Under the pieces are notes generated by a model. That model was not told where the DNA came from and searched no databases. It was given only the letters and a program-made list of their open reading frames with translations. The position numbers and the translations under genes were made by a program. From Alcanivorax jadensis T9 (lineage in GTDB: Bacteria > Pseudomonadota > Gammaproteobacteria > Pseudomonadales > Alcanivoracaceae), in the NCBI RefSeq assembly GCF_000756655.1, contig NZ_ARXU01000004.1:186001-250000 (forward strand): a stretch of 64,000 nt of DNA, given 5' to 3'. Shown here in pieces: positions 1 through 64,000 of the stretch (position 1 is the stretch's first letter; every line of letters begins with the position of its first letter).

Positions 1-615
1 TTCCTGGTTGTAGCGCTCGATACGGGTTTCCAGGGCGCGTAGTTCGGTATTGAGCCCCTGTTCCTGCTTTTCGCTGAGCGGCTCACCGTTTTCGTCGGTG
101 CCCTCATTGAGCCGGGAGCGGATGGTATCCATGCGCTCCATGGCCTTGCTGATCACATTCTGGGCCTGTTCGGGCAGGGTCTGGGCGCGGGTCAGTTCAC
201 CGTTGACCTCGGCCAGGCGGCTCTGGTTCTTCTCCAGCGCATCCAGGCGGCTGGTCAGCCTCTCGATAAGGGCTTGCAGCGCCAAGTCCTTATATTGCGC
301 GGCCCAGTCCTTGTCCTGCTGTTGCCGGGCCTTGGCCAGCTCGGCGTTGAGGCGTGCCCGCTGGGTGGATGCCTGTCGCGCGAAAGTTTCCAGATCCTTG
401 ATGGTTTGCTGGTTGCTGTCGATTTCGCGGCGTAGTTCCAGGGTCTGTTGCAGAATTTTCTTGTCAGGGTTGGCGCTGCCATCGCTGCTGGTGTCTTCGC
501 TGCCGGATATCTGTTTTTCCAGGTCGCCGACGCCGGGCAGGGAAAAGCCGCCGATTTGGGCCTGCGCCATGGCGGGGAGAAAAATCAGCAGGAAAAGGGG
601 CAGACGTCGATCCAT
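1..615 (-). CDS. MscK/KefA-type mechanosensitive channel, N-terminal part (truncated by window edge)
   Basis: An open frame runs from an ATG at 615 to the left edge (205 codons seen). It begins with a short hydrophobic signal-like stretch (MDRRLPLFLLIFLPAMAQA) and continues as charged, Gln/Glu-rich heptad-like sequence, as expected for the periplasmic coiled-coil porin domain of large MscS-family channels. The segment around LPEQAQN...MDTIRSRL resembles the matching part of E. coli MscK (TQPERVQN...QIRSRL), recalled from memory. Such proteins gate ions at the inner membrane under osmotic downshock. The membrane and pore domains lie outside the window, so MscK versus MscM/YjeP cannot be separated. 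Confidence 0.72.
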   Translation of the reverse strand, partial: MDRRLPLFLLIFLPAMAQAQIGGFSLPGVGDLEKQISGSEDTSSDGSANPDKKILQQTLELRREIDSNQQTIKDLETFARQASTQRARLNAELAKARQQQDKDWAAQYKDLALQALIERLTSRLDALEKNQSRLAEVNGELTRAQTLPEQAQNVISKAMERMDTIRSRLNEGTDENGEPLSEKQEQGLNTELRALETRIERYNQE

Positions 616-916
616 AACCAACAAGCTCCAATGGGTAAGGGGGCTATCAATGTGTTTTGCAGGGAAATTTGCCGCGTTCACTGCACCCTGCAGAGACGAT
701 TATTTACGCCCAAGTCTCGGCAAGCTTACCAAGGCGTTGCAAGGGGCGCAGCAGTTGTTCTGCCTGCGTCGGCATCTGTTGCTTGAGAATAGCTACGTTC
801 ATGTTTATCAGCATTAAGAGCAGCATCAGACGCATGCCATGTATGCGTTCTTTGCATCGGCTGGCGCAACTGGCGGAAGGGGAAGCCAAGCTGGCCAGGT
901 TACGTGAGCAGCGCGA
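616..916. other. Gap with only a weak small-ORF candidate
   Basis: No supported gene in about 300 bases. A minus-strand frame from ATG 835 to 704 would encode 43 residues with a hydrophobic start (MRLMLLLMLINMN) and a Gln/Leu-rich tail, but no convincing ribosome binding site precedes it. It could be a small secreted peptide or chance. Confidence 0.3.
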
Positions 917-1921
917 TCAGTTATCGGCGCAACAGACGGAACCGGTCGACGAGGCCTCGTCGGGACAGGATTGACCGGTCAGCTCCATGACGCTATCGCG
1001 GATGGCTTTGTCCTGGGGGGCAAGGGCATGGGCACGGCAGATACTGTCGCGGGCTCCTTCCTCATCGCCCAGTGCCTGCTGGGCGTAGGCCAGGTTATTC
1101 CAGGCGGCGGCAAAGTCTGGCGCCTGGCGGGTTGCCCGTTGGAAGGCGTCGAGCGCCGGTTGCTGTTGATCCTGGCTCCACAGGCTGTTGCCGTGGCCGA
1201 ACCATAGCTTGCCGCTGTTCGGGAACGCCTCTACCGCCGCCGGCCAGAAGGCCTCGGCATTGGGCAGGGCAGAAATCGCCCGGAACAGGCTTTCCGGTTC
1301 CGCACTGGCCGGCAGTTGTCCCGGTTCGACCAGGGTAAAGCCCCATTGATCGGCACGGGCCCAGGTGCGGATAAAGCGGTTCCAGTGGCTGGTCTTGCCG
1401 GCGTCGGTGCCGCTGTGCAGCACCATGGTATTACCTTCGTCCTGATAGCCGGTGACTACGGCAAAATGCCACTGAGGCCAGCGACGCAGGGCCAGGTTCT
1501 GCAACACCAGTACCGGCCGGCCAGCCTGCAGTTCGCGGAACAGCGCCTCGCTGTTTTCCACCGGGTAAGCCATCAGGCCACGGCTGCGGGCGGCGGCACG
1601 CAATTCGATGCCCAGGCTGCCTTCCCGCTCTGGTAACCACACCTCATCAACCAGACTGTTTGCACTCACCGGCTTGCCGGCCCATTGCAGCATCATGGCC
1701 AGGGCGGCGGGCCCGCATTGGTATTTTTCCTGGGGGACAAAGGGCACCACTAGCTGCTGCTCGGTTTCCACCTGCGCACTTTGAGGAGGCGGGAAACTTT
1801 GACATCCACTCAAGGAAAGCAGAGCCAGCAGGCTGACAAGGCATACCAGGTTGAAAGGGCGGGTAAGGCTTACGAGTGAAAGGCGAGGAGCGATTGGCTC
1901 CTCGCCATAGGGGACAGACAT
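917..1921 (-). CDS. PA2778-family C39-like cysteine peptidase lipoprotein with TPR tail
   Basis: 334 residues. The N-terminus ends in a lipobox (LSLSGC, Cys40), predicting a lipoprotein. A C39-type papain-like fold follows: catalytic Cys in YQCGPAALAMML, His in WPQWHFAVVTGY, and a downstream Asp in the HSGTD region. The C-terminal third has TPR-like helices (NLAYAQQALGDEEGARDSI). It starts 3 nt after the stop of the PA2779-family gene, so the two are co-transcribed. This gene pair is conserved in Pseudomonas (PA2778/PA2779), but its substrate is unknown to me. C39 relatives process leader peptides; whether this one does is inference. Confidence 0.82.
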   Translation of the reverse strand: MSVPYGEEPIAPRLSLVSLTRPFNLVCLVSLLALLSLSGCQSFPPPQSAQVETEQQLVVPFVPQEKYQCGPAALAMMLQWAGKPVSANSLVDEVWLPEREGSLGIELRAAARSRGLMAYPVENSEALFRELQAGRPVLVLQNLALRRWPQWHFAVVTGYQDEGNTMVLHSGTDAGKTSHWNRFIRTWARADQWGFTLVEPGQLPASAEPESLFRAISALPNAEAFWPAAVEAFPNSGKLWFGHGNSLWSQDQQQPALDAFQRATRQAPDFAAAWNNLAYAQQALGDEEGARDSICRAHALAPQDKAIRDSVMELTGQSCPDEASSTGSVCCADN

Positions 1922-1924
1922 GGA

Positions 1925-2314
1925 TCAGTTTATAGGATCGATAACCGGAAAGACGTCGGTGGCGCCCAGCAGATCCAGCAACACCAGAATCAGGATGATG
2001 GCGAGGATTACGCCAACCACGCCTTGACCCGCGGGCAACTCTTCCGCTTTCTGGGCCAGCTGCTGCAGTTCCTGATCAGTAAGACGGTCGAGACGCTGGC
2101 TCACCTGATCTTGGCTGACACCGTAATCACCCAGTGCCTTGGCGGCGACCTTGTGGTCCATGAGCTCCATTACCTGCGCCTTCATGGCCGCACGGTCCTG
2201 TTGTTGAATTACCGTGTCGTTACCGATCATGGCGGCCTGGGCGGCCGGCACAATCATCAACTGCATGAAAAGCAGCAATGATGCACTGAGAATACCGGTA
2301 ATACGCTTGGTCAT
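1925..2314 (-). CDS. PA2779 family protein (small membrane-anchored protein)
   Basis: 129 residues. A signal peptide (MTKRITGILSASLLLFMQL...AQA) is followed by an acidic/Gln-rich helical middle and a C-terminal membrane segment (GVVGVILAIILILVLLDLLG). A GGAGA ribosome binding site precedes the ATG. It is directly upstream of the C39-like peptidase, as in the PA2779-PA2778 pair of Pseudomonas. The function is unknown. One possibility is that it is a partner or substrate of the peptidase, since both proteins are exported; nothing in the sequence proves this. Confidence 0.8.
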   Translation of the reverse strand: MTKRITGILSASLLLFMQLMIVPAAQAAMIGNDTVIQQQDRAAMKAQVMELMDHKVAAKALGDYGVSQDQVSQRLDRLTDQELQQLAQKAEELPAGQGVVGVILAIILILVLLDLLGATDVFPVIDPIN

Positions 2315-2361
2315 GGGATATCTCCATTCAGCTCAATGAATTCAACACTAACACCTTGACC

Positions 2362-4521
2362 CTAATGCAGAAGAATATCTCTCGAAGAATCACCATTTTT
2401 TACAAGGACTTTACCAATTTCTGACGCGTTCACTCCCGCTTCACGCAATTGCACAAGGGCCTGGGCCAGTGCCGCTTCGGGAATGCTGAACAGCAGTCCG
2501 CCGGCGGTTTGCGGGTCACACAGGATAGTCAGTAGCGACTCAGCAATCTGCTGCGTATCGCAATGCATCAACACTTGCCGGTTGGCCTCGTTGAGGGTGC
2601 TAATCACTCCGTTTTCAATCAGCGACAGAGTGCCGGGCAGCAGGGGAACGCTGTCGCTATCGACGGCCATGGCCACATCACTTTGCTGACAGATTTCATG
2701 GAGATGGCCGAGCAGACCAAAGCCGGTGACATCGGTGCAGGCGTGCACGGGAAAACCCTGCATGACCTGCTGGGCGATGCGATTGCTGACCAGCAGGTGG
2801 TCCAGAGTGGCATCCAGCCAGGGGCCGTACAGTTTATTTTTCTGCATCATGGCGGCCAGCTGCACGCCGCTGCCCAGGGGTTTGGTCAGCAGCAGACGAT
2901 CGCCGTTCCGGGCGCCGCGTTTGTGCCAGAGTTGTTGCGGGTCCGCCTGACCGTTGACGGTAAAGCCGGCGGCCATCTGCGGGCCTTCGATGGTGTGGCC
3001 GCCAACCAGGGTGCAGCCGGCGGTGTTCAGTTCTTTCACGGCACCAGCCATCAAGCGGTGCAGATCCCGACCCTGCAATTTCGGGTGGTGCCAGGGCAGG
3101 GTCACGTTGGCGAGGGCAGAGTGGGGCGTGGCGTTCATGGCGTACAGATCGCTGAGGCTGTGCAGGGCGGCGACTCTGCCGAACAGGTAGGGCTCGTCAA
3201 TGAAGGCCGGGAAATAATCCAGGCTCTGCACCAATCGCTTGTTGTCTGCCCAGTGAATGATGGCCGCGTCGTCGGCGGCATCAACGCCGGCTTCAATGCC
3301 GTCGCTGAGATAAGGCTGTAAATCCCGCAAGGCATCATGGAGCGCGCCACTGCCCACCTTGGCGCCGCAGCCGGCGCAATGCAGGGTATCCGGGTCCGCC
3401 GCAGGCGGTGTCATGGTGGGTAACTGGCGATCGAACTTGTCCATGAAGGCGCGATCGATGCGATCCTTCCAGCGCCATACCCAGTGTCCGGCAACGGACA
3501 GGGTTCCGCCACGGCTGGCCACTGCCTGCTTGCCGCCAGCGGAGAGCAAAGAAAGAAAGCGTTTCTGCGGTTGGTAGGCCTGCAAGGGTTGCCCGCTGAT
3601 GGCGGCGTTCAGGTTGTGGGCCAGCACCTTGGCCTGACGCACGGCATAAACGCCGGCCTTGGGCAGGCTGTCGGGGAAGGCGGCGCAATCGCCGGCGGCA
3701 AACACGCGGCTGTCGCTGCGGCTTTGCAGGGTCTCGTTTACCCGCACAAAGCCCTTGTCGTCACAGTCCAGGTCGCTGTCAGCGATCACCCGGGTGCCAC
3801 GTACGCCGGTGCACCAGAGCACCCGGGTGGCGTCCAGGGGAGCTTCGTTGGCGTAGAGCGCATCGCCGCGTTTTTCCACCCGTGTATGCTCACGCAACTG
3901 GATGCCGTAGTCATCCAGATAGCGTTGCATGCGCCGCCGCACGGATTCCGGGTAGCCTGGCAGTAGTTCTCCGCCGCTGATGAGTGACAGGGCTCCATGG
4001 TGTCCGGCCTGTCGCTGATGTTCGGCGATGGCCAGGACCATTTCCGTACCACCGGCGCCAGCGCCTACCACGGCCAGTGGGCTGTCATGATCACGCCATT
4101 GCTGCCAGCGCTGGTGGAAACTGGCTACCGGTTTTACCGGCACGATGTCCGGGTGACCGCCACCCACGGGTTGCAGGTCCGGTGTGGCGCCCACATCCAG
4201 GCTTAGCCAGTCATAGTCCAGGGTACTGCCATCATCCAGAGTCAGGCGCCGTTCGGCGCTGCAGATCTGTGTTACCGCAGCGCGGATAAAGCGGGTGCCG
4301 GTGGTCAGGCATAGCCGGTACAAATCCACGTGGCTATCGGTGAGGGTGTAGTGGCCGGCGATCAGGCCGGGCAGCATACCGGAATAGGCGCTCAACGCAT
4401 CGGGCGACACCAGGGTAATCCGTACGCCGGGGATCGGTTTCATTGCCAGCATGCGCAGGGCCAGGGCATGGCTGTGGCCGCCGCCAATCAATACCAGGTC
4501 GTGGTTGGCCAAGGGGGTCAT
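2362..4521 (-). CDS. selD: Selenide, water dikinase fused to an NADH-dehydrogenase-like FAD domain
   Basis: 719 residues from ATG 4521, which overlaps the stop of the phzF-like gene (ATGA); a longer frame to 4683 is not needed. Residues 1 to about 370 are a type II NADH dehydrogenase-like flavoprotein with two dinucleotide folds (VLIGGGHSHA; AVVGAGAGGTEM). From about residue 380 it is selenophosphate synthetase, which makes selenophosphate from selenide and ATP. The active-site motif CAGCGAKVG keeps the catalytic Cys (C385, E. coli Cys17) and Lys (K388, Lys20); the second Cys (E. coli Cys19) is Ala387. LVGGHTIEGP and DVTGFGLLGH are typical SelD motifs. The flavoprotein may reduce the selenium source to selenide (inference). 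Confidence 0.95.
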   Translation of the reverse strand: MTPLANHDLVLIGGGHSHALALRMLAMKPIPGVRITLVSPDALSAYSGMLPGLIAGHYTLTDSHVDLYRLCLTTGTRFIRAAVTQICSAERRLTLDDGSTLDYDWLSLDVGATPDLQPVGGGHPDIVPVKPVASFHQRWQQWRDHDSPLAVVGAGAGGTEMVLAIAEHQRQAGHHGALSLISGGELLPGYPESVRRRMQRYLDDYGIQLREHTRVEKRGDALYANEAPLDATRVLWCTGVRGTRVIADSDLDCDDKGFVRVNETLQSRSDSRVFAAGDCAAFPDSLPKAGVYAVRQAKVLAHNLNAAISGQPLQAYQPQKRFLSLLSAGGKQAVASRGGTLSVAGHWVWRWKDRIDRAFMDKFDRQLPTMTPPAADPDTLHCAGCGAKVGSGALHDALRDLQPYLSDGIEAGVDAADDAAIIHWADNKRLVQSLDYFPAFIDEPYLFGRVAALHSLSDLYAMNATPHSALANVTLPWHHPKLQGRDLHRLMAGAVKELNTAGCTLVGGHTIEGPQMAAGFTVNGQADPQQLWHKRGARNGDRLLLTKPLGSGVQLAAMMQKNKLYGPWLDATLDHLLVSNRIAQQVMQGFPVHACTDVTGFGLLGHLHEICQQSDVAMAVDSDSVPLLPGTLSLIENGVISTLNEANRQVLMHCDTQQIAESLLTILCDPQTAGGLLFSIPEAALAQALVQLREAGVNASEIGKVLVKNGDSSRDILLH

Positions 4522-5294
4522 CACAGCAGAATATCGCCTTTCAAAAAGCAGCGGGCCTGGCCACTCAGGGTAACCCGGTCTCCTTTCAGGGTGCAGTGTA
4601 ATTCGCCGCCCCGTGCAGAAAGCTGGCGGGCATGCAGGGTGGTCTTGCCCAGCCGTTCGGCCCAGTAGGGCACCAGGGTGCAATGGGCGGAGCCGGTCAC
4701 CGGGTCTTCCGGCACGCCCTTGGCCGGGGCGAAAAAGCGGCTGACGAAATCGCAGTCATCGCCGGGGGCGGTGATCATGATCGCAAAGGTATCCAGTTTG
4801 CCGATGGCGGCAAAATCCGGCTGGAAGTTGCGTACCTGTTCCGCACTGTCCAGCACCACCAGGGTATCGCGAGCCTGAAGAACCTCCGTAAGAGGAATGC
4901 CCAGCGCCTGCTCGTAGGGTGCCCGGCTGCTGACCGGGTGCGCCGGTCGGCTGGGGAAATCCAGGCTCAGGGTCTGGCCGTTGCGCTCCACATACAGGGC
5001 ACCGGATGCGGTATTGAAACGAATCCGCTCACCGGGAAATCCCAACGCATTGAACACTACCCAGGCAGCCGCCAGGGTGGCATGGCCACACAGATCCACT
5101 TCCACACTGGGGGTAAACCAACGCAGCGTATGGCCGGTGTCGTCCGCCACCAGAAAGGCCGTCTCCGACAGGTTGTTCTCCATGGCGATGTTCTGCAGCA
5201 GGGCATCGTCCGGCCAGCTTTCCAGCGGCACCACGGCTGCCGGGTTGCCGGCAAACAGGGAAGAGGTAAAGGCATCGACTTGATAGAGTTTCAT
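4521..5294 (-). CDS. PhzF family isomerase/epimerase-like protein
   Basis: 257 residues, close to the usual family length. It shows the diaminopimelate-epimerase-like two-lobe pattern, with MKLYQVDAFTS at the start, the conserved acidic residue in ENNLSETAFL, the DLCGHATLAAAWV motif, and DPVTGSAHCTLVPYW in the second lobe. PhzF relatives isomerise small acids without cofactor; the substrate here is unknown. It sits between the transporter permease (37 nt upstream) and selD (4-nt overlap), so it is part of the selenium cluster. This suggests a small-molecule role linked to selenium, which is inference. Confidence 0.88.
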   Translation of the reverse strand: MKLYQVDAFTSSLFAGNPAAVVPLESWPDDALLQNIAMENNLSETAFLVADDTGHTLRWFTPSVEVDLCGHATLAAAWVVFNALGFPGERIRFNTASGALYVERNGQTLSLDFPSRPAHPVSSRAPYEQALGIPLTEVLQARDTLVVLDSAEQVRNFQPDFAAIGKLDTFAIMITAPGDDCDFVSRFFAPAKGVPEDPVTGSAHCTLVPYWAERLGKTTLHARQLSARGGELHCTLKGDRVTLSGQARCFLKGDILL

Positions 5295-5331
5295 GAGCTG
5301 CCTTGAAAATAACGCGTTCGTTTCATTGCCT

Positions 5332-6852
5332 TCATAGACCCAACCCCGGTTTTAGCCGTAACCGCTTGCGCAATCCCCGAGACAATGCATCCACCGCCAG
5401 ATTGAGCATCACCGTGGCCAGGATCAATAGCAGGGTCCGATCGAAGCGGAATTCCGCCACGCTGGAATCAATATAGAAACCCAGGGTATGAATGCCAAGA
5501 ATCCCCAGCACCGCCGTTTCGCGCATGATCACTTCCCAGCGGTAGAGCAGGAAGGCCAGCAGATTGGGGGTGACGCGGGGCAGTACTTCCCAGGCGTAGC
5601 GTTTGAGGCCGGTGGGGGCATCGGCGCGCAGCGTCAGGCTTTCGCTGAAGCGGCCGGTGAGGTGAGCAACGATGGCACCGGTGTGCAGGGCCAGGGCCAG
5701 GATGCCCGGCAGCATGGATGGGCCGAGCAGAATCAGGAAGAAGAAGGCGAGAAAGAATTCCGGGGTGGTGCGCATGACCACCAACAGGCCATGGCCGGCG
5801 GTACGGCTGACCCGGTTGCCGAACAGGGGCGAGATCAGAGGAAACAGCAGCAGCGATAGCAGGCCGGTGAGCAGCAGGGCTCCGAGGCCCAGCACCAGGG
5901 TCTGCCAGAGCCCCGGCCACAGTTGTTGTTGCCAAAGCATGGCAAACCACTGCCACAGTTCCGTCAATCCTCCGCCCTGGCGTAACGGCATTGGTACCAG
6001 ATCCACGGTGACAAAGCGCACCAGGGTATCGAGCCGACCGGTGAACAGCGGTGGCGCCCAGGCAATGGCGGCCAGCAGGTATACCGGAATCAGCGCCGGG
6101 CGCAGCCACCAGCGCAGGGTAAAGATGATGGCAAAGAACAGGTAAAGCAGGGCGGCGCCCTGGTCGTAGCTGCCTTCACGAAAGGCGGTTTCCAGATGGA
6201 AACCCAGGGTGGGCAGGCCGATGAAACCCAGGATGGCTGAGGCGCGGATGGCGCATTCCAGCCGGTAGCCGCCGTAGGCCTTGAAGGCCTGCCAGACCAG
6301 TGGCAGGCGGGCATAGAAAAACACGCTCAGGCGCTGGCCGCTGGCTGGCAGGGCGCTGGCGGGGGCCGCGTCGGCTTCCTCCAGAAATTCACCGAAGACC
6401 TTGGCGAAGATGCCCGCGTAGGGAATGGCGATGGCCAATACCCCGGTGACGGTGCTCAGCCCGGCCACCTGTAACAACAGCAACCCCCAGAACAGCTCAT
6501 GGACAGCGCGGATGCTGGCGGCAAAGCTCCGCACCCAACGTTGATGCCAGACCATGGCCATGAGAAAGCCGAACAGGGCGGCCAGGGCGGTGCCCTGCCA
6601 GGCGAAGGCCAGGGTATTGGCCAGTGCTCGCCAGAGGTTATCGGTGGAGAAAAAGTCTGGTGCCAGAAAGCCCTGGCCCATGCGCAGCAGCTCGCTGCCC
6701 GGGGAGGAGCGGGCTATCTCCAGGTCGGCAAACGCCAGGGCAATCAACCCGGCTACGGCGAGCCAGAAGCTGGCACGGCGCCAGCGGGAGGCGGTGGTGT
6801 TGATGACGGGATACCGGGCGCCGGAAGCCTGGCCGTGCTCGCCGGGGCTCAT
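5332..6852 (-). CDS. PhnE-type ABC transporter permease, two permease domains fused; putative selenium-compound uptake
   Basis: 506 residues, about twice the length of a single PhnE. Two homologous halves each carry an EAA-loop-like end (ILGFIGLPTLGFHLE near residue 215; ILGIHTLGFYID near residue 460) and several membrane helices. The second-half sequence RTTPEFFLAFFFLILLGPSMLPG is typical of phosphonate-type permeases. It overlaps the ATPase gene by 4 nt. The fold belongs to the phosphate/phosphonate importers, but the position beside selD and mnmH, with no C-P lyase gene nearby, favours a selenium oxyanion or similar substrate. The substrate is inferred, not shown. Confidence 0.85.
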   Translation of the reverse strand: MSPGEHGQASGARYPVINTTASRWRRASFWLAVAGLIALAFADLEIARSSPGSELLRMGQGFLAPDFFSTDNLWRALANTLAFAWQGTALAALFGFLMAMVWHQRWVRSFAASIRAVHELFWGLLLLQVAGLSTVTGVLAIAIPYAGIFAKVFGEFLEEADAAPASALPASGQRLSVFFYARLPLVWQAFKAYGGYRLECAIRASAILGFIGLPTLGFHLETAFREGSYDQGAALLYLFFAIIFTLRWWLRPALIPVYLLAAIAWAPPLFTGRLDTLVRFVTVDLVPMPLRQGGGLTELWQWFAMLWQQQLWPGLWQTLVLGLGALLLTGLLSLLLFPLISPLFGNRVSRTAGHGLLVVMRTTPEFFLAFFFLILLGPSMLPGILALALHTGAIVAHLTGRFSESLTLRADAPTGLKRYAWEVLPRVTPNLLAFLLYRWEVIMRETAVLGILGIHTLGFYIDSSVAEFRFDRTLLLILATVMLNLAVDALSRGLRKRLRLKPGLGL

Positions 6853-7499
6853 TGGTAGAGCGTGTCCAGGTCACCCAGGCTCAGGGTGCTGGCGGGGGCG
6901 TCGAGCAGAATCTTGCCGTCACCCAGGCCGATGATGCGGTCGCAGCATTGCAGCGCCAGCTCCCGATCGTGCAGCGCGACCACGGCGGTATGGTGGCGGC
7001 CCAGTGCCTGGCGCAGCAACGCCAGCCCCTGGTGTTCATCCAGGCTGGAGACCGGCTCGTCGGCCAGCAGTATCGGTCGTTGTGTGTAGAGCGCACGACC
7101 CAGAGCAACCCGTTGCGCCTGACCCCCGGATAACTGGTCCACGCTGGTGAACAGCTTGTCCTGTAACCCCAGCTCCCGGGCCAGTTCGCCGACGCTGGAC
7201 TTTTCCCGGGCGCTGGGCCAGATCAGGTTGCGCAGGTTGGTCAGGGTCGGGTTACGGGGTAGGGCGCCCATGTAGAGATTGTGGAAGACGCTGAGCATGG
7301 GGACCAGGTCGCCGGCCTGGGGGCACCAGGCACAGCTGGCTTCCTGTTGCTGGCGCAGTGCCGCCAGCAGGGTGGACTTGCCGGCGCCGGAGGGACCCAG
7401 CAAGGCGACTTTTTCCCCGTCGGCAATGGTCAGCGACAGGGACGCAAACACGACCTGGCCCGGGTGGCCAAGTCGTGCATTCTCAAGATGGAATGTCAA
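6849..7499 (-). CDS. ABC transporter ATP-binding protein (PhnC-like)
   Basis: 216 residues. Walker A GPSGAGKSTLL, signature LSGGQAQRVALGRAL and Walker B ILLADEPVSSLD are all intact; the Q-loop is CAWCPQAGDLVPMLSVFHN. It lies 12 nt after the binding-protein gene and overlaps the permease gene by 4 nt. It should power the fused permease. The family is phosphonate/amino-acid type; at 216 residues it is shorter than typical PhnC (about 260), because the C-terminal part is minimal. Confidence 0.9.
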   Translation of the reverse strand: MTFHLENARLGHPGQVVFASLSLTIADGEKVALLGPSGAGKSTLLAALRQQQEASCAWCPQAGDLVPMLSVFHNLYMGALPRNPTLTNLRNLIWPSAREKSSVGELARELGLQDKLFTSVDQLSGGQAQRVALGRALYTQRPILLADEPVSSLDEHQGLALLRQALGRHHTAVVALHDRELALQCCDRIIGLGDGKILLDAPASTLSLGDLDTLYQ

Positions 7500-7511
7500 A
7501 ATCCGATCCTG

Positions 7512-8384
7512 TTACTGTGCGTCCAGCAGGCCGATGGCTTCGGCAGTTTCCTCGATTGGCGCAAAGTCGTCATTGCTGGCGGGGATGAATTTTTCCCGCG
7601 GGAACGCATTCAGCAATACCGGGTCATCGATGGCCAGCAGGGCCTCGGTGACGCGCTGGCTGAAACCGTCGCCGAACTTGTCATTCAGATCGCCGCGTAC
7701 GGTCCAGTGGTAGTCCGGATAACCGGGGGTTTCCCAGATCACCTGTACCTTGCTGGTGTCGATCTTGCCTTCTTCCAGCTCGCGCTCCCATACCTTGTAA
7801 TTCACCGCGCCGGTAGCGTAGGCGCCGCTTTGTACCAGGGCGATGGTGGCGCTGTGGTCGCCGGAGAAGCCGACTTTATCAAACAGTTGGTCCGGGGCCT
7901 GGTTGAAGGTCTCGCGCAGGTAGAACTCCGGCATCAGGCGCCCGGAGGTGCTGCCCTTGGAGCCGAAGGTGAAGGACGGCTGATCGATAAAGGACTCGGG
8001 GAGGGTATCGGACTGAGTCAGGCCGGTACTGGTGTTGGCGATGAAGTAGGACTTGAAGTCAGGATCTTCCAGGCCCTGTGCGATGGCCTGGGAGCCGGGC
8101 ACCAGGCGACGAGCCTGAACACCGGACAGACCGCCGAACCAGGCCATCTGCACTTCGTTATTGCGGAAGGCAGTGACGGCAGCGGCATAGGATTTCACCG
8201 GCACATATTTCACCGGCACGCCCAGTTTTTCTTCCAGATAGAGGGCAACCACGCCGAAGCGTTTTTCCAGTTGCGATTCATCCTGATCAGGGATGGCGGT
8301 GAAAACGAAGGTCCCGGTGTGGGGTTCATTACAGGCAGAGAGCAGCAGTGCTGCAAACAGGGCGGCAAGAAGCTTGAAACGCAT
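7512..8384 (-). CDS. PhnD-like periplasmic binding lipoprotein, putative selenate/selenium-compound binding
   Basis: 290 residues starting MRFKLLAALFAALLLSAC, a lipoprotein signal with lipobox LSAC. The body follows the PhnD/phosphite-binding pattern: FRNNEVQMAWFGGLSGVQARR, SYFIANTSTG, FTFGSKGSTSGRLMPEFYL, and a TGAVNYKVWE segment. It is first in the transporter operon. A recognised clade of these binding proteins next to selD is annotated as putative selenate transport (TIGRFAM, as I remember). Experimental substrate data are not known to me. The alternative is a phosphonate or phosphite binder. Confidence 0.85.
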   Translation of the reverse strand: MRFKLLAALFAALLLSACNEPHTGTFVFTAIPDQDESQLEKRFGVVALYLEEKLGVPVKYVPVKSYAAAVTAFRNNEVQMAWFGGLSGVQARRLVPGSQAIAQGLEDPDFKSYFIANTSTGLTQSDTLPESFIDQPSFTFGSKGSTSGRLMPEFYLRETFNQAPDQLFDKVGFSGDHSATIALVQSGAYATGAVNYKVWERELEEGKIDTSKVQVIWETPGYPDYHWTVRGDLNDKFGDGFSQRVTEALLAIDDPVLLNAFPREKFIPASNDDFAPIEETAEAIGLLDAQ

Positions 8385-8742
8385 TGTTGACTCCGTTCAA
8401 TAGGGAGGCTTACCGGACAAAGTGGACATTCCGTCGCGGGTCCGGCCAGACACGACAAGGTGATTATAGAGCGCCGGGTGCTGGATACCAGTGTACAACG
8501 CAGCCTGGAAGAGAAATCCCTGTTGGAGCCTTGTTTGCAAGGCGAAGGGCGTTATTCCGGTGCCATGCCAGCGGGTAGCTCTTCGCTTTGCGAGCAAAGC
8601 TCCAACGGAGGCTTCGGAGGCAAACCGGGGAGATAATTCCCCTCCGCCTTTCGTTGGAGCCTTGCTTGCAAGGCGAATGCCCGCCAATAGGTTCTGCGGA
8701 TTATTCGCCTTGCGAGCAAGGCTCCAACAGTCGCTTGGAGTT
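8385..8742. repeat. Gap with two inverted REP-like pairs (TTGGAGCCTTG family)
   Basis: No gene. Two paired elements lie here, at 8522-8606 and 8652-8728. Each pairs a GTTGGAGCCTTGnTTGCAAG arm with its inverted copy CTTTGCGAGCAAAGCTCCAAC or CTTGCGAGCAAGGCTCCAAC. This is the layout of REPINs (two REP sequences in opposite orientation). Related copies lie near 16274 and 62939. The elements may form hairpins in the mRNA between mnmH and the transporter genes. Confidence 0.8.
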
Positions 8743-9846
8743 TCAGGCGTCTGGCGTCTGGCGTTCTTCCAGAAACGCCATGACCTCGTTGCGGCTACCC
8801 TCAAAGACGATGTCCCCTTCCCGGCGGGAAAGCATGTAGTCGTACATGGGGTCGTAGTAGTCGCTGAGCAGGGTGCGGATCCAGTCTTCGTGTAGTCCGG
8901 TGTCACCGCTGATGGCCTGGACGGCCAGAGCTTCGGACAGTTGCTGGCGGAGCTGTTGGTGGCGCAGTCCGCCCAGGCGGCGGCGGATGCGGTCCATGGC
9001 GGCGAGCAGCTCTTCCCCCAGATAGTGAAGAGCCTGCTTTTCGCCAAAGTGCTGGCGGTATTCTTCCAGCGGTCCTACCACGTAATCTTCCAGGGTCACC
9101 TGCACCCGGGATTCCAGCGTCTCGTTGATGATGATGCGCGGGCAGGTGCTGATCTTGTCCTGCAGGGAAAAGGGTAGGTGGCAGCGGCCGATCAGTTTGC
9201 TCTCGTCTTCCAGCAATACCCTGGCCGGGCTCTGTGCTCGCTGCTTGAGCATGGCGATGGCCAGGGCATTGTCGAAATCGATCTGGGTGGGCTGACCGCC
9301 GGGGCGTCGGCCGAAGGAAGAGCCACGGTGATGAGCCAGCCCTTCCAGATCCACGGCATTGGTCTGGCTTTCGATGACCCGGGTCTTGGCGCAACCGGTG
9401 CGACCGCAGAGGATCTCGAAGGGCAGGGCGGCAATGCAGGCTTCCATCTCGTCGAGCAGGAAACGGCGCATGGCCTTGTAGCCACCGGTAACCAGCGGCG
9501 CATCGATCCCGGCTTCACGCAGCCAGGCCTGGGTGGTCTGGCTGCGCAGCCCGCCCCGGAAGCAATACAGATAACCGTTCGGATTGGCCTGCCACCATTG
9601 CTGCCAGGCTTGCATGCGCTGTTCGCGCTCGGTTCCGCTGACCAGTTCGTTACCCAGATCAATGGCCGCCTGCTGGCCATGCTGCTTGTAGCAGATGCCG
9701 ATCTGGTGGCGTTCGTCGTCGTTGATCAGGGCGATATTGGCGGCACCGGGGAAGGCGCCTTTGGCAAATTCCACAGGGGCACGCACGTCCAGCAGGGGCG
9801 TGCCGTTCAGGAAGAGGGACAGGAAATCGTCGGTGTCGTTGCGCAT
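8743..9846 (-). CDS. mnmH: tRNA 2-selenouridine synthase
   Basis: 367 residues, the usual SelU/YbbB length. An N-terminal rhodanese domain (PLLDVRAPVEFAKGAFPGA) carries the catalytic Cys95 in YCFRGGLRSQ. A P-loop-like motif CGRTGCAKT near residue 147 precedes HHRGSSFGR. The enzyme replaces sulfur by selenium at the wobble 2-thiouridine of tRNAs for Lys, Glu and Gln, using selenophosphate from SelD and a geranylated intermediate. Together with selD this shows that the organism uses selenium in tRNA; no selA/selB is present in the window. The ribosome binding site is weak. Confidence 0.95.
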   Translation of the reverse strand: MRNDTDDFLSLFLNGTPLLDVRAPVEFAKGAFPGAANIALINDDERHQIGICYKQHGQQAAIDLGNELVSGTEREQRMQAWQQWWQANPNGYLYCFRGGLRSQTTQAWLREAGIDAPLVTGGYKAMRRFLLDEMEACIAALPFEILCGRTGCAKTRVIESQTNAVDLEGLAHHRGSSFGRRPGGQPTQIDFDNALAIAMLKQRAQSPARVLLEDESKLIGRCHLPFSLQDKISTCPRIIINETLESRVQVTLEDYVVGPLEEYRQHFGEKQALHYLGEELLAAMDRIRRRLGGLRHQQLRQQLSEALAVQAISGDTGLHEDWIRTLLSDYYDPMYDYMLSRREGDIVFEGSRNEVMAFLEERQTPDA

Positions 9847-10193
9847 GGGAAGCGAGTTTAGAACAGCTACAAGCTACAAGCCACGCTTGTAGGAAAGGGA
9901 AAGGCTGGAAAATTCCCCGGACCTCGTCATTTCTACGAAGCCGCTGTAGGAGCTATGCTTGCCCCCCAGGGGATCTGCGACATGCGAACCGCGCTTGCGC
10001 GGAAATCGGCCGCAGGCTGATCAGGGATATCAGCGCTCGACAGGTTCCAGAAAGAATGGCGGACGGACTTTGATCTTTGTCGTCTCGCTTCGCTCGGTTC
10101 GCACCTCAAGAGGTGCTCCTACATCAACAACCTACGGCAAGGTTCGAATCGCGCCGTGAGCGACGCTCCTACCGTTCTTTGCAAGCCAGCCAC
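9847..10193. repeat. Gap with CTGTAGGAGC-family palindromic repeats
   Basis: No gene. GCTACAAGCTACAAGC (9866-9881) resembles the heptamer array at 61549. From 9946 (GCTGTAGGAGCTATGCTTG) to 10122 (GTTCGCACCTCAAGAGGTGCTCCTAC) lie inverted arms of a repeat family also found near 20513, 30660 and 61675. A further partial arm, GCGACGCTCCTACC, lies near 10160. The short open frames here are repeat sequence. Confidence 0.7.
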
Positions 10194-10240
10194 AAAAAAC
10201 GCGGGCAGGGCGCTATGTGATTAGCACGGCCCTGCCCGCG
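10194..10240 (-). terminator. Rho-independent terminator of the MaoC gene
   Basis: Perfect 12-bp stem (CGCGGGCAGGGC, 10200-10211, with its complement at 10229-10240). On the minus strand the hairpin is followed by TTTTTT. It lies 27 nt past the stop of the minus-strand MaoC gene. Confidence 0.88.
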
Positions 10241-10266
10241 TTGCAGCTTGCGGCTTGAAGCTGTTT

Positions 10267-11136
10267 TTACTCCGCCGGGCGGATCTGGCCGGCCAGGTGC
10301 GGCTTGATGCCGTCCTTGGCGAGCAGGCGGAAGTCGCTGCCGCCGTCAGCGGCTTTGTTCTCGAACTTCACGGTGGCAGGGATAAACATGGGCAGTTTGA
10401 ACTGCACATCCACGGTGAAAGCTTCTTCCGGCAGCTGGTTCTGCAGCTCGGCCAGGCAGCGGGCCTTGGACCACATGCCGTGGGCGATCTGGCGTTTGAA
10501 GCCGAACAACTTGGCGGACAGCGGATACAGGTGAATCGGGTTGCGGTCACCAGAAACAGCGCCGTAGCGGCGGCCGGTGTCGCCGGGAACCTTCCATTCA
10601 ACGGTATCAGTGGCTGGCTGCGGTTTGGGCGCATCTTTCTTCTTGCTGCTGCTACCGCCGCCGCTACGGAAGAAGTTCACCGATTCGCTTTCCCAGACCC
10701 GTTCACCGCCGGTGCTGATGCTGGTGAAGATGGAGAACTCGTAGCCCTTGTCCACCTTGGTCAGGTTGCCCAGGAAACACTTCACGTTCAGCTGCTCGCG
10801 CTCGCTGATCGGACGGTACTGGGTGATGCTGTTGCGCACGTGCACCAGGCCCATGGCCGGGAACGGGAAGCCGTCGCTGAGGATCAGGGCCATATGCAGC
10901 GGAAAGGCGTGCATGTGCGGGTAGGTGACCGGCAGCTTGCCGTCGGCGGCGAAGCCACACACCTTGCGGTAGGCCGCCAGGTGTTTTTCATCCAGTGCCA
11001 CGTCGTTCAGACGCAGGCCGATTTCCGGCAGGGTGGGGTTGCTGCCCGGCTTCACGGTGGCGCGCAGGACCGCCTTGGCGAAGTTGATCACCATGGGGGG
11101 CGCATTTCGCAGTTCGCGGAATTTTACCTCACTCAT
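10267..11136 (-). CDS. MaoC-like hot-dog dehydratase
   Basis: 289 residues from ATG 11136, chosen because AAAGGA precedes it with good spacing; upstream in-frame sequence is not protein-like. The C-terminal half has the hydratase-2 signature RYGAVSGDRNPIHLYPLSA followed by QIAHGMWSKA. The N-terminal half has a second hot-dog-like region (YPHMHAFPLHMALI), giving a double hot-dog of the MaoC/(R)-enoyl-CoA hydratase type. A Ser/Lys-rich linker (GGGSSSKKKD) separates the halves. It probably hydrates trans-2-enoyl thioesters, feeding the FabG-type reductase encoded at 20867-22285. The exact chain length and carrier are unknown. Confidence 0.85.
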   Translation of the reverse strand: MSEVKFRELRNAPPMVINFAKAVLRATVKPGSNPTLPEIGLRLNDVALDEKHLAAYRKVCGFAADGKLPVTYPHMHAFPLHMALILSDGFPFPAMGLVHVRNSITQYRPISEREQLNVKCFLGNLTKVDKGYEFSIFTSISTGGERVWESESVNFFRSGGGSSSKKKDAPKPQPATDTVEWKVPGDTGRRYGAVSGDRNPIHLYPLSAKLFGFKRQIAHGMWSKARCLAELQNQLPEEAFTVDVQFKLPMFIPATVKFENKAADGGSDFRLLAKDGIKPHLAGQIRPAE

Positions 11137-11370
11137 TACTCGATCCTTTCCCGTTGGTCGTGTGGTGGTCTCAGACCCATGATCTTTATGTCCCTGAGTT
11201 GTGACAGGCAGAGGCGCAAAGATCATGGAACGACGACACGGAAGGAGTATAGAGCAGGGTAGCCGGCACGCTATTGGCCGTGCAGACAAGCTGTATAGGG
11301 ACTAAAGCACACGAAAAGAAAACTGTGATGGAGGTTTGCTGTCGGGAGGAAAGGGCCGCAAGCCCGGGGA

Positions 11371-12018
11371 TCATTGATCCGCTTTGGACTTCCAGAAGCC
11401 GACGCCGAAATAGATAAGCCGCAGCTGTTTTTCCGCCGTGCCGAGCACCTGGTTCTGACCGAATTCGTCGTCTTCTTCCAGTTCCAGCATTTCCTGGGTC
11501 AGGGCCGTCACATTGTTGACCACCAGCCCGGCCATCATCTGCAGGTCTTCCGCGTTGACATGATTCAGAAACGGAAAGCGTGCCATGTCCATGGCCAGCT
11601 CGTTGGTGAACATGCGGATTTCCCGGCGAATGGCGTTGCGCATGGTGGGGGTGCCACCGGCCAGTTCCTTGGAGACGAACAGGAAGTGAGCGCGGTTGTT
11701 GCGGACATAGTTGAAGTACACCTCCAGGGAGCCGCGCAGCATGCGCTCGTTGGGGAGCTCTTCCTGGCGGACCTGGCGCATCATATGGCGCAGGGTGCGG
11801 AAAGATTCATCCAGCAGAGTCAGACCCAGGGCGCTCATGTCCGGGAAATGCCTGTAGAAGGCAGTGGGTACCACGCCGGCACGCTTGGTGACTTCGCGCA
11901 GACTGAGGCTGGAGAAGGGGGCTTTCTTGACGACCAGATCCAGCGCCGCCGCCATCAGAGCCTCACGGGTCTGGCCCCGTTTCGGCTTGCGGGCTCTGCT
12001 GGTGGTTTCCTTGGTCAT
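11371..12018 (-). CDS. desT: TetR-family repressor of the DesT/FabR type
   Basis: 215 residues. ATG 12018 is preferred over 12036 because GAGG lies 9 nt before it. The HTH region (FSSLSLREVTKRAGVVPTAF, then YRHFPDMSALGLTLLDES) closely matches the FabR/DesT subfamily rather than general TetR. In Pseudomonas, DesT senses the saturated/unsaturated acyl-CoA balance and represses desCB; the same divergent arrangement is seen here with a reductase and a desaturase downstream. Two DesT-like palindromes lie in the intergenic region. Orthology is well supported by sequence and context; ligand response is inferred from the family. Confidence 0.86.
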   Translation of the reverse strand: MTKETTSRARKPKRGQTREALMAAALDLVVKKAPFSSLSLREVTKRAGVVPTAFYRHFPDMSALGLTLLDESFRTLRHMMRQVRQEELPNERMLRGSLEVYFNYVRNNRAHFLFVSKELAGGTPTMRNAIRREIRMFTNELAMDMARFPFLNHVNAEDLQMMAGLVVNNVTALTQEMLELEEDDEFGQNQVLGTAEKQLRLIYFGVGFWKSKADQ

Positions 12019-12245
12019 TACCGGTCGCCTCTGCATTGGGTTTCAGGTCGCTGGTCAGGCCTGGCCGGCAGTTTTTCCACCTGTTTCCGGCTGGCCGGGC
12101 AGGAATATGCCGGGGTGGTGGCAGGCTTAAGACACCAACAGACCCTGAAAATACGCTGTAAATTCTCCTCGTTGTGGGGCCGTGATGCAACTGGTGCGCA
12201 AAAAACATGTGTAACTGCATGATAATGCAGGTATTTACAAAATTA

Positions 12246-12263
12246 AGTGTACAGGTGTTGACT
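12246..12263. promoter_or_regulatory. Candidate DesT operator 1
   Basis: AGTGTACAGGTGTTGACT is an 18-bp imperfect palindrome (6 of 9 pairs). It resembles the Pseudomonas DesT site AGTGAACGCTTGTTGACT (recalled from memory). It lies between the divergent desT-like and desC-like genes. Confidence 0.7.
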
Positions 12264-12286
12264 TAAATCGTGGGTCTATGAATAAT

Positions 12287-12304
12287 GCGTACAACTGTTC
12301 ACTT
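12287..12304. promoter_or_regulatory. Candidate DesT operator 2
   Basis: TGCGTACAACTGTTCACT reads AGTGAACAGTTGTACGCA on the other strand, and its right half equals the AGTGAACAG half-site form. It sits 24 nt downstream of operator 1 and just before the chosen desC start. This makes the earlier in-frame ATG at 12278 unlikely as the real start. Confidence 0.6.
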
Positions 12305-12319
12305 ACAGGGATGAACCCA

Positions 12320-13438
12320 ATGAACGCAATGACACAGACCTCCAGCCGTTTCCAGCAAGGCCTGACCCGCCTGCTGCAGTCCCGTGTGGCGGATATTCTT
12401 TCCTATCCCCACGGTGTTGACCGTTATCTGGAAGTGTTCAATCCGCTGTGGTCCGTTAATGAGGTGCGCGCCAAGGTTGAAGATGTGCGCTACCTGACCA
12501 ATGACAGCGTGACCCTGACCCTGCGTCCCAATCATAACTGGGAAGGCTTTATTCCCGGTCAGTTTGTCCAGCTTTCCGTCACCATTGATGGCAAGCGTCA
12601 GACCCGCTGCTATTCACCGGCCAACTCCCTGCACCGCGCTGACGGCTGCATCGAGCTGACCGCGAAAGTGCACGCCAACGGCTTTGTTTCCCGCCATTTG
12701 CGTGAACAGCTGAGTGTTGGCGATGTGGTGCTGTTGTCTCAGGCGGACGGTGAGTTTGCCCTGCCGGCACAGCGTCCTGAGCAGGTGCTGCTGATCAGTG
12801 GCGGCAGTGGTATCACCCCGGTGATGTCCATGCTGCGCACCTTGTGTGATGAGGGCTTCAGCGGCCCGATCACCTTCCTGCATTACGCCAACAGCGCCGC
12901 CGACATGATCTACGCCAGCGAGCTGGACGAGATTGCGCGGGCTCATGACAACGTGACCCTGGTGCGCTGCTTCAATAACGAGGGTGAACAGGGTGAGCTT
13001 TCCGGTCTGTTTTCCCGTGAACATTTGTACATTGCTGCGCCGGAATTTGCACAGGCAACCACTTTTCTGTGCGGTCCGCCGCCGATGATGGCTGCGGTGG
13101 AAAAAGTCTGGGAAGAGGATGGCCTGGCTGAGCGTCTGCACAAGGAGCAGTTCACCCTGGCGACGCCGCAGATCGAAAGCGACAGCGCCGAAGGCGAAGT
13201 GCGCTTCGTACAGAGCGAAAAAATGGCCATCAACAATGGCGCCACCCTGCTGGAACAGGCCGAGTCCGCCGGTCTTACCCCGGAATCCGGTTGCCGCATG
13301 GGTATCTGCCACGCGTGTACCTGCCGCAAGACGGCCGGTGAAGTGCGCGATATCCGCACCGGCGAGATCACCAGTGGCGAAGAAGACATTCAAATTTGCA
13401 TCAGCGTGCCGGTGGGCACGGTGACCCTCGACATCTAA
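12320..13438 (+). CDS. desC: DesC-like flavodoxin/ferredoxin reductase, electron donor to the desaturase
   Basis: 372 residues from ATG 12320 (AGGG 9 nt upstream; earlier ATGs overlap the candidate operator). The FAD-binding motif RCYSPANS is near residue 95 and the NAD motif GGSGITPVMSML near 160. A C-terminal plant-type 2Fe-2S domain has CRMGICHACTC and a later Cys in IQICISVP. This is the fused reductase-ferredoxin layout of DesC/alkane hydroxylase partners. It passes electrons from NAD(P)H to the desaturase 64 nt downstream. Expected to be repressed by the DesT-like protein. Confidence 0.9.
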   Translation: MNAMTQTSSRFQQGLTRLLQSRVADILSYPHGVDRYLEVFNPLWSVNEVRAKVEDVRYLTNDSVTLTLRPNHNWEGFIPGQFVQLSVTIDGKRQTRCYSPANSLHRADGCIELTAKVHANGFVSRHLREQLSVGDVVLLSQADGEFALPAQRPEQVLLISGGSGITPVMSMLRTLCDEGFSGPITFLHYANSAADMIYASELDEIARAHDNVTLVRCFNNEGEQGELSGLFSREHLYIAAPEFAQATTFLCGPPPMMAAVEKVWEEDGLAERLHKEQFTLATPQIESDSAEGEVRFVQSEKMAINNGATLLEQAESAGLTPESGCRMGICHACTCRKTAGEVRDIRTGEITSGEEDIQICISVPVGTVTLDI

Positions 13439-13502
13439 ACGGATTCACCCAAACCGAAGCGTCCCGAGACGAATCTTCAAACCGGGTTTAAGGAGAAAGC
13501 AC

Positions 13503-14660
13503 ATGAGTATTTTCAGCAATTTGACCGCCGAACAATTCGAGACCATTGGCCAGGAACTTGACGTCATCCGTAATCGTGAAATGGCGGACCTGGGCGAAGA
13601 AGATGCCACCTATATCCGCACCCTGATCAAGCGTCAGCGTCGTCTGGAAGTGGCCGGCCGCGGCTTGCTGATGGCGGGTTTCCTGCCGCCGGCATGGCTG
13701 GCGGGTGTGGCTTGTCTTTCTGCCTCCAAGATCCTGGACAACATGGAAATCGGCCATAACGTGATGCACGGCCAGTACGACTGGATGGGCGATCCGGCCA
13801 TCAACTCCAAAGTCTTTGACTGGGACAACACCTGCACTAACACAGCCTGGAAGCAGACCCACAATTTCGAGCACCACACTTTCACCAACGTGCTCGACAA
13901 GGACCATGACATTGGTTACGGCATCCTGCGCATGTCGGAAGACCAGGAGTGGGAACCCCGCTTCCTGTTCAACCCGATCCTGGCAGGTATCCTGGCGACC
14001 TTCTTCCAGCATTTTGTGGCGATTCAGAGCCTCAAGCTGGAGGACTACCTGATCTACAAGACCAAGACCAAGGAAGAGGTGAAGGCCGAATTCAAGCCGA
14101 CCTGGAAGAAGATGCGCAAGCAGTTGGTCAAGGACTACCTGCTGTTCCCGGCCCTGGCGGGACCGTTCGCCCCCTTCGTGTTCGCCGGTAATATGGCGGC
14201 CAATGTGGCGCGCAACCTGTGGTCTTCCCAGGTGATCTATAACGGTCACTTCCCGGAAGAGGTGGAGCAGTTCCCCGAGTCCGTGATCGAGAACGAGACC
14301 CGTGGCCAGTGGTATGTGCGTCAGCTGCTTGGTTCGGCCAACTTCGAAGGTGGCCGTCTGATGCACGTGATGAGCGGCAACCTGAGCTTCCAGATCGAAC
14401 ACCACCTGTTCCCCGATCTGCCGGCTCACCGTTACGCCCGCATTGCGCCTGAAGTGCGTGCCATCTGTGAAAAACATGGCCTGCCGTACAACACCGGCTC
14501 TTTCGTGAAGCAGTCCCTGAGCGTCTGGAAACGGATCTTCAAGCTGTCCCTGCCCAGCAAAACGGAAGGCGGCAGCAAGAAGGGCCCGCTCAATGGTCTG
14601 CGCGCCAAAGTAGTGTCCCTGACCCGTGAACCTGAGTCACAGACACGCAAGGCTGCCTGA
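13503..14660 (+). CDS. desB: Membrane acyl-CoA delta-9 desaturase (DesB-like)
   Basis: 385 residues. Three histidine boxes bind the di-iron centre: HNVMHG, HNFEHH, and QIEHHLFPDLP. Hydrophobic helices flank the boxes (LLMAGFLPPAWLAGVACLSA; NPILAGILATFFQHF). A strong AAGGAGAAAGC precedes the ATG. It inserts a double bond into saturated acyl chains using oxygen, with the upstream reductase. The pair plus the divergent TetR repressor matches Pseudomonas desT-desCB. The basic C-terminal tail (SKTEGGSKKGPLNGLRAK) looks cytosolic. Confidence 0.92.
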   Translation: MSIFSNLTAEQFETIGQELDVIRNREMADLGEEDATYIRTLIKRQRRLEVAGRGLLMAGFLPPAWLAGVACLSASKILDNMEIGHNVMHGQYDWMGDPAINSKVFDWDNTCTNTAWKQTHNFEHHTFTNVLDKDHDIGYGILRMSEDQEWEPRFLFNPILAGILATFFQHFVAIQSLKLEDYLIYKTKTKEEVKAEFKPTWKKMRKQLVKDYLLFPALAGPFAPFVFAGNMAANVARNLWSSQVIYNGHFPEEVEQFPESVIENETRGQWYVRQLLGSANFEGGRLMHVMSGNLSFQIEHHLFPDLPAHRYARIAPEVRAICEKHGLPYNTGSFVKQSLSVWKRIFKLSLPSKTEGGSKKGPLNGLRAKVVSLTREPESQTRKAA

Positions 14661-14729
14661 TAGCCTCAAGGTGGTCTGATCTCCTGGTTCGGGCCGGTCC
14701 TGCGCTGGTTCCGGCCCTGCCATCCTTAT

Positions 14730-14764
14730 GCTACTCTCAGTCGATCTGAGAGTAGCTTTTTTTA
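14730..14764 (+). terminator. Terminator after the desaturase gene
   Basis: GCTACTCTCAG / CTGAGAGTAGC stem with loop TCGAT, followed by TTTTTTTATTT. It ends the desCB operon and lies just upstream of the AraC-type gene. Confidence 0.9.
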
Positions 14765-14785
14765 TTTGGGGACAAGGCAGAACGC

Positions 14786-15805
14786 ATGGCAGAAATGACA
14801 GATTCCGGTGTGCTGTTGCGAATGGCCTATAAGGCCATGATAAACGCCGGTGTTGATGCCGATGCCGTGTTGGCAGAAGTCGGTCTCGACAAATCCATCC
14901 TTCAGGTGCCGGACCTGCGTACGCCCCATGATGCCCAGGAATGGTTCTGGCAGGCCCTGGAGAAGGTGTCCGGCGATGAACACATCGGCCTGCATCTGGG
15001 TGAGCATATTCCGGTCTACAAGGGCCAGGTGCTCGAATACCTGTTCCTTTCCAGTCCCACCTTTGGCGAAGGCCTCAAGCGAGCCCTGGATTACCAGCGC
15101 CTGCTGTCCGATGCCGCCCAGGGAGAGTTGTTTGAAGAAGGCGACCGAGTCTTCCTCAAGCAGATGATCTGGAGCAAACGCCTCAGTCATCTCAACGAAT
15201 GCATGATGATGGGCGTGATCAAATTTTTCCGCTTTGTTACCGACGGGGCCTTCGAGCCGCTGGAGGTGCACTTTGGTCATACCCGCCATGCGGACAAACT
15301 GGAATACGAACGTCTGTTCGACTGCCCGGTGAAATTCGACATGCCGAGCATTGGCATGTACTTCGATGCCCGGGTCATGAATTTGCCGTCAGCCCACCAC
15401 GAGCCGGAACTGCTGCACCTGCATGAACAGCTCGCCAGTGAGCAGGTGGCGCGGCTGGAAAAGCAGGACCTGGTGGCCCAGGTCAACCGGTTGATCGGTG
15501 AGCTGCTGGAATCCGGTCATGCCAATTTGGAAGAAGTGGCCGAACGCCTGGGCATCAAGGCCCGTCAGCTACGGACTCGGCTTGCGGATGCCGGCACCAA
15601 CTTCAACCAGCTGGTCGCTGACTATCGTTGCCGTTTGGCCAAGCGTCTTCTCGCCGGTACCGAAGAATCCATTGATGAAATCGTCTATCTCACCGGCTTC
15701 TCGGAACCGTCCACGTTCTACCGGGCTTTCAAACGCTGGGTCGGCATGACCCCGATCGAGTACCGCAAGTTGAAGGCGGAAGAAGACGCGGCGGAGAACC
15801 GTTGA
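14786..15805 (+). CDS. AraC-family regulator with arabinose-binding-like N-terminal domain
   Basis: 339 residues. Residues 1 to about 200 match the Arabinose_bd (PF12625) type sensor domain found in OruR-like regulators (LRTPHDAQEWFWQALEKVSG, HIGLHLGEH). The C-terminal two HTH motifs are recognisable (LEEVAERLGIKARQLRTRL and IDEIVYLTGFSEPSTFYRAF, followed by WVGMTPIEYRK). It follows the desaturase operon on the same strand but after a terminator, so it has its own promoter. The target and ligand are unknown; lipid or hydrocarbon metabolism is a guess from location. Confidence 0.88.
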   Translation: MAEMTDSGVLLRMAYKAMINAGVDADAVLAEVGLDKSILQVPDLRTPHDAQEWFWQALEKVSGDEHIGLHLGEHIPVYKGQVLEYLFLSSPTFGEGLKRALDYQRLLSDAAQGELFEEGDRVFLKQMIWSKRLSHLNECMMMGVIKFFRFVTDGAFEPLEVHFGHTRHADKLEYERLFDCPVKFDMPSIGMYFDARVMNLPSAHHEPELLHLHEQLASEQVARLEKQDLVAQVNRLIGELLESGHANLEEVAERLGIKARQLRTRLADAGTNFNQLVADYRCRLAKRLLAGTEESIDEIVYLTGFSEPSTFYRAFKRWVGMTPIEYRKLKAEEDAAENR

Positions 15806-15836
15806 GCGTTGCGAGTTGAAAGGTTAAAGCAAAAGA

Positions 15837-15858
15837 AAGGCGCCAGTGGCGCCTTTTT
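15837..15858 (+). terminator. Terminator after the AraC-type gene
   Basis: GGCGCC-AGT-GGCGCC hairpin followed by TTTTT. Confidence 0.85.
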
Positions 15859-15966
15859 GCGATTTATCGTAGAAATATTTTCAGGCGTCACCATGCAAGG
15901 GTGCCGTAATTCTTCGCCTCACCGGGTGGTGGGGCATCCATCAAAACGTTTAGTCGGTGTTAACCA

Positions 15967-16245
15967 GTGAAAGAGTCTCTGCGCAAAGTTTTCTCTCCCA
16001 TTCTCACCCCCTTTGAGTCTGGTGATGACAGCTATGCCTATCGCCCCTCGCATCGAAAAATTCTGATTGTGGTCGGTACATTGTTTCTGGTGCTTGCTAC
16101 CGGGGCCCTGGCGGCAACGCTGGTGGCGCAGCTGTATGGCGGGCTGATTCCTGTCGCTGTTTTCCTGGCGGTGGGTCTGGTGTGTGAAGTGGTGGGTTTG
16201 TTGGGCAGTGACAAGGCGGTGGCCCGTATGTGGAAGAGTAAGTAA
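15967..16245 (+). CDS. Small two-helix membrane protein, unknown function
   Basis: 92 residues from a GTG start (no ATG is available upstream; the ribosome binding site is weak). Two membrane segments: ILIVVGTLFLVLATGALAAT near residues 32-51 and YGGLIPVAVFLAVGLVCEVV near 57-76, with a charged N-terminus and a C-terminal MWKSK. I do not recognise a family. It stands alone between a terminator and the antiporter gene on the other strand. Confidence 0.6.
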   Translation: MKESLRKVFSPILTPFESGDDSYAYRPSHRKILIVVGTLFLVLATGALAATLVAQLYGGLIPVAVFLAVGLVCEVVGLLGSDKAVARMWKSK

Positions 16246-16273
16246 TTCGGAGCTGTAGCGTTTGTTGGTTCGT

Positions 16274-16300
16274 TGAAGCCTTGTGAAAAAGGCTCCAACG
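16274..16300. repeat. Degenerate REP-like hairpin
   Basis: TTGAAGCCTTG...AAGGCTCCAAC is a short inverted repeat of the family seen at 8522-8728. It is located at the convergent end of the antiporter gene. Confidence 0.5.
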
Positions 16301-16322
16301 GTCAAGCTAGCGGACGCTTTAT

Positions 16323-17648
16323 TCAGAGCACCATGGCAGCCAGCCAACCTGCGGCGATCAGTGGCAGGTTGTAATGAATAAAAGTGGGAATCACCGTGTC
16401 GCGGATATGGTCGTGCTGACCATCGGCATTCAGGCCGGCGGTGGGCCCCAGCGTGGAGTCCGAGGCCGGGGAGCCCGCATCTCCCAGCGCGGCAGCGCTT
16501 CCGACCAGGGCGGCGGTGGCCAGCGGGGAGAAACCCAGTGCCAGGCAGAGCGGCACATACAGGGTGGTGATGATGGGGATGGTGGAGAACGACGAGCCAA
16601 TCCCCAGCGTCACAAACAGGCCGAGCAGTAATAACAGCGCCGCTGCCAATGGTGGACTTTGCAGGCCGCTGGTCACGCTTTCCACCAGCACGGGCACCTG
16701 CCCGCTGGCGCCTACCACCGCGGCATAGCCGTTGGCGGCAATCATGATAAAACCGATCAGGGACATCATTTTCACGCCCTGGGTAAAGGCATCCTGGGAT
16801 TCCCGCCAGGGCACTACACCCCCCGCTGTAAACACCAGAAACCCCACCAATGCCCCGAGAATAATGGAGTCGCTGTAAAGCTGTAGTGTCAGGGCCGCGG
16901 CCAGGGCGATGGCGGCGACGATGACGTTGCGCGGCGAGAGCGAGACGTGCTGTTCCTCGCCGGGGAGCTCTACCGGCTGATAATCGCGGGGCTTGCGATA
17001 GCGGATGAACGCCAGAATCAAACCCACCACCATGCCCGCAGCGGGCAGTAGCATGGCCAGCGGTAGCTCTGCTTTGGGAATCTCAAGGCCGGCTTTTGCC
17101 AGGCTGGGGCCGAGCTGGGTATGCAGGAAAATACTGCCGAAGCCCACCGGCAACACCATGTAGGGCGTGATCAGCCCGAAAGTGAGCACGCAGGCGGCCA
17201 GTCGTCGATCCAGGCGCAGCTGGTGCATCACCTCCAGCAACGGTGGCACCAGGATGGGGATAAAGGCGATATGAATGGGCACCAGATTCTGGCTCATGAT
17301 GGCGGCAGCCAGCAGTACCGTGAGTAGCAGGGTACGGATCAGGCGCAGCTGGTCCGGGGCCGGGGCGCGACCGAGTCGGGCGATGATCCGTGCGGCTAAC
17401 CATTCGGTGATGCCGGAGCGGGCAATGGCCACCGCAAAGGCGCCGAGCAGGGCATAGCTCAGTGCAATATTGGCGCCGCCCCCCAGGCCATCGCCAAAGG
17501 CTGCAAGGGTGTTTTCCAGGTTCAGTCCACTACCAATGCCCGCCACCAGCGCCGCGCACAATAGCGCCAACACCACGTTCATGCGCGCAATACTCAGTCC
17601 CATGAGCAGAATCACGGACCAGACGATGGGGTTGAGTAACGGGTTCAT
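16323..17648 (-). CDS. Na+/H+ antiporter family protein (YuiF/NhaC-like transporter)
   Basis: 441 residues, strongly hydrophobic with about 11-12 predicted membrane helices. The N-terminal segment (NPIVWSVILLMGLSIARMNV) matches the YuiF-type N-terminal domain, and the rest matches the Na+/H+ antiporter (NhaC-like) fold. Conserved polar stretches include GDAGSPASDSTLGPTAGLN near the C-terminus. It probably exchanges protons or sodium with a small anion or amino acid; the substrate is uncertain. Monocistronic by context. Confidence 0.8.
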   Translation of the reverse strand: MNPLLNPIVWSVILLMGLSIARMNVVLALLCAALVAGIGSGLNLENTLAAFGDGLGGGANIALSYALLGAFAVAIARSGITEWLAARIIARLGRAPAPDQLRLIRTLLLTVLLAAAIMSQNLVPIHIAFIPILVPPLLEVMHQLRLDRRLAACVLTFGLITPYMVLPVGFGSIFLHTQLGPSLAKAGLEIPKAELPLAMLLPAAGMVVGLILAFIRYRKPRDYQPVELPGEEQHVSLSPRNVIVAAIALAAALTLQLYSDSIILGALVGFLVFTAGGVVPWRESQDAFTQGVKMMSLIGFIMIAANGYAAVVGASGQVPVLVESVTSGLQSPPLAAALLLLLGLFVTLGIGSSFSTIPIITTLYVPLCLALGFSPLATAALVGSAAALGDAGSPASDSTLGPTAGLNADGQHDHIRDTVIPTFIHYNLPLIAAGWLAAMVL

Positions 17649-17798
17649 GGCGCCTCCGCCGGGCTGGCTGGGTCGGTTGGAAGGCGCGGAGTTTAGCAGG
17701 GGAGGAGGAAGGCGTGCTAACCCTGGGGCGGTGCACGCCGACCTTCGGCGCGCGCAGGGTAAGCTGCCGCTGGTGGTCTACCTGACAAGATGGTGAGG

Positions 17799-18314
17799 TT
17801 ACCGGTCGTCGGTGCGGTGCGCTTCCCCCTCTATCGTCACATTGCCATCGTGATTTTGGCGGGGTGGTTGCTGGAAGGGGTTGGCGCCCTGTTGGTGTTG
17901 GGTATAGCGGGTTTGGGTATAGGTAAAGCCGCCGCCCTGCATGGTGGTGAAGCCCTGCAGGGTGCCTTTCTCTATGACCTTGCGAGCCATGGCACGGCGT
18001 GAACCTGGTAGCAGCAGGGCAAAGCCCACCGCATCGGTGATGAAGCCGGGGGTGATCAGCAGGGCGCCGCCGAGCAGCAGCATGATCCCTTCCACCATTT
18101 CCTGGCCGGGCATGTCGCCCTGTTGCATACGCTGGTTGAGACGTATCCAGGTCTCCAGCCCCTGGCGGCGGAACAGGTAGCTACCCAGCAGGGCGGTAAC
18201 CACGGTGGCGACGATAGTGATCGGCCAGCCAATCAGGCTAGCCACTTTCGCCAGCACCAGCACTTCCAGCAGGGCAAAACCGAAGATGAAGAAGAAAATG
18301 CGACCGAAACCCAT
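17799..18314 (-). CDS. fxsA: FxsA family membrane protein
   Basis: 171 residues. The first 120 residues match FxsA (suppressor of phage F exclusion in E. coli): FGFALLEVLVLAKVASLIGW, then LLGSYLFRRQGLETW, then LLLGGALLITPGFITDAVGF. About three to four membrane helices are followed by a polar Gln-rich tail (QTRYTQHQQGANPFQQP). The molecular role is unclear for the family. It is read away from the LysR gene upstream on the same strand. Confidence 0.88.
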   Translation of the reverse strand: MGFGRIFFFIFGFALLEVLVLAKVASLIGWPITIVATVVTALLGSYLFRRQGLETWIRLNQRMQQGDMPGQEMVEGIMLLLGGALLITPGFITDAVGFALLLPGSRRAMARKVIEKGTLQGFTTMQGGGFTYTQTRYTQHQQGANPFQQPPRQNHDGNVTIEGEAHRTDDR

Positions 18315-18371
18315 GGGGTGTCCTGTGTCAGAGGTATATGTGTCTCAAGATGGTGTTATTTGGACAGGGAT

Positions 18372-19286
18372 TCAAGGGGCTGGTTCCGGGGCCATGGAAT
18401 CGGTCAGTTGCTGGCGCAGCCAGCGATGGGCGGGGTCACGTTCCTGGGCTTCTGCCCAGAGCATATAAATCGGTACCGGGGGGATCGACACGGGAAAGGG
18501 CAATACCTGCAATTGCAGTGCCTCGGCGTAATGGCGTGCCAGGCGTTCGGGAACGGTGGCGATCATGTCCGAGCGGGCGCTGACGGCCAGCATGCTGGCA
18601 AACTGGGTCACCCGGGCACCGGTGCGGCGCTGCCAGCCTGGTGCGTTGAGAATCTGGTCCAGCGGCAGACGGCGGTTACGGTCAGGCAGCACCACATGCT
18701 CGGCCTCCAGAAATCGTGATTTACTGCAGCGCCCCTTGAAGAGAGGGTGGCCTCGGCGCGCCACCACCACCAGGTTTTCTTCCACCAGGACCTCACGGTG
18801 GAGTCGGCTGTCTTCCTGGACGAAAGCATCCACGGCCAGGTCGGCGTGGGCCTTGTGCAGCATCTCGGCCATGTTGTCGCCGGCGGGGGCGATTTCCAGC
18901 ACCACGTTAGGTGCCCGGTGGCGAATGCGCTGCAGTAGTGGTGGCAGCATCACCATCTCGAAGTAATCCGCGCTGAGCAGCCGGAAATGGCGCTGGCTGC
19001 TGGTGGGATCAAAGCGGTTGCCTGGATCGAGGACATCGCCCAGGGACGCCAGTTGGGGAGCGAGCAGCAGGTGCAATTCCCGGGCGCGGGGAGTGGGTTC
19101 CATCCCCTGGCGGGTTCGCACAAACAGCTCGTCGTCCAGGGTGTGACGCAGCCGTTGCAGCGCCGCGCTGATAGCGGGTTGACTCATCCCCAGTTGGTCG
19201 GCGGCTCGCGACAGTTGCCCAGCTTCCATGATGGCAGCGAAGACGGGAAGCAGGTTCAGGTCGATACTGCGTAAGTTCAGCTTCAT
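18372..19286 (-). CDS. LysR-family transcriptional regulator
   Basis: 304 residues. The N-terminal HTH (LPVFAAIMEAGQLSRAADQL, then GMSQPAISAALQRLRHTL) is of the LeuO/NodD-like subgroup that begins RSIDLNLL. A LysR substrate-binding domain follows. It is divergent from the fatty acid hydroxylase gene at 19383; the 96-bp gap contains ATATCAAATATCAA, an AT-rich candidate LysR-binding region. By LysR convention it probably controls the divergent gene (inference). Confidence 0.9.
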   Translation of the reverse strand: MKLNLRSIDLNLLPVFAAIMEAGQLSRAADQLGMSQPAISAALQRLRHTLDDELFVRTRQGMEPTPRARELHLLLAPQLASLGDVLDPGNRFDPTSSQRHFRLLSADYFEMVMLPPLLQRIRHRAPNVVLEIAPAGDNMAEMLHKAHADLAVDAFVQEDSRLHREVLVEENLVVVARRGHPLFKGRCSKSRFLEAEHVVLPDRNRRLPLDQILNAPGWQRRTGARVTQFASMLAVSARSDMIATVPERLARHYAEALQLQVLPFPVSIPPVPIYMLWAEAQERDPAHRWLRQQLTDSMAPEPAP

Positions 19287-19382
19287 GGATATTACTTATA
19301 TCAAATATCAATTAGGAAAAGGAGTGCCGGCTGGTTATTTTCTGGGGTGTGCGCAACGACAGGATTAAACCGGAGAATAACA

Positions 19383-20300
19383 ATGGATCAGCAACTGACC
19401 GCCTTTGTAACGGTATTCATCATTCTGACAGCAATCTGGGAGCTGGTGGCCGGCCGCACCCGCGACGGTAAAAAGACCCGGCAGGACTGGAAAATCGCTT
19501 TTCTGGCCACCTTCATGATGGTGGCCGTGCAGCGCCCCCTGGTGTTGCTGCTCCTGACGCTGGGGCTTTCCCGGCTGTTTCCCGGCAGTGCCGGTTCTCT
19601 GGCCTGGCTGGAAGCGCAGTATTTCTGGCCGACACTGATCGTCTTCTTCTGCATTGAAGAGTTGATTCACGGCGCATTTCACCTGTTTGCCCATAGCCGC
19701 CGACCGAAGAACCGTTTCCTGCAATGGGTGCAGGCGTTCTACAAGATGAGCCATCGTCCCCACCATCTGGCTGGTGGCCAGGACAACAAGGGCCAACTGT
19801 CAGTGACCCAGACCTTTGTGAATGGTTGGGCCTGGTGGCTGATCATGCCGAATTACACCTTCCAGCTGGTGTGCCTGTATCTGGGCCTGGTGGAAGTGTT
19901 TCTGGTCGGCACCGCCATCAAGGGCATCTGGGCCGCGCAGACCCATGTGAACTGGAACTGGGATCTCTACTTCCATAATCACCAGTGGGCCTGGGTGCGC
20001 AAGACCATGTGGGCGCTGGCCCATGTGCTGACCTTCCCGACCCAGCATCACCACCACCATTCCCGTGGCCCCAATTCCGCCAAGAATGTGACCTCCACGC
20101 TGGCGATCTACGACTGGCTGATCTTCGGCACCCTGGCCATCGAAAAGCAAAAGCCTGACGTCTACGGCTGGCGCCAGAAGGATGACGAGGCCAACAGCGT
20201 GCTTAAACGCTATTTCTTCTGGGATGTGCGCCAGTACATGCGGGGTGGGGCGGCGAAAGCCAAAAAGAAGCGCGAAGAAAAATTGGCGAAAGCGGCCTGA
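19383..20300 (+). CDS. Sterol desaturase / fatty acid hydroxylase superfamily membrane protein
   Basis: 305 residues from ATG 19383 (GGAG 7-8 nt upstream; the longer frame from 19347 lacks one). Histidine motifs of the superfamily are present: EELIHGAFHLFAH, MSHRPHH, and TQHHHHHSR. Several membrane helices precede and separate them. The family uses a di-iron centre to hydroxylate or desaturate lipids. The C-terminal tail is Lys/Ala-rich (GGAAKAKKKREEKLAKAA). The substrate is unknown; proximity to desaturase and fatty acid genes suggests an acyl or lipid substrate. Probably regulated by the divergent LysR protein. Confidence 0.82.
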   Translation: MDQQLTAFVTVFIILTAIWELVAGRTRDGKKTRQDWKIAFLATFMMVAVQRPLVLLLLTLGLSRLFPGSAGSLAWLEAQYFWPTLIVFFCIEELIHGAFHLFAHSRRPKNRFLQWVQAFYKMSHRPHHLAGGQDNKGQLSVTQTFVNGWAWWLIMPNYTFQLVCLYLGLVEVFLVGTAIKGIWAAQTHVNWNWDLYFHNHQWAWVRKTMWALAHVLTFPTQHHHHHSRGPNSAKNVTSTLAIYDWLIFGTLAIEKQKPDVYGWRQKDDEANSVLKRYFFWDVRQYMRGGAAKAKKKREEKLAKAA

Positions 20301-20356
20301 CAGTTACCGCGCTGATGTTGTAGCGCCTCGTTGCGGGAGAGCACGGGATCTTTCGC

Positions 20357-20388
20357 GCCCTGCCGGGGATAGCCTGGCGGGGCTTTTT
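20357..20388 (+). terminator. Terminator after the hydroxylase gene
   Basis: GCCCTGCC / GGCGGGGC stem (one G-T pair) followed by TTTTTAA. Confidence 0.75.
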
Positions 20389-20770
20389 AACATCAGTCTC
20401 GAGTGACGAGGAGCGAGTTGCGAAAAGATAAAACCGGGGACCGGATGCGCCAGGACTTCTACGATGATCTTGTTGGTGGTGGGCCTTTACTACGGCATAT
20501 CTATGAAACCGCTGTAGGAGCTCCTCTTGAGGGGCGAACCGAGCGAAGCGAGGCGGCAGACATATCCGTTCCCGCACCCTTTTTTAAAACCTGTCCAGTC
20601 AGCGTCTGATCATCCTTCGGTTGATTCCCGCGTTCACACACGGTTCGCCCTTCAAGAGGAGTTATTCGCTACGCTCACCCTTCGGGCCGCACGGAACTAC
20701 GTGTGTTACTCCGCTACGCTCCGTTCCTGCAGCGGCTATCGTTGATAGATTGGGAGCACAACCCACACAC
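20389..20770. repeat. Gap with CTGTAGGAGC-family inverted repeat
   Basis: No gene. CTGTAGGAGCTCCTCTTGAG (from 20513) and the inverted arm GTTCGCCCTTCAAGAGGAG (to about 20661) are one divergent copy of the palindromic family. Short open frames here are repeat sequence, not genes. Confidence 0.65.
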
Positions 20771-20800
20771 AAAAAAGCCGCCCCTTGCGGCGCGGCTCCT
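20771..20800 (-). terminator. Terminator of the FabG-type gene
   Basis: On the minus strand, AGCCGC...GCGGCT forms a GC-rich hairpin followed by TTTTTTG. It lies about 70 nt past the stop of the minus-strand reductase gene. Confidence 0.75.
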
Positions 20801-20866
20801 TTGTTGATCATGTGGCAAAAGCCTCAAGTCGCGTTTCAACTTGAAACTTTCAACTTGCTTCTGGGT

Positions 20867-22285
20867 TTAGGCACCCAGCAGCATCTGACCACACACACGC
20901 ACTACGTTACCGGTCAGACCCTGAGAGGCCGGGCTGGCAAAGAAGGCGATGGTTTCGGCTACATCCACCGGCTGACCGCCCTGGTTCATGGCGTTCATGC
21001 GACGGCCCGCTTCACGGATGGTGAAGGGGATGGCGGCGGTCATCTGGGTTTCGATGAAGCCCGGCGCCACGGCGTTGATGGTGATGCCTTTCTCGGCGTA
21101 CTCATCTTTGTAGGCGTCGATCATGCCGATCACGGCTGCCTTGGAGGTGCCGTAGTTGGTCTGGCCCAGGTTACCGGCGATACCGGCGATGGAGCTGATG
21201 GAGATGATACGGCCACCTTTGCCCATGCCGCCGTCAGCCAGCAGTTTTTCGTTGATGCGCAGCTGGCTGGCGATGTTGATGTTCAGCACCATGTCCCAGA
21301 ATTTCTCTGGCATGTTGCCCAGCATCTTGTCGCGGGTGACACCAGCGTTGTGCACGACCACATCGTAGCCGCCGATTTCCTTGGCCTTGGCGGCGATGGT
21401 GGCAGGGGCGTCGTCAGCGGTGATGTCCAGTTCCAGGGTATCGCCACCGATCTGCCCGGCCACCTGGTTCAGGTCGTCGGCCATGGGCGGAATATCCAGC
21501 ACGGTAACGGTAGCGCCGTCACGGGCCAGTACTTCGGCAATAGCAGCACCGATACCACGGGAGCCACCGGTTACCAGGGCTTTCTTGCCGGCCAGCGGCT
21601 TGTCCCAGTCAAACTTGGCAGCCTTGAAGCCCGCTTCGGTGGCGCGAACCACCTGGCCGGATACGTAGGCAGATTTCGGTGACAGGAAGAAGTGCAGGGG
21701 AGACGCCAGTTGCGCTTCTGCGCCTTCGTCTACATACACCAGCTGGGCGGTGGCGCCTTTCTTGATTTCCTTGCCCACGGAGCGGGTGAAACCTTCCAGG
21801 GCACGCTGGGCTACGCGGGCAGCGCCAGTCTGTTTTTCCGGGGTGCGGCCGATGACCACAACGCGGGCACATTTATCCAGCTTGCGGATCACCGGGTGGA
21901 AGAATTCCCACAGGGCTTTCAGCTCGTCCGGGTTCTGGATGCCGGTAGCATCGAATACCAGGCCCTTGAACTTGGCATCGTCTTCGCGGTTGGCGGTGTA
22001 GTTGTCCGCGCTCACGCCCAGCTTGCCGGCTTTCTTCTGCAGCTCGGTGGCGTTACCGGTGTTGGCCAGTACCGCGACCTGTGCTTCCGGAGCCCCTTTC
22101 AGGGTCGCCAGGACGGTGTCGATACCGGTGGAACCGTTGGCGGCACCCACCAGCACACGGCCCTTGATGAAGGAAGCCTGGCCCGGCTGCCAGCGCTCGA
22201 GAATGACCGGAATAGGGAGGTTGATTGCGCCAAACAGCGCCTTGCCCATAGAGGAATTGGCAATCGCCTGATAGGTATCGCTCAT
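20867..22285 (-). CDS. High-molecular-weight 3-oxoacyl-ACP/CoA reductase (FabG4-like)
   Basis: 472 residues from ATG 22285 (AGGA 7 nt upstream). The catalytic SDR domain is C-terminal (about 225-470): TGGSRGIGAA, NAGVTRDK, Ser in SISSIAG, and YGTSKAAV with the Tyr-Lys pair. The first ~220 residues are a degenerate Rossmann-like domain, as in mycobacterial FabG4. This length (about 450) is typical of that group, versus about 245 for ordinary FabG. It reduces 3-oxoacyl thioesters with NAD(P)H. The divergent neighbour fadI suggests a shared acyl-CoA pathway. Confidence 0.9.
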   Translation of the reverse strand: MSDTYQAIANSSMGKALFGAINLPIPVILERWQPGQASFIKGRVLVGAANGSTGIDTVLATLKGAPEAQVAVLANTGNATELQKKAGKLGVSADNYTANREDDAKFKGLVFDATGIQNPDELKALWEFFHPVIRKLDKCARVVVIGRTPEKQTGAARVAQRALEGFTRSVGKEIKKGATAQLVYVDEGAEAQLASPLHFFLSPKSAYVSGQVVRATEAGFKAAKFDWDKPLAGKKALVTGGSRGIGAAIAEVLARDGATVTVLDIPPMADDLNQVAGQIGGDTLELDITADDAPATIAAKAKEIGGYDVVVHNAGVTRDKMLGNMPEKFWDMVLNINIASQLRINEKLLADGGMGKGGRIISISSIAGIAGNLGQTNYGTSKAAVIGMIDAYKDEYAEKGITINAVAPGFIETQMTAAIPFTIREAGRRMNAMNQGGQPVDVAETIAFFASPASQGLTGNVVRVCGQMLLGA

Positions 22286-22465
22286 GGTCCTGTCCTTTGC
22301 CATCAAATGATGAATGAGTCCCGCTTAACCTTATGTCAACCGGGACAGGTTTAAAGGGGTGCCGGAGAAAGAATGGTCAAAATAAGACTTCTTTCGTAGG
22401 GCATGACGGTCAGCCCTGTCGCACACTGGCGCGTATTGAATCACTGCAATGTGGCGGGTGTATTG

Positions 22466-22477
22466 ACCGGCGCCGGT
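22466..22477. promoter_or_regulatory. Perfect 12-bp palindrome between fabG-like and fadI
   Basis: ACCGGCGCCGGT, flanked by TTG on the left and AGTCAA on the right. It lies in the 314-bp divergent promoter region, about 130 nt from the fadI start and 180 nt from the reductase start. It could bind a regulator of both genes; nothing else of note was seen in this gap. Confidence 0.35.
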
Positions 22478-22599
22478 AGTCAAACAGGCGTTTGAGCCAA
22501 TGAGGCCGTGCCGGTTGCGGGTAGACTGCGCCCATTCGAGTGAATACTTAAGCGTTTTCACGCTGTTGTTGCTCACCGCCATCTTTAGAGGACATGACT

Positions 22600-23886
22600 A
22601 TGCTGGCAGGTAAAGCCGTACGTAAGGTTGCCATTATCGGCGGTAACCGTATCCCGTTTGCCCGTTCCAACTCCGCCTATGTTGATACCAGCAACCAGGA
22701 CATGCTGACTGCTGCCATCGACGGTCTGGTGGATCGTTTCAAGCTGCACGGCGAGAAAATCGACGAAGTGGCTGCCGGTGCAGTCATGAAGCACGCCCGT
22801 GACTTCAACCTGGTGCGCGAATGCGTGCTGGGTTCCAAGCTGGCCCCGGAAACTCCGGCCTATGACCTGCAGCAAGCCTGCGGCACCGGCCTGGAAGCGG
22901 CCATCCTGGTGGCTAACAAGATCGCCCTGGGGCAAATCGATTGCGCCATCGCTGGCGGTGTGGATACCACTTCTGACGCGCCCCTGGGTGTGAACGAAGA
23001 CGCCCGCAAGGTGTTCATGGCTCTGAACCGTGCCAAGACCAACGGCGAGCGCGCCAAGCTGGGCCTGAAGCTGCTCAACCCGAAATCCCTGATGCCCGAC
23101 ATCCCCAAGAACGGCGAGCCGCGCACCGGCCTGTCCATGGGCGAGCACCAGGCACTCACCGCCAAGGAGTGGGGCATTGCCCGTGAAGATCAGGACGAGC
23201 TGGCGTGGAAATCCCACCAGAACCTGGCCAAGTCCTATGAAGATGGCTGGCAGGATGACCTGATCACTCCTTTCAAGGGTCTGGAACGCGACAACAACAT
23301 GCGCGGTGATTCCACCCTGGAAAAACTGGCTACCCTGAAGCCTTGCTTCGGCGGCCCGGACGGCACCATGACCCCGGCCAACTCCACCCCGCTGACCGAC
23401 GGTGCTTCCACGGTACTGCTGGCCACCGAAGAGTGGGCCAAAGAGCGTGGCCTGCCGGTACTGGCCTACCTGACCATCGGTGAAGCCGCAGCCGTGGACT
23501 TCATCGGCAAGAAAGAAGGCCTGCTGATGGCCCCGGCCTACGCCGTGCCGAGCATGCTGGACAAGCTGGACCTGACCCTGCAGGACTTCGATTTCTACGA
23601 AATCCACGAAGCCTTTGCGTCCCAGGTACTGTCTACCCTGAAATCCTGGGAAGACGAGACCTTCTGCAAGGAAAAACTGGGCCGCAAGAAAGCGCTGGGC
23701 AGCATCGATCGCAGCAAGCTGAACGTGAAAGGCTCCTCACTGGCAGCCGGTCACCCGTTCGCTGCTACCGGTGGCCGTATCATCGCCAACGCTGCCAAGC
23801 TGCTGAACGAAAAAGGCTCCGGCCGCGCACTGATCTCCGTGTGTGCTGCTGGCGGCCAGGGTGTGGTAGCGATTCTCGAGAAGTAA
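22600..23886 (+). CDS. fadI: Acetyl-CoA C-acyltransferase (FadI-like thiolase)
   Basis: 428 residues. ATG 22600 is preferred over 22594, because AGAGGA ends only 1 nt before 22594 but 7 nt before 22600. Thiolase residues are intact: acylated Cys in QQACGTGLEAA, EIHEAFA, GSSLAAGHPFAATGGR, and the second Cys in SVCAAGGQGV. The length fits the FadI type (E. coli 436). It cleaves 3-ketoacyl-CoA in beta-oxidation, or condenses in reverse. It is divergent from the long FabG-type reductase. Confidence 0.9.
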   Translation: MLAGKAVRKVAIIGGNRIPFARSNSAYVDTSNQDMLTAAIDGLVDRFKLHGEKIDEVAAGAVMKHARDFNLVRECVLGSKLAPETPAYDLQQACGTGLEAAILVANKIALGQIDCAIAGGVDTTSDAPLGVNEDARKVFMALNRAKTNGERAKLGLKLLNPKSLMPDIPKNGEPRTGLSMGEHQALTAKEWGIAREDQDELAWKSHQNLAKSYEDGWQDDLITPFKGLERDNNMRGDSTLEKLATLKPCFGGPDGTMTPANSTPLTDGASTVLLATEEWAKERGLPVLAYLTIGEAAAVDFIGKKEGLLMAPAYAVPSMLDKLDLTLQDFDFYEIHEAFASQVLSTLKSWEDETFCKEKLGRKKALGSIDRSKLNVKGSSLAAGHPFAATGGRIIANAAKLLNEKGSGRALISVCAAGGQGVVAILEK

Positions 23887-23905
23887 TCGCTGGCATGACT
23901 CAGAA

Positions 23906-23932
23906 AAACCGGCCTTCGGGCCGGTTTTTTTA
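23906..23932 (+). terminator. Terminator of fadI
   Basis: AAACCGGCC-TTCG-GGCCGGTTT with a stable tetraloop, followed by TTTTT. Confidence 0.92.
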
Positions 23933-23979
23933 TGCCTGAAATATACGACGGGGATATCTGCCCACCCATTCATGCTGGT

Positions 23980-24006
23980 TTCAGTTACCGTTCAGGGTAG
24001 ATTCAG
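23980..24006 (+). promoter_or_regulatory. Three TTCAG direct repeats at exact 11-bp spacing (response-regulator box)
   Basis: TTCAG at 23980, 23991 and 24002, each separated by 6 nt. OmpR/PhoP-type regulators bind such direct repeats; PmrA/QseB/BqsR boxes are TTAAG-like units with 5-6 nt spacing. The array lies about 70 nt before the first gene of the PepSY/two-component operon. It is therefore a likely autoregulatory site. Confidence 0.68.
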
Positions 24007-24072
24007 GTTGTACTCGTACAGTGTTCTCAATCCCGACAGGGAAACCCAACCCAAAAGGAAAGGAGAAACACC

Positions 24073-24381
24073 ATGACATTGACCCGAACCACTCTGATCG
24101 CAGCCCTGCTTGGCGTGGCTGCCGCCGGCACCGTTTATGCTGATGATGTTCCCCACCAGCAAGTGCCACAACTGGTGAAAGACGGCACGATTCAGTCATT
24201 GGAGACGCTCGACAAGGTGGCTCTGGACAAGCACCCGCAAGCACAGATCACCGACACCGAACTGGAAAATGAATATGGCCGCTACATCTACCAGGTGGAG
24301 CTGCGTGATGCCCAGGGACAGGAATGGGACGTGGACATTGATGCCAGTACCGGCGATGTGCTGAAGGATGAGCGAGACTGA
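24073..24381 (+). CDS. PepSY-domain periplasmic protein 1
   Basis: 102 residues. A signal peptide (MTLTRTTLIAALLGVAAAG...YA) is followed by one PepSY-like domain: LDKVALDKHPQAQITDTELE, then YIYQVELRDAQGQEWDVDID, then [21 protein letters not shown] lies upstream. It is the first gene of a four-gene operon with a second PepSY protein, a response regulator and a histidine kinase. PepSY proteins in such operons are thought to be periplasmic modulators or metal-linked targets; a direct role in sensing is inference. Confidence 0.85.
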   Translation: MTLTRTTLIAALLGVAAAGTVYADDVPHQQVPQLVKDGTIQSLETLDKVALDKHPQAQITDTELENEYGRYIYQVELRDAQGQEWDVDIDASTGDVLKDERD

Positions 24382-24703
24382 TCCCTTGCCAATCCCGATC
24401 CTGGCCGGCAGGGCGAGTCTTCTCGTCCTGCTTGGCCTGATGTCTCCTTCGTTGACCGCAGATGATGTCGGCCATGAAGAGGCCCTGCGATTACGAGAGC
24501 AGGGCCTTGTGCTGCCTTTTGAAACCGTACTGGACGCTATCCATGATCGTTACCCCGAGGCCCGCCTGCTGGAGGTGGAGCTGGAGCGGGATGACGGTAT
24601 TCTTGTCTACGAAATCGAGTTACTGACCCGTGAGCGTGTGGTGCGTGAGCTGGAAATCGATGCCCGTGACGGAACCTGGCTGGACGATGAGCGAGACGAT
24701 TGA
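24368..24703 (+). CDS. PepSY-domain periplasmic protein 2
   Basis: 111 residues, overlapping the previous gene by 14 nt. An internal hydrophobic signal ([21 protein letters not shown]) precedes the PepSY-like domain: [20 protein letters not shown], then [20 protein letters not shown], then [14 protein letters not shown]. It looks like a tandem duplicate of the first PepSY gene, because both end in the pattern D..G..L.DERD. It is followed by the response regulator with a 1-nt overlap. Confidence 0.82.
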
Positions 24704-25371
24704 TGCGGTTGATGTTGGTGGAAGACAGCGTATCCCTGGCTGATCAACTGATCCCCATGTTGCGTGAGCACGGTTATGCGGTGGACTGGCTGGCTGATGG
24801 CCGGGATGCACTGGTAAAGGCGCACGATGATCCTTTCGATCTGGTGATTCTCGACCTGGGCTTGCCCGGCATGGGCGGGCTGCAGGTATTGCGTCAGTGG
24901 CGGGCAGAGGGCCTGGGCGTGCCGGTGCTGATTCTCACCGCCCGGGATAGCTGGTCGGAAAAGATCGAGGGCCTGCAAGTGGGCGCTGACGACTACCTGA
25001 CCAAACCCTTCCACCCGGATGAATTATTGTTGCGGGTACAGGCCCTGCTGCGGCGCACCCATGGCAACGTCAATGACTCGCGCCTGCGCGTCGGCAGCCT
25101 GACACTGGATGAGCAGCGCCAGAGCGTCTGGCAGGGTGAGCAGGAAATGACGCTGACCGGTGCCGAGTTCCGCATGTTGCGGTATTTCATGCATAACCCG
25201 GGTCGGTTGCTTTCCAAGGGGCAACTGGCTTCCCACCTCTATGACAACGAAAGTGACCGGGATTCCAATGTGCTGGAAGTGCATGTAAACCGGCTGCGCC
25301 GCAAACTCGGCAAGGGTGCGATCGAAACCCGCCGGGGGCAGGGCTATGTGTTCATCGGGGGCGACGGATGA
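24703..25371 (+). CDS. OmpR/PhoP-family response regulator
   Basis: 222 residues from ATG 24703 (stop/start TGATG; a TTG at 24700 is less likely). The receiver domain has the acidic pair in LMLVEDS, the phospho-Asp in [11 protein letters not shown], and Lys in DDYLTKPF. The C-terminal winged helix ([25 protein letters not shown], then [11 protein letters not shown]) matches the QseB/BqsR/PmrA group. Its likely target is the TTCAG repeat array upstream of its own operon. The histidine kinase downstream overlaps by 4 nt and is its partner. Confidence 0.93.
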
Positions 25372-26711
25372 GATCCATTGGCCGCCGCTTGGGTATCAGC
25401 CTGTTTGTCAGCTTGCTGCTGGCAGGGTTGTTGATTAGCCAGGGGGCACTGTGGTGGCTGGAGCGGGAGCAGCGTGAAGCGCTAAGCGATTCGCTCCGTG
25501 ACGATGCTGCCGGAGTGCTCACCGCCATCGGCCGGGGGCAGAATGATGAGCTCACCCTCGACCCGACCCGTCTGCATCCGGCCTATCGGCGGCCTCTGTC
25601 CGGGCGTTATTTTGTGGTGGAAGTGGCTGACAGCCGCTGGCGTTCCCGGTCCCTGTGGGACGCCACGCTAACACTGCCGGGCCTCCCCGGCATGGACGAG
25701 GCGCTGCAGCCAGGCCCGGGTAGTCAGCAGTTACTGCGTTATCGTGGTGAGTACCGGATGAATGATCAGCCGGTGACGATCGTTGTGGCCCAGGATTACA
25801 CCCCGGTAATGACAGCGTACAGCCGTACCCGCACCGCCGTGCTGATCGCCTGGTTGGTGGTATTGCTGGCGTTGGCTGTGGTGCAGCAGTGGTTGTTGCG
25901 CCGGGGGTTGTCGCCATTGCGACAAGCGCGCAAGGAAATCGAACAACTTCGCGGTGGGCAGCGCAATGCGCTTAATGAAGACGTGGCGCTGGAGCTGCAT
26001 CCGCTGGTGCTGGAAATCAATCGGCTGCAGCGTCATACCGAGCAGCAGCTGCAGCGCTCCCGTCACGCTTTGGGTGACCTTGGGCACGCGCTGAAAACCC
26101 CGTTGGCGGTGCTGAAAAATCGCTGCAATGAACCACTGAAAACCGCTGACCCGGCTCTTCATGCATTGCTGGAAGAGCAGCTGGGTCAGATGGAAGCGAC
26201 TATCCGCCGGGCTCTGGGGCGGGCCCGCGTGGCGGCCGGCGTGACAGCCAGCAACCGGTTTTGTCCTGCCGACCATGTGCCCCTGCTTTTAACCACGCTG
26301 GAGCGGGCACATCACCGTTCTCTGCAAGTGGTGGTGGAGGGCGATCAGCTGCCCGCTCAGCCACTGGAGCGGGACGATATGCTGGAAGTGCTGGGCAACC
26401 TGCTGGATAACGCCTTCAAGTGGGCGGATAGCCGCATTCGCCTGACCCTCGATGACCGCGACGGGCATCTGCACCTGTGCGTGGAGGATGATGGCCCGGG
26501 TATTGCGCCAGAGCGACGCCAGCAAGTGCTGCAGCGTGGTCAGCGCCTGGACGAACGCACTCCGGGGGATGGCCTGGGGCTGGCCATTGTCAGCGATACC
26601 GTGGCGGCTTACGGGGGCGAGCTGTCCCTGGGGGAGAGCGCCTGGGGAGGTCTGCGGGTGGAACTGCGGTTGCCGGTCCCGGCCGCAGGAAGTTATTCAG
26701 AGGCTCCCTAG
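25368..26711 (+). CDS. Sensor histidine kinase, PhoQ/BqsS-like
   Basis: 447 residues. The first helix (about 9-30) is followed directly by REQRE (Arg33-Glu37), matching the RExxE form of the Fe(II)-sensing motif of Pseudomonas BqsS. A periplasmic domain of about 130 residues, a second helix ([20 protein letters not shown]) and a HAMP-like linker follow. The H-box is [14 protein letters not shown] (His240), with N-box [10 protein letters not shown] and G-boxes DDGPGIAPE and GDGLGLAIV. With two PepSY genes upstream this resembles BqsRS/CarRS-type systems. Metal sensing is inferred. Confidence 0.9.
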
Positions 26712-26796
26712 CCATAATCCTGGTTGGCCGGGAACCCCGGTGCGGCAATAGCACTCGGACCATAAACACCTGACAACGCCTGATAAGGAGCGCCCC

Positions 26797-27801
26797 ATGA
26801 AAGTACAGCCACTGTGGCTGGTGCTGGCGGGACTGTTGCTGGCCGGACGCCTGGTCGCTGCCCCGCTGTCCCTTGATGTCCGTCTGACGGGTTTCTCGTA
26901 TCCCTCCCCGGTGCAGACGCTGAGCCTGAACGATCAGCAACAGGATCTGGAAATGGCCTACATGGATGTGGCGCCGAAACAGGGCAATGGAAAAACGGTG
27001 CTGCTTCTGCACGGCAAGAATTTTTCCGGTGCCTACTGGGAGCGCACCATCATCGAATTGCTGGCCGATGGTTACCGCGTGGTGGTGCCGGACCAGATCG
27101 GTTTCGGCAAGTCCTCCAAGCCGGCACATTTCCAGTACAGCTTTCAGACCCTGGCGGACCACACCCGTCGCCTGCTGGATACCCTGAAAGTGGACCGCGT
27201 CACGGTGGTGGGTCACTCCATGGGCGGCATGCTGGCTACCCGTTTTGCGCTGATGTTCCCAGAGCGCAGCGATGGGCTCGTGCTGGTCAATCCCATCGGC
27301 CTGGAAGACTGGCAGCAGAAGCAGGTGCCATGGCAGTCCGTGGATGCCTGGTATCAGGGGGAGCTGAAAAAGACCCCGGAGAAAGTGAAGAGCTACATGA
27401 CCGCCAGCTATTTTGATGGTCAGTGGAAGGAGGCCTACGACCCGCTGCTAACTCTGCAACAAGGCTGGATTCGTGGGCCGGATTACCGCCGTATTGCCTG
27501 GAATTCGGCGTTGCACTACGACATGATTTTCAGCCAGCCAGTGGTGCAGGATTTTGACCGCCTTGCGGTACCGACGTTGCTTGTTATCGGTACCCGTGAT
27601 CGAACTGCCCTGGGCCGTAACCGGGCTCCCGAGGGGATTCGTGAGGCCCTGGGCCGCTACGACCAGCTGGGCGAAAAGACCGCACAGCGCATACCGGATG
27701 CCACCCTGGTGGAACTGGAGGGTATTGGCCATGTGCCCCAGTTCGAAGCCTTTGAACGTTATATGGCAGCGTTACGGACATTTCTGCAACAAAGTCGTTA
27801 G
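26797..27801 (+). CDS. Secreted alpha/beta hydrolase
   Basis: 334 residues with a signal peptide ([22 protein letters not shown]). An alpha/beta hydrolase fold shows the oxyanion region [10 protein letters not shown], nucleophile elbow GHSMGGM (Ser141), acid in GTRDRTALG and His in [18 protein letters not shown] site precedes the ATG. It lies 85 nt after the histidine kinase. It probably acts in the periplasm on an ester or similar substrate; the specificity is unknown. Confidence 0.88.
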
Positions 27802-27805
27802 CCGA

Positions 27806-28408
27806 TCATGCTGAAGGGGCCAGGGCTGCCATGATCAGTGCCACTGACTGTTCGCTGACGGCTTCTATGTCTTCCCGGTTCACGTAGATACCATCGATCA
27901 GCAGACGGCACAGGCCATGGACGGTGGCCCAGCTGGCCTGGGCCACACGCAGGGGGTCGGTGTCAGCGGGCAGTCGTCCCTGAAGCTGGCTCCCAAGCCG
28001 TTCGGCATAGTTGCGGAAGCTGCGATAGGCCACCGCCTTCAGTTCCTCGGTGGGAGCCCCGCTTTTCCAGATGGTGCGGCCGAACATCAGCTCGTACTGT
28101 TCCGGGTGTTCGGTGGCAAAGCGCAGATACTCGCGGACAAAGTGCTGAATCCGTTCTTTCGAGCCTTCCCCCTGTAATTGCCGACCGATCATTTCATCCA
28201 GTTGGCTGAACGCCTGGGTCGCCAGAGCGCAGAGCAGCGCATTCTTGTCACGGAAATGGTGGTAGGGTGCGGTACGGGAGACGCCGGCCCGTTCCGCCAG
28301 CTTGCGCAGGGACAGGCCATCAATGCCATCCTCGTCCAGCAGCCGGTTGGCTTCCCGGAGCAGGGTGGAATGCAGGTCGCCGTGGTGATAGCGCGCGGGT
28401 CGTGACAT
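27806..28408 (-). CDS. TetR-family transcriptional regulator
   Basis: 200 residues from ATG 28408 (AGGA 9 nt upstream). The N-terminal HTH is typical: GLSLRKLAERAGVSRTAPYH, then HFRDKNALL. The C-terminal domain contains the WATVHGLCRLL segment of the WHG-type (TetR_C_33-like) group. It is divergent from fadH; a perfect palindrome in the gap (28545-28557) is a candidate operator. It probably represses fadH and/or itself in response to an acyl-CoA or lipid ligand (inference). Confidence 0.88.
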   Translation of the reverse strand: MSRPARYHHGDLHSTLLREANRLLDEDGIDGLSLRKLAERAGVSRTAPYHHFRDKNALLCALATQAFSQLDEMIGRQLQGEGSKERIQHFVREYLRFATEHPEQYELMFGRTIWKSGAPTEELKAVAYRSFRNYAERLGSQLQGRLPADTDPLRVAQASWATVHGLCRLLIDGIYVNREDIEAVSEQSVALIMAALAPSA

Positions 28409-28544
28409 GAAAATGATCCTGGCGTGATTATCCTGTGGCAAGTTACCCACCAGACAGAGTCTGCGGTGGTTTCCATTCAGTGAACCCGGTGGTCTCTGTG
28501 GTAAAAATGCCTATTCTGTTCAAACACTAGTTTCAGCAATAATC

Positions 28545-28557
28545 TTGACAGTGTCAA
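28545..28557. promoter_or_regulatory. Palindrome overlapping a candidate -35 box before fadH
   Basis: TTGACA-G-TGTCAA is a perfect 13-nt palindrome whose left half is a consensus -35. TAACTT lies 17 nt after it as a weak -10. It is positioned between the TetR gene and fadH, where a repressor would block the promoter. Confidence 0.55.
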
Positions 28558-28613
28558 AATAAGCCATTAACTTGACGCCGTCCAGATAATTAACGCGTAG
28601 CCATCTCTGGTGA

Positions 28614-30650
<2,037 letters not shown>

Positions 30651-30659
30651 GGGCGGGAT

Positions 30660-30738
30660 GTAGGAGCGGCGCTTGAGCCGCGAAGCGTCCCTGGGAATGT
30701 TTTCGCAAGCAGGTTCGCGGCTCAAGCGCCGCTCCTAC
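30660..30738. repeat. Perfect long inverted repeat (CTGTAGGAGC-type family)
   Basis: Two 25-bp arms (beginning GTAGGAGCGGCGCTTGAGCC) are exact reverse complements, with a 29-nt loop. The element sits between the fadH stop and its terminator, and is the cleanest member of the family also seen near 9946, 20513 and 61675. Confidence 0.85.
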
Positions 30739-30779
30739 AAAAAAAGCCCTTGCCGGCAAATCTCGGCAAGGGCTTTTTT
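30739..30779. terminator. Bidirectional terminator between fadH and the OYE gene
   Basis: AAAAAAGCCCTTGCCG / CGGCAAGGGCTTTTTT symmetric hairpin, with T-runs on both strands and located between convergent genes. Confidence 0.92.
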
Positions 30780-30810
30780 GTGTTTTTCGCTATTAACTAT
30801 TCACTGCCTT

Positions 30811-32064
30811 TCAGCTGTTTGCCCGCAACCGTCGGGTCTTGAAGCTGCCGATACCCATCTCCGTGATCACCTTGAACAACGATAGCAGCACGCTTTCATC
30901 CGGTTTCGGGTCCTGTCCCTTGCCCATGCGGTGCAACTGACGGGAAAACCAGGAGACTTCCATCATGGCCATCTCGTCGATCATCTTGATGCCTGTCTTG
31001 CGCGGTGTGACCCGGCTTATAACGCCTTCCTGGCCGGCAAGAATGCGATTGGCCAGATCTGGTTCCACTGCCAGGGGGCGGGCAATGCCGACCAGGTCGG
31101 TGGCGCCGCTTTCCACCGCTTGTGCCATGGCCTGGGCGGAGCGGAAGCCGCCGGTGACCATCAGTGGCGTGGAGACTCGCTTGCGAATGGCCTGGGCGTA
31201 ATCCAGGAAATAGGCTTCTCGTTTAACGGTGCTTTCGCGCACGCCCCTGGCGCCAGCCATGGCCGGGTTTTCATAGTTGCCGCCGGAAATCTCCAGCAGA
31301 TCCAGACCTTCATTGGCCAGGGTTTCCGCTACGGTCATGGATTCTTCTTCGGTGAAACCACCACGCTGGAAATCCGCAGAGTTGAGTTTGATGCTTACCG
31401 GGTAATCCGGGCCAACGGCCTCACGGATGGCGCGATAGATTTCCAGCGGAAAACGCATGCGGTTTTCCAGGGAGCCGCCCCATTTGTCAGTGCGACGGTT
31501 ATGGTGGCCGGACAGGAACTGGCTGACCAGGTAGCCATGGGCGCCATGAATCTGCACGCCAGTGAAGCCGGCTTTCTTCGCCAGTGCCGAGCTGGTAGCG
31601 AAACGGCGGATGATGTCGAAGATTTCATCTTCTGTGAGCGCCCGTGGCGTCTTGAAAGCGCTTTTGAGTTCCTTGCCGAAGGGGACAGCGGAGGGGGCCA
31701 GGGTATCACCGCTGGCGAGCATGCGCGGGATCTGCTTGCCCGGGTGGTTGAGTTGCACCCAGATATCATTGCCCTGGTTTTTGCCGGCCTCGGCCCAGCG
31801 TTTCAGCAGGGTCATGTCGCGCTCATCTTCCAGTACTACGTTACGGGGCTCGCCGGTGTGGTTGCGGTCAATCATGATGTTGCCGGTAATCAGCAGTCCG
31901 GTACCGCCCTGGGCCCAGCGACCGTAGAGCCGCTCCAGTGCGGGGGTGACATGATTATCGATGGTGCCCAGCGCTTCGCTCATGGCAGATTTGGCGAAGC
32001 GATTTTTCAGCGTTATTCCGCAGGGCAGGGCCAGTGATTGTCCGAGAGTGTCCGCGTGGCTCAC
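30811..32064 (-). CDS. NADH:flavin oxidoreductase, Old Yellow Enzyme family
   Basis: 417 residues forming one FMN barrel: LKNRFAKSAMSEALG, VQLNHPGKQIP, GVQIHGAHGYLVSQF, RRTDKWGGSLENRMRF, and MVTGGFRS. The C-terminus is a short helical extension without the FeS/FAD modules of FadH. It reduces activated C=C bonds, with an unknown physiological substrate. It is divergent from the ArsR-type gene, with a perfect operator-like palindrome between them at 32101-32126. It is therefore probably controlled by that regulator. Confidence 0.9.
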   Translation of the reverse strand: MSHADTLGQSLALPCGITLKNRFAKSAMSEALGTIDNHVTPALERLYGRWAQGGTGLLITGNIMIDRNHTGEPRNVVLEDERDMTLLKRWAEAGKNQGNDIWVQLNHPGKQIPRMLASGDTLAPSAVPFGKELKSAFKTPRALTEDEIFDIIRRFATSSALAKKAGFTGVQIHGAHGYLVSQFLSGHHNRRTDKWGGSLENRMRFPLEIYRAIREAVGPDYPVSIKLNSADFQRGGFTEEESMTVAETLANEGLDLLEISGGNYENPAMAGARGVRESTVKREAYFLDYAQAIRKRVSTPLMVTGGFRSAQAMAQAVESGATDLVGIARPLAVEPDLANRILAGQEGVISRVTPRKTGIKMIDEMAMMEVSWFSRQLHRMGKGQDPKPDESVLLSLFKVITEMGIGSFKTRRLRANS

Positions 32065-32100
32065 GATTGTCCTCCAGCGACCTGTGCAGGTCAGCAGCTA

Positions 32101-32126
32101 TATAGTTTGATGATGGTCAAACTATA
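32101..32126. promoter_or_regulatory. Perfect 10-6-10 palindrome, ArsR-type operator candidate
   Basis: TATAGTTTGA and TCAAACTATA are exact reverse complements separated by TGATGG. A third partial half-site (GTCAAACC) lies near 32143. The site is 37 nt before the OYE start and 47 nt before the regulator start. Confidence 0.8.
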
Positions 32127-32172
32127 AGTTAGTTTTATACCCGTCAAACCATTTTGTGTGGAGGTGCCGGTT

Positions 32173-32499
32173 TTGGCACAGAAAGACATACCGGAGAGTT
32201 CAGCGGATCAGTTGGCAGCGGCCTTTCGTGCCCTGTCGAACCCTAACCGCTTGCGTATCTATCAAGTGATTCTGGAGCACTGTCGTGCCCATGGTCATGC
32301 GGATCTGGCGAAAGTGCCGGCGGGTTGTGCCTTCGGGGATTTCATGCAGCGTCTCAATATCGGTGCCCCCACAGTCTCCCACCATGTGCGAGAACTGGCC
32401 GAGGCCGGGCTTATCCGGGTGGAGCGGGAAGGGCGGCGGCGTTATTGCCATGCCCAGCCGCAAATGCTGGCCACCCTGGCGCATTTTTTCGAATTATAA
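32173..32499 (+). CDS. ArsR-family helix-turn-helix regulator
   Basis: 108 residues from a TTG start at 32173, chosen because GGAGG (32160-32164) sits 8 nt before it; the frame's first GTG at 32158 precedes that site. The winged helix is clear: FRALSNPNRLRIYQVILEHC, then NIGAPTVSHHVRELAEAGLI, then RVEREGRRRYCHAQP. A Cys in PAGCAFGDF is noted, but there is no classical metal-binding ELCVC motif, so the signal may be an organic or redox one. It is co-transcribed with the membrane protein 12 nt downstream, and probably represses the divergent OYE gene. Confidence 0.88.
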   Translation: MAQKDIPESSADQLAAAFRALSNPNRLRIYQVILEHCRAHGHADLAKVPAGCAFGDFMQRLNIGAPTVSHHVRELAEAGLIRVEREGRRRYCHAQPQMLATLAHFFEL

Positions 32500-32511
32500 G
32501 GAGAGAAAAGA

Positions 32512-32946
32512 ATGACAGCAGACCAATGGGCGTTGTGGGCTTGCGGTATCTACTTTCTGACGGGGCTGCTGACCGGGGTGTGGAAATACTGGCAGATCGC
32601 TACCAGTGAAAAGGGGCGGGCACATTACTATGTGGATGTGGCGCACCGGGCGAGCCTGATGTACGCGTTTGCCTGTCTGGTACTGGAGCGGTTTGCGCTA
32701 CTCAGTGTCTGGGATGACTGGATCAATACGCTGGCGGTGCTGGCAAACGTGGTGTTTTTTGGCCTGGCTATCGGCAGCTATATTCTCCACGGCTTCCTGC
32801 AGGACACCCGTAATCAGTTGCAGCGCCCCCATCGTCTCGGTGGCGGTAGTGTGCCAGAGCTGGCCATGTCTACCTTCATGGTGTCGTTGATCGTGGCCGA
32901 GGTGGGTGGCTTCGCGGTGTTGTTTGCGGGGTTTGTGATGCGTTGA
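32512..32946 (+). CDS. Four-helix membrane protein, unknown function
   Basis: 144 residues with about four membrane helices (ALWACGIYFLTGLLTGVWKY; LMYAFACLVLERFALLSVW; INTLAVLANVVFFGLAIGSY; TFMVSLIVAEVGGFAVLFAG). AAGGAGAG precedes the ATG and it follows the ArsR gene by 12 nt, so it shares that operon. It shows polar conserved-looking positions HRASLMYAF and LHGFLQDTRNQ. I do not recognise the family. The context suggests a response to the same signal as the OYE enzyme. Confidence 0.75.
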   Translation: MTADQWALWACGIYFLTGLLTGVWKYWQIATSEKGRAHYYVDVAHRASLMYAFACLVLERFALLSVWDDWINTLAVLANVVFFGLAIGSYILHGFLQDTRNQLQRPHRLGGGSVPELAMSTFMVSLIVAEVGGFAVLFAGFVMR

Positions 32947-32981
32947 CGCCACCCCCGCCATGGGCGTGGCGTCTGCCGGGT

Positions 32982-33377
32982 TCAGGCCAGGCGGTTCTTT
33001 TCGGTGATCTGGCCGTTCAAGGTCCAGAAATCGTAGAGGATGCCCAATCCAAACAGCCCGGCGGTAAGCAGATAGATGATGCCGGTGATCACCTTGCCCA
33101 TGTAGAAACGGTGGATGCCGAAGATGCCCAGGAAGGTAAGCAGAACCCAGCCGATGTTGTAATCGATGCTGCCGGGTTCGTAGCGTTCGTCCGCTGCATC
33201 GTCCATGCCGGGGATCAGAAACAGATCGATGATCCAGCCGATGAAAAACAGGCCCAGGGTAAAGAACCAGATGGTGCCGGTGATCTGGCGGCCATAGTAA
33301 AAGCGATGGGCGCCCATGAAACCAAAAATCCACAGCAGATAGCCGATCACCTTGCTGTGCGTGTCCTGATTTTGCAT
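32982..33377 (-). CDS. TM2 domain-containing membrane protein
   Basis: 131 residues with two TM2-type repeats. Repeat one is LLWIFGFMGAHRFYYGRQIT, then GTIWFFTLGLFFIGWIIDLF. Repeat two is LTFLGIFGIHRFYMGKVITG, then IIYLLTAGLFGLGILYDF. Each repeat has the G..G.HRFY.G motif. Function is unclear in bacteria; it is a small inner-membrane protein. It is downstream of purT on the same strand with a short gap, so co-transcription is possible. Confidence 0.88.
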   Translation of the reverse strand: MQNQDTHSKVIGYLLWIFGFMGAHRFYYGRQITGTIWFFTLGLFFIGWIIDLFLIPGMDDAADERYEPGSIDYNIGWVLLTFLGIFGIHRFYMGKVITGIIYLLTAGLFGLGILYDFWTLNGQITEKNRLA

Positions 33378-33393
33378 TGTTATTATCCTCGTT

Positions 33394-34587
33394 TTAAAGA
33401 TCTACGCTCAGAGCCGCGCTGGCAGCATTGGCCTTGTCCCGCGCTTGCTGGATGGATTCGCCTCTCGCCAGAGCGACACCCAGGCGGCGGCTGCCTTTCA
33501 CTTCCGGTTTGCCGAACAGGCGCACTTCCGTTTCCGGTTGGGCCAGGGCCTTGTCTAGGCCACTGTAACGCATCTCGCTGGATTCACCTTGCACCAGCAG
33601 TACCGAGGAAGCGCTGGGGCCGCGTTGTTCGATATCCGGAATCGGCAGGCCAAGAATAGCACGGGCATGCAGCGCGAATTCCGACAGGTTTTGCGACAGC
33701 AAGGTCACCAGCCCGGTGTCATGGGGGCGAGGAGAGACTTCGCTGAAGTAGACTTGATCGCCCTTGATAAACAGCTCAACGCCAAAAATACCCATGCCGC
33801 CCAGAGCTTCGGTGATGGCGCCGGCGACCTGTTTAGACGCTTGCAGTGCTTTTTCGCTCATGGCTTGCGGCTGCCAGGATTCCTGGTAATCGCCGTTTTC
33901 CTGGCGGTGGCCGATGGGAGCGCAGTAGGTGGTGGCATAGCGGGTGCCATCCCGGTGTCGCACGGTCAGCAGGGTGATTTCATAATCGAAATCCACAAAG
34001 CCTTCCACGATGACCCGACCCTGTCCGGCGCGGCCACCGGATTGCGCATAGTCCCAGGCGGTCTGGATATCCGTTTCGGTTTTCACCGTGCTCTGGCCCT
34101 TGCCGGAGGAACTCATCACCGGTTTGACCACGCAGGGCAGGCCGATCTCGGCAACGGCCTGTTGGTAGTCCTCCAGGCTTTCTGCAAAGCGGTAGGGCGA
34201 GGTGGGTAGAGATAATTCTTCTGCCGCCAGCCGGCGAATGCCTTCACGGTTCATGGTCAGTTTTGCCGCCCGGGCAGTGGGCACGACGGTAAAGCCTTCG
34301 CTTTCCAGCTGTACCAGTTCGTCGGTGGCGATGGCTTCGATTTCCGGGACGATCAGCGCCGGCTTCTCCTGTTCTACCAGTTGGCGCAAGGCGGCCCCGT
34401 CGAGCATGTTGATGACATGGCTACGCTGGGCCACCTGCATGGCAGGGGCGTGATCATAGCGGTCAACGGCAATCACTTCGCAGCCATAACGGATCAGTTC
34501 GATGGCCACTTCCCGGCCCAGTTCGCCGCTGCCCAGCAGCATGACGCGGGTGGCGTTGTCGGTAAAAGGCGTTCCGATGGATGTCAT
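33394..34587 (-). CDS. purT: Formate-dependent phosphoribosylglycinamide formyltransferase (GAR transformylase 2)
   Basis: 397 residues from ATG 34587 (E. coli PurT is 392). The ATP-grasp fold shows [40 protein letters not shown], the MSSSGKGQS loop and [16 protein letters not shown] with metal-binding residues. The enzyme makes formyl-GAR in purine synthesis from formate and ATP. It is divergent from tadA. No PurR-type site was recognised in the gap. Confidence 0.94.
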
Positions 34588-34819
34588 AACAGCTCTCAAT
34601 GCGGTTGATGGCATGATTGTAACGAAATGGGGTGTTGGTGCTAGCCCGGACTTCTCGTCTAATGCATGGCAAGCGTGAGATACAAAATGGAATCTACTCT
34701 AAAATGGCTTTCTGTCTTGTATAGTAGTGCCAAACCCGAATTGAGGAGCGTTTGGGTGAGAAATCCGGGCTAGGGCCGGCTGCGACATACCATGGCCCCG
34801 CATTGATCAGGATAGAGCC

Positions 34820-35272
34820 ATGAACGACGAAATCTGGATGCAGCGGGCGCTGGAACTGGCCCGGCAGGCTGCCGAGGCGGGCGAAGTGCCGGTGGGGGCC
34901 GTGCTGGTGCGTGATCAGCGGGTGCTGGGTGAAGGCTTCAATCAACCCATCATCGCCCATGATCCGACAGCTCACGCCGAAGTGGTGGCGCTACGTGCGG
35001 CGGCGGAGACCGAGCAGAATTACCGGTTACCGGGAAGCACGCTGTACGTGACCCTGGAGCCCTGCACCATGTGTTTCGGTGCCCTGGTTCATGCCCGTGT
35101 GGCTCGGCTGGTTTATGCGGCCAGTGAGCCCCGTGCTGGCGTTTGCGTTAGTCAGCTGCAGTTACCGCAGGTGGATTTCTACAACCACAAATTGCTGGTA
35201 GAAGGGGGTCTGATGGAGGCGGAGAGTGCGGCCATGCTGAAGGCGTTTTTCGCGGCTCGCCGAAAGGGGTGA
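34820..35272 (+). CDS. tadA: tRNA-specific adenosine deaminase
   Basis: 150 residues. The zinc/catalytic motif is HAEVVAL (His52, Glu54) with PCTMC (Cys82, Cys85), followed by the typical ARVARLVYAASEPRAG. The N-terminal segment (MQRALELARQAAEAGEVPVG) is characteristic of TadA. It deaminates A34 to inosine in tRNA-Arg(ACG), which is encoded in this window at 57787. The gene ends just before a palindromic repeat. Confidence 0.94.
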   Translation: MNDEIWMQRALELARQAAEAGEVPVGAVLVRDQRVLGEGFNQPIIAHDPTAHAEVVALRAAAETEQNYRLPGSTLYVTLEPCTMCFGALVHARVARLVYAASEPRAGVCVSQLQLPQVDFYNHKLLVEGGLMEAESAAMLKAFFAARRKG

Positions 35273-35279
35273 GGTGTGG

Positions 35280-35360
35280 GTAGGGTGCACTGAGCCTAAG
35301 GCGAACTGCACCATTCAAACGCCGGGGTGGTGCAGTTCGCTTAGGCTCAGTGCACCCTAC
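35280..35360. repeat. 81-bp palindromic element GTAGGGTGCACTGAGCC, copy 1
   Basis: Arms of about 32 bp run from GTAGGGTGCACTGAGCCTAA to GGCTCAGTGCACCCTAC around a loop near 35313-35328. The left arm has one extra G relative to the right arm. The same element occurs at 47214 and 56497. Confidence 0.9.
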
Positions 35361-35392
35361 GGTTTCGAACATGCTTGAGACTTTGTGACCAT

Positions 35393-35423
35393 AAAAAAAG
35401 GCCGGCAAATGCCGGCCTTTTTT
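35393..35423. terminator. Bidirectional terminator between tadA and ompA-like gene
   Basis: AAAAAAAGGCCGGC-AAAT-GCCGGCCTTTTTT hairpin between convergent genes. Confidence 0.92.
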
Positions 35424-35439
35424 CGTTCAGGAAACGCTC

Positions 35440-36618
35440 TTATTGGTACTGAGCTTCCTGGGTAGTGGCCTTCATGATGGCTTCTACGCGACGGTTTTCC
35501 GCGCGGCCTTCACTGGTGCCGTTGTCGGCGATCGGCTTCTCTTCACCGTAGCCTTCAGTGGTGATGCGGTCAGTGCTGATGTTGAACTCTTCCACCAGAA
35601 CTTTCTTCACTGCATCAGCACGCTTCTTGGAGAGCGACTTGTTGTAGCTCGCTGCGCCAGTGCTGTCGGTGTGACCTTCCAGTACCAGGTCGGCAGAGGG
35701 ATACTTGCGCATCTCTTCAGCCAGACGCTCCAGCTCAGGGTAGGAAGTCTGACGGACCTCAGCCTTGTCCAGGCCGAACTCAACGTACAGGGTTTCCTTC
35801 ACGTCTTTTTCCAGGTACTGCTGACAGCCCTTGTCGTCTACCAGTGCGCCAGCCGGGGTATCCGGGCATTCGTCGGCACTGTTGACTACGCCATCACCGT
35901 CGTCGTCCAGTTCACAACCGGTGGCATCGACCTGGGCACCTGCAGGGGTGTTGGCACACTGATCACGGTCATCAGGTACGCCATCGCCGTCACTGTCGGT
36001 TACCACGTTCTCAACCACTGGTGCGGGCTCTTCTTCTTTCTCGGACGCACCGATCAGGAAGTTCAGGCCAGCATAGACTTCTGCGTCCCAGCGTTCATTG
36101 TCAATGCTGTACATAGCGCGAGCGCCGACGTCCATCAGGAAGTGCGGGTGCAGCATGGTCTGGAAACCGGTTTCCAGGGTACCAATGGTTTCCTTGAAAT
36201 CTTCATCTGATAGTGATCGGGCTGCGACGCTTGCACGTGAAAACTCAGTGCGGAACTCACCGGCACCGATACCCAGGTAAGGTTCGAACGCGGAATTTCC
36301 GGCGAAATGTTTACGCAGGCTACCGTGGGCAATGTTGATATCTGCTTTCTCAAATAGCCGTGTGTTGGAGTTGTTACGCTCCCACCAACCTTGGACAGAC
36401 CAGTCACGATTAAACCGGTAACCTATCTGAGCACCCGGCAAAGTCACTGAGTTGTCGCTAGTATCGCCGTCAAAGTGATCACCCAGGTCTAAAAAGTTCT
36501 CACTGATGTGACCACCAAAGTAGAAATAACGCTCGGGGATGTCGTCAGCAGTGACCGCAGTGGTCGCAGTGACGGATGCGCAAGCAATACTCGCCGCCAA
36601 AAAATGTTTAGCGTTCAT
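35440..36618 (-). CDS. OprF-like outer membrane protein with OmpA domain
   Basis: 392 residues from ATG 36618 (AAGGAA upstream; the frame extends to 36642). A signal peptide (MNAKHFLAASIACASVTATT) leads into an eight-strand barrel-like N-terminal domain (YFYFGGHISENF...YAGLNFLIG). A calcium-binding thrombospondin type-3 linker follows (DSDGDGVPDDRDQC, DDDGDGVVNSADEC). The C-terminal OmpA peptidoglycan-binding domain includes LVLEGHTDSTGAASYNKSLS and SEGRAENRRVE. It anchors the outer membrane to peptidoglycan and may form a pore. Confidence 0.93.
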   Translation of the reverse strand: MNAKHFLAASIACASVTATTAVTADDIPERYFYFGGHISENFLDLGDHFDGDTSDNSVTLPGAQIGYRFNRDWSVQGWWERNNSNTRLFEKADINIAHGSLRKHFAGNSAFEPYLGIGAGEFRTEFSRASVAARSLSDEDFKETIGTLETGFQTMLHPHFLMDVGARAMYSIDNERWDAEVYAGLNFLIGASEKEEEPAPVVENVVTDSDGDGVPDDRDQCANTPAGAQVDATGCELDDDGDGVVNSADECPDTPAGALVDDKGCQQYLEKDVKETLYVEFGLDKAEVRQTSYPELERLAEEMRKYPSADLVLEGHTDSTGAASYNKSLSKKRADAVKKVLVEEFNISTDRITTEGYGEEKPIADNGTSEGRAENRRVEAIMKATTQEAQYQ

Positions 36619-36811
36619 AATTTCCTTCCTTGTTTTGTCCAAATAGGCAGTACAAACACGAGGTCAGTGTTGTGCAGCCTGTCTCCCATGTAAATCCTCA
36701 CATGACAGATTAATAAAAAAATTTACAAATATGGAAAATGTTTGGTAGCAGGAGGTCTTTTTTTGTAATTATCTAATGTAAAAGCATTACTTTTTATTTT
36801 TCAGATAAGAT

Positions 36812-37609
36812 TTAAAGGTTGTTTCTTGATGGATCAGAACGGTCGCGTCCTTCGTTTCGGTTTTGATAAAGCGCGTAGTCGGCTTCGTTAAGTAGCGGGT
36901 TGATACTGCGGCCACTGTTTTCTGTACTGGCAACGCCGATTTTTGCGCTGATTTTGACATTGTCCTGGTGCGCATTTTCAGGTTGCTGGCTAGTCAGCCG
37001 GATGCCGGCGGTGAGAGCGCGCAGACCTTCGCCCATGCGGGCGGCATCGTCATAGCTGGTGTGAGGGAGTACCAGCAGGAACTGGGCGCCGTCGAAGCGC
37101 CCGAAGAGATCGCTTTCGCGAATTTTTTCACGAATACAGTCGGCAAACAGGCGTAGCGCCTTCTCGCCAGTGTGACGTCCAAACTCATCCAGCAGCTGGG
37201 TGAAGTCGTTGATCTCGAGCAGCAGGATGGACACGATGTAGTTATGACGCTGGCTCAGAGCCAGTTCCCTTTCCAGCATGCTGAGCAGGTGAGGGCGGTT
37301 GAAAAGGCCGGTGAGATGATCTTCCCGAGCGAGCTGTTGCAACTGATGGTTCTGCCGGTCCAGAGACATCAGTCGGCTGCCCACCAGATAGAGAGGGGGG
37401 GGCAGCAGTAGCAACGGGAGCAAGGTGGCCAGCACCAAGGCGGAAAGCCAGTCTCTTTCGCCAGCGACCAGAATGGCGATGCTGGTGAGCACCAGGGAAA
37501 GTAATACTGCACTGATGGTGATCAGAAGAGTGCCTTTCAGCGCAGTGGCACGGTCGTGCCGGCTGGTCTGCCGGGCAGAAGCGGCCAACACATGGAACAG
37601 CTTGGACAT
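36812..37609 (-). CDS. Membrane GGDEF-domain protein with a degenerate active site
   Basis: 265 residues. Two N-terminal helices (LLITISAVLLSLVLTSIAIL; WLSALVLATLLPLLLLPPPL) precede a GGDEF fold. The entry motif DHLTGLFNRPHLLSMLE is normal. The signature loop reads DGAQF instead of GGDEF, and the first metal site is LLLEINDF. Diguanylate cyclase activity is therefore doubtful; it may bind GTP or act as a regulator. No RxxD inhibitory site was evident. The gene stands alone downstream of ompA. Confidence 0.82.
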   Translation of the reverse strand: MSKLFHVLAASARQTSRHDRATALKGTLLITISAVLLSLVLTSIAILVAGERDWLSALVLATLLPLLLLPPPLYLVGSRLMSLDRQNHQLQQLAREDHLTGLFNRPHLLSMLERELALSQRHNYIVSILLLEINDFTQLLDEFGRHTGEKALRLFADCIREKIRESDLFGRFDGAQFLLVLPHTSYDDAARMGEGLRALTAGIRLTSQQPENAHQDNVKISAKIGVASTENSGRSINPLLNEADYALYQNRNEGRDRSDPSRNNL

Positions 37610-37690
37610 GCTGCGATATCCCCAAAAGATATTGATTTTTATGTAATCAGTATCCCGATTGGCCTGCCAAGGCGCAATAGCGGCGGGGCC

Positions 37691-38203
37691 TCAGGGGTTA
37701 CCCAGCAAGGCTTCCTTGAGGTTGTCTGAGTAGGGCTTTTCCCCGAACCAGATTCGCAGGTAGGCCTTGGCGAAACGATCTCCCTGTTCATTGGTGAGCG
37801 GATCATTATTGAGCATCAGAAAAAGCTGTTGATCCTGATAGACCATGGCATAGGTGTCGCCATCGCCAATATCCTGATAATGACTGTTAAAACCCTCAAA
37901 ACGTGGTTTCAGTTGCTCGAAATCCTTGTCGTTGAGGTTTTTTTCCAGAAAGTTCATGGCCGCCTTGGCAAAGGCATCGCCGGGAACCTCACGGTAGTAA
38001 CTGAATTCCAGCCTCATTGGCGCTGCCAACAGGTTATCGACATTGCAGTCCTGGCGAAGCAGGCGGGCCTCTCCCACAGTGATAAAGCGCAGAGCCTTTA
38101 CATCGCTGCGGTGGCATAGCTGCCAGTCGCTGGCGTGGGCTGTGTTACCCAGCAGGCAGGCCAGTGAAAACAGAAGGGGGCATATCAGTGATCGCGTAGC
38201 CAT
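37691..38203 (-). CDS. Exported chalcone isomerase-like protein
   Basis: 170 residues with a signal peptide (MATRSLICPLLFSLACLLGN). The body resembles the CHI-like (PF16036-type) fold: ITVGEARLLRQDC, then MRLEFSYYREVPGDAFAKAA, then GDTYAMVYQDQQLFLMLNND, then RIWFGEKPYSDNLKEALLG. These proteins occur in lipid or stress gene clusters and bind fatty acids in some relatives. It overlaps the lipoprotein gene upstream by 19 nt. It belongs to the cluster with DUF2878, DUF1295 and the CFA-like enzyme, which is divergent. Confidence 0.75.
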   Translation of the reverse strand: MATRSLICPLLFSLACLLGNTAHASDWQLCHRSDVKALRFITVGEARLLRQDCNVDNLLAAPMRLEFSYYREVPGDAFAKAAMNFLEKNLNDKDFEQLKPRFEGFNSHYQDIGDGDTYAMVYQDQQLFLMLNNDPLTNEQGDRFAKAYLRIWFGEKPYSDNLKEALLGNP

Positions 38204-38748
38204 CGTGTCATCGGTCCTAATAGTGGCAAATGCTGGTCCAGGCCCTGGCTGCTGTCCCAGAAATCCTGGTGGAAGAAAACCTGCCCATTACGGTTGAAGC
38301 GTAGCTGGCTGATACCGATGGTCCGCGACAGGCGCTCTCTGCCCAGCAAGGAGAAGCGTGCCTCCATCACCCAGACCAGATAGATCTGGTTGTCGTCGCG
38401 GATCACATTTACCGGTTGCAGTGACATCTGACGTAACCGCTCGGCGGTAGCCAGCAGATGTTCCTGCAAAGCATTCCGTTCCAGGAGGGTGACCAGGGTG
38501 TCATTGAAGTACAGGTCCTCGGCGTAAATCTTGTCCATGCTGTTGGCAATCTGATCCTGGTCGAGGGGATTGTAGAAACTGATAAAGCGGGACAGGGTCT
38601 CGTCATCAGGTAGCACGGCATCCTGGGTGGCAGTACTGCTGCGCTCAAGGTAATGGTCTGTATAGCCGTAGGGGCCAAGTGGTGTCGAGCTGCAGCCTAT
38701 CAGCAGCAGCGGCACGAAGAGGACACTTGTCATAAGTAATGATTTCAT
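38185..38748 (-). CDS. NTF2/SnoaL-like lipoprotein
   Basis: 187 residues with lipobox LLLIGC near residue 19. The mature part resembles the NTF2/SnoaL cone fold: FISFYNPLDQDQIANSMDKI, then YAEDLYFNDTLVTLLERNAL, then WVMEARFSLLGRERLSRTIG. The cavity fold often carries small lipophilic substrates. It is translationally linked to the CHI-like gene and divergent from DUF2878. The family occurs in clusters with DUF2878 and CFA-like methyltransferase genes; function unknown. Confidence 0.8.
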   Translation of the reverse strand: MKSLLMTSVLFVPLLLIGCSSTPLGPYGYTDHYLERSSTATQDAVLPDDETLSRFISFYNPLDQDQIANSMDKIYAEDLYFNDTLVTLLERNALQEHLLATAERLRQMSLQPVNVIRDDNQIYLVWVMEARFSLLGRERLSRTIGISQLRFNRNGQVFFHQDFWDSSQGLDQHLPLLGPMTRWLRDH

Positions 38749-38831
38749 CAGTTAACTGTGATCCCACGCGGGTGATTCGCCTGTGAAGGAATTTCACAGG
38801 CCATTGACGAGTGGTGGCGCACTGTTCGCTG

Positions 38832-39371
38832 ATGAAAAGATTACCAGCCTCTTTGATTATCAATTTTGTCGGCTTCCAGCTGTTGTGGGCGTCGGCGGTA
38901 TTTGGCGGCGCCAGGGACATGTCCTGGCCATCCTGGGCTGTGCTGGGAGTAATGCTGGCAGGGCAGTGGTGGTTTGACCCCCGCTGGGTCAAAAATACCC
39001 CCATGCTGCTGTGGGGCCTTGTGCTTTGCTTATTGCTTGAGCCGATCTGGCTGAGCAACGGCTTTTTGGTTTATACAGGTTGGGATCACCCTTGGCTCGC
39101 ACCGGGGTGGATCTGGGCATTGTGGTTGGGATTTGCCGTAAGCTTTCACTACAGCCTGCGCTGGTTATGTGGCAGGCCTTGGCTGGGCGCCGCTTTTGGC
39201 GCCGTGGGTGGTATCTTTTCCGTCACCATGGGCATCAGACTGGGGGCGGCCAGCGCGCCGCTCGACTGGCTGCCAATCGCAGTGACCTATGGTGTGGTCT
39301 GGGCTGTGGCGGTGCCGCTGCTGGCCTACGGGGCGCAACTCACCGGTGAAAGGGAACATCATCATGCCTGA
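38832..39371 (+). CDS. DUF2878 family membrane protein
   Basis: 179 residues from ATG 38832. It has five to six membrane helices: SLIINFVGFQLLWASAVFGG, PSWAVLGVMLAGQWWF, MLLWGLVLCLLLEPIWLSNG, IWALWLGFAVSFHYSLRWL, PIAVTYGVVWAVAVPLLAYG. It overlaps the DUF1295 gene by 8 nt. DUF2878 commonly accompanies CFA-like methyltransferases in photooxidative-stress or lipid clusters; the role is unknown. Confidence 0.85.
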   Translation: MKRLPASLIINFVGFQLLWASAVFGGARDMSWPSWAVLGVMLAGQWWFDPRWVKNTPMLLWGLVLCLLLEPIWLSNGFLVYTGWDHPWLAPGWIWALWLGFAVSFHYSLRWLCGRPWLGAAFGAVGGIFSVTMGIRLGAASAPLDWLPIAVTYGVVWAVAVPLLAYGAQLTGEREHHHA

Positions 39372-40137
39372 GATACATTATTTGTTGCTTATCGCCTTGC
39401 TGATCGTGGCCTCGGTGTTGTGGTTGCAGCAGTTGCAGACTCGTAATGCGGGCTGGGTGGATGTGTTCTGGTCCTGGTCGGTGGGTGTGGTCGGACTCAT
39501 TTTTCTGGTGATGGGCAGTGGCGCCTCCCTGCCGCGGTGGGCGGCCGGTGCGCTGCTGTTGCTCTGGTCCGTGCGGCTGGGCAGTCATATTTTTCGGCGG
39601 GTGGCCAGTGAATCCCATGAAGATGGTCGCTACGCGGCCATGCGTGAAGCCCTGCAGGAAAAGACCCAGCCGGTATTTCTGTTGTTTTACTGGGGCCAGG
39701 CTCTGCTGGCCTGGGGTTTTGCCCTCACGTTCTGGGTGATCGGCAGCCAGCAACACAGCTACGGCATTACGGTCGTCCTGGGCGCCTGTCTTGGCGTACT
39801 GGCGATTGCCGGAGAGAGTCTGGCCGACAGGCAACTGTCGCGTTTCAAGCAGAAGCCGGACAGCGCCGGGCGCACTTGCCGTGAAGGGTTGTGGCGTTAT
39901 TCCCGCCATCCCAATTATTTCTTTGAATGGTTGCACTGGTGCAGTTACCCGCTGATCGCCATTGGCGCTACTCAGGGGGCCTGGCTGTGGTGTTTGCCGC
40001 TGGCCATGTTTGTTTTCCTCTGGTTCGTCACCGGCATTCCCTACACGGAAAAGCAGGCACTGAAATCCCGTGGCGACGATTATCGAGACTATCAGCGCAC
40101 TACCAGTGCGTTCTTTCCCTGGAGACCCAAATCATGA
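39364..40137 (+). CDS. DUF1295 family protein (steroid 5-alpha-reductase-like membrane enzyme)
   Basis: 257 residues from ATG 39364, with six to seven membrane helices. The C-terminal part contains the family signature GRTCREGLWRYSRHPNYFFE and ends in IPYTEKQALKSRGDDYRDYQ, typical of DUF1295/isoprenylcysteine-methyltransferase-like proteins. Such proteins reduce or methylate lipids in the membrane; the activity here is unknown. It shares a 4-nt overlap with the methyltransferase gene, so the two are translationally coupled. Confidence 0.9.
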   Translation: MPEIHYLLLIALLIVASVLWLQQLQTRNAGWVDVFWSWSVGVVGLIFLVMGSGASLPRWAAGALLLLWSVRLGSHIFRRVASESHEDGRYAAMREALQEKTQPVFLLFYWGQALLAWGFALTFWVIGSQQHSYGITVVLGACLGVLAIAGESLADRQLSRFKQKPDSAGRTCREGLWRYSRHPNYFFEWLHWCSYPLIAIGATQGAWLWCLPLAMFVFLWFVTGIPYTEKQALKSRGDDYRDYQRTTSAFFPWRPKS

Positions 40138-41156
40138 TGATTCAAATGGCGGAGTCCGGCCTGTTGCCGGATGCCCTGGTACGTTTCGGTATCCGGCGTT
40201 TGCTGGGAAAGCGGCTTGAACAGGAGCGACAGAAGCACAATCGTGATGACCTGGAAAGCTCGCTGAAGCAGGGCCCGGTGGCAGTGGGCCAGAATGAAGC
40301 CAACGAGCAGCATTACGAGGTGGATTCGCGTTTTTATGAACAGGTCCTCGGCCCGTATCTGAAGTATTCCAGCGCTTACTGGCCGGACGGTGTTAATGAC
40401 CTGGCAGAGGCCGAGCGCGCCATGCTGGCGATGACTTGCGAGCGTGCCGAACTGGACAACGGTCAAGAGATCCTGGAAATGGGGTGTGGCTGGGGGTCAC
40501 TGACGCTGTGGATGGCAGAACACTACCCGGGCAGCCGTATTACCGCCATTTCCAACTCGGCATCACAGAAAGCCTTCATCATGGGGCGGGCGAAAGAAAA
40601 AGGCCTGACCAATGTGCGAGTGATTACTGCAGACGCGTCATTGTTTCAGCCTGATCAGCCCTTTGACCGGGTCGTCTCTGTGGAGATGTTCGAGCACATG
40701 CGCAACCACAGTACCCTGATGGCGCGGATTCATGACTGGTTGAAACCAGGCGGCAAGCTGTTTATTCATGTGTTTTGCCATCTCAATCTGACCTATCTGT
40801 TTGAAGATGAGGGCAGCAGCGACTGGATGGCGCGGTATTTCTTTACTGGCGGCATGATGCCCTCCTACGACTGGTTGCCCCACTGTGCGGGCAAACTGGA
40901 GGAGGAACAGCGCTGGGCAGTGAATGGAACCCATTACGCGCGGACCCTTGAGGGCTGGCTGGAACTGGCGGACCAGAAGCAATCCCGGCTGATCCCGTTG
41001 CTGGATGAGGTGTATGGCAAGGGTAATGGCAAGGTATGGTTGCAACGCTGGCGTATGTTTTTCATGGCCTGCGCGGAGTTGTTTGACTATCGTGACGGGG
41101 AAGAATGGTTCGTGGCCCATTATCTGTTTTCCCGTCCGGCGAATACTGCCGACTGA
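40134..41156 (+). CDS. Cyclopropane-fatty-acyl-phospholipid synthase family methyltransferase
   Basis: 340 residues from ATG 40134 (GGAG upstream, ATGA overlap with the previous stop). The SAM motif I is ILEMGCGWGSLTLWMAE, followed by VVSVEMFEHMRN and LKPGGKLFIHVF. It lacks the N-terminal lipid-binding region of classical CFA synthase. It could methylate unsaturated lipid chains, as related enzymes do in furan-fatty-acid synthesis. The position after DUF2878 and DUF1295 supports a lipid-modification role. The acceptor is unknown. Confidence 0.85.
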   Translation: MMIQMAESGLLPDALVRFGIRRLLGKRLEQERQKHNRDDLESSLKQGPVAVGQNEANEQHYEVDSRFYEQVLGPYLKYSSAYWPDGVNDLAEAERAMLAMTCERAELDNGQEILEMGCGWGSLTLWMAEHYPGSRITAISNSASQKAFIMGRAKEKGLTNVRVITADASLFQPDQPFDRVVSVEMFEHMRNHSTLMARIHDWLKPGGKLFIHVFCHLNLTYLFEDEGSSDWMARYFFTGGMMPSYDWLPHCAGKLEEEQRWAVNGTHYARTLEGWLELADQKQSRLIPLLDEVYGKGNGKVWLQRWRMFFMACAELFDYRDGEEWFVAHYLFSRPANTAD

Positions 41157-41174
41157 AACCGTTGAGTATCTTGC

Positions 41175-42437
41175 ATGAAGAAAACCGGCGTCCAGCAGCG
41201 AATTACCCGCGTCTACCTGCTTCAGTTGTTGCTGATCAGTCTGACTACGGTGCTGGGCGTGTGGGCCACGGCCAACATTATCGAACAGGTTCTGGTGAAG
41301 CAGGCACTGATCAAGGAAGCCGAGCACTACTGGACCCTGCTGGATGAGAACCCGACCCAGCCACGCCCCAACACGCGTCACCTGCTGGGATTGCTGACCA
41401 GCGAGAAGGTCAACGATGATATCCCGCAGGTATTGCAGTCTTTGCCTGACGGTTACCAGCGGGCGGATCTGGCCGGCGAGCGGCCGATCGTCTATCTGGA
41501 GCGGAAAGGGGATGCCCGGCTATATCTGATTTTCGATGAAAAGCGGGTGTCGGTACTGGCTTTTCTGTTTGGTATTCTGCCTCTCACCGGTGTGCTGCTG
41601 GTGATCTACATCACCTCGTTTCTGGGCTGGAAAAAATCCCGCGATCTGTTGTCGCCATTAGTGCAGCTTGCTGACCGGCTACGGCATACCCCGGTGGAAG
41701 ACCCCAGTATTGCACGGCCGGATCTCAGTGGTATTGATGCGGATACCGACAGCGAAGTGGCGGTGTTGGTGTCGGCGCTGGATGCCTATGCGGACAGGCT
41801 GGTGAGCTTTGTGGAGCGCGAACGGCAGTTTACCCGTGATGCCAGTCACGAGTTGCGCACGCCACTGGCAGTGTTTCGTGCCAACCTGGAATTGCTGGTC
41901 AGCCAGATCGGTGATCGCCCCCTGATCCGCCGCATGGAAGATACCGTGGAGGACATGGAGGCAACGCTGGAAACGTTGCTGATGCTGGCTCGCACGGAAC
42001 AGCGCCAGCCGGACAGCGAGGACGTGATCGTCAACGACCTGGCCGTGAACCTGATGGAGCGTCTCAGTCCGCTGGCGGACCGCAAGCAGATTCGCCTGCA
42101 GGTTCGCCAGACGGCCCTGCTGACCGTGCACAGCCCGGAAGTGGCGCTGACCATTGTGCTGACCAATCTGGTGCGCAATGCCATCAACTACAGCGGTTCT
42201 GGCGACGTCACCATCCTGGTGGCGGAAAAGACCGTGCACGTGGTGGATTACGGGGCCGGTATGGATGCGGATGAGCTGGCGCGGATTCTGAAACCGTTTG
42301 AGCGCGGGCAAAGCCAGGAAGCGGGGCATGGCCTGGGCCTGGCCATCGTGCAACGGCTGTGTGAGCGCTATCACTGGCACCTGATGGTAACCAGTGCCCC
42401 CGGTCGGGGTACCGAAGTGGCGATCCGGTTTTCCTGA
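41175..42437 (+). CDS. Sensor histidine kinase (probable partner of the response regulator at 43384)
   Basis: 420 residues. Membrane helices lie near residues 13-33 and 125-148, enclosing a periplasmic domain of about 90 residues. H-box FTRDASHELRTPLAVF (His225), N-box VLTNLVRNAINYSGSG and G-boxes VVDYGAGMDADE and GHGLGLAIVQRLCE are intact. It starts 18 nt after the methyltransferase gene, so it is probably in the DUF2878-DUF1295-methyltransferase operon. The nearest regulator is convergent, beyond one gene. The signal is unknown. Confidence 0.9.
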   Translation: MKKTGVQQRITRVYLLQLLLISLTTVLGVWATANIIEQVLVKQALIKEAEHYWTLLDENPTQPRPNTRHLLGLLTSEKVNDDIPQVLQSLPDGYQRADLAGERPIVYLERKGDARLYLIFDEKRVSVLAFLFGILPLTGVLLVIYITSFLGWKKSRDLLSPLVQLADRLRHTPVEDPSIARPDLSGIDADTDSEVAVLVSALDAYADRLVSFVERERQFTRDASHELRTPLAVFRANLELLVSQIGDRPLIRRMEDTVEDMEATLETLLMLARTEQRQPDSEDVIVNDLAVNLMERLSPLADRKQIRLQVRQTALLTVHSPEVALTIVLTNLVRNAINYSGSGDVTILVAEKTVHVVDYGAGMDADELARILKPFERGQSQEAGHGLGLAIVQRLCERYHWHLMVTSAPGRGTEVAIRFS

Positions 42438-42449
42438 TTCAGAGGCTCC

Positions 42450-43289
42450 TTAGCCGCTGATCAGCATTTCCTGATCAATGCGCACCAACAATTGCTTGGC
42501 ATTCAGCGCGTCACGAATCCGATCTGCCACGCGGCGGGATTTTTCCTCGTCGGTGTCGGCAAGAAGAATCCCGAAACAGTTACTTCCCAGGTGGGCAATG
42601 CTGTCCTGTTCCCTTAGCAGTGCGGCCAGGGAGTCGGCAATGGTCAGGCTGTCACCGTCTTCCGGCGCCTGTAGATAAAGGACCGATGCCTGCAGACCAA
42701 AATCCCGGCAATTGCTGGCTTCCTGTCGACAAATATCATCCCAGCCTTTACGGCCCGGCAGCCCGGTATCGTCACAGCGATCCGGGTGTTCCACAAAGGT
42801 GGTGAGCCGTTTTTCCCTGGCTTCGCGCACCGCATTGTTGAGCAGAAAACTGATCAGGGCAGCGTCGTGGGTCAGGGAGGGCAGAGCGTTGGCAAGATCG
42901 GCCGGTTGGGCCTGGGGGTCCATGGCGCACAGTGTGCCGAACAGGCGATTGTCGCTGTCTACCAGGGGCAAACCGATGTAGGCGCCGATATCCAGAGAGT
43001 TGTTCAGTGAGCTGAACGGATCATTCGGGTCCGTGCTCACATCCGTGGTGATGCGGGGGGCGCCCAGTTCCACCATACGAACACAGTAGCTGTTCTGCCA
43101 TTGCAGTCGTTCTCCCCGCTGCAGACCGTAATGCCCATCCTGCACTCGTAACAGGATCAAATCTTCACCGCTCAGGCGGGTAATCATCCACGTAGCCATT
43201 CCGAAGCGGTTTTGCAGCTCCGTCAGATGTGCATCAAGCAGCGATTGACAGGTGGTATAGCTTGGCAGAGGAATCACATCGGCAGGCAT
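42450..43289 (-). CDS. GAF domain protein with degenerate GGDEF-like C-terminus
   Basis: 279 residues. The N-terminal GAF domain (about 10-155) includes YCVRMVELGAPRITTDVSTD and AYIGLPLVDSDNRLFGTLCA. The C-terminal ~110 residues keep the outline of GGDEF domains: DDTGLPGRKGWDDICRQEAS in place of D.LTGL.NR, and HLGSNCFGILLADTDEE in place of the RLGGDEF loop. The active-site loop is GSNCF, so it cannot be a normal cyclase. It lies between a histidine kinase and a response regulator, convergent with the kinase. It may sense a small ligand or redox state. Confidence 0.82.
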   Translation of the reverse strand: MPADVIPLPSYTTCQSLLDAHLTELQNRFGMATWMITRLSGEDLILLRVQDGHYGLQRGERLQWQNSYCVRMVELGAPRITTDVSTDPNDPFSSLNNSLDIGAYIGLPLVDSDNRLFGTLCAMDPQAQPADLANALPSLTHDAALISFLLNNAVREAREKRLTTFVEHPDRCDDTGLPGRKGWDDICRQEASNCRDFGLQASVLYLQAPEDGDSLTIADSLAALLREQDSIAHLGSNCFGILLADTDEEKSRRVADRIRDALNAKQLLVRIDQEMLISG

Positions 43290-43383
43290 AGGGGGGTAGG
43301 CATATTGTTATTTTTGCGTATTGTCAGGCCCCTGAGACATAAAGTGCAAGCCCTGCCTGCGCAGGGCGTTCGTCAGAGACCCA

Positions 43384-44082
43384 CTATCCAGCGGTAGGGC
43401 GGTCCTCCTGAATGCTGAAGCCCACACCAGGCAGGGTATTGAGCAACGCGTTCTCGAAGGGTTTGTCCACCGCCTTGCGCAGATTGTACAGGTGACTGCG
43501 CAGGGCATCAGAGTCCGGCACCAGGTCACCCCACAGCTCATGTTCAAGCTGTTCGCGGCTGACCACCTTGGGGGATTCTCGCATCAGGATGCGTAGAATA
43601 CGGAAGGCAGTGGGAGAAAGCTTCAGTAGCTGACCGTCGCGGCGAACTTCCTGACGGGCGGGGTCCAGCTGCAGATCTGCCACCTGCAAGGTATTGGCGG
43701 TCACTTCTTTGCGTTGACGGCGAATCAGGGCGGAGACCCGGGCTGCCAATTCCGGCAGGGCAAAGGGCTTGACGATGTAGTCGTCACCGCCCCGGTCAAA
43801 ACCTTCCAGTTTGTCTTCCAGCTGGTCGCGGGCGGTCATGAAGATTACCGGCAGGTCCAGAGCCAACTCTTTGCGCAGGTACTGGCAGAAGCTGTAGCCG
43901 TCTTCGCCGGGCAGCATTACATCCAGCAGCATCAGATCGTAATGATGCTCCTGGACCAGTTCCCGGGCCAGGCTGGTGTTGCCGGCATAATCCACCGTGG
44001 CGCCTTCCTGTTCCAGAAATTCCACCACGGTTTGGGCCAGTTGGCGATGGTCTTCCACGAGTATGATGGACAGGTTTTCCAC
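43384..44082 (-). CDS. OmpR-family response regulator, GTG start
   Basis: 232 residues from GTG 44082, chosen because AAGGAGAG sits about 7 nt before it; the frame extends upstream to 44115 but that part precedes the ribosome binding site. The receiver has ILVEDH, DLMLLDVMLPGEDGY and DDYIVKPF. The winged-helix domain ends LRSHLYNLRKAVDKPFENAL. Convergent with the histidine kinase at 41175, with the GAF protein between; this is probably the kinase's partner. Confidence 0.9.
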   Translation of the reverse strand: MENLSIILVEDHRQLAQTVVEFLEQEGATVDYAGNTSLARELVQEHHYDLMLLDVMLPGEDGYSFCQYLRKELALDLPVIFMTARDQLEDKLEGFDRGGDDYIVKPFALPELAARVSALIRRQRKEVTANTLQVADLQLDPARQEVRRDGQLLKLSPTAFRILRILMRESPKVVSREQLEHELWGDLVPDSDALRSHLYNLRKAVDKPFENALLNTLPGVGFSIQEDRPTAG

Positions 44083-44175
44083 GGGGTCTCTCCTTTTTTT
44101 GATTATGGATATCATCAGGCCCGAGTCGTCAACAGCCCGTCAAGGTTCTTCACGTTGGTCGCCGCAGTGGCCCTT

Positions 44176-45186
44176 TCAGTCAGAGAGGGTTCCGGTACGG
44201 GAAAAACGCTGTCGGTAGTGGCTGGGCGACAGTCCGGTATGGCGCTTGAAGAGGCGGGAAAAACTGCTTACGTCCTGGTAACCCACCTGTTCTGACAGCC
44301 TTGCCAGGTTGTTGGTGCCGCGCTCCAGCATCTTGCGCGCCGCTTCAATGCGTACCCGCTGCAGGTATTGCAACGGTGGCTCGCCCAGGGTGGTGGTAAA
44401 GCGTCGCTGCAATTGGCGTGGGCTCAGGTGAACCATTTCTGCCAGCTGACCAAGACTGGTGCTCTCCTTGTAGTGCTCATGAATCCACGCCTGGATGGTC
44501 TGTACCTGGTCGTCCTGGTGATAGCTGTGGGCGGGCAGGCCGGCATAGATACTTTGCAGGTCGTTGCGCACATCAATGACAAAGGCCCGTGCCAGCTCCC
44601 GGGCCAGGTCGGCGCCGCAGTAACGCTCTACCAGCAGGATGGTCAGGTCCCTCCAGGCGGTGCCGCCACCGGCGCAGAAGATATTGCCATCGCGGGTAAT
44701 CAGCTCGCGCTCGTTGAGTTTTACCTGCGGATAGTGATGGCGAAACTGCTGGCTGAAGCCCCAGTGGGTGGTGGCGGTCTTGCCGTCCAGTAGGCCGGCT
44801 TCGGCCAGCAGGAAAGCCCCGGTGCAGTTGCTGGCCAGGTCCGCTCCCCCTTGATGCAGAAAGCGCAGCCAGGGCAGGACGTCCTGCTCCTGGGCCAGCA
44901 CGGTTTCCAGCTTGCCGCCGATGGTTGGCACGATCACCAGGTCGGCCTGATCCAGTTGCTCCAGGGAGCAGTCCACCGCCATGCGAATGCCGTTGGTACA
45001 GCGCACCGGGTTACCGCCCCGTGAGACAACGCGTACCTCGAACTGCCGATCCAGCGGCTGGTCGTGGATGCGGTTCCAGGTCACCCCGGTCAGGTTGAAC
45101 AAATCCACCACCCCGGTAAGGGCAGAAGCAAAAACGCCATCGAAGGCTAATACGGCTACTAGGTACATCGTGTCGTATTCCACCAT
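44176..45186 (-). CDS. GlxA-family regulator (DJ-1/PfpI domain plus AraC HTH)
   Basis: 336 residues. The N-terminal DJ-1/PfpI-like domain (about 1-190) has the Cys region DLASNCTGAFLLAEAGLLDG and TTHWGFSQQFRHHYP. The C-terminal AraC HTH (about 225-330) shows TSLGQLAEMVHLSPRQLQRR and ARLSEQVGYQDVSSFSRLFK, then RHTGLSPSHYRQRF. GlxA-type regulators often control catabolic genes. It is divergent from the acyl-CoA dehydrogenase gene at 45295, its likely target. Confidence 0.92.
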   Translation of the reverse strand: MVEYDTMYLVAVLAFDGVFASALTGVVDLFNLTGVTWNRIHDQPLDRQFEVRVVSRGGNPVRCTNGIRMAVDCSLEQLDQADLVIVPTIGGKLETVLAQEQDVLPWLRFLHQGGADLASNCTGAFLLAEAGLLDGKTATTHWGFSQQFRHHYPQVKLNERELITRDGNIFCAGGGTAWRDLTILLVERYCGADLARELARAFVIDVRNDLQSIYAGLPAHSYHQDDQVQTIQAWIHEHYKESTSLGQLAEMVHLSPRQLQRRFTTTLGEPPLQYLQRVRIEAARKMLERGTNNLARLSEQVGYQDVSSFSRLFKRHTGLSPSHYRQRFSRTGTLSD

Positions 45187-45294
45187 GAATAAGTCATAGG
45201 CGACAATGCCAGACCGGGAGGGGGGATGGCAAGCTGTTCAACCTGAATCCATGGGCAGTCAGCAATTCAGGTTCAAACCAACCGGAGCCAAACC

Positions 45295-47082
45295 GTGAGT
45301 GATGTGATTCTCGATCGTCGTGATCTCAGTTTTCAGCTGTTCGAAGTACTGGACACCGACACCCTGTTCCAGCGTCCGCGTTTTGCGGAGCACAGCCGGG
45401 AAACCATCGAGGCGGCACTGGATACGGCAGAGAAACTGGCCCGGGAAAAGTTCGCCAATCACAACAGCCTGGCGGACAAGGACGAGCCGACCTTTGTGGA
45501 CGGCAAAGTGGTCATGCGCCCGGAAGTGAAAACCGCTTTCGATGCCTATATCAATGCCGGGTTTCTCTCTTCACGGGCCAGTTTTGAAGAGGGAGGCATG
45601 CAGTTGCCGGAAATCGCGGCCGCAGCTTGCAAGGGGATGTTCACTTGTGTGAATCCCAGCTCTACCGGCTATGCTTTTCTGACGGCTGCAGCGGCCAATG
45701 TGATTCGCAATTTTGCCAGCGACACCCTGAGATCACAGTTTCTGGAACCGATGATGGCGGGGCGCTTTACCGGCACCATGGCATTGACCGAGCCCCATGC
45801 CGGTTCTTCCCTGGCCGACATCCGCACCCGTGCGGTGCCTCAGGAAGACGGTAGCTATCGCCTCAAGGGCAACAAGATCTACATTTCCGGCGGCGATAAC
45901 GAGCTGGCGGATAATATCGTCCACCTGGTGCTGGCCAAGATTCCCGGTGGCCCGGAAGGGGTGAAGGGGATTTCCCTGTTTGTGGTACCCAAATACCGTT
46001 TGGATGCCCAGGGAAACCCGGGGGAGCGCAACGATGTGGTACTTGCCGGCCTGATCCACAAGCTTGGTTACCGGGGCACCACCAGTACTGCGCTGACCTT
46101 TGGCGATAATGATGATTGCCATGGCTACCTGGTGGGCGAAGCTCATCAGGGCCTGCGCTATATGTTCCAGATGATGAATGAAGCGCGGGTGGGCGTGGGC
46201 TTTGGTGCGGCGGTGCTGGGTTACCGGGGGTATCGCTATGCACTGGATTACGCCCGCGATCGCCTGCAGGGCCGGCATCCGGATGATGCGGATTTCAGCA
46301 AACCGCAGGTTCCCATCATTGAACACGCGGATGTAAAACGTCTGTTGCTGACCCAGAAGGCCTACGCGGAAGCGGCCATCGCCATGAGCCTGTATGGCTA
46401 TCGTCTGGTGGATGACATCGAGACCGGTGATGAGGCGGCAGCGAAGGATGCCCACCTGCTGCTGGATCTGCTCACGCCTGTACTGAAAAGCTGGCCTTCA
46501 GAATTTGGTGTCAAAGCCAACGACATGGCCATTCAGGTGTTTGGTGGCGCCGGTTACACCCGCGAATATCCGGTGGAACAGGTATGGCGTGACAACCGCC
46601 TTAATCCCATTCACGAAGGCACCACCGGTGTGCAGGGCATGGACCTGCTGGGCCGCAAGGTGTGGATGGCCAACGGCAAGGGGCTGCAACTGCTGGCCCA
46701 GCGTATCCTCGCCGATGTCGATAACACCTCGGATGACCGATGCCAGCCTTTTGCCCAGGCGCTGAAAGCCATGTTGCCAAGCGTTGAAGCGGCCACAGCA
46801 GCCGCAGGCAAGTTGATGGCAGAGCAGGGGCCGCGCATTGCGCTGTCCAACGCCAATGCCTACCTGCAACTGATGGGGCATACCGTGGCAGCCTGGATGT
46901 GGTTGCGGCAGGCCAATGCGGCAGCGGCACTGGATGCCCCCGAAGACAAGGATTTTGCTCAGGGTAAATTGCAGGCGGCGCAGTATTTTTTCCACTGGGA
47001 ATTGCCCCGGGTGGAACTGGACGCGCAACGATTGATCGATGCCGACGACACCTTTATCACCATGGACAACTGCTGGTTCTGA
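45295..47082 (+). CDS. Large acyl-CoA dehydrogenase (DmdC-like group)
   Basis: 595 residues from GTG 45295 (GGAG 8 nt upstream). The fold is typical: FTGTMALTEPHAGSSLADIR, the FAD/substrate region, QVFGGAGYTREYPVEQVWRD, and the region of the catalytic Glu in NPIHEGTTGVQGMDLLGRK. A C-terminal extension of about 130 residues is characteristic of the 590-600 residue group that includes 3-methylmercaptopropionyl-CoA dehydrogenase. It oxidises an acyl-CoA to its enoyl-CoA; chain length is unknown. Divergent from the GlxA-type regulator. Confidence 0.9.
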   Translation: MSDVILDRRDLSFQLFEVLDTDTLFQRPRFAEHSRETIEAALDTAEKLAREKFANHNSLADKDEPTFVDGKVVMRPEVKTAFDAYINAGFLSSRASFEEGGMQLPEIAAAACKGMFTCVNPSSTGYAFLTAAAANVIRNFASDTLRSQFLEPMMAGRFTGTMALTEPHAGSSLADIRTRAVPQEDGSYRLKGNKIYISGGDNELADNIVHLVLAKIPGGPEGVKGISLFVVPKYRLDAQGNPGERNDVVLAGLIHKLGYRGTTSTALTFGDNDDCHGYLVGEAHQGLRYMFQMMNEARVGVGFGAAVLGYRGYRYALDYARDRLQGRHPDDADFSKPQVPIIEHADVKRLLLTQKAYAEAAIAMSLYGYRLVDDIETGDEAAAKDAHLLLDLLTPVLKSWPSEFGVKANDMAIQVFGGAGYTREYPVEQVWRDNRLNPIHEGTTGVQGMDLLGRKVWMANGKGLQLLAQRILADVDNTSDDRCQPFAQALKAMLPSVEAATAAAGKLMAEQGPRIALSNANAYLQLMGHTVAAWMWLRQANAAAALDAPEDKDFAQGKLQAAQYFFHWELPRVELDAQRLIDADDTFITMDNCWF

Positions 47083-47156
47083 TTGCAGAACATTGTGTGC
47101 CTATCGTCATCAGGCTCGGGACCTGCCAAGGCAGGAATAGCTATGACGGTATTTTT

Positions 47157-47183
47157 AAGCCTCCTCTCCGGAGGCTTTTTTTT
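47157..47183 (+). terminator. Terminator after the acyl-CoA dehydrogenase gene
   Basis: AAGCCTCC / GGAGGCTT hairpin with a 5-nt loop and a long T-run. Confidence 0.9.
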
Positions 47184-47213
47184 GGGTTGCAAACACCGGC
47201 CGATTTCCAAAAT

Positions 47214-47292
47214 GTAGGGTGCACTGAGCCTAAGCGAACTGCACCATCAAACGCCCGATTGGTGCAGTTCGCTTAGGCTCAGTGCACCCTAC
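47214..47292. repeat. Palindromic element GTAGGGTGCACTGAGCC, copy 2
   Basis: 79-bp inverted repeat, near identical to the copies at 35280 and 56497. The left flank TTTCCAAAAT is shared with the copy at 56497. Confidence 0.9.
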
Positions 47293-47360
47293 GAATAAAG
47301 GAAGGTTTTCGTGGACTCGAAGCGATGCAGGGCGGCCTTGCAAAAACAAATACCCCAAAC

Positions 47361-47391
47361 AAAAAAAGCCCGGCAATGCCGAGCTCTTTTT
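47361..47391 (-). terminator. Terminator of fabB
   Basis: On the minus strand, AGCTCGGCA-TTGCCGGGCT (one G-T pair) is followed by TTTTTTT. It lies about 35 nt past the fabB stop. Confidence 0.8.
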
Positions 47392-47425
47392 CGCTGTTAA
47401 CTATTCACTGTTAACTGCTTTTTCC

Positions 47426-48640
47426 TCACCCTTCCCACTTGCGCAGTACCAGGCTGGCATTGGTGCCACCAAAGCCAAAGCTGTTGCTCAGCACGGTGGC
47501 CGGGCCGCTATCCTTCCCCTGCACCAGAATCGGCAGTCCTTCCGACTTTTCATCCAGGGTTTCGATATTGGCGCTCAGGGCGGTGAAGTCATGCTGCATC
47601 ATCAGCAGGCTGTAGATGGCTTCGTGAACCCCGGCGGCGCCCAGGCTGTGACCGGAAAGGCTCTTGGTGGAGCCGATGTCCGGGCAATTGTCGCCAAACA
47701 CTTCTCGAATGGCTTTCAGCTCAGCCACATCCCCCACCGGGGTGCTGGTGCCGTGGGCATTAATGTAATCGACCTTGCCGTCCATGGTGGCCAGTGCCTG
47801 GCGCATGCAGCGCGCAGCGCCCTCGCCGTTGGGCGCGACCATGTCATGGCCGTCACTGGTGGCGCCATAGCCGATCACTTCTGCGTAGATTTTTGCGCCA
47901 CGCGCTTTGGCATGTTCCAGCTCTTCGACAACGACCATGCCGCCACCGCCCGCGATCACAAAGCCATCGCGGTTGGCATCGTAAGCCCGGGAGGCCGTTT
48001 GCGGCGTGTCGTTGTACTTGCTGGACAGGGCGCCCATGCCGTCGAACAGACAGCTCAGGGTCCAGTGTTCTTCTTCACCACCGCCGGCAAACACCACGTC
48101 CTGTTTGCCCAGTTGAATCTGTTCCACCGCGTTACCAATACAGTGGGCGCTGGTGGCGCAGGCGGAAGCAATGGAGTAGTTGATACCCTTGATCTTGAAA
48201 GGCGTGGCCAGGCAAGCGGAGACGGTGGAGGCCATTACCCGGGGCACCATGTAGGGGCCAACGCGTTTAACGCCACGGTTGCGGGCGATATCTGCGGCTT
48301 CCACCTGATTAAAGGAGGAGTGGCCACCGGAGCCGGCGACCAGACCGGTTCGCTCGTTACTGACTTGGTCTTCTTCCAGGCCCGCATCGGTGATCGCCTG
48401 TTGCATGGCGATGTAGGCATAGGCGGCCGCATCACCCATGAAACGACGGGGCTTGCGGTCGATGAAGTCTTCCAGTGCGATTTCCGGGGTGCCGGCAACG
48501 TGGCTGCGCATGCCCAGCTCTTTGTAGTCTTCCTTGAAGCGAATGCCGGAACGGCCCTCGCGCAAGGACCGGGTGACGCTATCGGTATCGTTGCCCAGGC
48601 AGGAGACAATGCCCATTCCTGTGATGACTACGCGGCGCAT
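47426..48640 (-). CDS. fabB: Beta-ketoacyl-ACP synthase I
   Basis: 404 residues, matching FabB (E. coli 406). The catalytic triad is in [23 protein letters not shown] and [14 protein letters not shown]; the C-terminus has [15 protein letters not shown]. The enzyme elongates unsaturated acyl-ACP precursors made by FabA. It lies 9 nt downstream of fabA, so fabA-fabB is an operon, as is common in gammaproteobacteria. Confidence 0.95.
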
Positions 48641-48649
48641 GTTTGGCTC

Positions 48650-49177
48650 CTAAAATCCGTCGGTGGAAGTGAACAGGCCTACGCGCAGGTCTTCGGCAAG
48701 GTAGATCTCCTTGCCGTCAACGCTGACGGTGGCATCGGCGATGCCCAGAATCAGCTTGCGGGAAATGACCCGTTTCACGTCCAGTTTGTAGGTTACCTTC
48801 TTGGCTGTTGGCAGAATCTGCCCGGAGAATTTCACACTCCCCACGCCCAGGGCGCGGCCGCGGCCCGGGTGACCCAACCAGCCCAGCAAAAAGCCCAGCA
48901 GCTGCCAGGTGGCATCCAGGCCAAGGCAGCCGGGCATCACCGGATCACTTTCGAAGTGGCATTCGAAAAACCACAGGTCCGGGCGAATATCCAGCTCGGC
49001 GATAATTTCGCCTTTACCGTACTTGCCACCCTGATCGCTGATATGGGCAATACGGTCCATCATCAGCATGTTGGGTAGTGGCAGGCGCGCGTTGCCGGGC
49101 CCGAAAAGCTCGCCGTGGGCGCAGGCAAGCAAGTCCTCGCGATCGTAGGAGGATTTCTGTTCTGTTGTAGTGCTCAA
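48650..49177 (-). CDS. fabA: 3-hydroxydecanoyl-ACP dehydratase/isomerase
   Basis: 175 residues from a TTG start at 49177, chosen because CGGAGTAAG lies just upstream and the length then matches E. coli FabA (172); the frame extends to 49246 but is not needed. Active-site His is in [20 protein letters not shown], which also contains the catalytic Asp. [20 protein letters not shown] is typical. It makes the cis-3-decenoyl precursor of unsaturated fatty acids. A palindrome lies about 75 nt upstream. Confidence 0.95.
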
Positions 49178-49566
49178 AGTCTTACTCCGTGAAGGCCTGA
49201 TGGCACATTCCGAGTATATGGATGATTTATGACGTTTTATCGGCACCGCTATGACACGGTGTCATGATCGAACGCATACTAGCAAAGCCAAGTGAAAGCA
49301 TACGAATAGCAAGCGTCTCAAAATATGTCGAAAGGATGGCTTTACCGAAAATGACCGATGAACGGACAATAAAGACGCTGGTCTATGCTTCCTGAGGATC
49401 AATTGCGGCTCGGGAACGGCTGAAATTCATTATAGGTTATTCAGCGACTCCCTCCACGCCACGGACTTGCAATTGCCGGACCATGTACCGATGCTATGCG
49501 CGCCGGACCGCGCGTAACGGCGGTTTGACAGGCATCGGACAGTAAAAAGCGGATTGAGGAGCTCTC
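49178..49566. other. Divergent promoter region between fabA and ccmF
   Basis: About 390 bases without a gene. It holds the palindrome at 49251-49265, reported separately. No other clear structure was seen; the first 150 bp are AT-richer than the flanks. Confidence 0.6.
49251..49265. promoter_or_regulatory. Perfect palindrome upstream of fabA
   Basis: ATGACAC-G-GTGTCAT, 15 nt with 7-bp arms, about 75 nt before the fabA start on the minus strand. It is not the DesT-type site seen near desC, nor a recognised FadR site. A different regulator of the fabAB operon would be implied. Confidence 0.5.
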
Positions 49567-51537
49567 GTGGCGGCAGAAATCGGGCATCTATCCCTGTGGT
49601 TGGCACTGGCTGCAGCCCTGTGTTTATCAGTATTCCCGTTGATCGGGGTGCATCGTAACATTCTTGCCCTGCAATGGTATGCCCGCCCGCTGGCCTGGGT
49701 TCAGTGGCTGGCACTGACCCTTTCCATGGTCTGCCTGGGCTATAGCTTCTACATTAACGACTTCTCCGTGGCCTATGTGGCCAACCACAGCAATTCCGCG
49801 TTGCCGCTGGCCTATCGGCTATCCGCCATATGGGGTGGTCATGAAGGCTCGCTGCTGCTGTGGGGCTGGATGCTGGGCGGCTGGGCGGCCATGGTCGGGG
49901 TGCTGAGTCGCAGCGTTCCCCTGCACATGGTCGCCCGGGTGTTGTCCGTGATGGGCATGATCTCGGTGGGCTTCCTGCTGTTCATGCTGCTGACATCTAA
50001 TCCCTTTGATCGGGTCTTGCCCTGGTTCCCGCTGGACGGGGCGGATCTGAATCCGCTGCTGCAGGACCCGGGCCTGATTATTCACCCGCCCATGCTGTAT
50101 ATGGGCTATGTGGGCTTTTCCGTGGCCTTTGCCTTTGCCGTGGCCGGGCTGCTGGCAGGCAATATGGATCCGGCCTGGGCGCGTTGGGCCCGGCCCTGGA
50201 CCACCGTGGCCTGGAGTTTTCTCACCGTGGGCATCGCTCTGGGCTCCTGGTGGGCCTACTACGAGCTGGGCTGGGGCGGCTGGTGGTTCTGGGATCCGGT
50301 GGAAAATGCCTCGTTGTTGCCCTGGCTGGCGGGCACTGCCCTGATCCATTCCCTGGCGGTAACGGAAAAACGCAACATGTTCCGGGCCTGGACCGTGTTG
50401 CTGGCCATCATCGCTTTCTCACTGAGCCTGCTGGGTACCTTCCTGGTGCGTTCCGGAGTGCTGACCTCGGTCCATGCCTTCGCCAATGATCCGGAGCGGG
50501 GCACCTTTATTCTGGCGTTCCTGAGTGTGGTTGCTGGCGGCGCACTGACCCTGTTTGCGTTTCGTTCTTCCGCCCTGACCAACAACAAGGGCTTCAAGCC
50601 GGTGTCCCGGGAAGCCTTCTTGCTGGGCAACAATCTGATTCTTCTCACCGCCACCTTTGTGGTGCTGGTGGGCACCGTGGCCCCGCTGTTCTTCGAGGCC
50701 ATGGATCTGAAAATTTCCATCCGCAGCCCGTACTTCAACGGGTTCTTTGTGCCACTGACGCTGGTACTGATCCTGTTGATGGTGCCGGGCGTTTTCAGTA
50801 ACTGGAAACGTCAGGATGGCAACGGCCTGCTCAAGCGCATGGCACTGCTGGCACCGGCGGCGATCATTGCCGGCTGGTTTGCTGCGCGGCTCCCCGAGCC
50901 ATCCCCCTGGCAGGGCGTGCTGGCGATCATGCTGGCTCTGTTCCTGGTGTTTGCCCATGTGGATGACGTGGTGCGCCGGGCCAGAGCTTATGGCCAGGGA
51001 TTCTTTACCGGCTTGGGGAAACTGGGGCGCGGTTACTGGGGCATGGTCATGGCCCACTGTGGCCTGGCGGTGATGGTGGCAGGCATTACCCTGGTGAGCT
51101 TCCACGAAGTGGAAAGGGATATTCGTATGGCGCCCGGGGATCAGGCATCCATCGGTGAATATGCGTTTGTGTTTGACAGCCTGGACAGTTATGTCGGTCC
51201 CAACTTCGACTCTACCCGTGGCCACTTCCATGTGACCTATCAGGGCGAGCCGGAAGCCATCATGCATCCGGAAAAACGTACCTATCACGCCAGTGGTCAG
51301 ATCATGACGGAAGCCGCCATCGATGCCGGGTTCTGGCGCGACCTTTATGTGGCCATGGGCGAGCCGCTGGAAGACGGCAATGCCTGGGCCGTGCGTATCT
51401 ATTTCAAACCGGGTATCCGCTGGATCTGGCTGGGCGCCCTGATGATGGCGTTGGGTGGAGCGCTAGCGCTGTCTGACAAGCGTTACCGTCGTCAGCGATT
51501 TGCGACCAGCGAAGAAGGAGTTTCCCATGAAAGCTAA
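49567..51537 (+). CDS. ccmF: Cytochrome c-type biogenesis haem lyase CcmF
   Basis: 656 residues from GTG 49567 (GAGGAG 6 nt upstream). A polytopic protein of about 15 helices. The WWD-type haem-handling region contains ELGWGGWWFWDPVENASLLP and the downstream KRNMFRAWTVLLA segment; the early WGGHEGSLLLWGW motif is also present. It attaches haem to apocytochrome c with CcmH. It is the first gene of the block; ccmABCDE are not directly upstream, where fabA lies on the other strand. Confidence 0.95.
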   Translation: MAAEIGHLSLWLALAAALCLSVFPLIGVHRNILALQWYARPLAWVQWLALTLSMVCLGYSFYINDFSVAYVANHSNSALPLAYRLSAIWGGHEGSLLLWGWMLGGWAAMVGVLSRSVPLHMVARVLSVMGMISVGFLLFMLLTSNPFDRVLPWFPLDGADLNPLLQDPGLIIHPPMLYMGYVGFSVAFAFAVAGLLAGNMDPAWARWARPWTTVAWSFLTVGIALGSWWAYYELGWGGWWFWDPVENASLLPWLAGTALIHSLAVTEKRNMFRAWTVLLAIIAFSLSLLGTFLVRSGVLTSVHAFANDPERGTFILAFLSVVAGGALTLFAFRSSALTNNKGFKPVSREAFLLGNNLILLTATFVVLVGTVAPLFFEAMDLKISIRSPYFNGFFVPLTLVLILLMVPGVFSNWKRQDGNGLLKRMALLAPAAIIAGWFAARLPEPSPWQGVLAIMLALFLVFAHVDDVVRRARAYGQGFFTGLGKLGRGYWGMVMAHCGLAVMVAGITLVSFHEVERDIRMAPGDQASIGEYAFVFDSLDSYVGPNFDSTRGHFHVTYQGEPEAIMHPEKRTYHASGQIMTEAAIDAGFWRDLYVAMGEPLEDGNAWAVRIYFKPGIRWIWLGALMMALGGALALSDKRYRRQRFATSEEGVSHES

Positions 51538-52069
51538 TTCTCCCTGGGTATTCCTGCCGCTGGTCGGCTTCGTGTTGCTGGCGGTGCTGTTGGGCAGCGG
51601 TCTGGGGCGCGATCCCCAGGAATTGCCATCGGCACTGGTGGGCAAACCGGTGCCGACCTTCAGCCTGCCATCGCTGATGACCGACGAAACCCTTACCCAG
51701 GATTCTTTGAAAGGCCGCTGGCAGTTACTTAACGTCTGGGCCACCTGGTGCCCCACCTGTTATGTGGAGCATCCCTTTCTGCTGGAACTGGCCGCCCGCG
51801 GCGTTGCCATTGCCGGCCTCAACTACAAGGATGACAGTGCACCAGCTCGCCAGTATCTGGCCGAACAGGGCAACCCCTTTACCCATGTGATTGTGGATGC
51901 CGATGGTCAACTGGGTTTGGACCTTGGCGTCTACGGCGCCCCGGAAACCTTCCTGATCAACCCGGACGGCGAGATCGTGCTGCGCCATGCCGGCGACCTG
52001 AATGCGCGCGTCTGGCAGGAAAAGTTTGCTCCCTTGCTTGAGCAGGGCTCACAGGAGGGCGGAGCATGA
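51527..52069 (+). CDS. ccmG: Thiol:disulfide interchange protein CcmG/DsbE
   Basis: 180 residues from ATG 51527 (GAAGGAG upstream); it overlaps the end of ccmF by 11 nt. An N-terminal membrane anchor (PWVFLPLVGFVLLAVLLGSG) is followed by a thioredoxin fold with the active site WATWCPTC (Cys75, Cys78) and the cis-Pro region VYGAPETFLI. It keeps apocytochrome haem-binding cysteines reduced in the periplasm. Confidence 0.94.
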   Translation: MKANSPWVFLPLVGFVLLAVLLGSGLGRDPQELPSALVGKPVPTFSLPSLMTDETLTQDSLKGRWQLLNVWATWCPTCYVEHPFLLELAARGVAIAGLNYKDDSAPARQYLAEQGNPFTHVIVDADGQLGLDLGVYGAPETFLINPDGEIVLRHAGDLNARVWQEKFAPLLEQGSQEGGA

Positions 52070-52512
52070 CCATGATTCTGCGTACCGTCTTTCTGCTTTG
52101 CCTCTCTCTGTCGGCGATGGCCGCTACCGACCTCTATCAGTTTGAGACTCCGGAACAGGAACAGCGCTTTCGGGTATTGCTGGATGAGCTGCGTTGCCCC
52201 AAATGCCAGAACCAGAGCCTGGCCGATTCCGATGCCGGTATTGCCCAGGATATGCGCGTTCGGGTAGAGAGCATGATCAAGGAAGGCAAAAGCGATGAAG
52301 AAATTGTCGATTATTTTGTCTCCCGCTATGGCGACTTTGTCAGTTACCGTCCGCCAGTAACGCCCACCACTTCCATTCTCTGGCTGGCGCCTTTGTTATT
52401 GCTGGGCAGTGGTGCTGTGGTCATCGTGCTTCTGCTGCGCCGTGCCAGTGCCAGAGTGGATGACAATGATGCCGCTGATGATAGCGACGTTAATCAGGGG
52501 GGAGACCGGTAA
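52066..52512 (+). CDS. ccmH: Cytochrome c-type biogenesis protein CcmH (CcmL-type)
   Basis: 148 residues with a signal peptide. The redox motif is LRCPKCQNQSLADSDAGIAQ (Cys44, Cys47), and a C-terminal membrane helix (ILWLAPLLLLGSGAVVIVLL) follows. It works with CcmG and CcmF. It overlaps ccmG by 4 nt and the next gene by 1 nt. It lacks the TPR domain of E. coli CcmH, which here is the separate ccmI gene. Confidence 0.93.
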   Translation: MTMILRTVFLLCLSLSAMAATDLYQFETPEQEQRFRVLLDELRCPKCQNQSLADSDAGIAQDMRVRVESMIKEGKSDEEIVDYFVSRYGDFVSYRPPVTPTTSILWLAPLLLLGSGAVVIVLLLRRASARVDDNDAADDSDVNQGGDR

Positions 52513-53537
52513 TGATGTGGATTGTGATTGCGCTGGTTCTGCTGCTGGCCCTGGGTGTCTTGTTGTGGCTGTTGTGGCAGCGCGAAGCCCGCAAGGCAGG
52601 CAAGGTGATGCGGGGTGCCATTGGCATTCCCCTGATCATGCTGGTGCTGGCCGCCGCCGGGTATGGCCTGGTCGGCTACAATGAACATACCAGTGACTGG
52701 CTCAACGACCAGCAGGAATACCGGTCGGTGGCCCGAGCCATTATCGCTGGCGAGTCGCCGGAGCGGGCGGCGTCAGAGGTACCTGTCGGCGCCCTGGTGC
52801 GTGTACTGCAGGCGGAGCTGGTGAAGAACCCGTCAGCCATGGGCTGGTACGCACTGGGCTCCCTGTTCGACCAGCTCGATGCCCCTGAGCAGAGTGAAGA
52901 AGCCGCCCGCAAGGCGGTGGCGATGAGCCCAGAGGAACCGGCCATGCATCTGTTGCTGGCCCGGGCGCTGATCCAGAAAGCCGGTGGCAAATTAACCGAT
53001 CCGGCCCTGGCCGAACTGCGCTGGGTACTGGACCGGGAGCCGACACACGATGGAGCCTGGATGATGCTGGCCATGTCTGCGGACCGGGCCGGGCGCTATG
53101 ACCTGGCCGAGCAGGGCTGGCAAGCGCTGTTGTCCCGGCACAGTAATGGTGAAACCGGCGATCTGCTGCGTCGCGGCCTGGAAAATGCCCGTGAGCAAAA
53201 GGCCCGCCAGGGAAAATTTGCCGGTATTGAGGCCGTCGTTGCGGCGGAAGACCTGCCGGCGGGGGGCACCGTTTTTGTCTATCTTCGCGAGGCAGGCAGT
53301 AGCGGCCAACCTCTCGCAGCCCGTCGTCAGGTGGTGCCACATTTTCCTGCCACCGTGTCTTTGTCCGCCCAGGACTGGCTGCAACGCTACCCGGATGACG
53401 GTGCGGAGCTAGTGATTGGTGCCCGCTACACCCCGGCTCCCGGTGGCGCAGTGGACCAGGCTGCCATCATGGCCCCGGTCAAACCCCTGGAGCTGCCGCA
53501 GGACAGCCCCGCCATGCTGGTTCTCGAACGCCCCTGA
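52512..53537 (+). CDS. ccmI: Cytochrome c biogenesis TPR protein CcmI
   Basis: 341 residues. Two N-terminal helices (MMWIVIALVLLLALGVLLWL; GAIGIPLIMLVLAAAGYGLV) are followed by a TPR region (NPSAMGWYALGSLFDQLDAP, then EQSEEAARKAVAMSPEEPAM). The C-terminal ~110 residues are the CcmI/NrfG-associated Ig-like part (VFVYLREAGSSGQPLAARRQ). It presents apocytochrome c to the haem lyase. It is the last gene of the operon and precedes a hairpin. Confidence 0.93.
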   Translation: MMWIVIALVLLLALGVLLWLLWQREARKAGKVMRGAIGIPLIMLVLAAAGYGLVGYNEHTSDWLNDQQEYRSVARAIIAGESPERAASEVPVGALVRVLQAELVKNPSAMGWYALGSLFDQLDAPEQSEEAARKAVAMSPEEPAMHLLLARALIQKAGGKLTDPALAELRWVLDREPTHDGAWMMLAMSADRAGRYDLAEQGWQALLSRHSNGETGDLLRRGLENAREQKARQGKFAGIEAVVAAEDLPAGGTVFVYLREAGSSGQPLAARRQVVPHFPATVSLSAQDWLQRYPDDGAELVIGARYTPAPGGAVDQAAIMAPVKPLELPQDSPAMLVLERP

Positions 53538-53553
53538 TCCCGCCAACTCCCCG

Positions 53554-53575
53554 GGGTGCTACCAAGGTAGCACCC
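53554..53575 (+). terminator. Hairpin at end of the ccm operon
   Basis: GGGTGCTACC-AA-GGTAGCACCC, a perfect 10-bp stem 17 nt after the ccmI stop, followed by TCCTATTA rather than a clear T-run. It may be a terminator or an mRNA-stabilising structure. Confidence 0.6.
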
Positions 53576-53796
53576 TCCTATTACTTGTGAAGAACCGGGC
53601 CTCAGGGTAAAGTTGCACCCCTTCGGAGGCCCCTGAGTGGCCCAAACGGAAGGTTCTGCAACAATTTCGCGTCGTCAAAGTGCCCAGCTATGCATGGAAA
53701 CGCCTGAATCAGGTCTCTGATTCAGCGCTTTATTGCCTTGATGTGAGTGCTCTGGCCGGCTTCCTTTGTGACAGAGCGTTTCACTTGGCCTTCTGA

Positions 53797-54486
<690 letters not shown>

Positions 54487-54512
54487 GAAGCAGCACAGCA
54501 GAGATAGATTGA

Positions 54513-54542
54513 AAAAGGGAAGCCCGGCGGCTTCCCTTTTTT
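54513..54542 (+). terminator. Terminator of adk
   Basis: AAAAGGGAAGCC-CGGC-GGCTTCCCTTTT with a T-run. Confidence 0.93.
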
Positions 54543-55642
54543 GTGCGTACCTTTCTTGCTGGCGGGGGCGCCAATGCGCGTCTCCACACGTCAGGGCCTC
54601 TGGCAGCACCGTCAGTGAGCGTCTGAAAAGACACTGAACACTTCCGGGTTCGATGTTGGTATCGCCAACAGGGCTGCTTTACCGCGCCTTCGCAATACCC
54701 ACAGCGCTTTTCACGGTATAAGGGAAGTAAGACGACGTTTCCCTTTTCCTGGGAGAATGCGCCGGCTCTGTGTACTCAGGTATCGCCTGTTTCTATAAAT
54801 TGCATAGGTCCGACGCTTTGCCAATAGAATAGCAGCCACCCGGTGACCCAGGGCTTCCCTGCAAACCATGAAGCTGACTTCCTTGTTGGGTTTCTCTCTG
54901 CGGCCTCGCGTTGCCTCTTTTCGTATCCTGTTAAATGACTGTCATGCGCAAGACCTTGTCACCACTGGTTGATTGGCTAAAGGGCAAAGCAGGGCGCCAA
55001 AAATTTAACGGGTTCCTCTCAATGATCGCGACACGCACGATCCTGTATCCCCGCTGGACCCTGCTTGCCGATTTCCCGGCATGTGTGCGCCAGTCTGTTA
55101 TCGGTGTGTATGGTAAGTGCTCATGCCGAGTTTTCCATTGTAGTGCAGCGTTTCTCCAGAGCGGTTTTTCTTGAAAAAGGCCCGAAGATGTCACTTTTCT
55201 ACTCAGGAAAGCAGGGCATGTGGTGGTAGTAGCGGCTTGTGGCGACGTTGCTGCTGCGCTGGTACGAGCTAATATCCTTTCTATTCCGGGGCGCATTCCA
55301 ATGCAATTGCTGCAGGGTTTTCTATGACAGGCCAATGCACCACTTCCGGTTTTTCTATGCCATGGCCGGCTGGGATTTATTTAACAAAAGTGCGTAAATC
55401 AGCAGGAAAAATATTCCTTTGCGGTTTTTAAGCAGGCACATCCGGCCTGTCAGAAGGCCTGCAGAAAATGTTTTTTCAGAAACAGAAAAGGAATCAGAAA
55501 AGGGGCACAGATAAAACTGGACGACGGTAAATGAAAAAAACAAAAACGAATTGGTCAAATAATGTACCAACTGATTTTTTTTTATGCTATTTTTCGAATT
55601 GTCGCAGTACTGATGACAACGCCATAGCTTAGGAGATCAATC
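54543..55642. other. 1.1-kb region with no supported gene
   Basis: The longest gene-free stretch in the window, between adk and the histone H1-like gene. The only frame of note (54935-55174, plus strand) is 79 residues without a credible start site or family. From about 55370 the sequence becomes AT-rich, with repeated CAGAAA units (55451-55500) and poly-A/T tracts near 55530-55590. It could hold a small RNA, a long 5' leader, or a decayed gene. No hairpin stood out clearly enough to name. Confidence 0.5.
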
Positions 55643-56407
55643 ATGGCTCGAGCAAAAAAAGCCGCCGCAAAAAAAACGGCAGCGCGTAAGCCCGCAGCAA
55701 AGAAAGCTACCGCTGCAAAAGCACCGGCTCTGCCAAAGTCCGTTACTAACGCTGAATCCAAGGTGAAACTGCAGCAGAAAGCCGTGGAGCAGGCGCAGAA
55801 AAAAGCCGAACAGACTCAGGCGAAACTGGACAAGCACCGCGCCAAGATCGATACCGAGAATGGCAAGCTGTCCAAAATGCGTGCTGATGTTGCCGCCAAA
55901 CGTGACAAAGCCAAGGCCTCTTCCACCGCCGCCGCCAAGCGCGCAGTGGATACGGCACGCGGTCGCATGAATACCGTTCGTTTGAAACTGCAGGATCTGC
56001 GTGGTGAAGCCAAGCTGATTCGTGCGGAAATCCAGGCGGCCAAGAAAGTCGCCACTCGCGAGGTGAAAAAATTCCGCACCGCCGAGCGTAACCTGAAGAC
56101 CAAGCTGCGTGAACACGAGCGCAAGCTGGCGAAAAAAGCCAAGGCCGAGCAGAAAAAAGCGGAGCAGAAAGCCAAAGCGGCTGCCAAGAAGGCCGCAGCG
56201 AAAGCCAAACGCGCCGTAAAGAAAAAAACGACCCGTAAAAAAGCGGCCACTCGCAAGGCGCCAGCCAAAAAAGCGGCAACCCGCAAGGCTCCTGCCAAGA
56301 AAACCGCAGCCAAGCGCAAGCCAGCCGCCAAAAAAGCTGCCGCTCGCAAGACGCCAGCCAAGAAAAAAGCGGCTACCAAGCGTCCAGCCGCCAAGAAGTC
56401 GTCCTGA
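55643..56407 (+). CDS. Histone H1-like Lys/Ala-rich DNA-binding protein (AlgP-like)
   Basis: 254 residues, extremely rich in Lys and Ala. Residues 1-35 and about 165-254 are KKAA/AAKK/RKAPAKK repeats of histone H1 C-terminal type, as in Pseudomonas AlgP. The middle (about 40-165) is a predicted coiled coil (VEQAQKKAEQTQAKLDKHRA and following heptads). AGGAG lies upstream. It probably compacts DNA or RNA in the nucleoid. Repeat number in such tails can vary between strains. Confidence 0.88.
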   Translation: MARAKKAAAKKTAARKPAAKKATAAKAPALPKSVTNAESKVKLQQKAVEQAQKKAEQTQAKLDKHRAKIDTENGKLSKMRADVAAKRDKAKASSTAAAKRAVDTARGRMNTVRLKLQDLRGEAKLIRAEIQAAKKVATREVKKFRTAERNLKTKLREHERKLAKKAKAEQKKAEQKAKAAAKKAAAKAKRAVKKKTTRKKAATRKAPAKKAATRKAPAKKTAAKRKPAAKKAAARKTPAKKKAATKRPAAKKSS

Positions 56408-56428
56408 TCCCACGATCCGGACTGATTT

Positions 56429-56459
56429 AAAAAAGCCCCGCAATCGCGGGGCTTTTTTT
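56429..56459 (+). terminator. Terminator of the H1-like gene
   Basis: AAAAAAGCCCCGC-AAT-GCGGGGCTTTTTTT hairpin. Confidence 0.93.
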
Positions 56460-56496
56460 ATGATGGCAAACGCAAAACCCCGCGTCTTTCCAAAAT

Positions 56497-56577
56497 GTAG
56501 GGTGCACTGAGCCTAAGGCGAACTGCACCGATCGGGCGGCTGATGGTGCAGTTCGCCATAGGCTCAGTGCACCCTAC
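56497..56577. repeat. Palindromic element GTAGGGTGCACTGAGCC, copy 3
   Basis: 81-bp inverted repeat like those at 35280 and 47214. This copy has a few arm differences (GTTCGCCATAGGCTC) and a different loop. Apart from this element and a Fur-box-like site, the 450-bp gap before bfd holds nothing clear. Confidence 0.9.
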
Positions 56578-56800
56578 GCAACCGGCGGCGGTCAGGAGCC
56601 TTGCCCTGAATCACCGCAAAACTCCCTGATTCCTGTCCCAGGCAAAGCAACGCTCACTGACTAGTTGCTCCCTCTGCGCTATATCTGTGTGCGCGTTGGT
56701 GGGACAGGGCAGGAGAGGGTGTAAGCAACAATGTGACTAGTGACTGGCTTGACCATGACGAAATGCGGTCAGGCCAATGCTTCCTTTCGTGAAAGCGGTT

Positions 56801-56819
56801 GATAATGATTCGCGTTAGG
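56801..56819. promoter_or_regulatory. Fur-box-like site upstream of bfd
   Basis: GATAATGATTCGCGTTAGG matches 13 of 19 positions of the Fur consensus GATAATGATAATCATTATC, with a perfect left half. It lies 39 nt before the bfd start. Confidence 0.72.
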
Positions 56820-56857
56820 GTTATCATGCCCACTAGAGATTGAGGGATGGCATTCTT

Positions 56858-57091
56858 ATGTACGTATGCATTTGTAAGGGCATTACTGACAACCATATAC
56901 GGGAAGCGGTCGGCAACGGCTGCGACAGCCTGCGTGATCTTCGTCGGGAACTTGGGGTTGGAAGTCAGTGTGGTAAATGTGCCCGTCATGCCCGCCAAGT
57001 GATGCGTGAAGCCCGTAGCGCCAACGAGGCCCCCTCATTCTCGCACCCTTCCTCTGACAGTGTGGTGGTCTACTGGCCGCAAACCGCATAA
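56858..57091 (+). CDS. bfd: Bacterioferritin-associated ferredoxin
   Basis: 77 residues from ATG 56858 (GAGGG about 11 nt upstream). The 2Fe-2S cysteines are CIC near the start and QCGKCARHA, the BFD-type C-x-C...C-x2-C pattern. Bfd donates electrons to bacterioferritin to release iron. The C-terminal ~20 residues are low-complexity (SANEAPSFSHPSSDSVVVYW). It precedes bfr on the same strand, and a Fur-like site lies upstream. Confidence 0.94.
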   Translation: MYVCICKGITDNHIREAVGNGCDSLRDLRRELGVGSQCGKCARHARQVMREARSANEAPSFSHPSSDSVVVYWPQTA

Positions 57092-57111
57092 CTAATCGTT
57101 CTCATTTACAT

Positions 57112-57138
57112 AAGCGCTTGTATTGCAAGCGCTTTTTT
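57112..57138 (+). terminator. Terminator between bfd and bfr
   Basis: AAGCGCTTG-TATTG-CAAGCGCTT followed by TTTT. It implies that bfr has its own promoter or is reached by read-through. Confidence 0.88.
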
Positions 57139-57216
57139 GCATTCCTGCCTTGTCTCTGTCATCTCCTTGCTTAACAATGGGGGTTAACCCAAGTTAAGCG
57201 GACGGAGACAACCCCC

Positions 57217-57696
57217 ATGAAAGGCGACGCCAAGGCGATTGAGTACCTGAACCGGGCACTCGGCAACGAACTCGTAGCCATCAACCAGTACTTCCTGCAT
57301 GCCAAAATGTACAAGGACTGGGGTCTCCAGGCGCTCTATGAGAAGGAGTACCACGAGTCCATCGACGAGATGAAACACGCGGACTGGCTGGTAGAGCGCA
57401 TCCTGTTTCTTGAAGGCATTCCCAATCTGCAGGATCTGGGCAAGCTGATGATTGGTGAAAACACCAAAGAAATGCTCGAGTGCGATCTCAAGCTGGAAAA
57501 AATGGCGGTGCCGGACCTGCGTGAAGGTATTGCCTACTGCGAATCCATCCAGGATTACATCAGCCGCAACCTGCTCAAGAACATTCTCGAATCCGAGGAA
57601 GAGCACATCGATTGGCTGGAAACCCAGCTCAGTCTGGTCAAGCTGGTCGGCATCGAAAATTACCTGCAAAAACAAATGGAAACCGCAGAAGACTGA
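57217..57696 (+). CDS. bfr: Bacterioferritin
   Basis: 159 residues. All ferroxidase residues are present at standard positions: Glu18, Tyr25, Glu51, His54, Glu94, Glu127, His130; the haem ligand Met52 is also present. GGAG lies upstream. It stores iron as a 24-mer with haem at subunit interfaces. Its likely electron donor is the Bfd protein encoded just upstream. Confidence 0.96.
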
Positions 57697-57786
57697 TTGC
57701 TGAAGTTTTGAGCGACCGGCGCTTGACTCCCGGCGGGGCTTTGGGAATAATGCGCAGCCTCTCGGGGCGATACAGCAACGAGACAT

Positions 57787-57863
57787 GCACCGGTAGCTCA
57801 GTTGGATAGAGCAACTGGCTACGAACCAGTAGGTCGGGGGTTCGAATCCTCCCCGGTGCGCCA
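57787..57863 (+). tRNA. tRNA-Arg, anticodon ACG
   Basis: 77 nt including an encoded CCA. Acceptor GCACCGG pairs with CCGGTGC, with discriminator G. The anticodon arm is ACTGG-CTACGAA-CCAGT, anticodon ACG. The T arm carries GTTCGAATC. The A34 would be converted to inosine by TadA (gene at 34820), allowing CGU/CGC/CGA reading. Confidence 0.97.
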
Positions 57864-57870
57864 TATCCCT

Positions 57871-57903
57871 AAAAGGGCCCGCTAGTTAGCGGGCCCTTTT
57901 TCG
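57871..57903 (+). terminator. Terminator after tRNA-Arg
   Basis: AAAAGGGCCCGCT-AGTT-AGCGGGCCCTTTTT hairpin. The 280 bp that follow before oadG contain small palindromes (ATTGATCAAATCAAT at 57974; TTGTCGACAA at 58021) and presumably the oad promoter. Confidence 0.92.
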
Positions 57904-58181
57904 TTTCGGCCTGGCACAAAACAAACCGCGTCATCTTCCTTCGGTGGACGTCCGGCGCCGTCTGAGCCGCACCAATTGATCAAATCAATCACACCCCCTG
58001 TACACAGGCCTCATTGCAGGTTGTCGACAATCCCTCTACATTCCCAGAAATCGACGAGAGAGACTCGGAAATCTCCCGAATAACCCAGGGAGCCTTCCGG
58101 GGATGCCTGCTGACACGGTGGGCTGTCCCGCTTTCGCCTGCGGTAATGCAAACCGCCACCGGAACCGTAAAGGAGTGTTCC

Positions 58182-58424
58182 ATGAACACACTGATGGCCC
58201 AGGGCCTGGAGCTCATGCTGATCGGCATGGGTGTGGTCTTTTCCTTTCTGATTATTCTCGTGGCCGTAACGACGTTAATGTCGTTGCTGGTGAAACGCTT
58301 CGGGCAGGCGCCAGCCGTGAGCGCCGCGACAACGACCGCAGCACCCGCCGGAGACATGCCGTCCCCTGCGGTTATCAAGGCCATTGAAAAGGCGGTGCGT
58401 CAGCACCGGCAGTCCCAGCAATAA
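58182..58424 (+). CDS. oadG: Oxaloacetate decarboxylase gamma subunit
   Basis: 80 residues from ATG 58182 (AAAGGAG upstream; the frame extends to 58014 but has no ribosome binding site there). One membrane helix ([20 protein letters not shown]) and a Pro/Ala-rich, then polar, C-terminal tail are typical of OadG. It holds the alpha and beta subunits together. First gene of the oadGAB operon. Confidence 0.9.
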
Positions 58425-58437
58425 CCGGAATTTTTCC

Positions 58438-60234
58438 ATGAGTGATCACAAGCCTCTGGGCATCACCGATGTGGTGCTGCGCGACGCCCATCAGTCCCTG
58501 TTTGCTACCCGCATGCGTCTGGACGACATGTTGCCCATTGCCGCAGAACTGGACGACATCGGTTTCTGGTCCCTGGAATCCTGGGGCGGCGCCACCTTTG
58601 ATGCCTGCATCCGTTATCTGGGCGAAGACCCCTGGGAGCGTATCCGCGAGCTGAAAAAGGCCATGCCCAACACGCCTCAGCAGATGTTGCTGCGCGGCCA
58701 GAACCTGCTCGGCTATCGGCACTACGCCGACGATGTGGTGGATGCGTTTGTGGAACGCGCTGCGGAAAGTGGCGTGGATGTGTTCCGGGTGTTCGATGCC
58801 ATGAACGACATGCGCAACATCGAGCGTGCCATCGCCGCCGTCATCAAACAGGGCAAACACGCCCAGGGCACCATCGCCTACACCGTCAGCCCGGTGCATA
58901 CCCTGGATATGTGGGTAGAGCAGGGCAAGGTGATCGAACAGATGGGCGCCCATTCCGTGGCCATCAAGGACATGGCCGGCCTGCTGCGCCCCAATGTGGC
59001 CTTTGAGCTGGTCAGCCGCCTCAAGCAGACGCTGTCTATTCCGGTTCACATGCAGTGCCACGCCACCACCGGTCTTTCCACGGCAACCGCACTGAAAGCC
59101 GCCGAGGCCGGCATTGATAATGTGGACACCGCCATCTCGTCCATGTCCATGACCTACGGCCACAGCCCCACCGAGTCCGTGGTGGCCATGCTGGAAGGCA
59201 CCGACCGGGATACCGGCCTGGATCTGAAAAAACTCAATCGCATCGCCGGCTACTTCCGTGAAGTGCGCAAGAAGTACGCCCAGTTTGAAGGCAGCCTGCG
59301 CGGTGTGGATGCGCGCATCCTGGTGGCCCAGGTGCCCGGCGGCATGCTCACCAATATGGAAAGCCAGCTGAAAGAGCAGGGCGCCACCGACCGCTTCGAC
59401 GAAGTGCTGCAGGAAATTCCCGCCGTGCGCGAAGACCTGGGCTTTATTCCTCTGGTCACGCCCACCTCCCAGATCGTCGGCACCCAGGCGGTGCTCAATG
59501 TGCTGTCCGGCGAACGCTACAAGGCGTTGAGCAAGGAAACCCGTGGCGTACTGCGCGGTGAATACGGCGCGGCGCCAGCGGCCTTCAACAGCGAATTGCA
59601 GGCCCGTGCCCTGGACGGCGACGAGCCCATCACCTGCCGCCCGGCGGACCTGATCGACGACGAAATGGACAGCCTGACCCGGGAAGTGGAAACCCTGGCT
59701 AGCGAAAAAGGCCTGACGCTGGCGGAAGGCAAGCGCCGCATTGATGATGTGCTCACCTATGCGCTGTTTACGCAAATCGGCCTGCGGTTCCTGGAGCATC
59801 GCGGCGACCCCTCCGCGTTCGAGCCGGTCCCCGACGGCAAGGCGTTGCCTGTGGTCGGCAACAGCGACGGCGTTTATACCGTGGATGTGGATGGCCGGGA
59901 GTACACCGTCAAAGTCAGTGACGGTGGCGACGTGACCGGCATCAAGGCCCTGGGCGAAAGCGCAGGGGCTGGCCAGTCCAACCCGCCGGTGGTGCACAAC
60001 CCGTCCCAGAGCACCCCGATCCCCGCGCCCCTGGCCGGCAACATCTTCAAGGTGCTGGTGAAACCTGGCGACCGGGTTACCGAAGGGCAGAAGATCATGG
60101 TGCTGGAAGCCATGAAAATGGAAACCGACGTGTCCAGCCCGGAAGCGGGCATCGTCACCGAGCTGGCAGTGAAAGAGGGCGACGCCGTCACCGTCGGCCA
60201 GACCCTGCTCAGCCTGGAGCCGGCCCATGGATAA
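58438..60234 (+). CDS. oadA: Oxaloacetate decarboxylase alpha subunit (biotin protein)
   Basis: 598 residues from ATG 58438. The carboxyltransferase barrel (about 5-300) begins [20 protein letters not shown], with metal ligands in the [20 protein letters not shown] segment. The conserved PYC/OADA domain follows. The C-terminal biotinyl domain has EAMKMETD (biotinylated Lys560). It transfers CO2 from oxaloacetate to biotin. Starts 13 nt after oadG and overlaps oadB by 8 nt. Confidence 0.94.
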
Positions 60235-61525
60235 ACTGGAGACGCTCTGGCACAGCACCGGCCTGTTTCATCTGTCCGGTGGCCAGCTGATCATGCTGCT
60301 GGTCTGCCTCGGCCTGCTGTGGCTGGCCATCAACAAGAAATTTGAGCCGCTATTATTATTGCCCATCGGCTTCGGCGGCCTGCTGGCCAACATCCCCGTG
60401 GCCGGGCTGGCGGAATCCGCCATCAGCCAGGCCATGCACTTCGGCAGCCAGGATCTGCTCGCCAGCATGGCCCAGGTGCTCGGCATGGATGCCGATGCCG
60501 GGCGAGAAGCGCTCTATAAAGCCGCTGAAGGCGCCGGGCCCGCAGTGCAGGACCAACTCCACCACCTGGCGCAAAAAGCCAACTACGGCGATGGCATCCT
60601 CTACCTGATCTACACCGTGGGCCTGATGACCGGCATCTTCCCGCTGCTGATCTTCATGGGCGTGGGCGCCATGACCGACTTCGGCCCGCTGCTGGCCAAC
60701 CCGCGCACCCTGTTGCTGGGCGCCGCAGCCCAGTTCGGCATCTTCGCGGCCCTGCTGGGGGCCCTGGCGCTGAACTTCCTGGGCATGGAATTCTCCCTGG
60801 CGGATGCCGCGGCCATCGGCATCATCGGCGGCGCAGACGGCCCCACATCCATTTACGTGACCACCAAGCTGGCCCCGGAACTGCTCGGCGCCATTGCCGT
60901 GGCGGCCTATTCCTACATGGCCCTGGTGCCGATCATTCAGCCCCCGATCATTCGCGCCCTCACCACCGCCAAGGAACGCACCATCAAGATGGAGCAGCTG
61001 CGCCCGGTGAGCCAGACGGAGAAGATCCTCTTCCCCATCCTGCTACTGGTGCTGGTGGCGTTGGTATTGCCCGATGCGGCGCCGCTGCTGGGCATGTTCT
61101 GCCTGGGTAACCTGATGAAGGAATCCGGCGTGGTCAGCCGTCTGGTGGACACCACCAGCAATGCGCTGATCAATATCGTCACCATCATGCTCGGCCTGGC
61201 AGTGGGCGCGAAGCTCAGCGCGGAGCAGTTCCTGGTTATGGAAACCCTGGGCATCCTGGTGCTGGGCCTGGTGGCCTTCATGATCGGCACCGCCACCGGC
61301 GTGCTTATGGCCAAACTGCTCAACCGCCTCAGCCACCACCCGGTGAACCCCATCATCGGCGCCGCCGGCGTGTCCGCCGTGCCCATGGCCGCCCGCGTGG
61401 CCAACAAGGTGGGCCTGGAAGCCAACCCCCACAACTTCCTGCTCATGCACGCCATGGGCCCCAACGTGGCCGGCGTCATCGGCTCCGCCGTCGCCGCCGG
61501 CGTCCTCCTCAACTTCGCCGGCTAA
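60227..61525 (+). CDS. oadB: Oxaloacetate decarboxylase beta subunit, Na+ pump
   Basis: 432 residues, about nine to eleven helices. [20 protein letters not shown] contains the key Asp of the Na+ pathway, and [20 protein letters not shown] is a characteristic C-terminal motif. It decarboxylates carboxybiotin and exports Na+. The ATG overlaps the end of oadA. A GC-rich hairpin (61530-61548) follows but lacks a T-run. Confidence 0.94.
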
Positions 61526-61548
61526 CCCGCGCGGCCCCAGGCCGCGCC

Positions 61549-61615
61549 GCTACGAGCTACGAGCTACGAGCTACGAGCTACGAGCTACAAGCTACGAGCT
61601 ACGAGCTACGAGCTA
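61549..61615. repeat. Heptamer tandem repeat (GCTACGA)n
   Basis: About 9.6 copies of GCTACGA, one of them GCTACAA, directly after the oadB hairpin. A two-copy relative (GCTACAA)2 is at 9866. Copy number is likely to vary between strains. Confidence 0.93.
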
Positions 61616-61876
61616 CGCTCGATTGGATTGGAAAGGTCTGGCAAGTTCCTTGGGCCTCGTCATTTCTTACGAAGCCGCTGTAGGAGTACCTCTGGAGGTG
61701 CGAACCTTGCGCAGCAAGGAAATCGACCGGAGGGCGATCAGGCATAGCCGATTTTTCCGCTTCCTTCTGAGCAATTCGCACCTCAAGAGGCGACCAACGG
61801 CCCGCTGATCTACAGCCACCGGGAACCCCAACGCCTATAGTACGTCGAACAGCCAAACCCCCACGGAGCGACACCC
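61616..61876. repeat. Gap with CTGTAGGAGT/AACCTTGCG-type inverted repeat
   Basis: No gene. GCTGTAGGAGTACCTCTGGA (from 61675) and the inverted arm TTCGCACCTCAAGAGG (to about 61792) are a member of the palindromic family at 9946, 20513 and 30660. Confidence 0.65.
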
Positions 61877-62875
61877 TTGCCACCCGCCATTCAAACCCTG
61901 ACCGACAAGCTCTACCAGATCCGCCATCTGTGGGCGGTGATCAGCTTTGCACTGGGCCTTTCCAGTTACTTCTTGGTGGAACGCCAGCCCTGGCTGGCGG
62001 CAGTGCTCACCGGCTTTCTGGTACTGAGCTGGCTGCTCCTGCTCACCGAAGGGCTCTGGCAACGGCGCCTGGCCGGCACCGCCATGGAGGGCATGTCCCA
62101 GGGCCTGTTGAAGTTGCTTCTACAGGCCGTCCACCAGGAAGCCTTCTTCTTCAGCCTGCCGTTCGTGCTGCTGCAATGGTCCGGCGGCGCCGAATACATC
62201 TTCTTCACCACCCTGGTGATCAGCGCGGCCCTGGTTAGCATCATCGACCCGCTGTACTTCTGGCTGGCCCGGCACCGGGCGCTGTACTTCGGCTTTCACG
62301 CCTGGGCGTTATTCGTGGCCTTGCTGGTGCTGCTGCCGCTGATCTTCCACTGGAGCACCGATGCCGCACTCACCTGGGCCGGCTGGCTTACCGCCCTGTT
62401 TGCGCTGCCCAGCTTCTGGCGTTTCGGCGGGCCGCGAAAATGGTTTCGCTGGCTGGGTTTATTGGCAGTGTCCTGCGTGATCGCCTTCGCCCCACGCTGG
62501 CTGGCACCGCTGGTGCCGCCATTGACTCTGTCCCTGGAAGAGCGGGCCATGGCGCTGTCATTCAACCGTGAACAGCGCCAGCCCTTGGTTACCGGCAAGG
62601 TATTCGATGAAGCCGAAGTAGCGGCAGGGCTCTACGCCTACACCGCCATCAAGGCACCGCTTGGGCTGGGGCAGGAAGTCTTCCACTACTGGTTCCGCAA
62701 CGGCGAGCAAGTGGACCGGATTCCCCTGACAGTCTACGGCGGTCGCGAATCCGGTTTCCGCACCTGGTCCCACAAAAGCCATATCCCGCAACCCGCCGCC
62801 GGTCATTGGCGAGTGGAAGTGCGCACCAAAGACCGCCAGATCATCGGCGTCATGCGCTTCACCATCACGCCCTGA
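61877..62875 (+). CDS. DUF5924/DUF2914 membrane protein
   Basis: 332 residues from a TTG start at 61877 (GGAG about 8 nt upstream). The N-terminal ~210 residues have six to seven membrane helices (LWAVISFALGLSSYFLVERQ; AVLTGFLVLSWLLLLTEGLW; YIFFTTLVISAALVSIIDPL; YFGFHAWALFVALLVLLPLI). The C-terminal ~110 residues form a DUF2914-like extracytoplasmic domain (VFHYWFRNGEQVDRIPLTVY, GHWRVEVRTKDRQIIGVMRF). Function unknown. Confidence 0.82.
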   Translation: MPPAIQTLTDKLYQIRHLWAVISFALGLSSYFLVERQPWLAAVLTGFLVLSWLLLLTEGLWQRRLAGTAMEGMSQGLLKLLLQAVHQEAFFFSLPFVLLQWSGGAEYIFFTTLVISAALVSIIDPLYFWLARHRALYFGFHAWALFVALLVLLPLIFHWSTDAALTWAGWLTALFALPSFWRFGGPRKWFRWLGLLAVSCVIAFAPRWLAPLVPPLTLSLEERAMALSFNREQRQPLVTGKVFDEAEVAAGLYAYTAIKAPLGLGQEVFHYWFRNGEQVDRIPLTVYGGRESGFRTWSHKSHIPQPAAGHWRVEVRTKDRQIIGVMRFTITP

Positions 62876-63346
62876 GTCCTGCGGTTCCCCTGCGGCCCCT
62901 TACCCCCAAGCCCTTCAACGCCTCAACCCCCCAGCCCTCGTTGGAGCCTTGCTCGCAAGGCGAAGGGGCTGACGTCACTGCCGTGCTTCCGAAACCCTCT
63001 GCGTCTTCGCAAGCCAGACTCCGTGGTTTATTCAGACCCTCTTAGGTCGCACCCCTCCAAACGGTTATCCCGAATATGCCGTGCTCAACAGAACCAGCCA
63101 TATCTTTGTAGGATATGGCTTACAGAAAATGCTAAACGGTTGATATAGAGTGGTTTTCGGAACGGTGTGATATCGGGGGAAGTCAGGAAATAGGTCGCGT
63201 GTTCGCGTTTTGTCAGACGAGAAGGTGCTTTCTTACTGTAAGGAACCTGGCGGCCTTGCGAGTTTCTCCCGAAATTCATAAAAGAATTATGTCGAATCGT
63301 TCGGCTTAATACGCTGCTATGTTTCTCTAAAGGATCAGATACTGCG
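62876..63346. other. Gap with REP-like copy and a perfect hairpin
   Basis: No gene in 470 bases. A TTGGAGCCTTGCTCGCAAGG copy (62941) and a degraded inverted partner (TCTTCGCAAGCCAGACTCC, near 63004-63022) repeat the REPIN pattern of 8522-8728. A perfect 9-bp hairpin AGCCATATC/GATATGGCT lies at 63096-63120. GC content falls noticeably after about 63090, marking the change to the accessory-looking right end. Confidence 0.7.
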
Positions 63347-63820
63347 ATGGAATTAACGTTGTTACAAGTTATTGATACAGCGGTTAAAATCGGCCTTGGA
63401 GCTTTGATTTCAGGGGGAGCTGCCTTTCTTACGCTGATAAAAAGCCAGCAACATGAAGATCGAAAGGAAGCGAAGGCGAATTTTTATAGGCTGCAGGAAG
63501 AGAAGAAAACAAAATACGTAGACCTGTTGGCCAAGTCACAAGAGCTGATTCAGCAGCATCTTTATAGTAGTTGTGCTCCGGACTCTGAGTCCTACCGCGA
63601 CTATCTCCGTACATTTAATGAGGTCCAGATAATTTCCAGTGACCCCATACGAGTGGCAGCATTCAATATGGTTTCTGACGTTCAGGTATTCATTTTCCTG
63701 AACAAAAACAATCAGGAACTAGCGTTGGTTGACGGAATGGTTGCGTCTGCCAGGAAAAAAGTATCTGTTTTCCAAAAGGTAGCCCAGGAAGAGGTGACCA
63801 AACCCTACGAAAGAGCATAA
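63347..63820 (+). CDS. Unknown protein, one membrane helix plus charged helical domain; probable gene cassette
   Basis: 157 residues. An N-terminal helix (VIDTAVKIGLGALISGGAAF) is followed by a charged coiled-coil-like stretch (KSQQHEDRKEAKANFYRLQE) and a mixed soluble domain. I recognise no family. Base composition is clearly AT-richer than the upstream genes. Its TAA stop falls inside the candidate attC site that begins at 63815, the usual layout of integron cassette genes. The start codon context is weak (GGATCAG some distance upstream). Confidence 0.72.
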   Translation: MELTLLQVIDTAVKIGLGALISGGAAFLTLIKSQQHEDRKEAKANFYRLQEEKKTKYVDLLAKSQELIQQHLYSSCAPDSESYRDYLRTFNEVQIISSDPIRVAAFNMVSDVQVFIFLNKNNQELALVDGMVASARKKVSVFQKVAQEEVTKPYERA

Positions 63821-63898
63821 CAATGCCAGGCACGGCGACGCCTTTTTCGTTGCGGCTTCGCCTCCACTACAAAGCCGCGCATGCTGGCGGCGCTAAAC
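63815..63898 (+). mobile_element. Candidate integron attC recombination site (slightly degenerate)
   Basis: About 84 bp. It opens with R''-like GCATAAC (63815-63821), overlapping the stop codon, and L''-like TGCCAGGCA. It closes with L'-like TGCTGGCG and GCTAAAC (63892-63898) where GTTRRRY is expected. L'' pairs with L' except for one extra G, the extrahelical base typical of attC. An inner stem GCGGCTT/AAGCCGC lies between. The R' core has C instead of T at its second base, so the site may be weak or another element. Confidence 0.5.
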
Positions 63899-63906
63899 GA
63901 GAAATA

Positions 63907-64000
63907 ATGGACCACACTAAATTCCAAGCATTGGTAAAAGAGCTTTACTCCACGGTTTCAAGTTTGGAGGAAATGTTCCCTGGCCGCCACTTCACTCCTG
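63907..64000 (+). CDS. DUF6998-like protein, N-terminal fragment (cut by window edge)
   Basis: ATG 63907 opens a frame to the right edge: MDHTKFQALVKELYSTVSSL, then EEMFPGRHFTP. The FPGRHFTP segment resembles the start of the DUF6998 group as I remember it (FPGRHFTPDGHxVGSIGE). It starts 9 nt after the candidate attC site, as expected for the next cassette gene. The rest is outside the window, so the family call is tentative. Confidence 0.6.
   Translation, partial: MDHTKFQALVKELYSTVSSLEEMFPGRHFTP

Follow-up and report, generated by a model that had tools for sequence, protein, structure and literature searches.

In the genome of Alcanivorax jadensis T9, an ABC transporter of phosphonate-type fold lies between two selenium genes, mnmH and selD, and shares its gene row with a PhzF-family gene, which raises the questions of what the transporter imports and whether PhzF takes part in the same pathway. 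The window analysed was a stretch of 64,000 nucleotides (contig NZ_ARXU01000004.1, positions 186,001 to 250,000). Profile searches and reading of the sequence bore out the presence and placement of the six consecutive minus-strand genes described in the initial annotation, transcribed in the order: mnmH, binding protein, ATPase, double permease, PhzF and oxidoreductase-SelD fusion. The first of them, mnmH (ybbB or selU; 8743..9846), encoding a tRNA 2-selenouridine synthase of 367 aa, scored 514.5 bits with NF008751 (cut-off 361) and 338.3 bits with TIGR03167 (cut-off 219.75), and its product contained the motifs YCFRGG and GRTGCAKT, which we take to be the rhodanese cysteine and the P-loop respectively. 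The transporter consisted of a lipoprotein substrate-binding protein with an LSAC lipobox (7512..8384, 290 aa), a PhnC-like ATPase (6849..7499, 216 aa, TTG start), and a fused tandem permease with two PhnE-like halves (5332..6852, 506 aa). The short-type PhzF-family protein (4521..5294, about 257 aa) was followed by a pyridine-nucleotide oxidoreductase fused to SelD (2362..4521; TIGR03169, 423.8 bits, cut-off 310; TIGR00476, 306 bits, cut-off 125), with a length of 719 aa when counted from the ATG overlapping the PhzF stop. This fusion had the Cys and Lys of the GCGAK motif, the presumed counterparts of two functional residues in E. coli SelD, Cys17 and Lys20. SelA had no match in the A. jadensis genome at E<=1e-40, and MnmH is therefore the known selenium user of this genome.

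The last five genes were close together, as had been described, though by a 4-nt overlap at one junction only (ATPase/permease); the others were a 12-nt gap (binding protein/ATPase), a 37-nt gap (permease/PhzF) and a 1-nt overlap (PhzF/SelD, TGATG). A gap of 358 nt (8385..8742), with REP-like inverted and direct repeats (among them three inverted pairs whose arms of 26-27 nt are 88-96% complementary), lay between mnmH and the binding protein gene. A scan for promoters and terminators gave no more than shuffled sequences gave.

Comparison of the binding protein with the NCBIfam family of “putative selenate” binding proteins (TIGR04553, cut-off 250), proposed in the initial annotation, showed it to be a member, with 389.9 bits. 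No experimental paper on the substrate of this family was found in the literature searched, and the family name is a putative assignment. The profiles of the phosphonate transporter PhnCDE were all missed: 131.7 bits for PhnD (cut-off 261.1), 134.3 for PhnC (TIGR02315, cut-off 266.1) and, only just, 214.6 in two stretches for PhnE (TIGR01097, cut-off 216.7). PhnCDE, PtxABC and HtxABC, the transporters for reduced phosphorus, share with the window proteins the fold family, the STS-His-Tyr pocket and the PhnC- and PhnE-like partners, but the window proteins fell below the three cut-offs and the phosphonate-type rows formed the outgroup in the tree. A PhnCDE-type pocket would be larger, would carry an additional acidic side chain (E177 in E. 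coli PhnD) and would lack a tyrosine cap; the comparison covered the cap, and the window protein had the capping tyrosine (Y225), as PhnD1 does.

The company kept by the transporter was examined in 369 genomes of Gammaproteobacteria, the class of the window. TIGR04553 was over the cut-off in 15 of them, belonging to 13 family codes, and SelD was present in all 15 compared with 87 of the 369 overall (Fisher p 1.4e-10, a statistic that ignores shared descent). All 15 also had a known selenium sink: MnmH in nine, SelA in four, and matches to both SenA and SenB in the five with neither of these (at least one of the two above its NCBIfam cut-off in three, phmmer matches only in the other two). SelD was absent from the locus stretch examined in 7 of the 14 other gammaproteobacterial transporter loci. 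Four of the genomes (L002, L003, L006 and L012) carried the same transporter, SenA, SenB and a fused selD in one locus, resembling the selenoneine clusters (senA-senB-selD), which differ from A. jadensis, where MnmH is beside the transporter. The TIGR04553 transporter is a strong candidate selenium importer, linked here to three different selenium uses.

The same association was seen in Cyanobacteria (194 genomes, the phylum of Elainella saxicola), so that the transporter accompanied SelD in two groups. TIGR04553 was over the cut-off in 22 genomes, and SelD (E<=1e-40) was present in 18 of these versus 33 of the 194; inspection by hand covered one of the four misses, which had a SelD fusion (E 8.9e-39) and MnmH, making it the 19th. 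MnmH was seen in G577 and G441, and the transporter adjoined selD or mnmH in none of the 22 locus stretches examined. Within Alcanivoracaceae, the transporter was present in 35 of 46 genomes, of which the 34 checked for SelD all had it, and the gene order, far from being unique to A. jadensis, recurred: the stretches of the 34 other loci had mnmH in 29, SelD in 30 and PhzF in 19, and the permease was one open frame of at least 1350 nt in all 34. Six Alcanivoracaceae genomes had SelD and MnmH without the transporter, which is therefore not essential for selenium use.

Membership of TIGR04553, the recurring gene order and the company of SelD favour one of the two substrates suggested in the initial annotation, a selenium oxyanion taken up for tRNA selenation, although the ligand is inferred. 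The operon probably serves selenium uptake and activation, most likely of selenite, for tRNA selenation by MnmH, with PhzF as a passenger. The ligand of the lipoprotein would be a selenium oxyanion with three oxygens, most probably selenite (HSeO3-/SeO3 2-), bound in a pocket of the phosphite type; its oxygens would be held by the Ser-Thr-Ser loop, a His, a Tyr and an Asp, and the capping Tyr would face the fourth position, occupied by hydrogen in phosphite and by a lone pair in selenite. The fused permease and the ATPase would import the oxyanion, which the cell would reduce to selenide; the fused SelD would then make selenophosphate, and MnmH would use it to form 2-selenouridine in tRNA.

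The choice of selenite leans on the closest solved proteins to the window binding protein, the PhnD1 proteins of picocyanobacteria (PDB 7s6g, 45% identity; 5lq5, 43%). In the available text of the published work, PhnD1 bound phosphite with a Kd of about 0.05 uM for the Prochlorococcus protein and of 1.7 and 2.8 uM for two from Synechococcus; its binding of phosphate was weak, and its pocket was small and capped. The same operon could import selenate, as the name of TIGR04553 has it, and the PhnD1 pocket can, by the same published text, hold the four oxygens of phosphate; we consider this unlikely, as the preference of Prochlorococcus PhnD1 for phosphite over phosphate (Kd 0.05 vs 182 uM in that text) argues, by inference only, for a three-oxygen ligand.

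Phosphite, phosphate or a small phosphonate seemed an unlikely substrate of the transporter, whose place next to selD and mnmH would then be incidental, although the initial annotation had set a place in a phosphonate or phosphite clade against selenium uptake, and the closest solved proteins do bind phosphite in vitro. The oxygen-contacting residues were common to both proteins: D33, Y66, S145-T146-S147, H177, D224 and Y225 of the window protein matched PhnD1. These pocket letters were tried as a discriminator and rejected: they were identical in four proteins below the TIGR04553 cut-off (L016-L019), and thus neither separate selenium-linked from other members nor point to selenium as the ligand. 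SelD was also somewhat commoner in genomes with below-cut-off relatives only (39/139) than in those with none (33/215; p 0.0045, likewise ignoring shared descent), a weak link.

Against incidental adjacency stand the SelD and selenium sinks of every TIGR04553-bearing gammaproteobacterial genome, and the genomic setting and published behaviour of PhnD1. The membership of the crystallised PhnD1 proteins in TIGR04553 (338.3 and 302.6 bits, cut-off 250) was an unexpected result. The phosphite test consequently cuts both ways, because PhnD1 passes the cut-off of the selenium family and comes from genomes with SelD-type genes. PhnD1-PhnC1-PhnE1 (PDB 7s6g, 5lq5 and 5lq8) also shared the pocket letters and the fused permease, and PhnD1 was placed in a clade sister to the window side (SH-aLRT 96 and 100 for the respective clades and 99 for their union); it differs in the level of identity, in having no selD or mnmH neighbour, and in its published description as a protein that binds phosphite and may transport phosphate. 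The crystallised Prochlorococcus PhnD1 had an identical counterpart in a genome that also encoded a SelD fusion and MnmH. Another transporter of that genome, made up of PhnD2 and one permease, adjoined relatives of 2-hydroxyacid dehydrogenase, PhnY and PhnZ, and none of these types was found among the four proteins scanned that flank PhnD1. As far as the available text of the reports goes, PhnD1 occurs in all picocyanobacterial strains, is not induced by phosphorus limitation, is unlinked to phosphite genes and is insufficient for growth on phosphite, of which strains with phnD1 are incapable (PMC8786288, PMC10284923, PMC5700983).

The initial annotation had also proposed that an organic selenium compound is taken up and processed by the PhzF-like enzyme, a reading that now appears very doubtful. 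PhzF membership was clear (PF02567, 188.7 bits; TIGR00654, 127.8 bits, above cut-off), with E44, H71 and D197 invariant in A1, presumably the E-H-D residues of the isomerase family. In favour of a selenium role, the PhzF gene separated the permease gene from selD in 21 of the 35 transporter-bearing Alcanivoracaceae genomes, overlapped selD in A. jadensis, and co-occurred with the transporter within the family (23/12/2/9, p 0.013, ignoring shared descent). However, the other 14 operons lacked it (two of these genomes carrying PhzF elsewhere), and G402 and G403 retained it (dN 0.128 vs dS 0.748) although searches of these two genomes found neither SelD nor MnmH nor the transporter. PhzF was absent from the stretches of the 14 other gammaproteobacterial and the 22 cyanobacterial transporter loci. 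A scan of contigs, from which records near the A. jadensis genome may be left out, matched at least 592 stretches; among the best 80, relatives from outside the family, none had selenium or transporter genes near PhzF, apart from PhnC-like ATPase matches in two (62 and 87 bits), taken as generic. A small, capped pocket, as described in the available text on PhnD1, would also disfavour an organic ligand. PhzF as a part of selenium metabolism was thus not supported by family distribution, contig scan, gene neighbourhood or dN/dS; its distribution in the survey proposed earlier did not follow selD-mnmH, and its gene appears to be a passenger in the Alcanivoracaceae operon, with a loose relation to it or none.

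The PhzF neighbours in G400-G402 (10 proteins scanned) included a cyclic-nucleotide-binding protein, an enoyl-CoA hydratase, PhyH, a methyltransferase and a strictosidine-synthase-like protein, and suggest no common pathway, though PhyH was near two. The PhzF tree was poorly resolved: the free tree split the 14 Alcanivoracaceae rows, and a constrained tree uniting them was not rejected and fitted better.

Sulfite has the same shape as selenite, but a three-oxygen anion of this kind, supplying sulfur for tRNA thiolation, is a highly improbable ligand that leaves the tie to SelD and SenA/SenB unexplained.

For the selenite importer, the kinship with PhnD1 offers an answer to the published question of the role of PhnD1 in picocyanobacteria. 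We propose, with moderate confidence, that PhnD1CE of Prochlorococcus and marine Synechococcus may be a selenite importer, whose tight binding of phosphite would reflect the resemblance of this anion to selenite, both having three oxygens, and which would feed the oxidoreductase-SelD fusion and MnmH kept by these streamlined genomes. If so, it would be the first high-affinity bacterial selenium ABC transporter, common to Alcanivoracaceae, selenoneine makers and picocyanobacteria, and the PhnD1 proteins are already purified and crystallised. The fusion labelled “fusion_not_SelD” (TIGR04369, cut-off 700) would then make selenophosphate after all; three picocyanobacterial fusions scored 959, 971 and 1032 bits with this profile, and the window fusion, with 500.1 bits, was not a member.

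The six genes proposed by the initial annotation as a selenium operon (mnmH, binding protein, ATPase, fused permease, PhzF and an oxidoreductase-SelD fusion, in order of transcription) were found on the minus strand of the window at 2362-9846; family scores and coordinates bore out this row, and the selenium reading of the operon stands. The genes from the binding protein to selD formed a tight five-gene operon (successive junctions: 12-nt gap, 4-nt overlap, 37-nt gap, 1-nt overlap), with mnmH 358 nt upstream. The intergenic region between mnmH and the binding protein gene (8385-8742) contained inverted and direct REP-like repeats of 25-33 nt. The binding protein scored 389.9 bits against TIGR04553, the NCBIfam “putative selenate” binding-protein family (cut-off 250 bits), and SelA gave no match in the window genome at E<=1e-40.

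Fifteen of the 369 Gammaproteobacteria genomes passed the TIGR04553 cut-off (13 family codes; counts ignore shared descent), and all 15 encoded SelD, together with MnmH in 9 and SelA in 4. The five genomes lacking MnmH and SelA matches (G126, G154, G247, G266 and G333) all had matches to SenA and SenB, located at the transporter locus in four and at the SelD locus, approximately 15 kb away, in G247. Both proteins were NCBIfam-confirmed in G126 (L003), SenA in G154 (L006), and SenB in G333 (L012) and in another transporter genome, G218 (L004), the remaining SenA/SenB matches being based on phmmer scores. MnmH, SelA or SenA plus SenB were thus present across all 15, and each had therefore a known selenium sink. 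SelD was encoded within the locus stretch (up to ~10 kb per side) in 7 of the 14 class loci besides the window, the one at L010 being a fragment at a contig end. As a control, SelD was found in 39 of 139 genomes with below-cut-off relatives only vs. 33 of the 215 lacking any relative (p 0.0045), a weak link far short of 15/15. A sulphur oxygenase reductase gene (L009:7998-9044) was located immediately upstream of the G247 transporter.

Within the Alcanivoracaceae, the binding protein was above the cut-off in 35 of 46 genomes. The stretch around every one of the 34 loci besides the window included a fused permease frame; SelD was there in 30, mnmH in 29 and PhzF in 19. The five genomes without mnmH in this stretch, all of genus code g1, encoded MnmH elsewhere, as did G410 and G411 for SelD (the SelD tally across the family leaves out G409, 64% complete). 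A 20th PhzF was located with selD on a separate contig (L060) in G381, so that, counting the window, PhzF was in the operon of 21 of the 35 transporter-bearing genomes: 17/17 in g1, 1/1 in g276, 2/2 in g277 and 1/1 in g279, vs. 0/7 in g273, 0/4 in g275 and 0/3 in g278. Two of the four g275 genomes (G400 and G401) carried PhzF elsewhere. SelD and MnmH were both present in 6 of the 11 family genomes without the transporter, and neither was found in the other 5. The downstream genes for a PA2778 cysteine peptidase (C39) and PA2779 (917-2314) were kept near 24 of the 34 other family transporter loci.

The initial annotation had also suggested that the PhzF-like enzyme processes an organic selenium compound, which was not borne out. 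The window protein, the only PF02567 match in its genome, was of the short PhzF type, with the E, H and D residues intact, and its nearest solved relatives (1s7j, 4dun) are named merely PhzF-family proteins. Two family genomes, G402 and G403, in which SelD (E<=1e-20), MnmH (E<=1e-10) and the transporter (E<=1e-60) were not found, retained PhzF and, as a stand-alone gene, the oxidoreductase domain of the SelD fusion (both within L056:9481-12054 and L057:7187-9759); ~1.4 kb beyond came the C39 and PA2779 genes seen in the window neighbourhood. Between these two species, PhzF had a dN/dS of ~0.17 and the oxidoreductase one of ~0.16. No mnmH, selD, its oxidoreductase domain or binding protein was observed near the best 80 of at least 592 outside PhzF relatives, in neighbourhoods that spanned no more than 8 kb, and less on the many shorter contigs. 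PhzF does work independent of selenium, because it is kept in G402 and G403 and these 80 relatives lie away from selenium genes; a side role in the operon, perhaps jointly with the oxidoreductase, is possible.

The solved structures nearest to the binding-protein profile were 7s6g (1.8e-90) and 5lq5 (7.5e-83); PtxB, PhnD and HtxB came after these two. Both are PhnD1, the crystallised phosphite binder of marine picocyanobacteria, and both, at 338.3 and 302.6 bits, exceeded the TIGR04553 cut-off. In a 65-row tree (quick method, SH-aLRT support only), 32 class rows (support 100) were sister to 22 cyanobacterial rows plus both PhnD1 (96), with joint support of 99; three over-cut-off class rows (L007, L008, L014) branched below both groups. 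Among 194 cyanobacterial genomes, 22 had TIGR04553, 33 SelD (E<=1e-40) and 18 both (p 5e-13). The four SelD misses were small genomes whose binding protein was 94-100% identical to 5lq5. One of them, the Prochlorococcus-like G577, the one covered by a hand check, was 100% identical over the compared residues, and the approximately half of its genome examined encoded a SelD fusion narrowly missing the threshold (TIGR00476, 133.5 bits, E 8.9e-39) and MnmH (TIGR03167, 325.8 bits).

G577 had two transporters. The PhnD1 genes included a fused permease (500 aa); of the flanking proteins scanned, three were IspG, an aminotransferase and a TIGR00297 protein, and a fourth had no match. In the tree, PhnD2 branched outside the two sister groups, among other below-cut-off proteins, and its genes included a single permease (265 aa), followed (L163:10915-15187) by relatives of 2-hydroxyacid dehydrogenase, PhnY (methylphosphonate hydroxylase) and PhnZ (hydroxymethylphosphonate dioxygenase), all three below NCBIfam cut-offs, and by an ACR3 arsenite exporter. 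A fused permease frame of at least 1500 nt (stop to stop) was present in 10 of 14 loci from the class and in 16 of the 22 from cyanobacteria; the others gave no score with the query, a short or broken frame, or two permease frames.

In the PhnD1 pocket, Tyr, Ser-Thr-Ser, His and Asp hold three oxygens and a Tyr caps the fourth position; phosphite is preferred far above phosphate or methylphosphonate, and no affinity for hypophosphite could be measured for Synechococcus PhnD1 proteins, according to the PhnD1 papers (PMC10284923 among them). The aligned pocket letters of the window protein equal those of PhnD1 (D33, Y66, S145-T146-S147, H177, D224, Y225). Selenite should fit a PhnD1-type pocket, judging from these residues, because it, too, carries three oxygens, with a lone pair where phosphite has hydrogen. 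The word “selen” is absent from the main text of both PhnD1 papers; a negative selenite result may still stand in the supplementary ligand list of PMC10284923. A literature search, mostly outside subscription journals, found no experimental work on a TIGR04553 transporter; the name appeared in one genome-annotation paper, which guesses at selenite export (PMC13077682). A review notes an ABC transporter-related ATPase, perhaps a different one, predicted for a SelD-based trait (PMC9312934). The wider value lies in one transporter family with three selenium fates, plus a crystallised protein of ocean cyanobacteria for which the element used in assays may have been the wrong one.

TIGR04369, named “not SelD” by NCBI curators, scored two picocyanobacterial fusions at 959 and 1032 bits and that of G577 at 971, which counts against the fusion as a true SelD. 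This label, which takes in picocyanobacterial-type fusions such as those of L165, L171 and L199, may be wrong: the SelD-motif Cys and Lys are conserved in 7/7 aligned fusions of this type (L165-L171) and in G577, where MnmH is also present. A 2005 survey described Prochlorococcus and Synechococcus SelD with an NADH-dehydrogenase-like extension, and ybbB in cyanobacteria (PMC1273633, section 6). A 2008 paper proposed that a SelD-linked NADH dehydrogenase helps make the SelD substrate (PMC2432076); by analogy, the fused oxidoreductase may contribute to producing this substrate. The fusion of G530 (L179:8043-10250), a genome without an over-cut-off transporter, lacked the Cys-Lys motif kept by the other aligned fusions. 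One in-frame TGA was present in the SelD frames of G415, G421, G430, G440, G443, G464 and G467 (phylum of G414), a feature also of selenocysteine-containing SelD.
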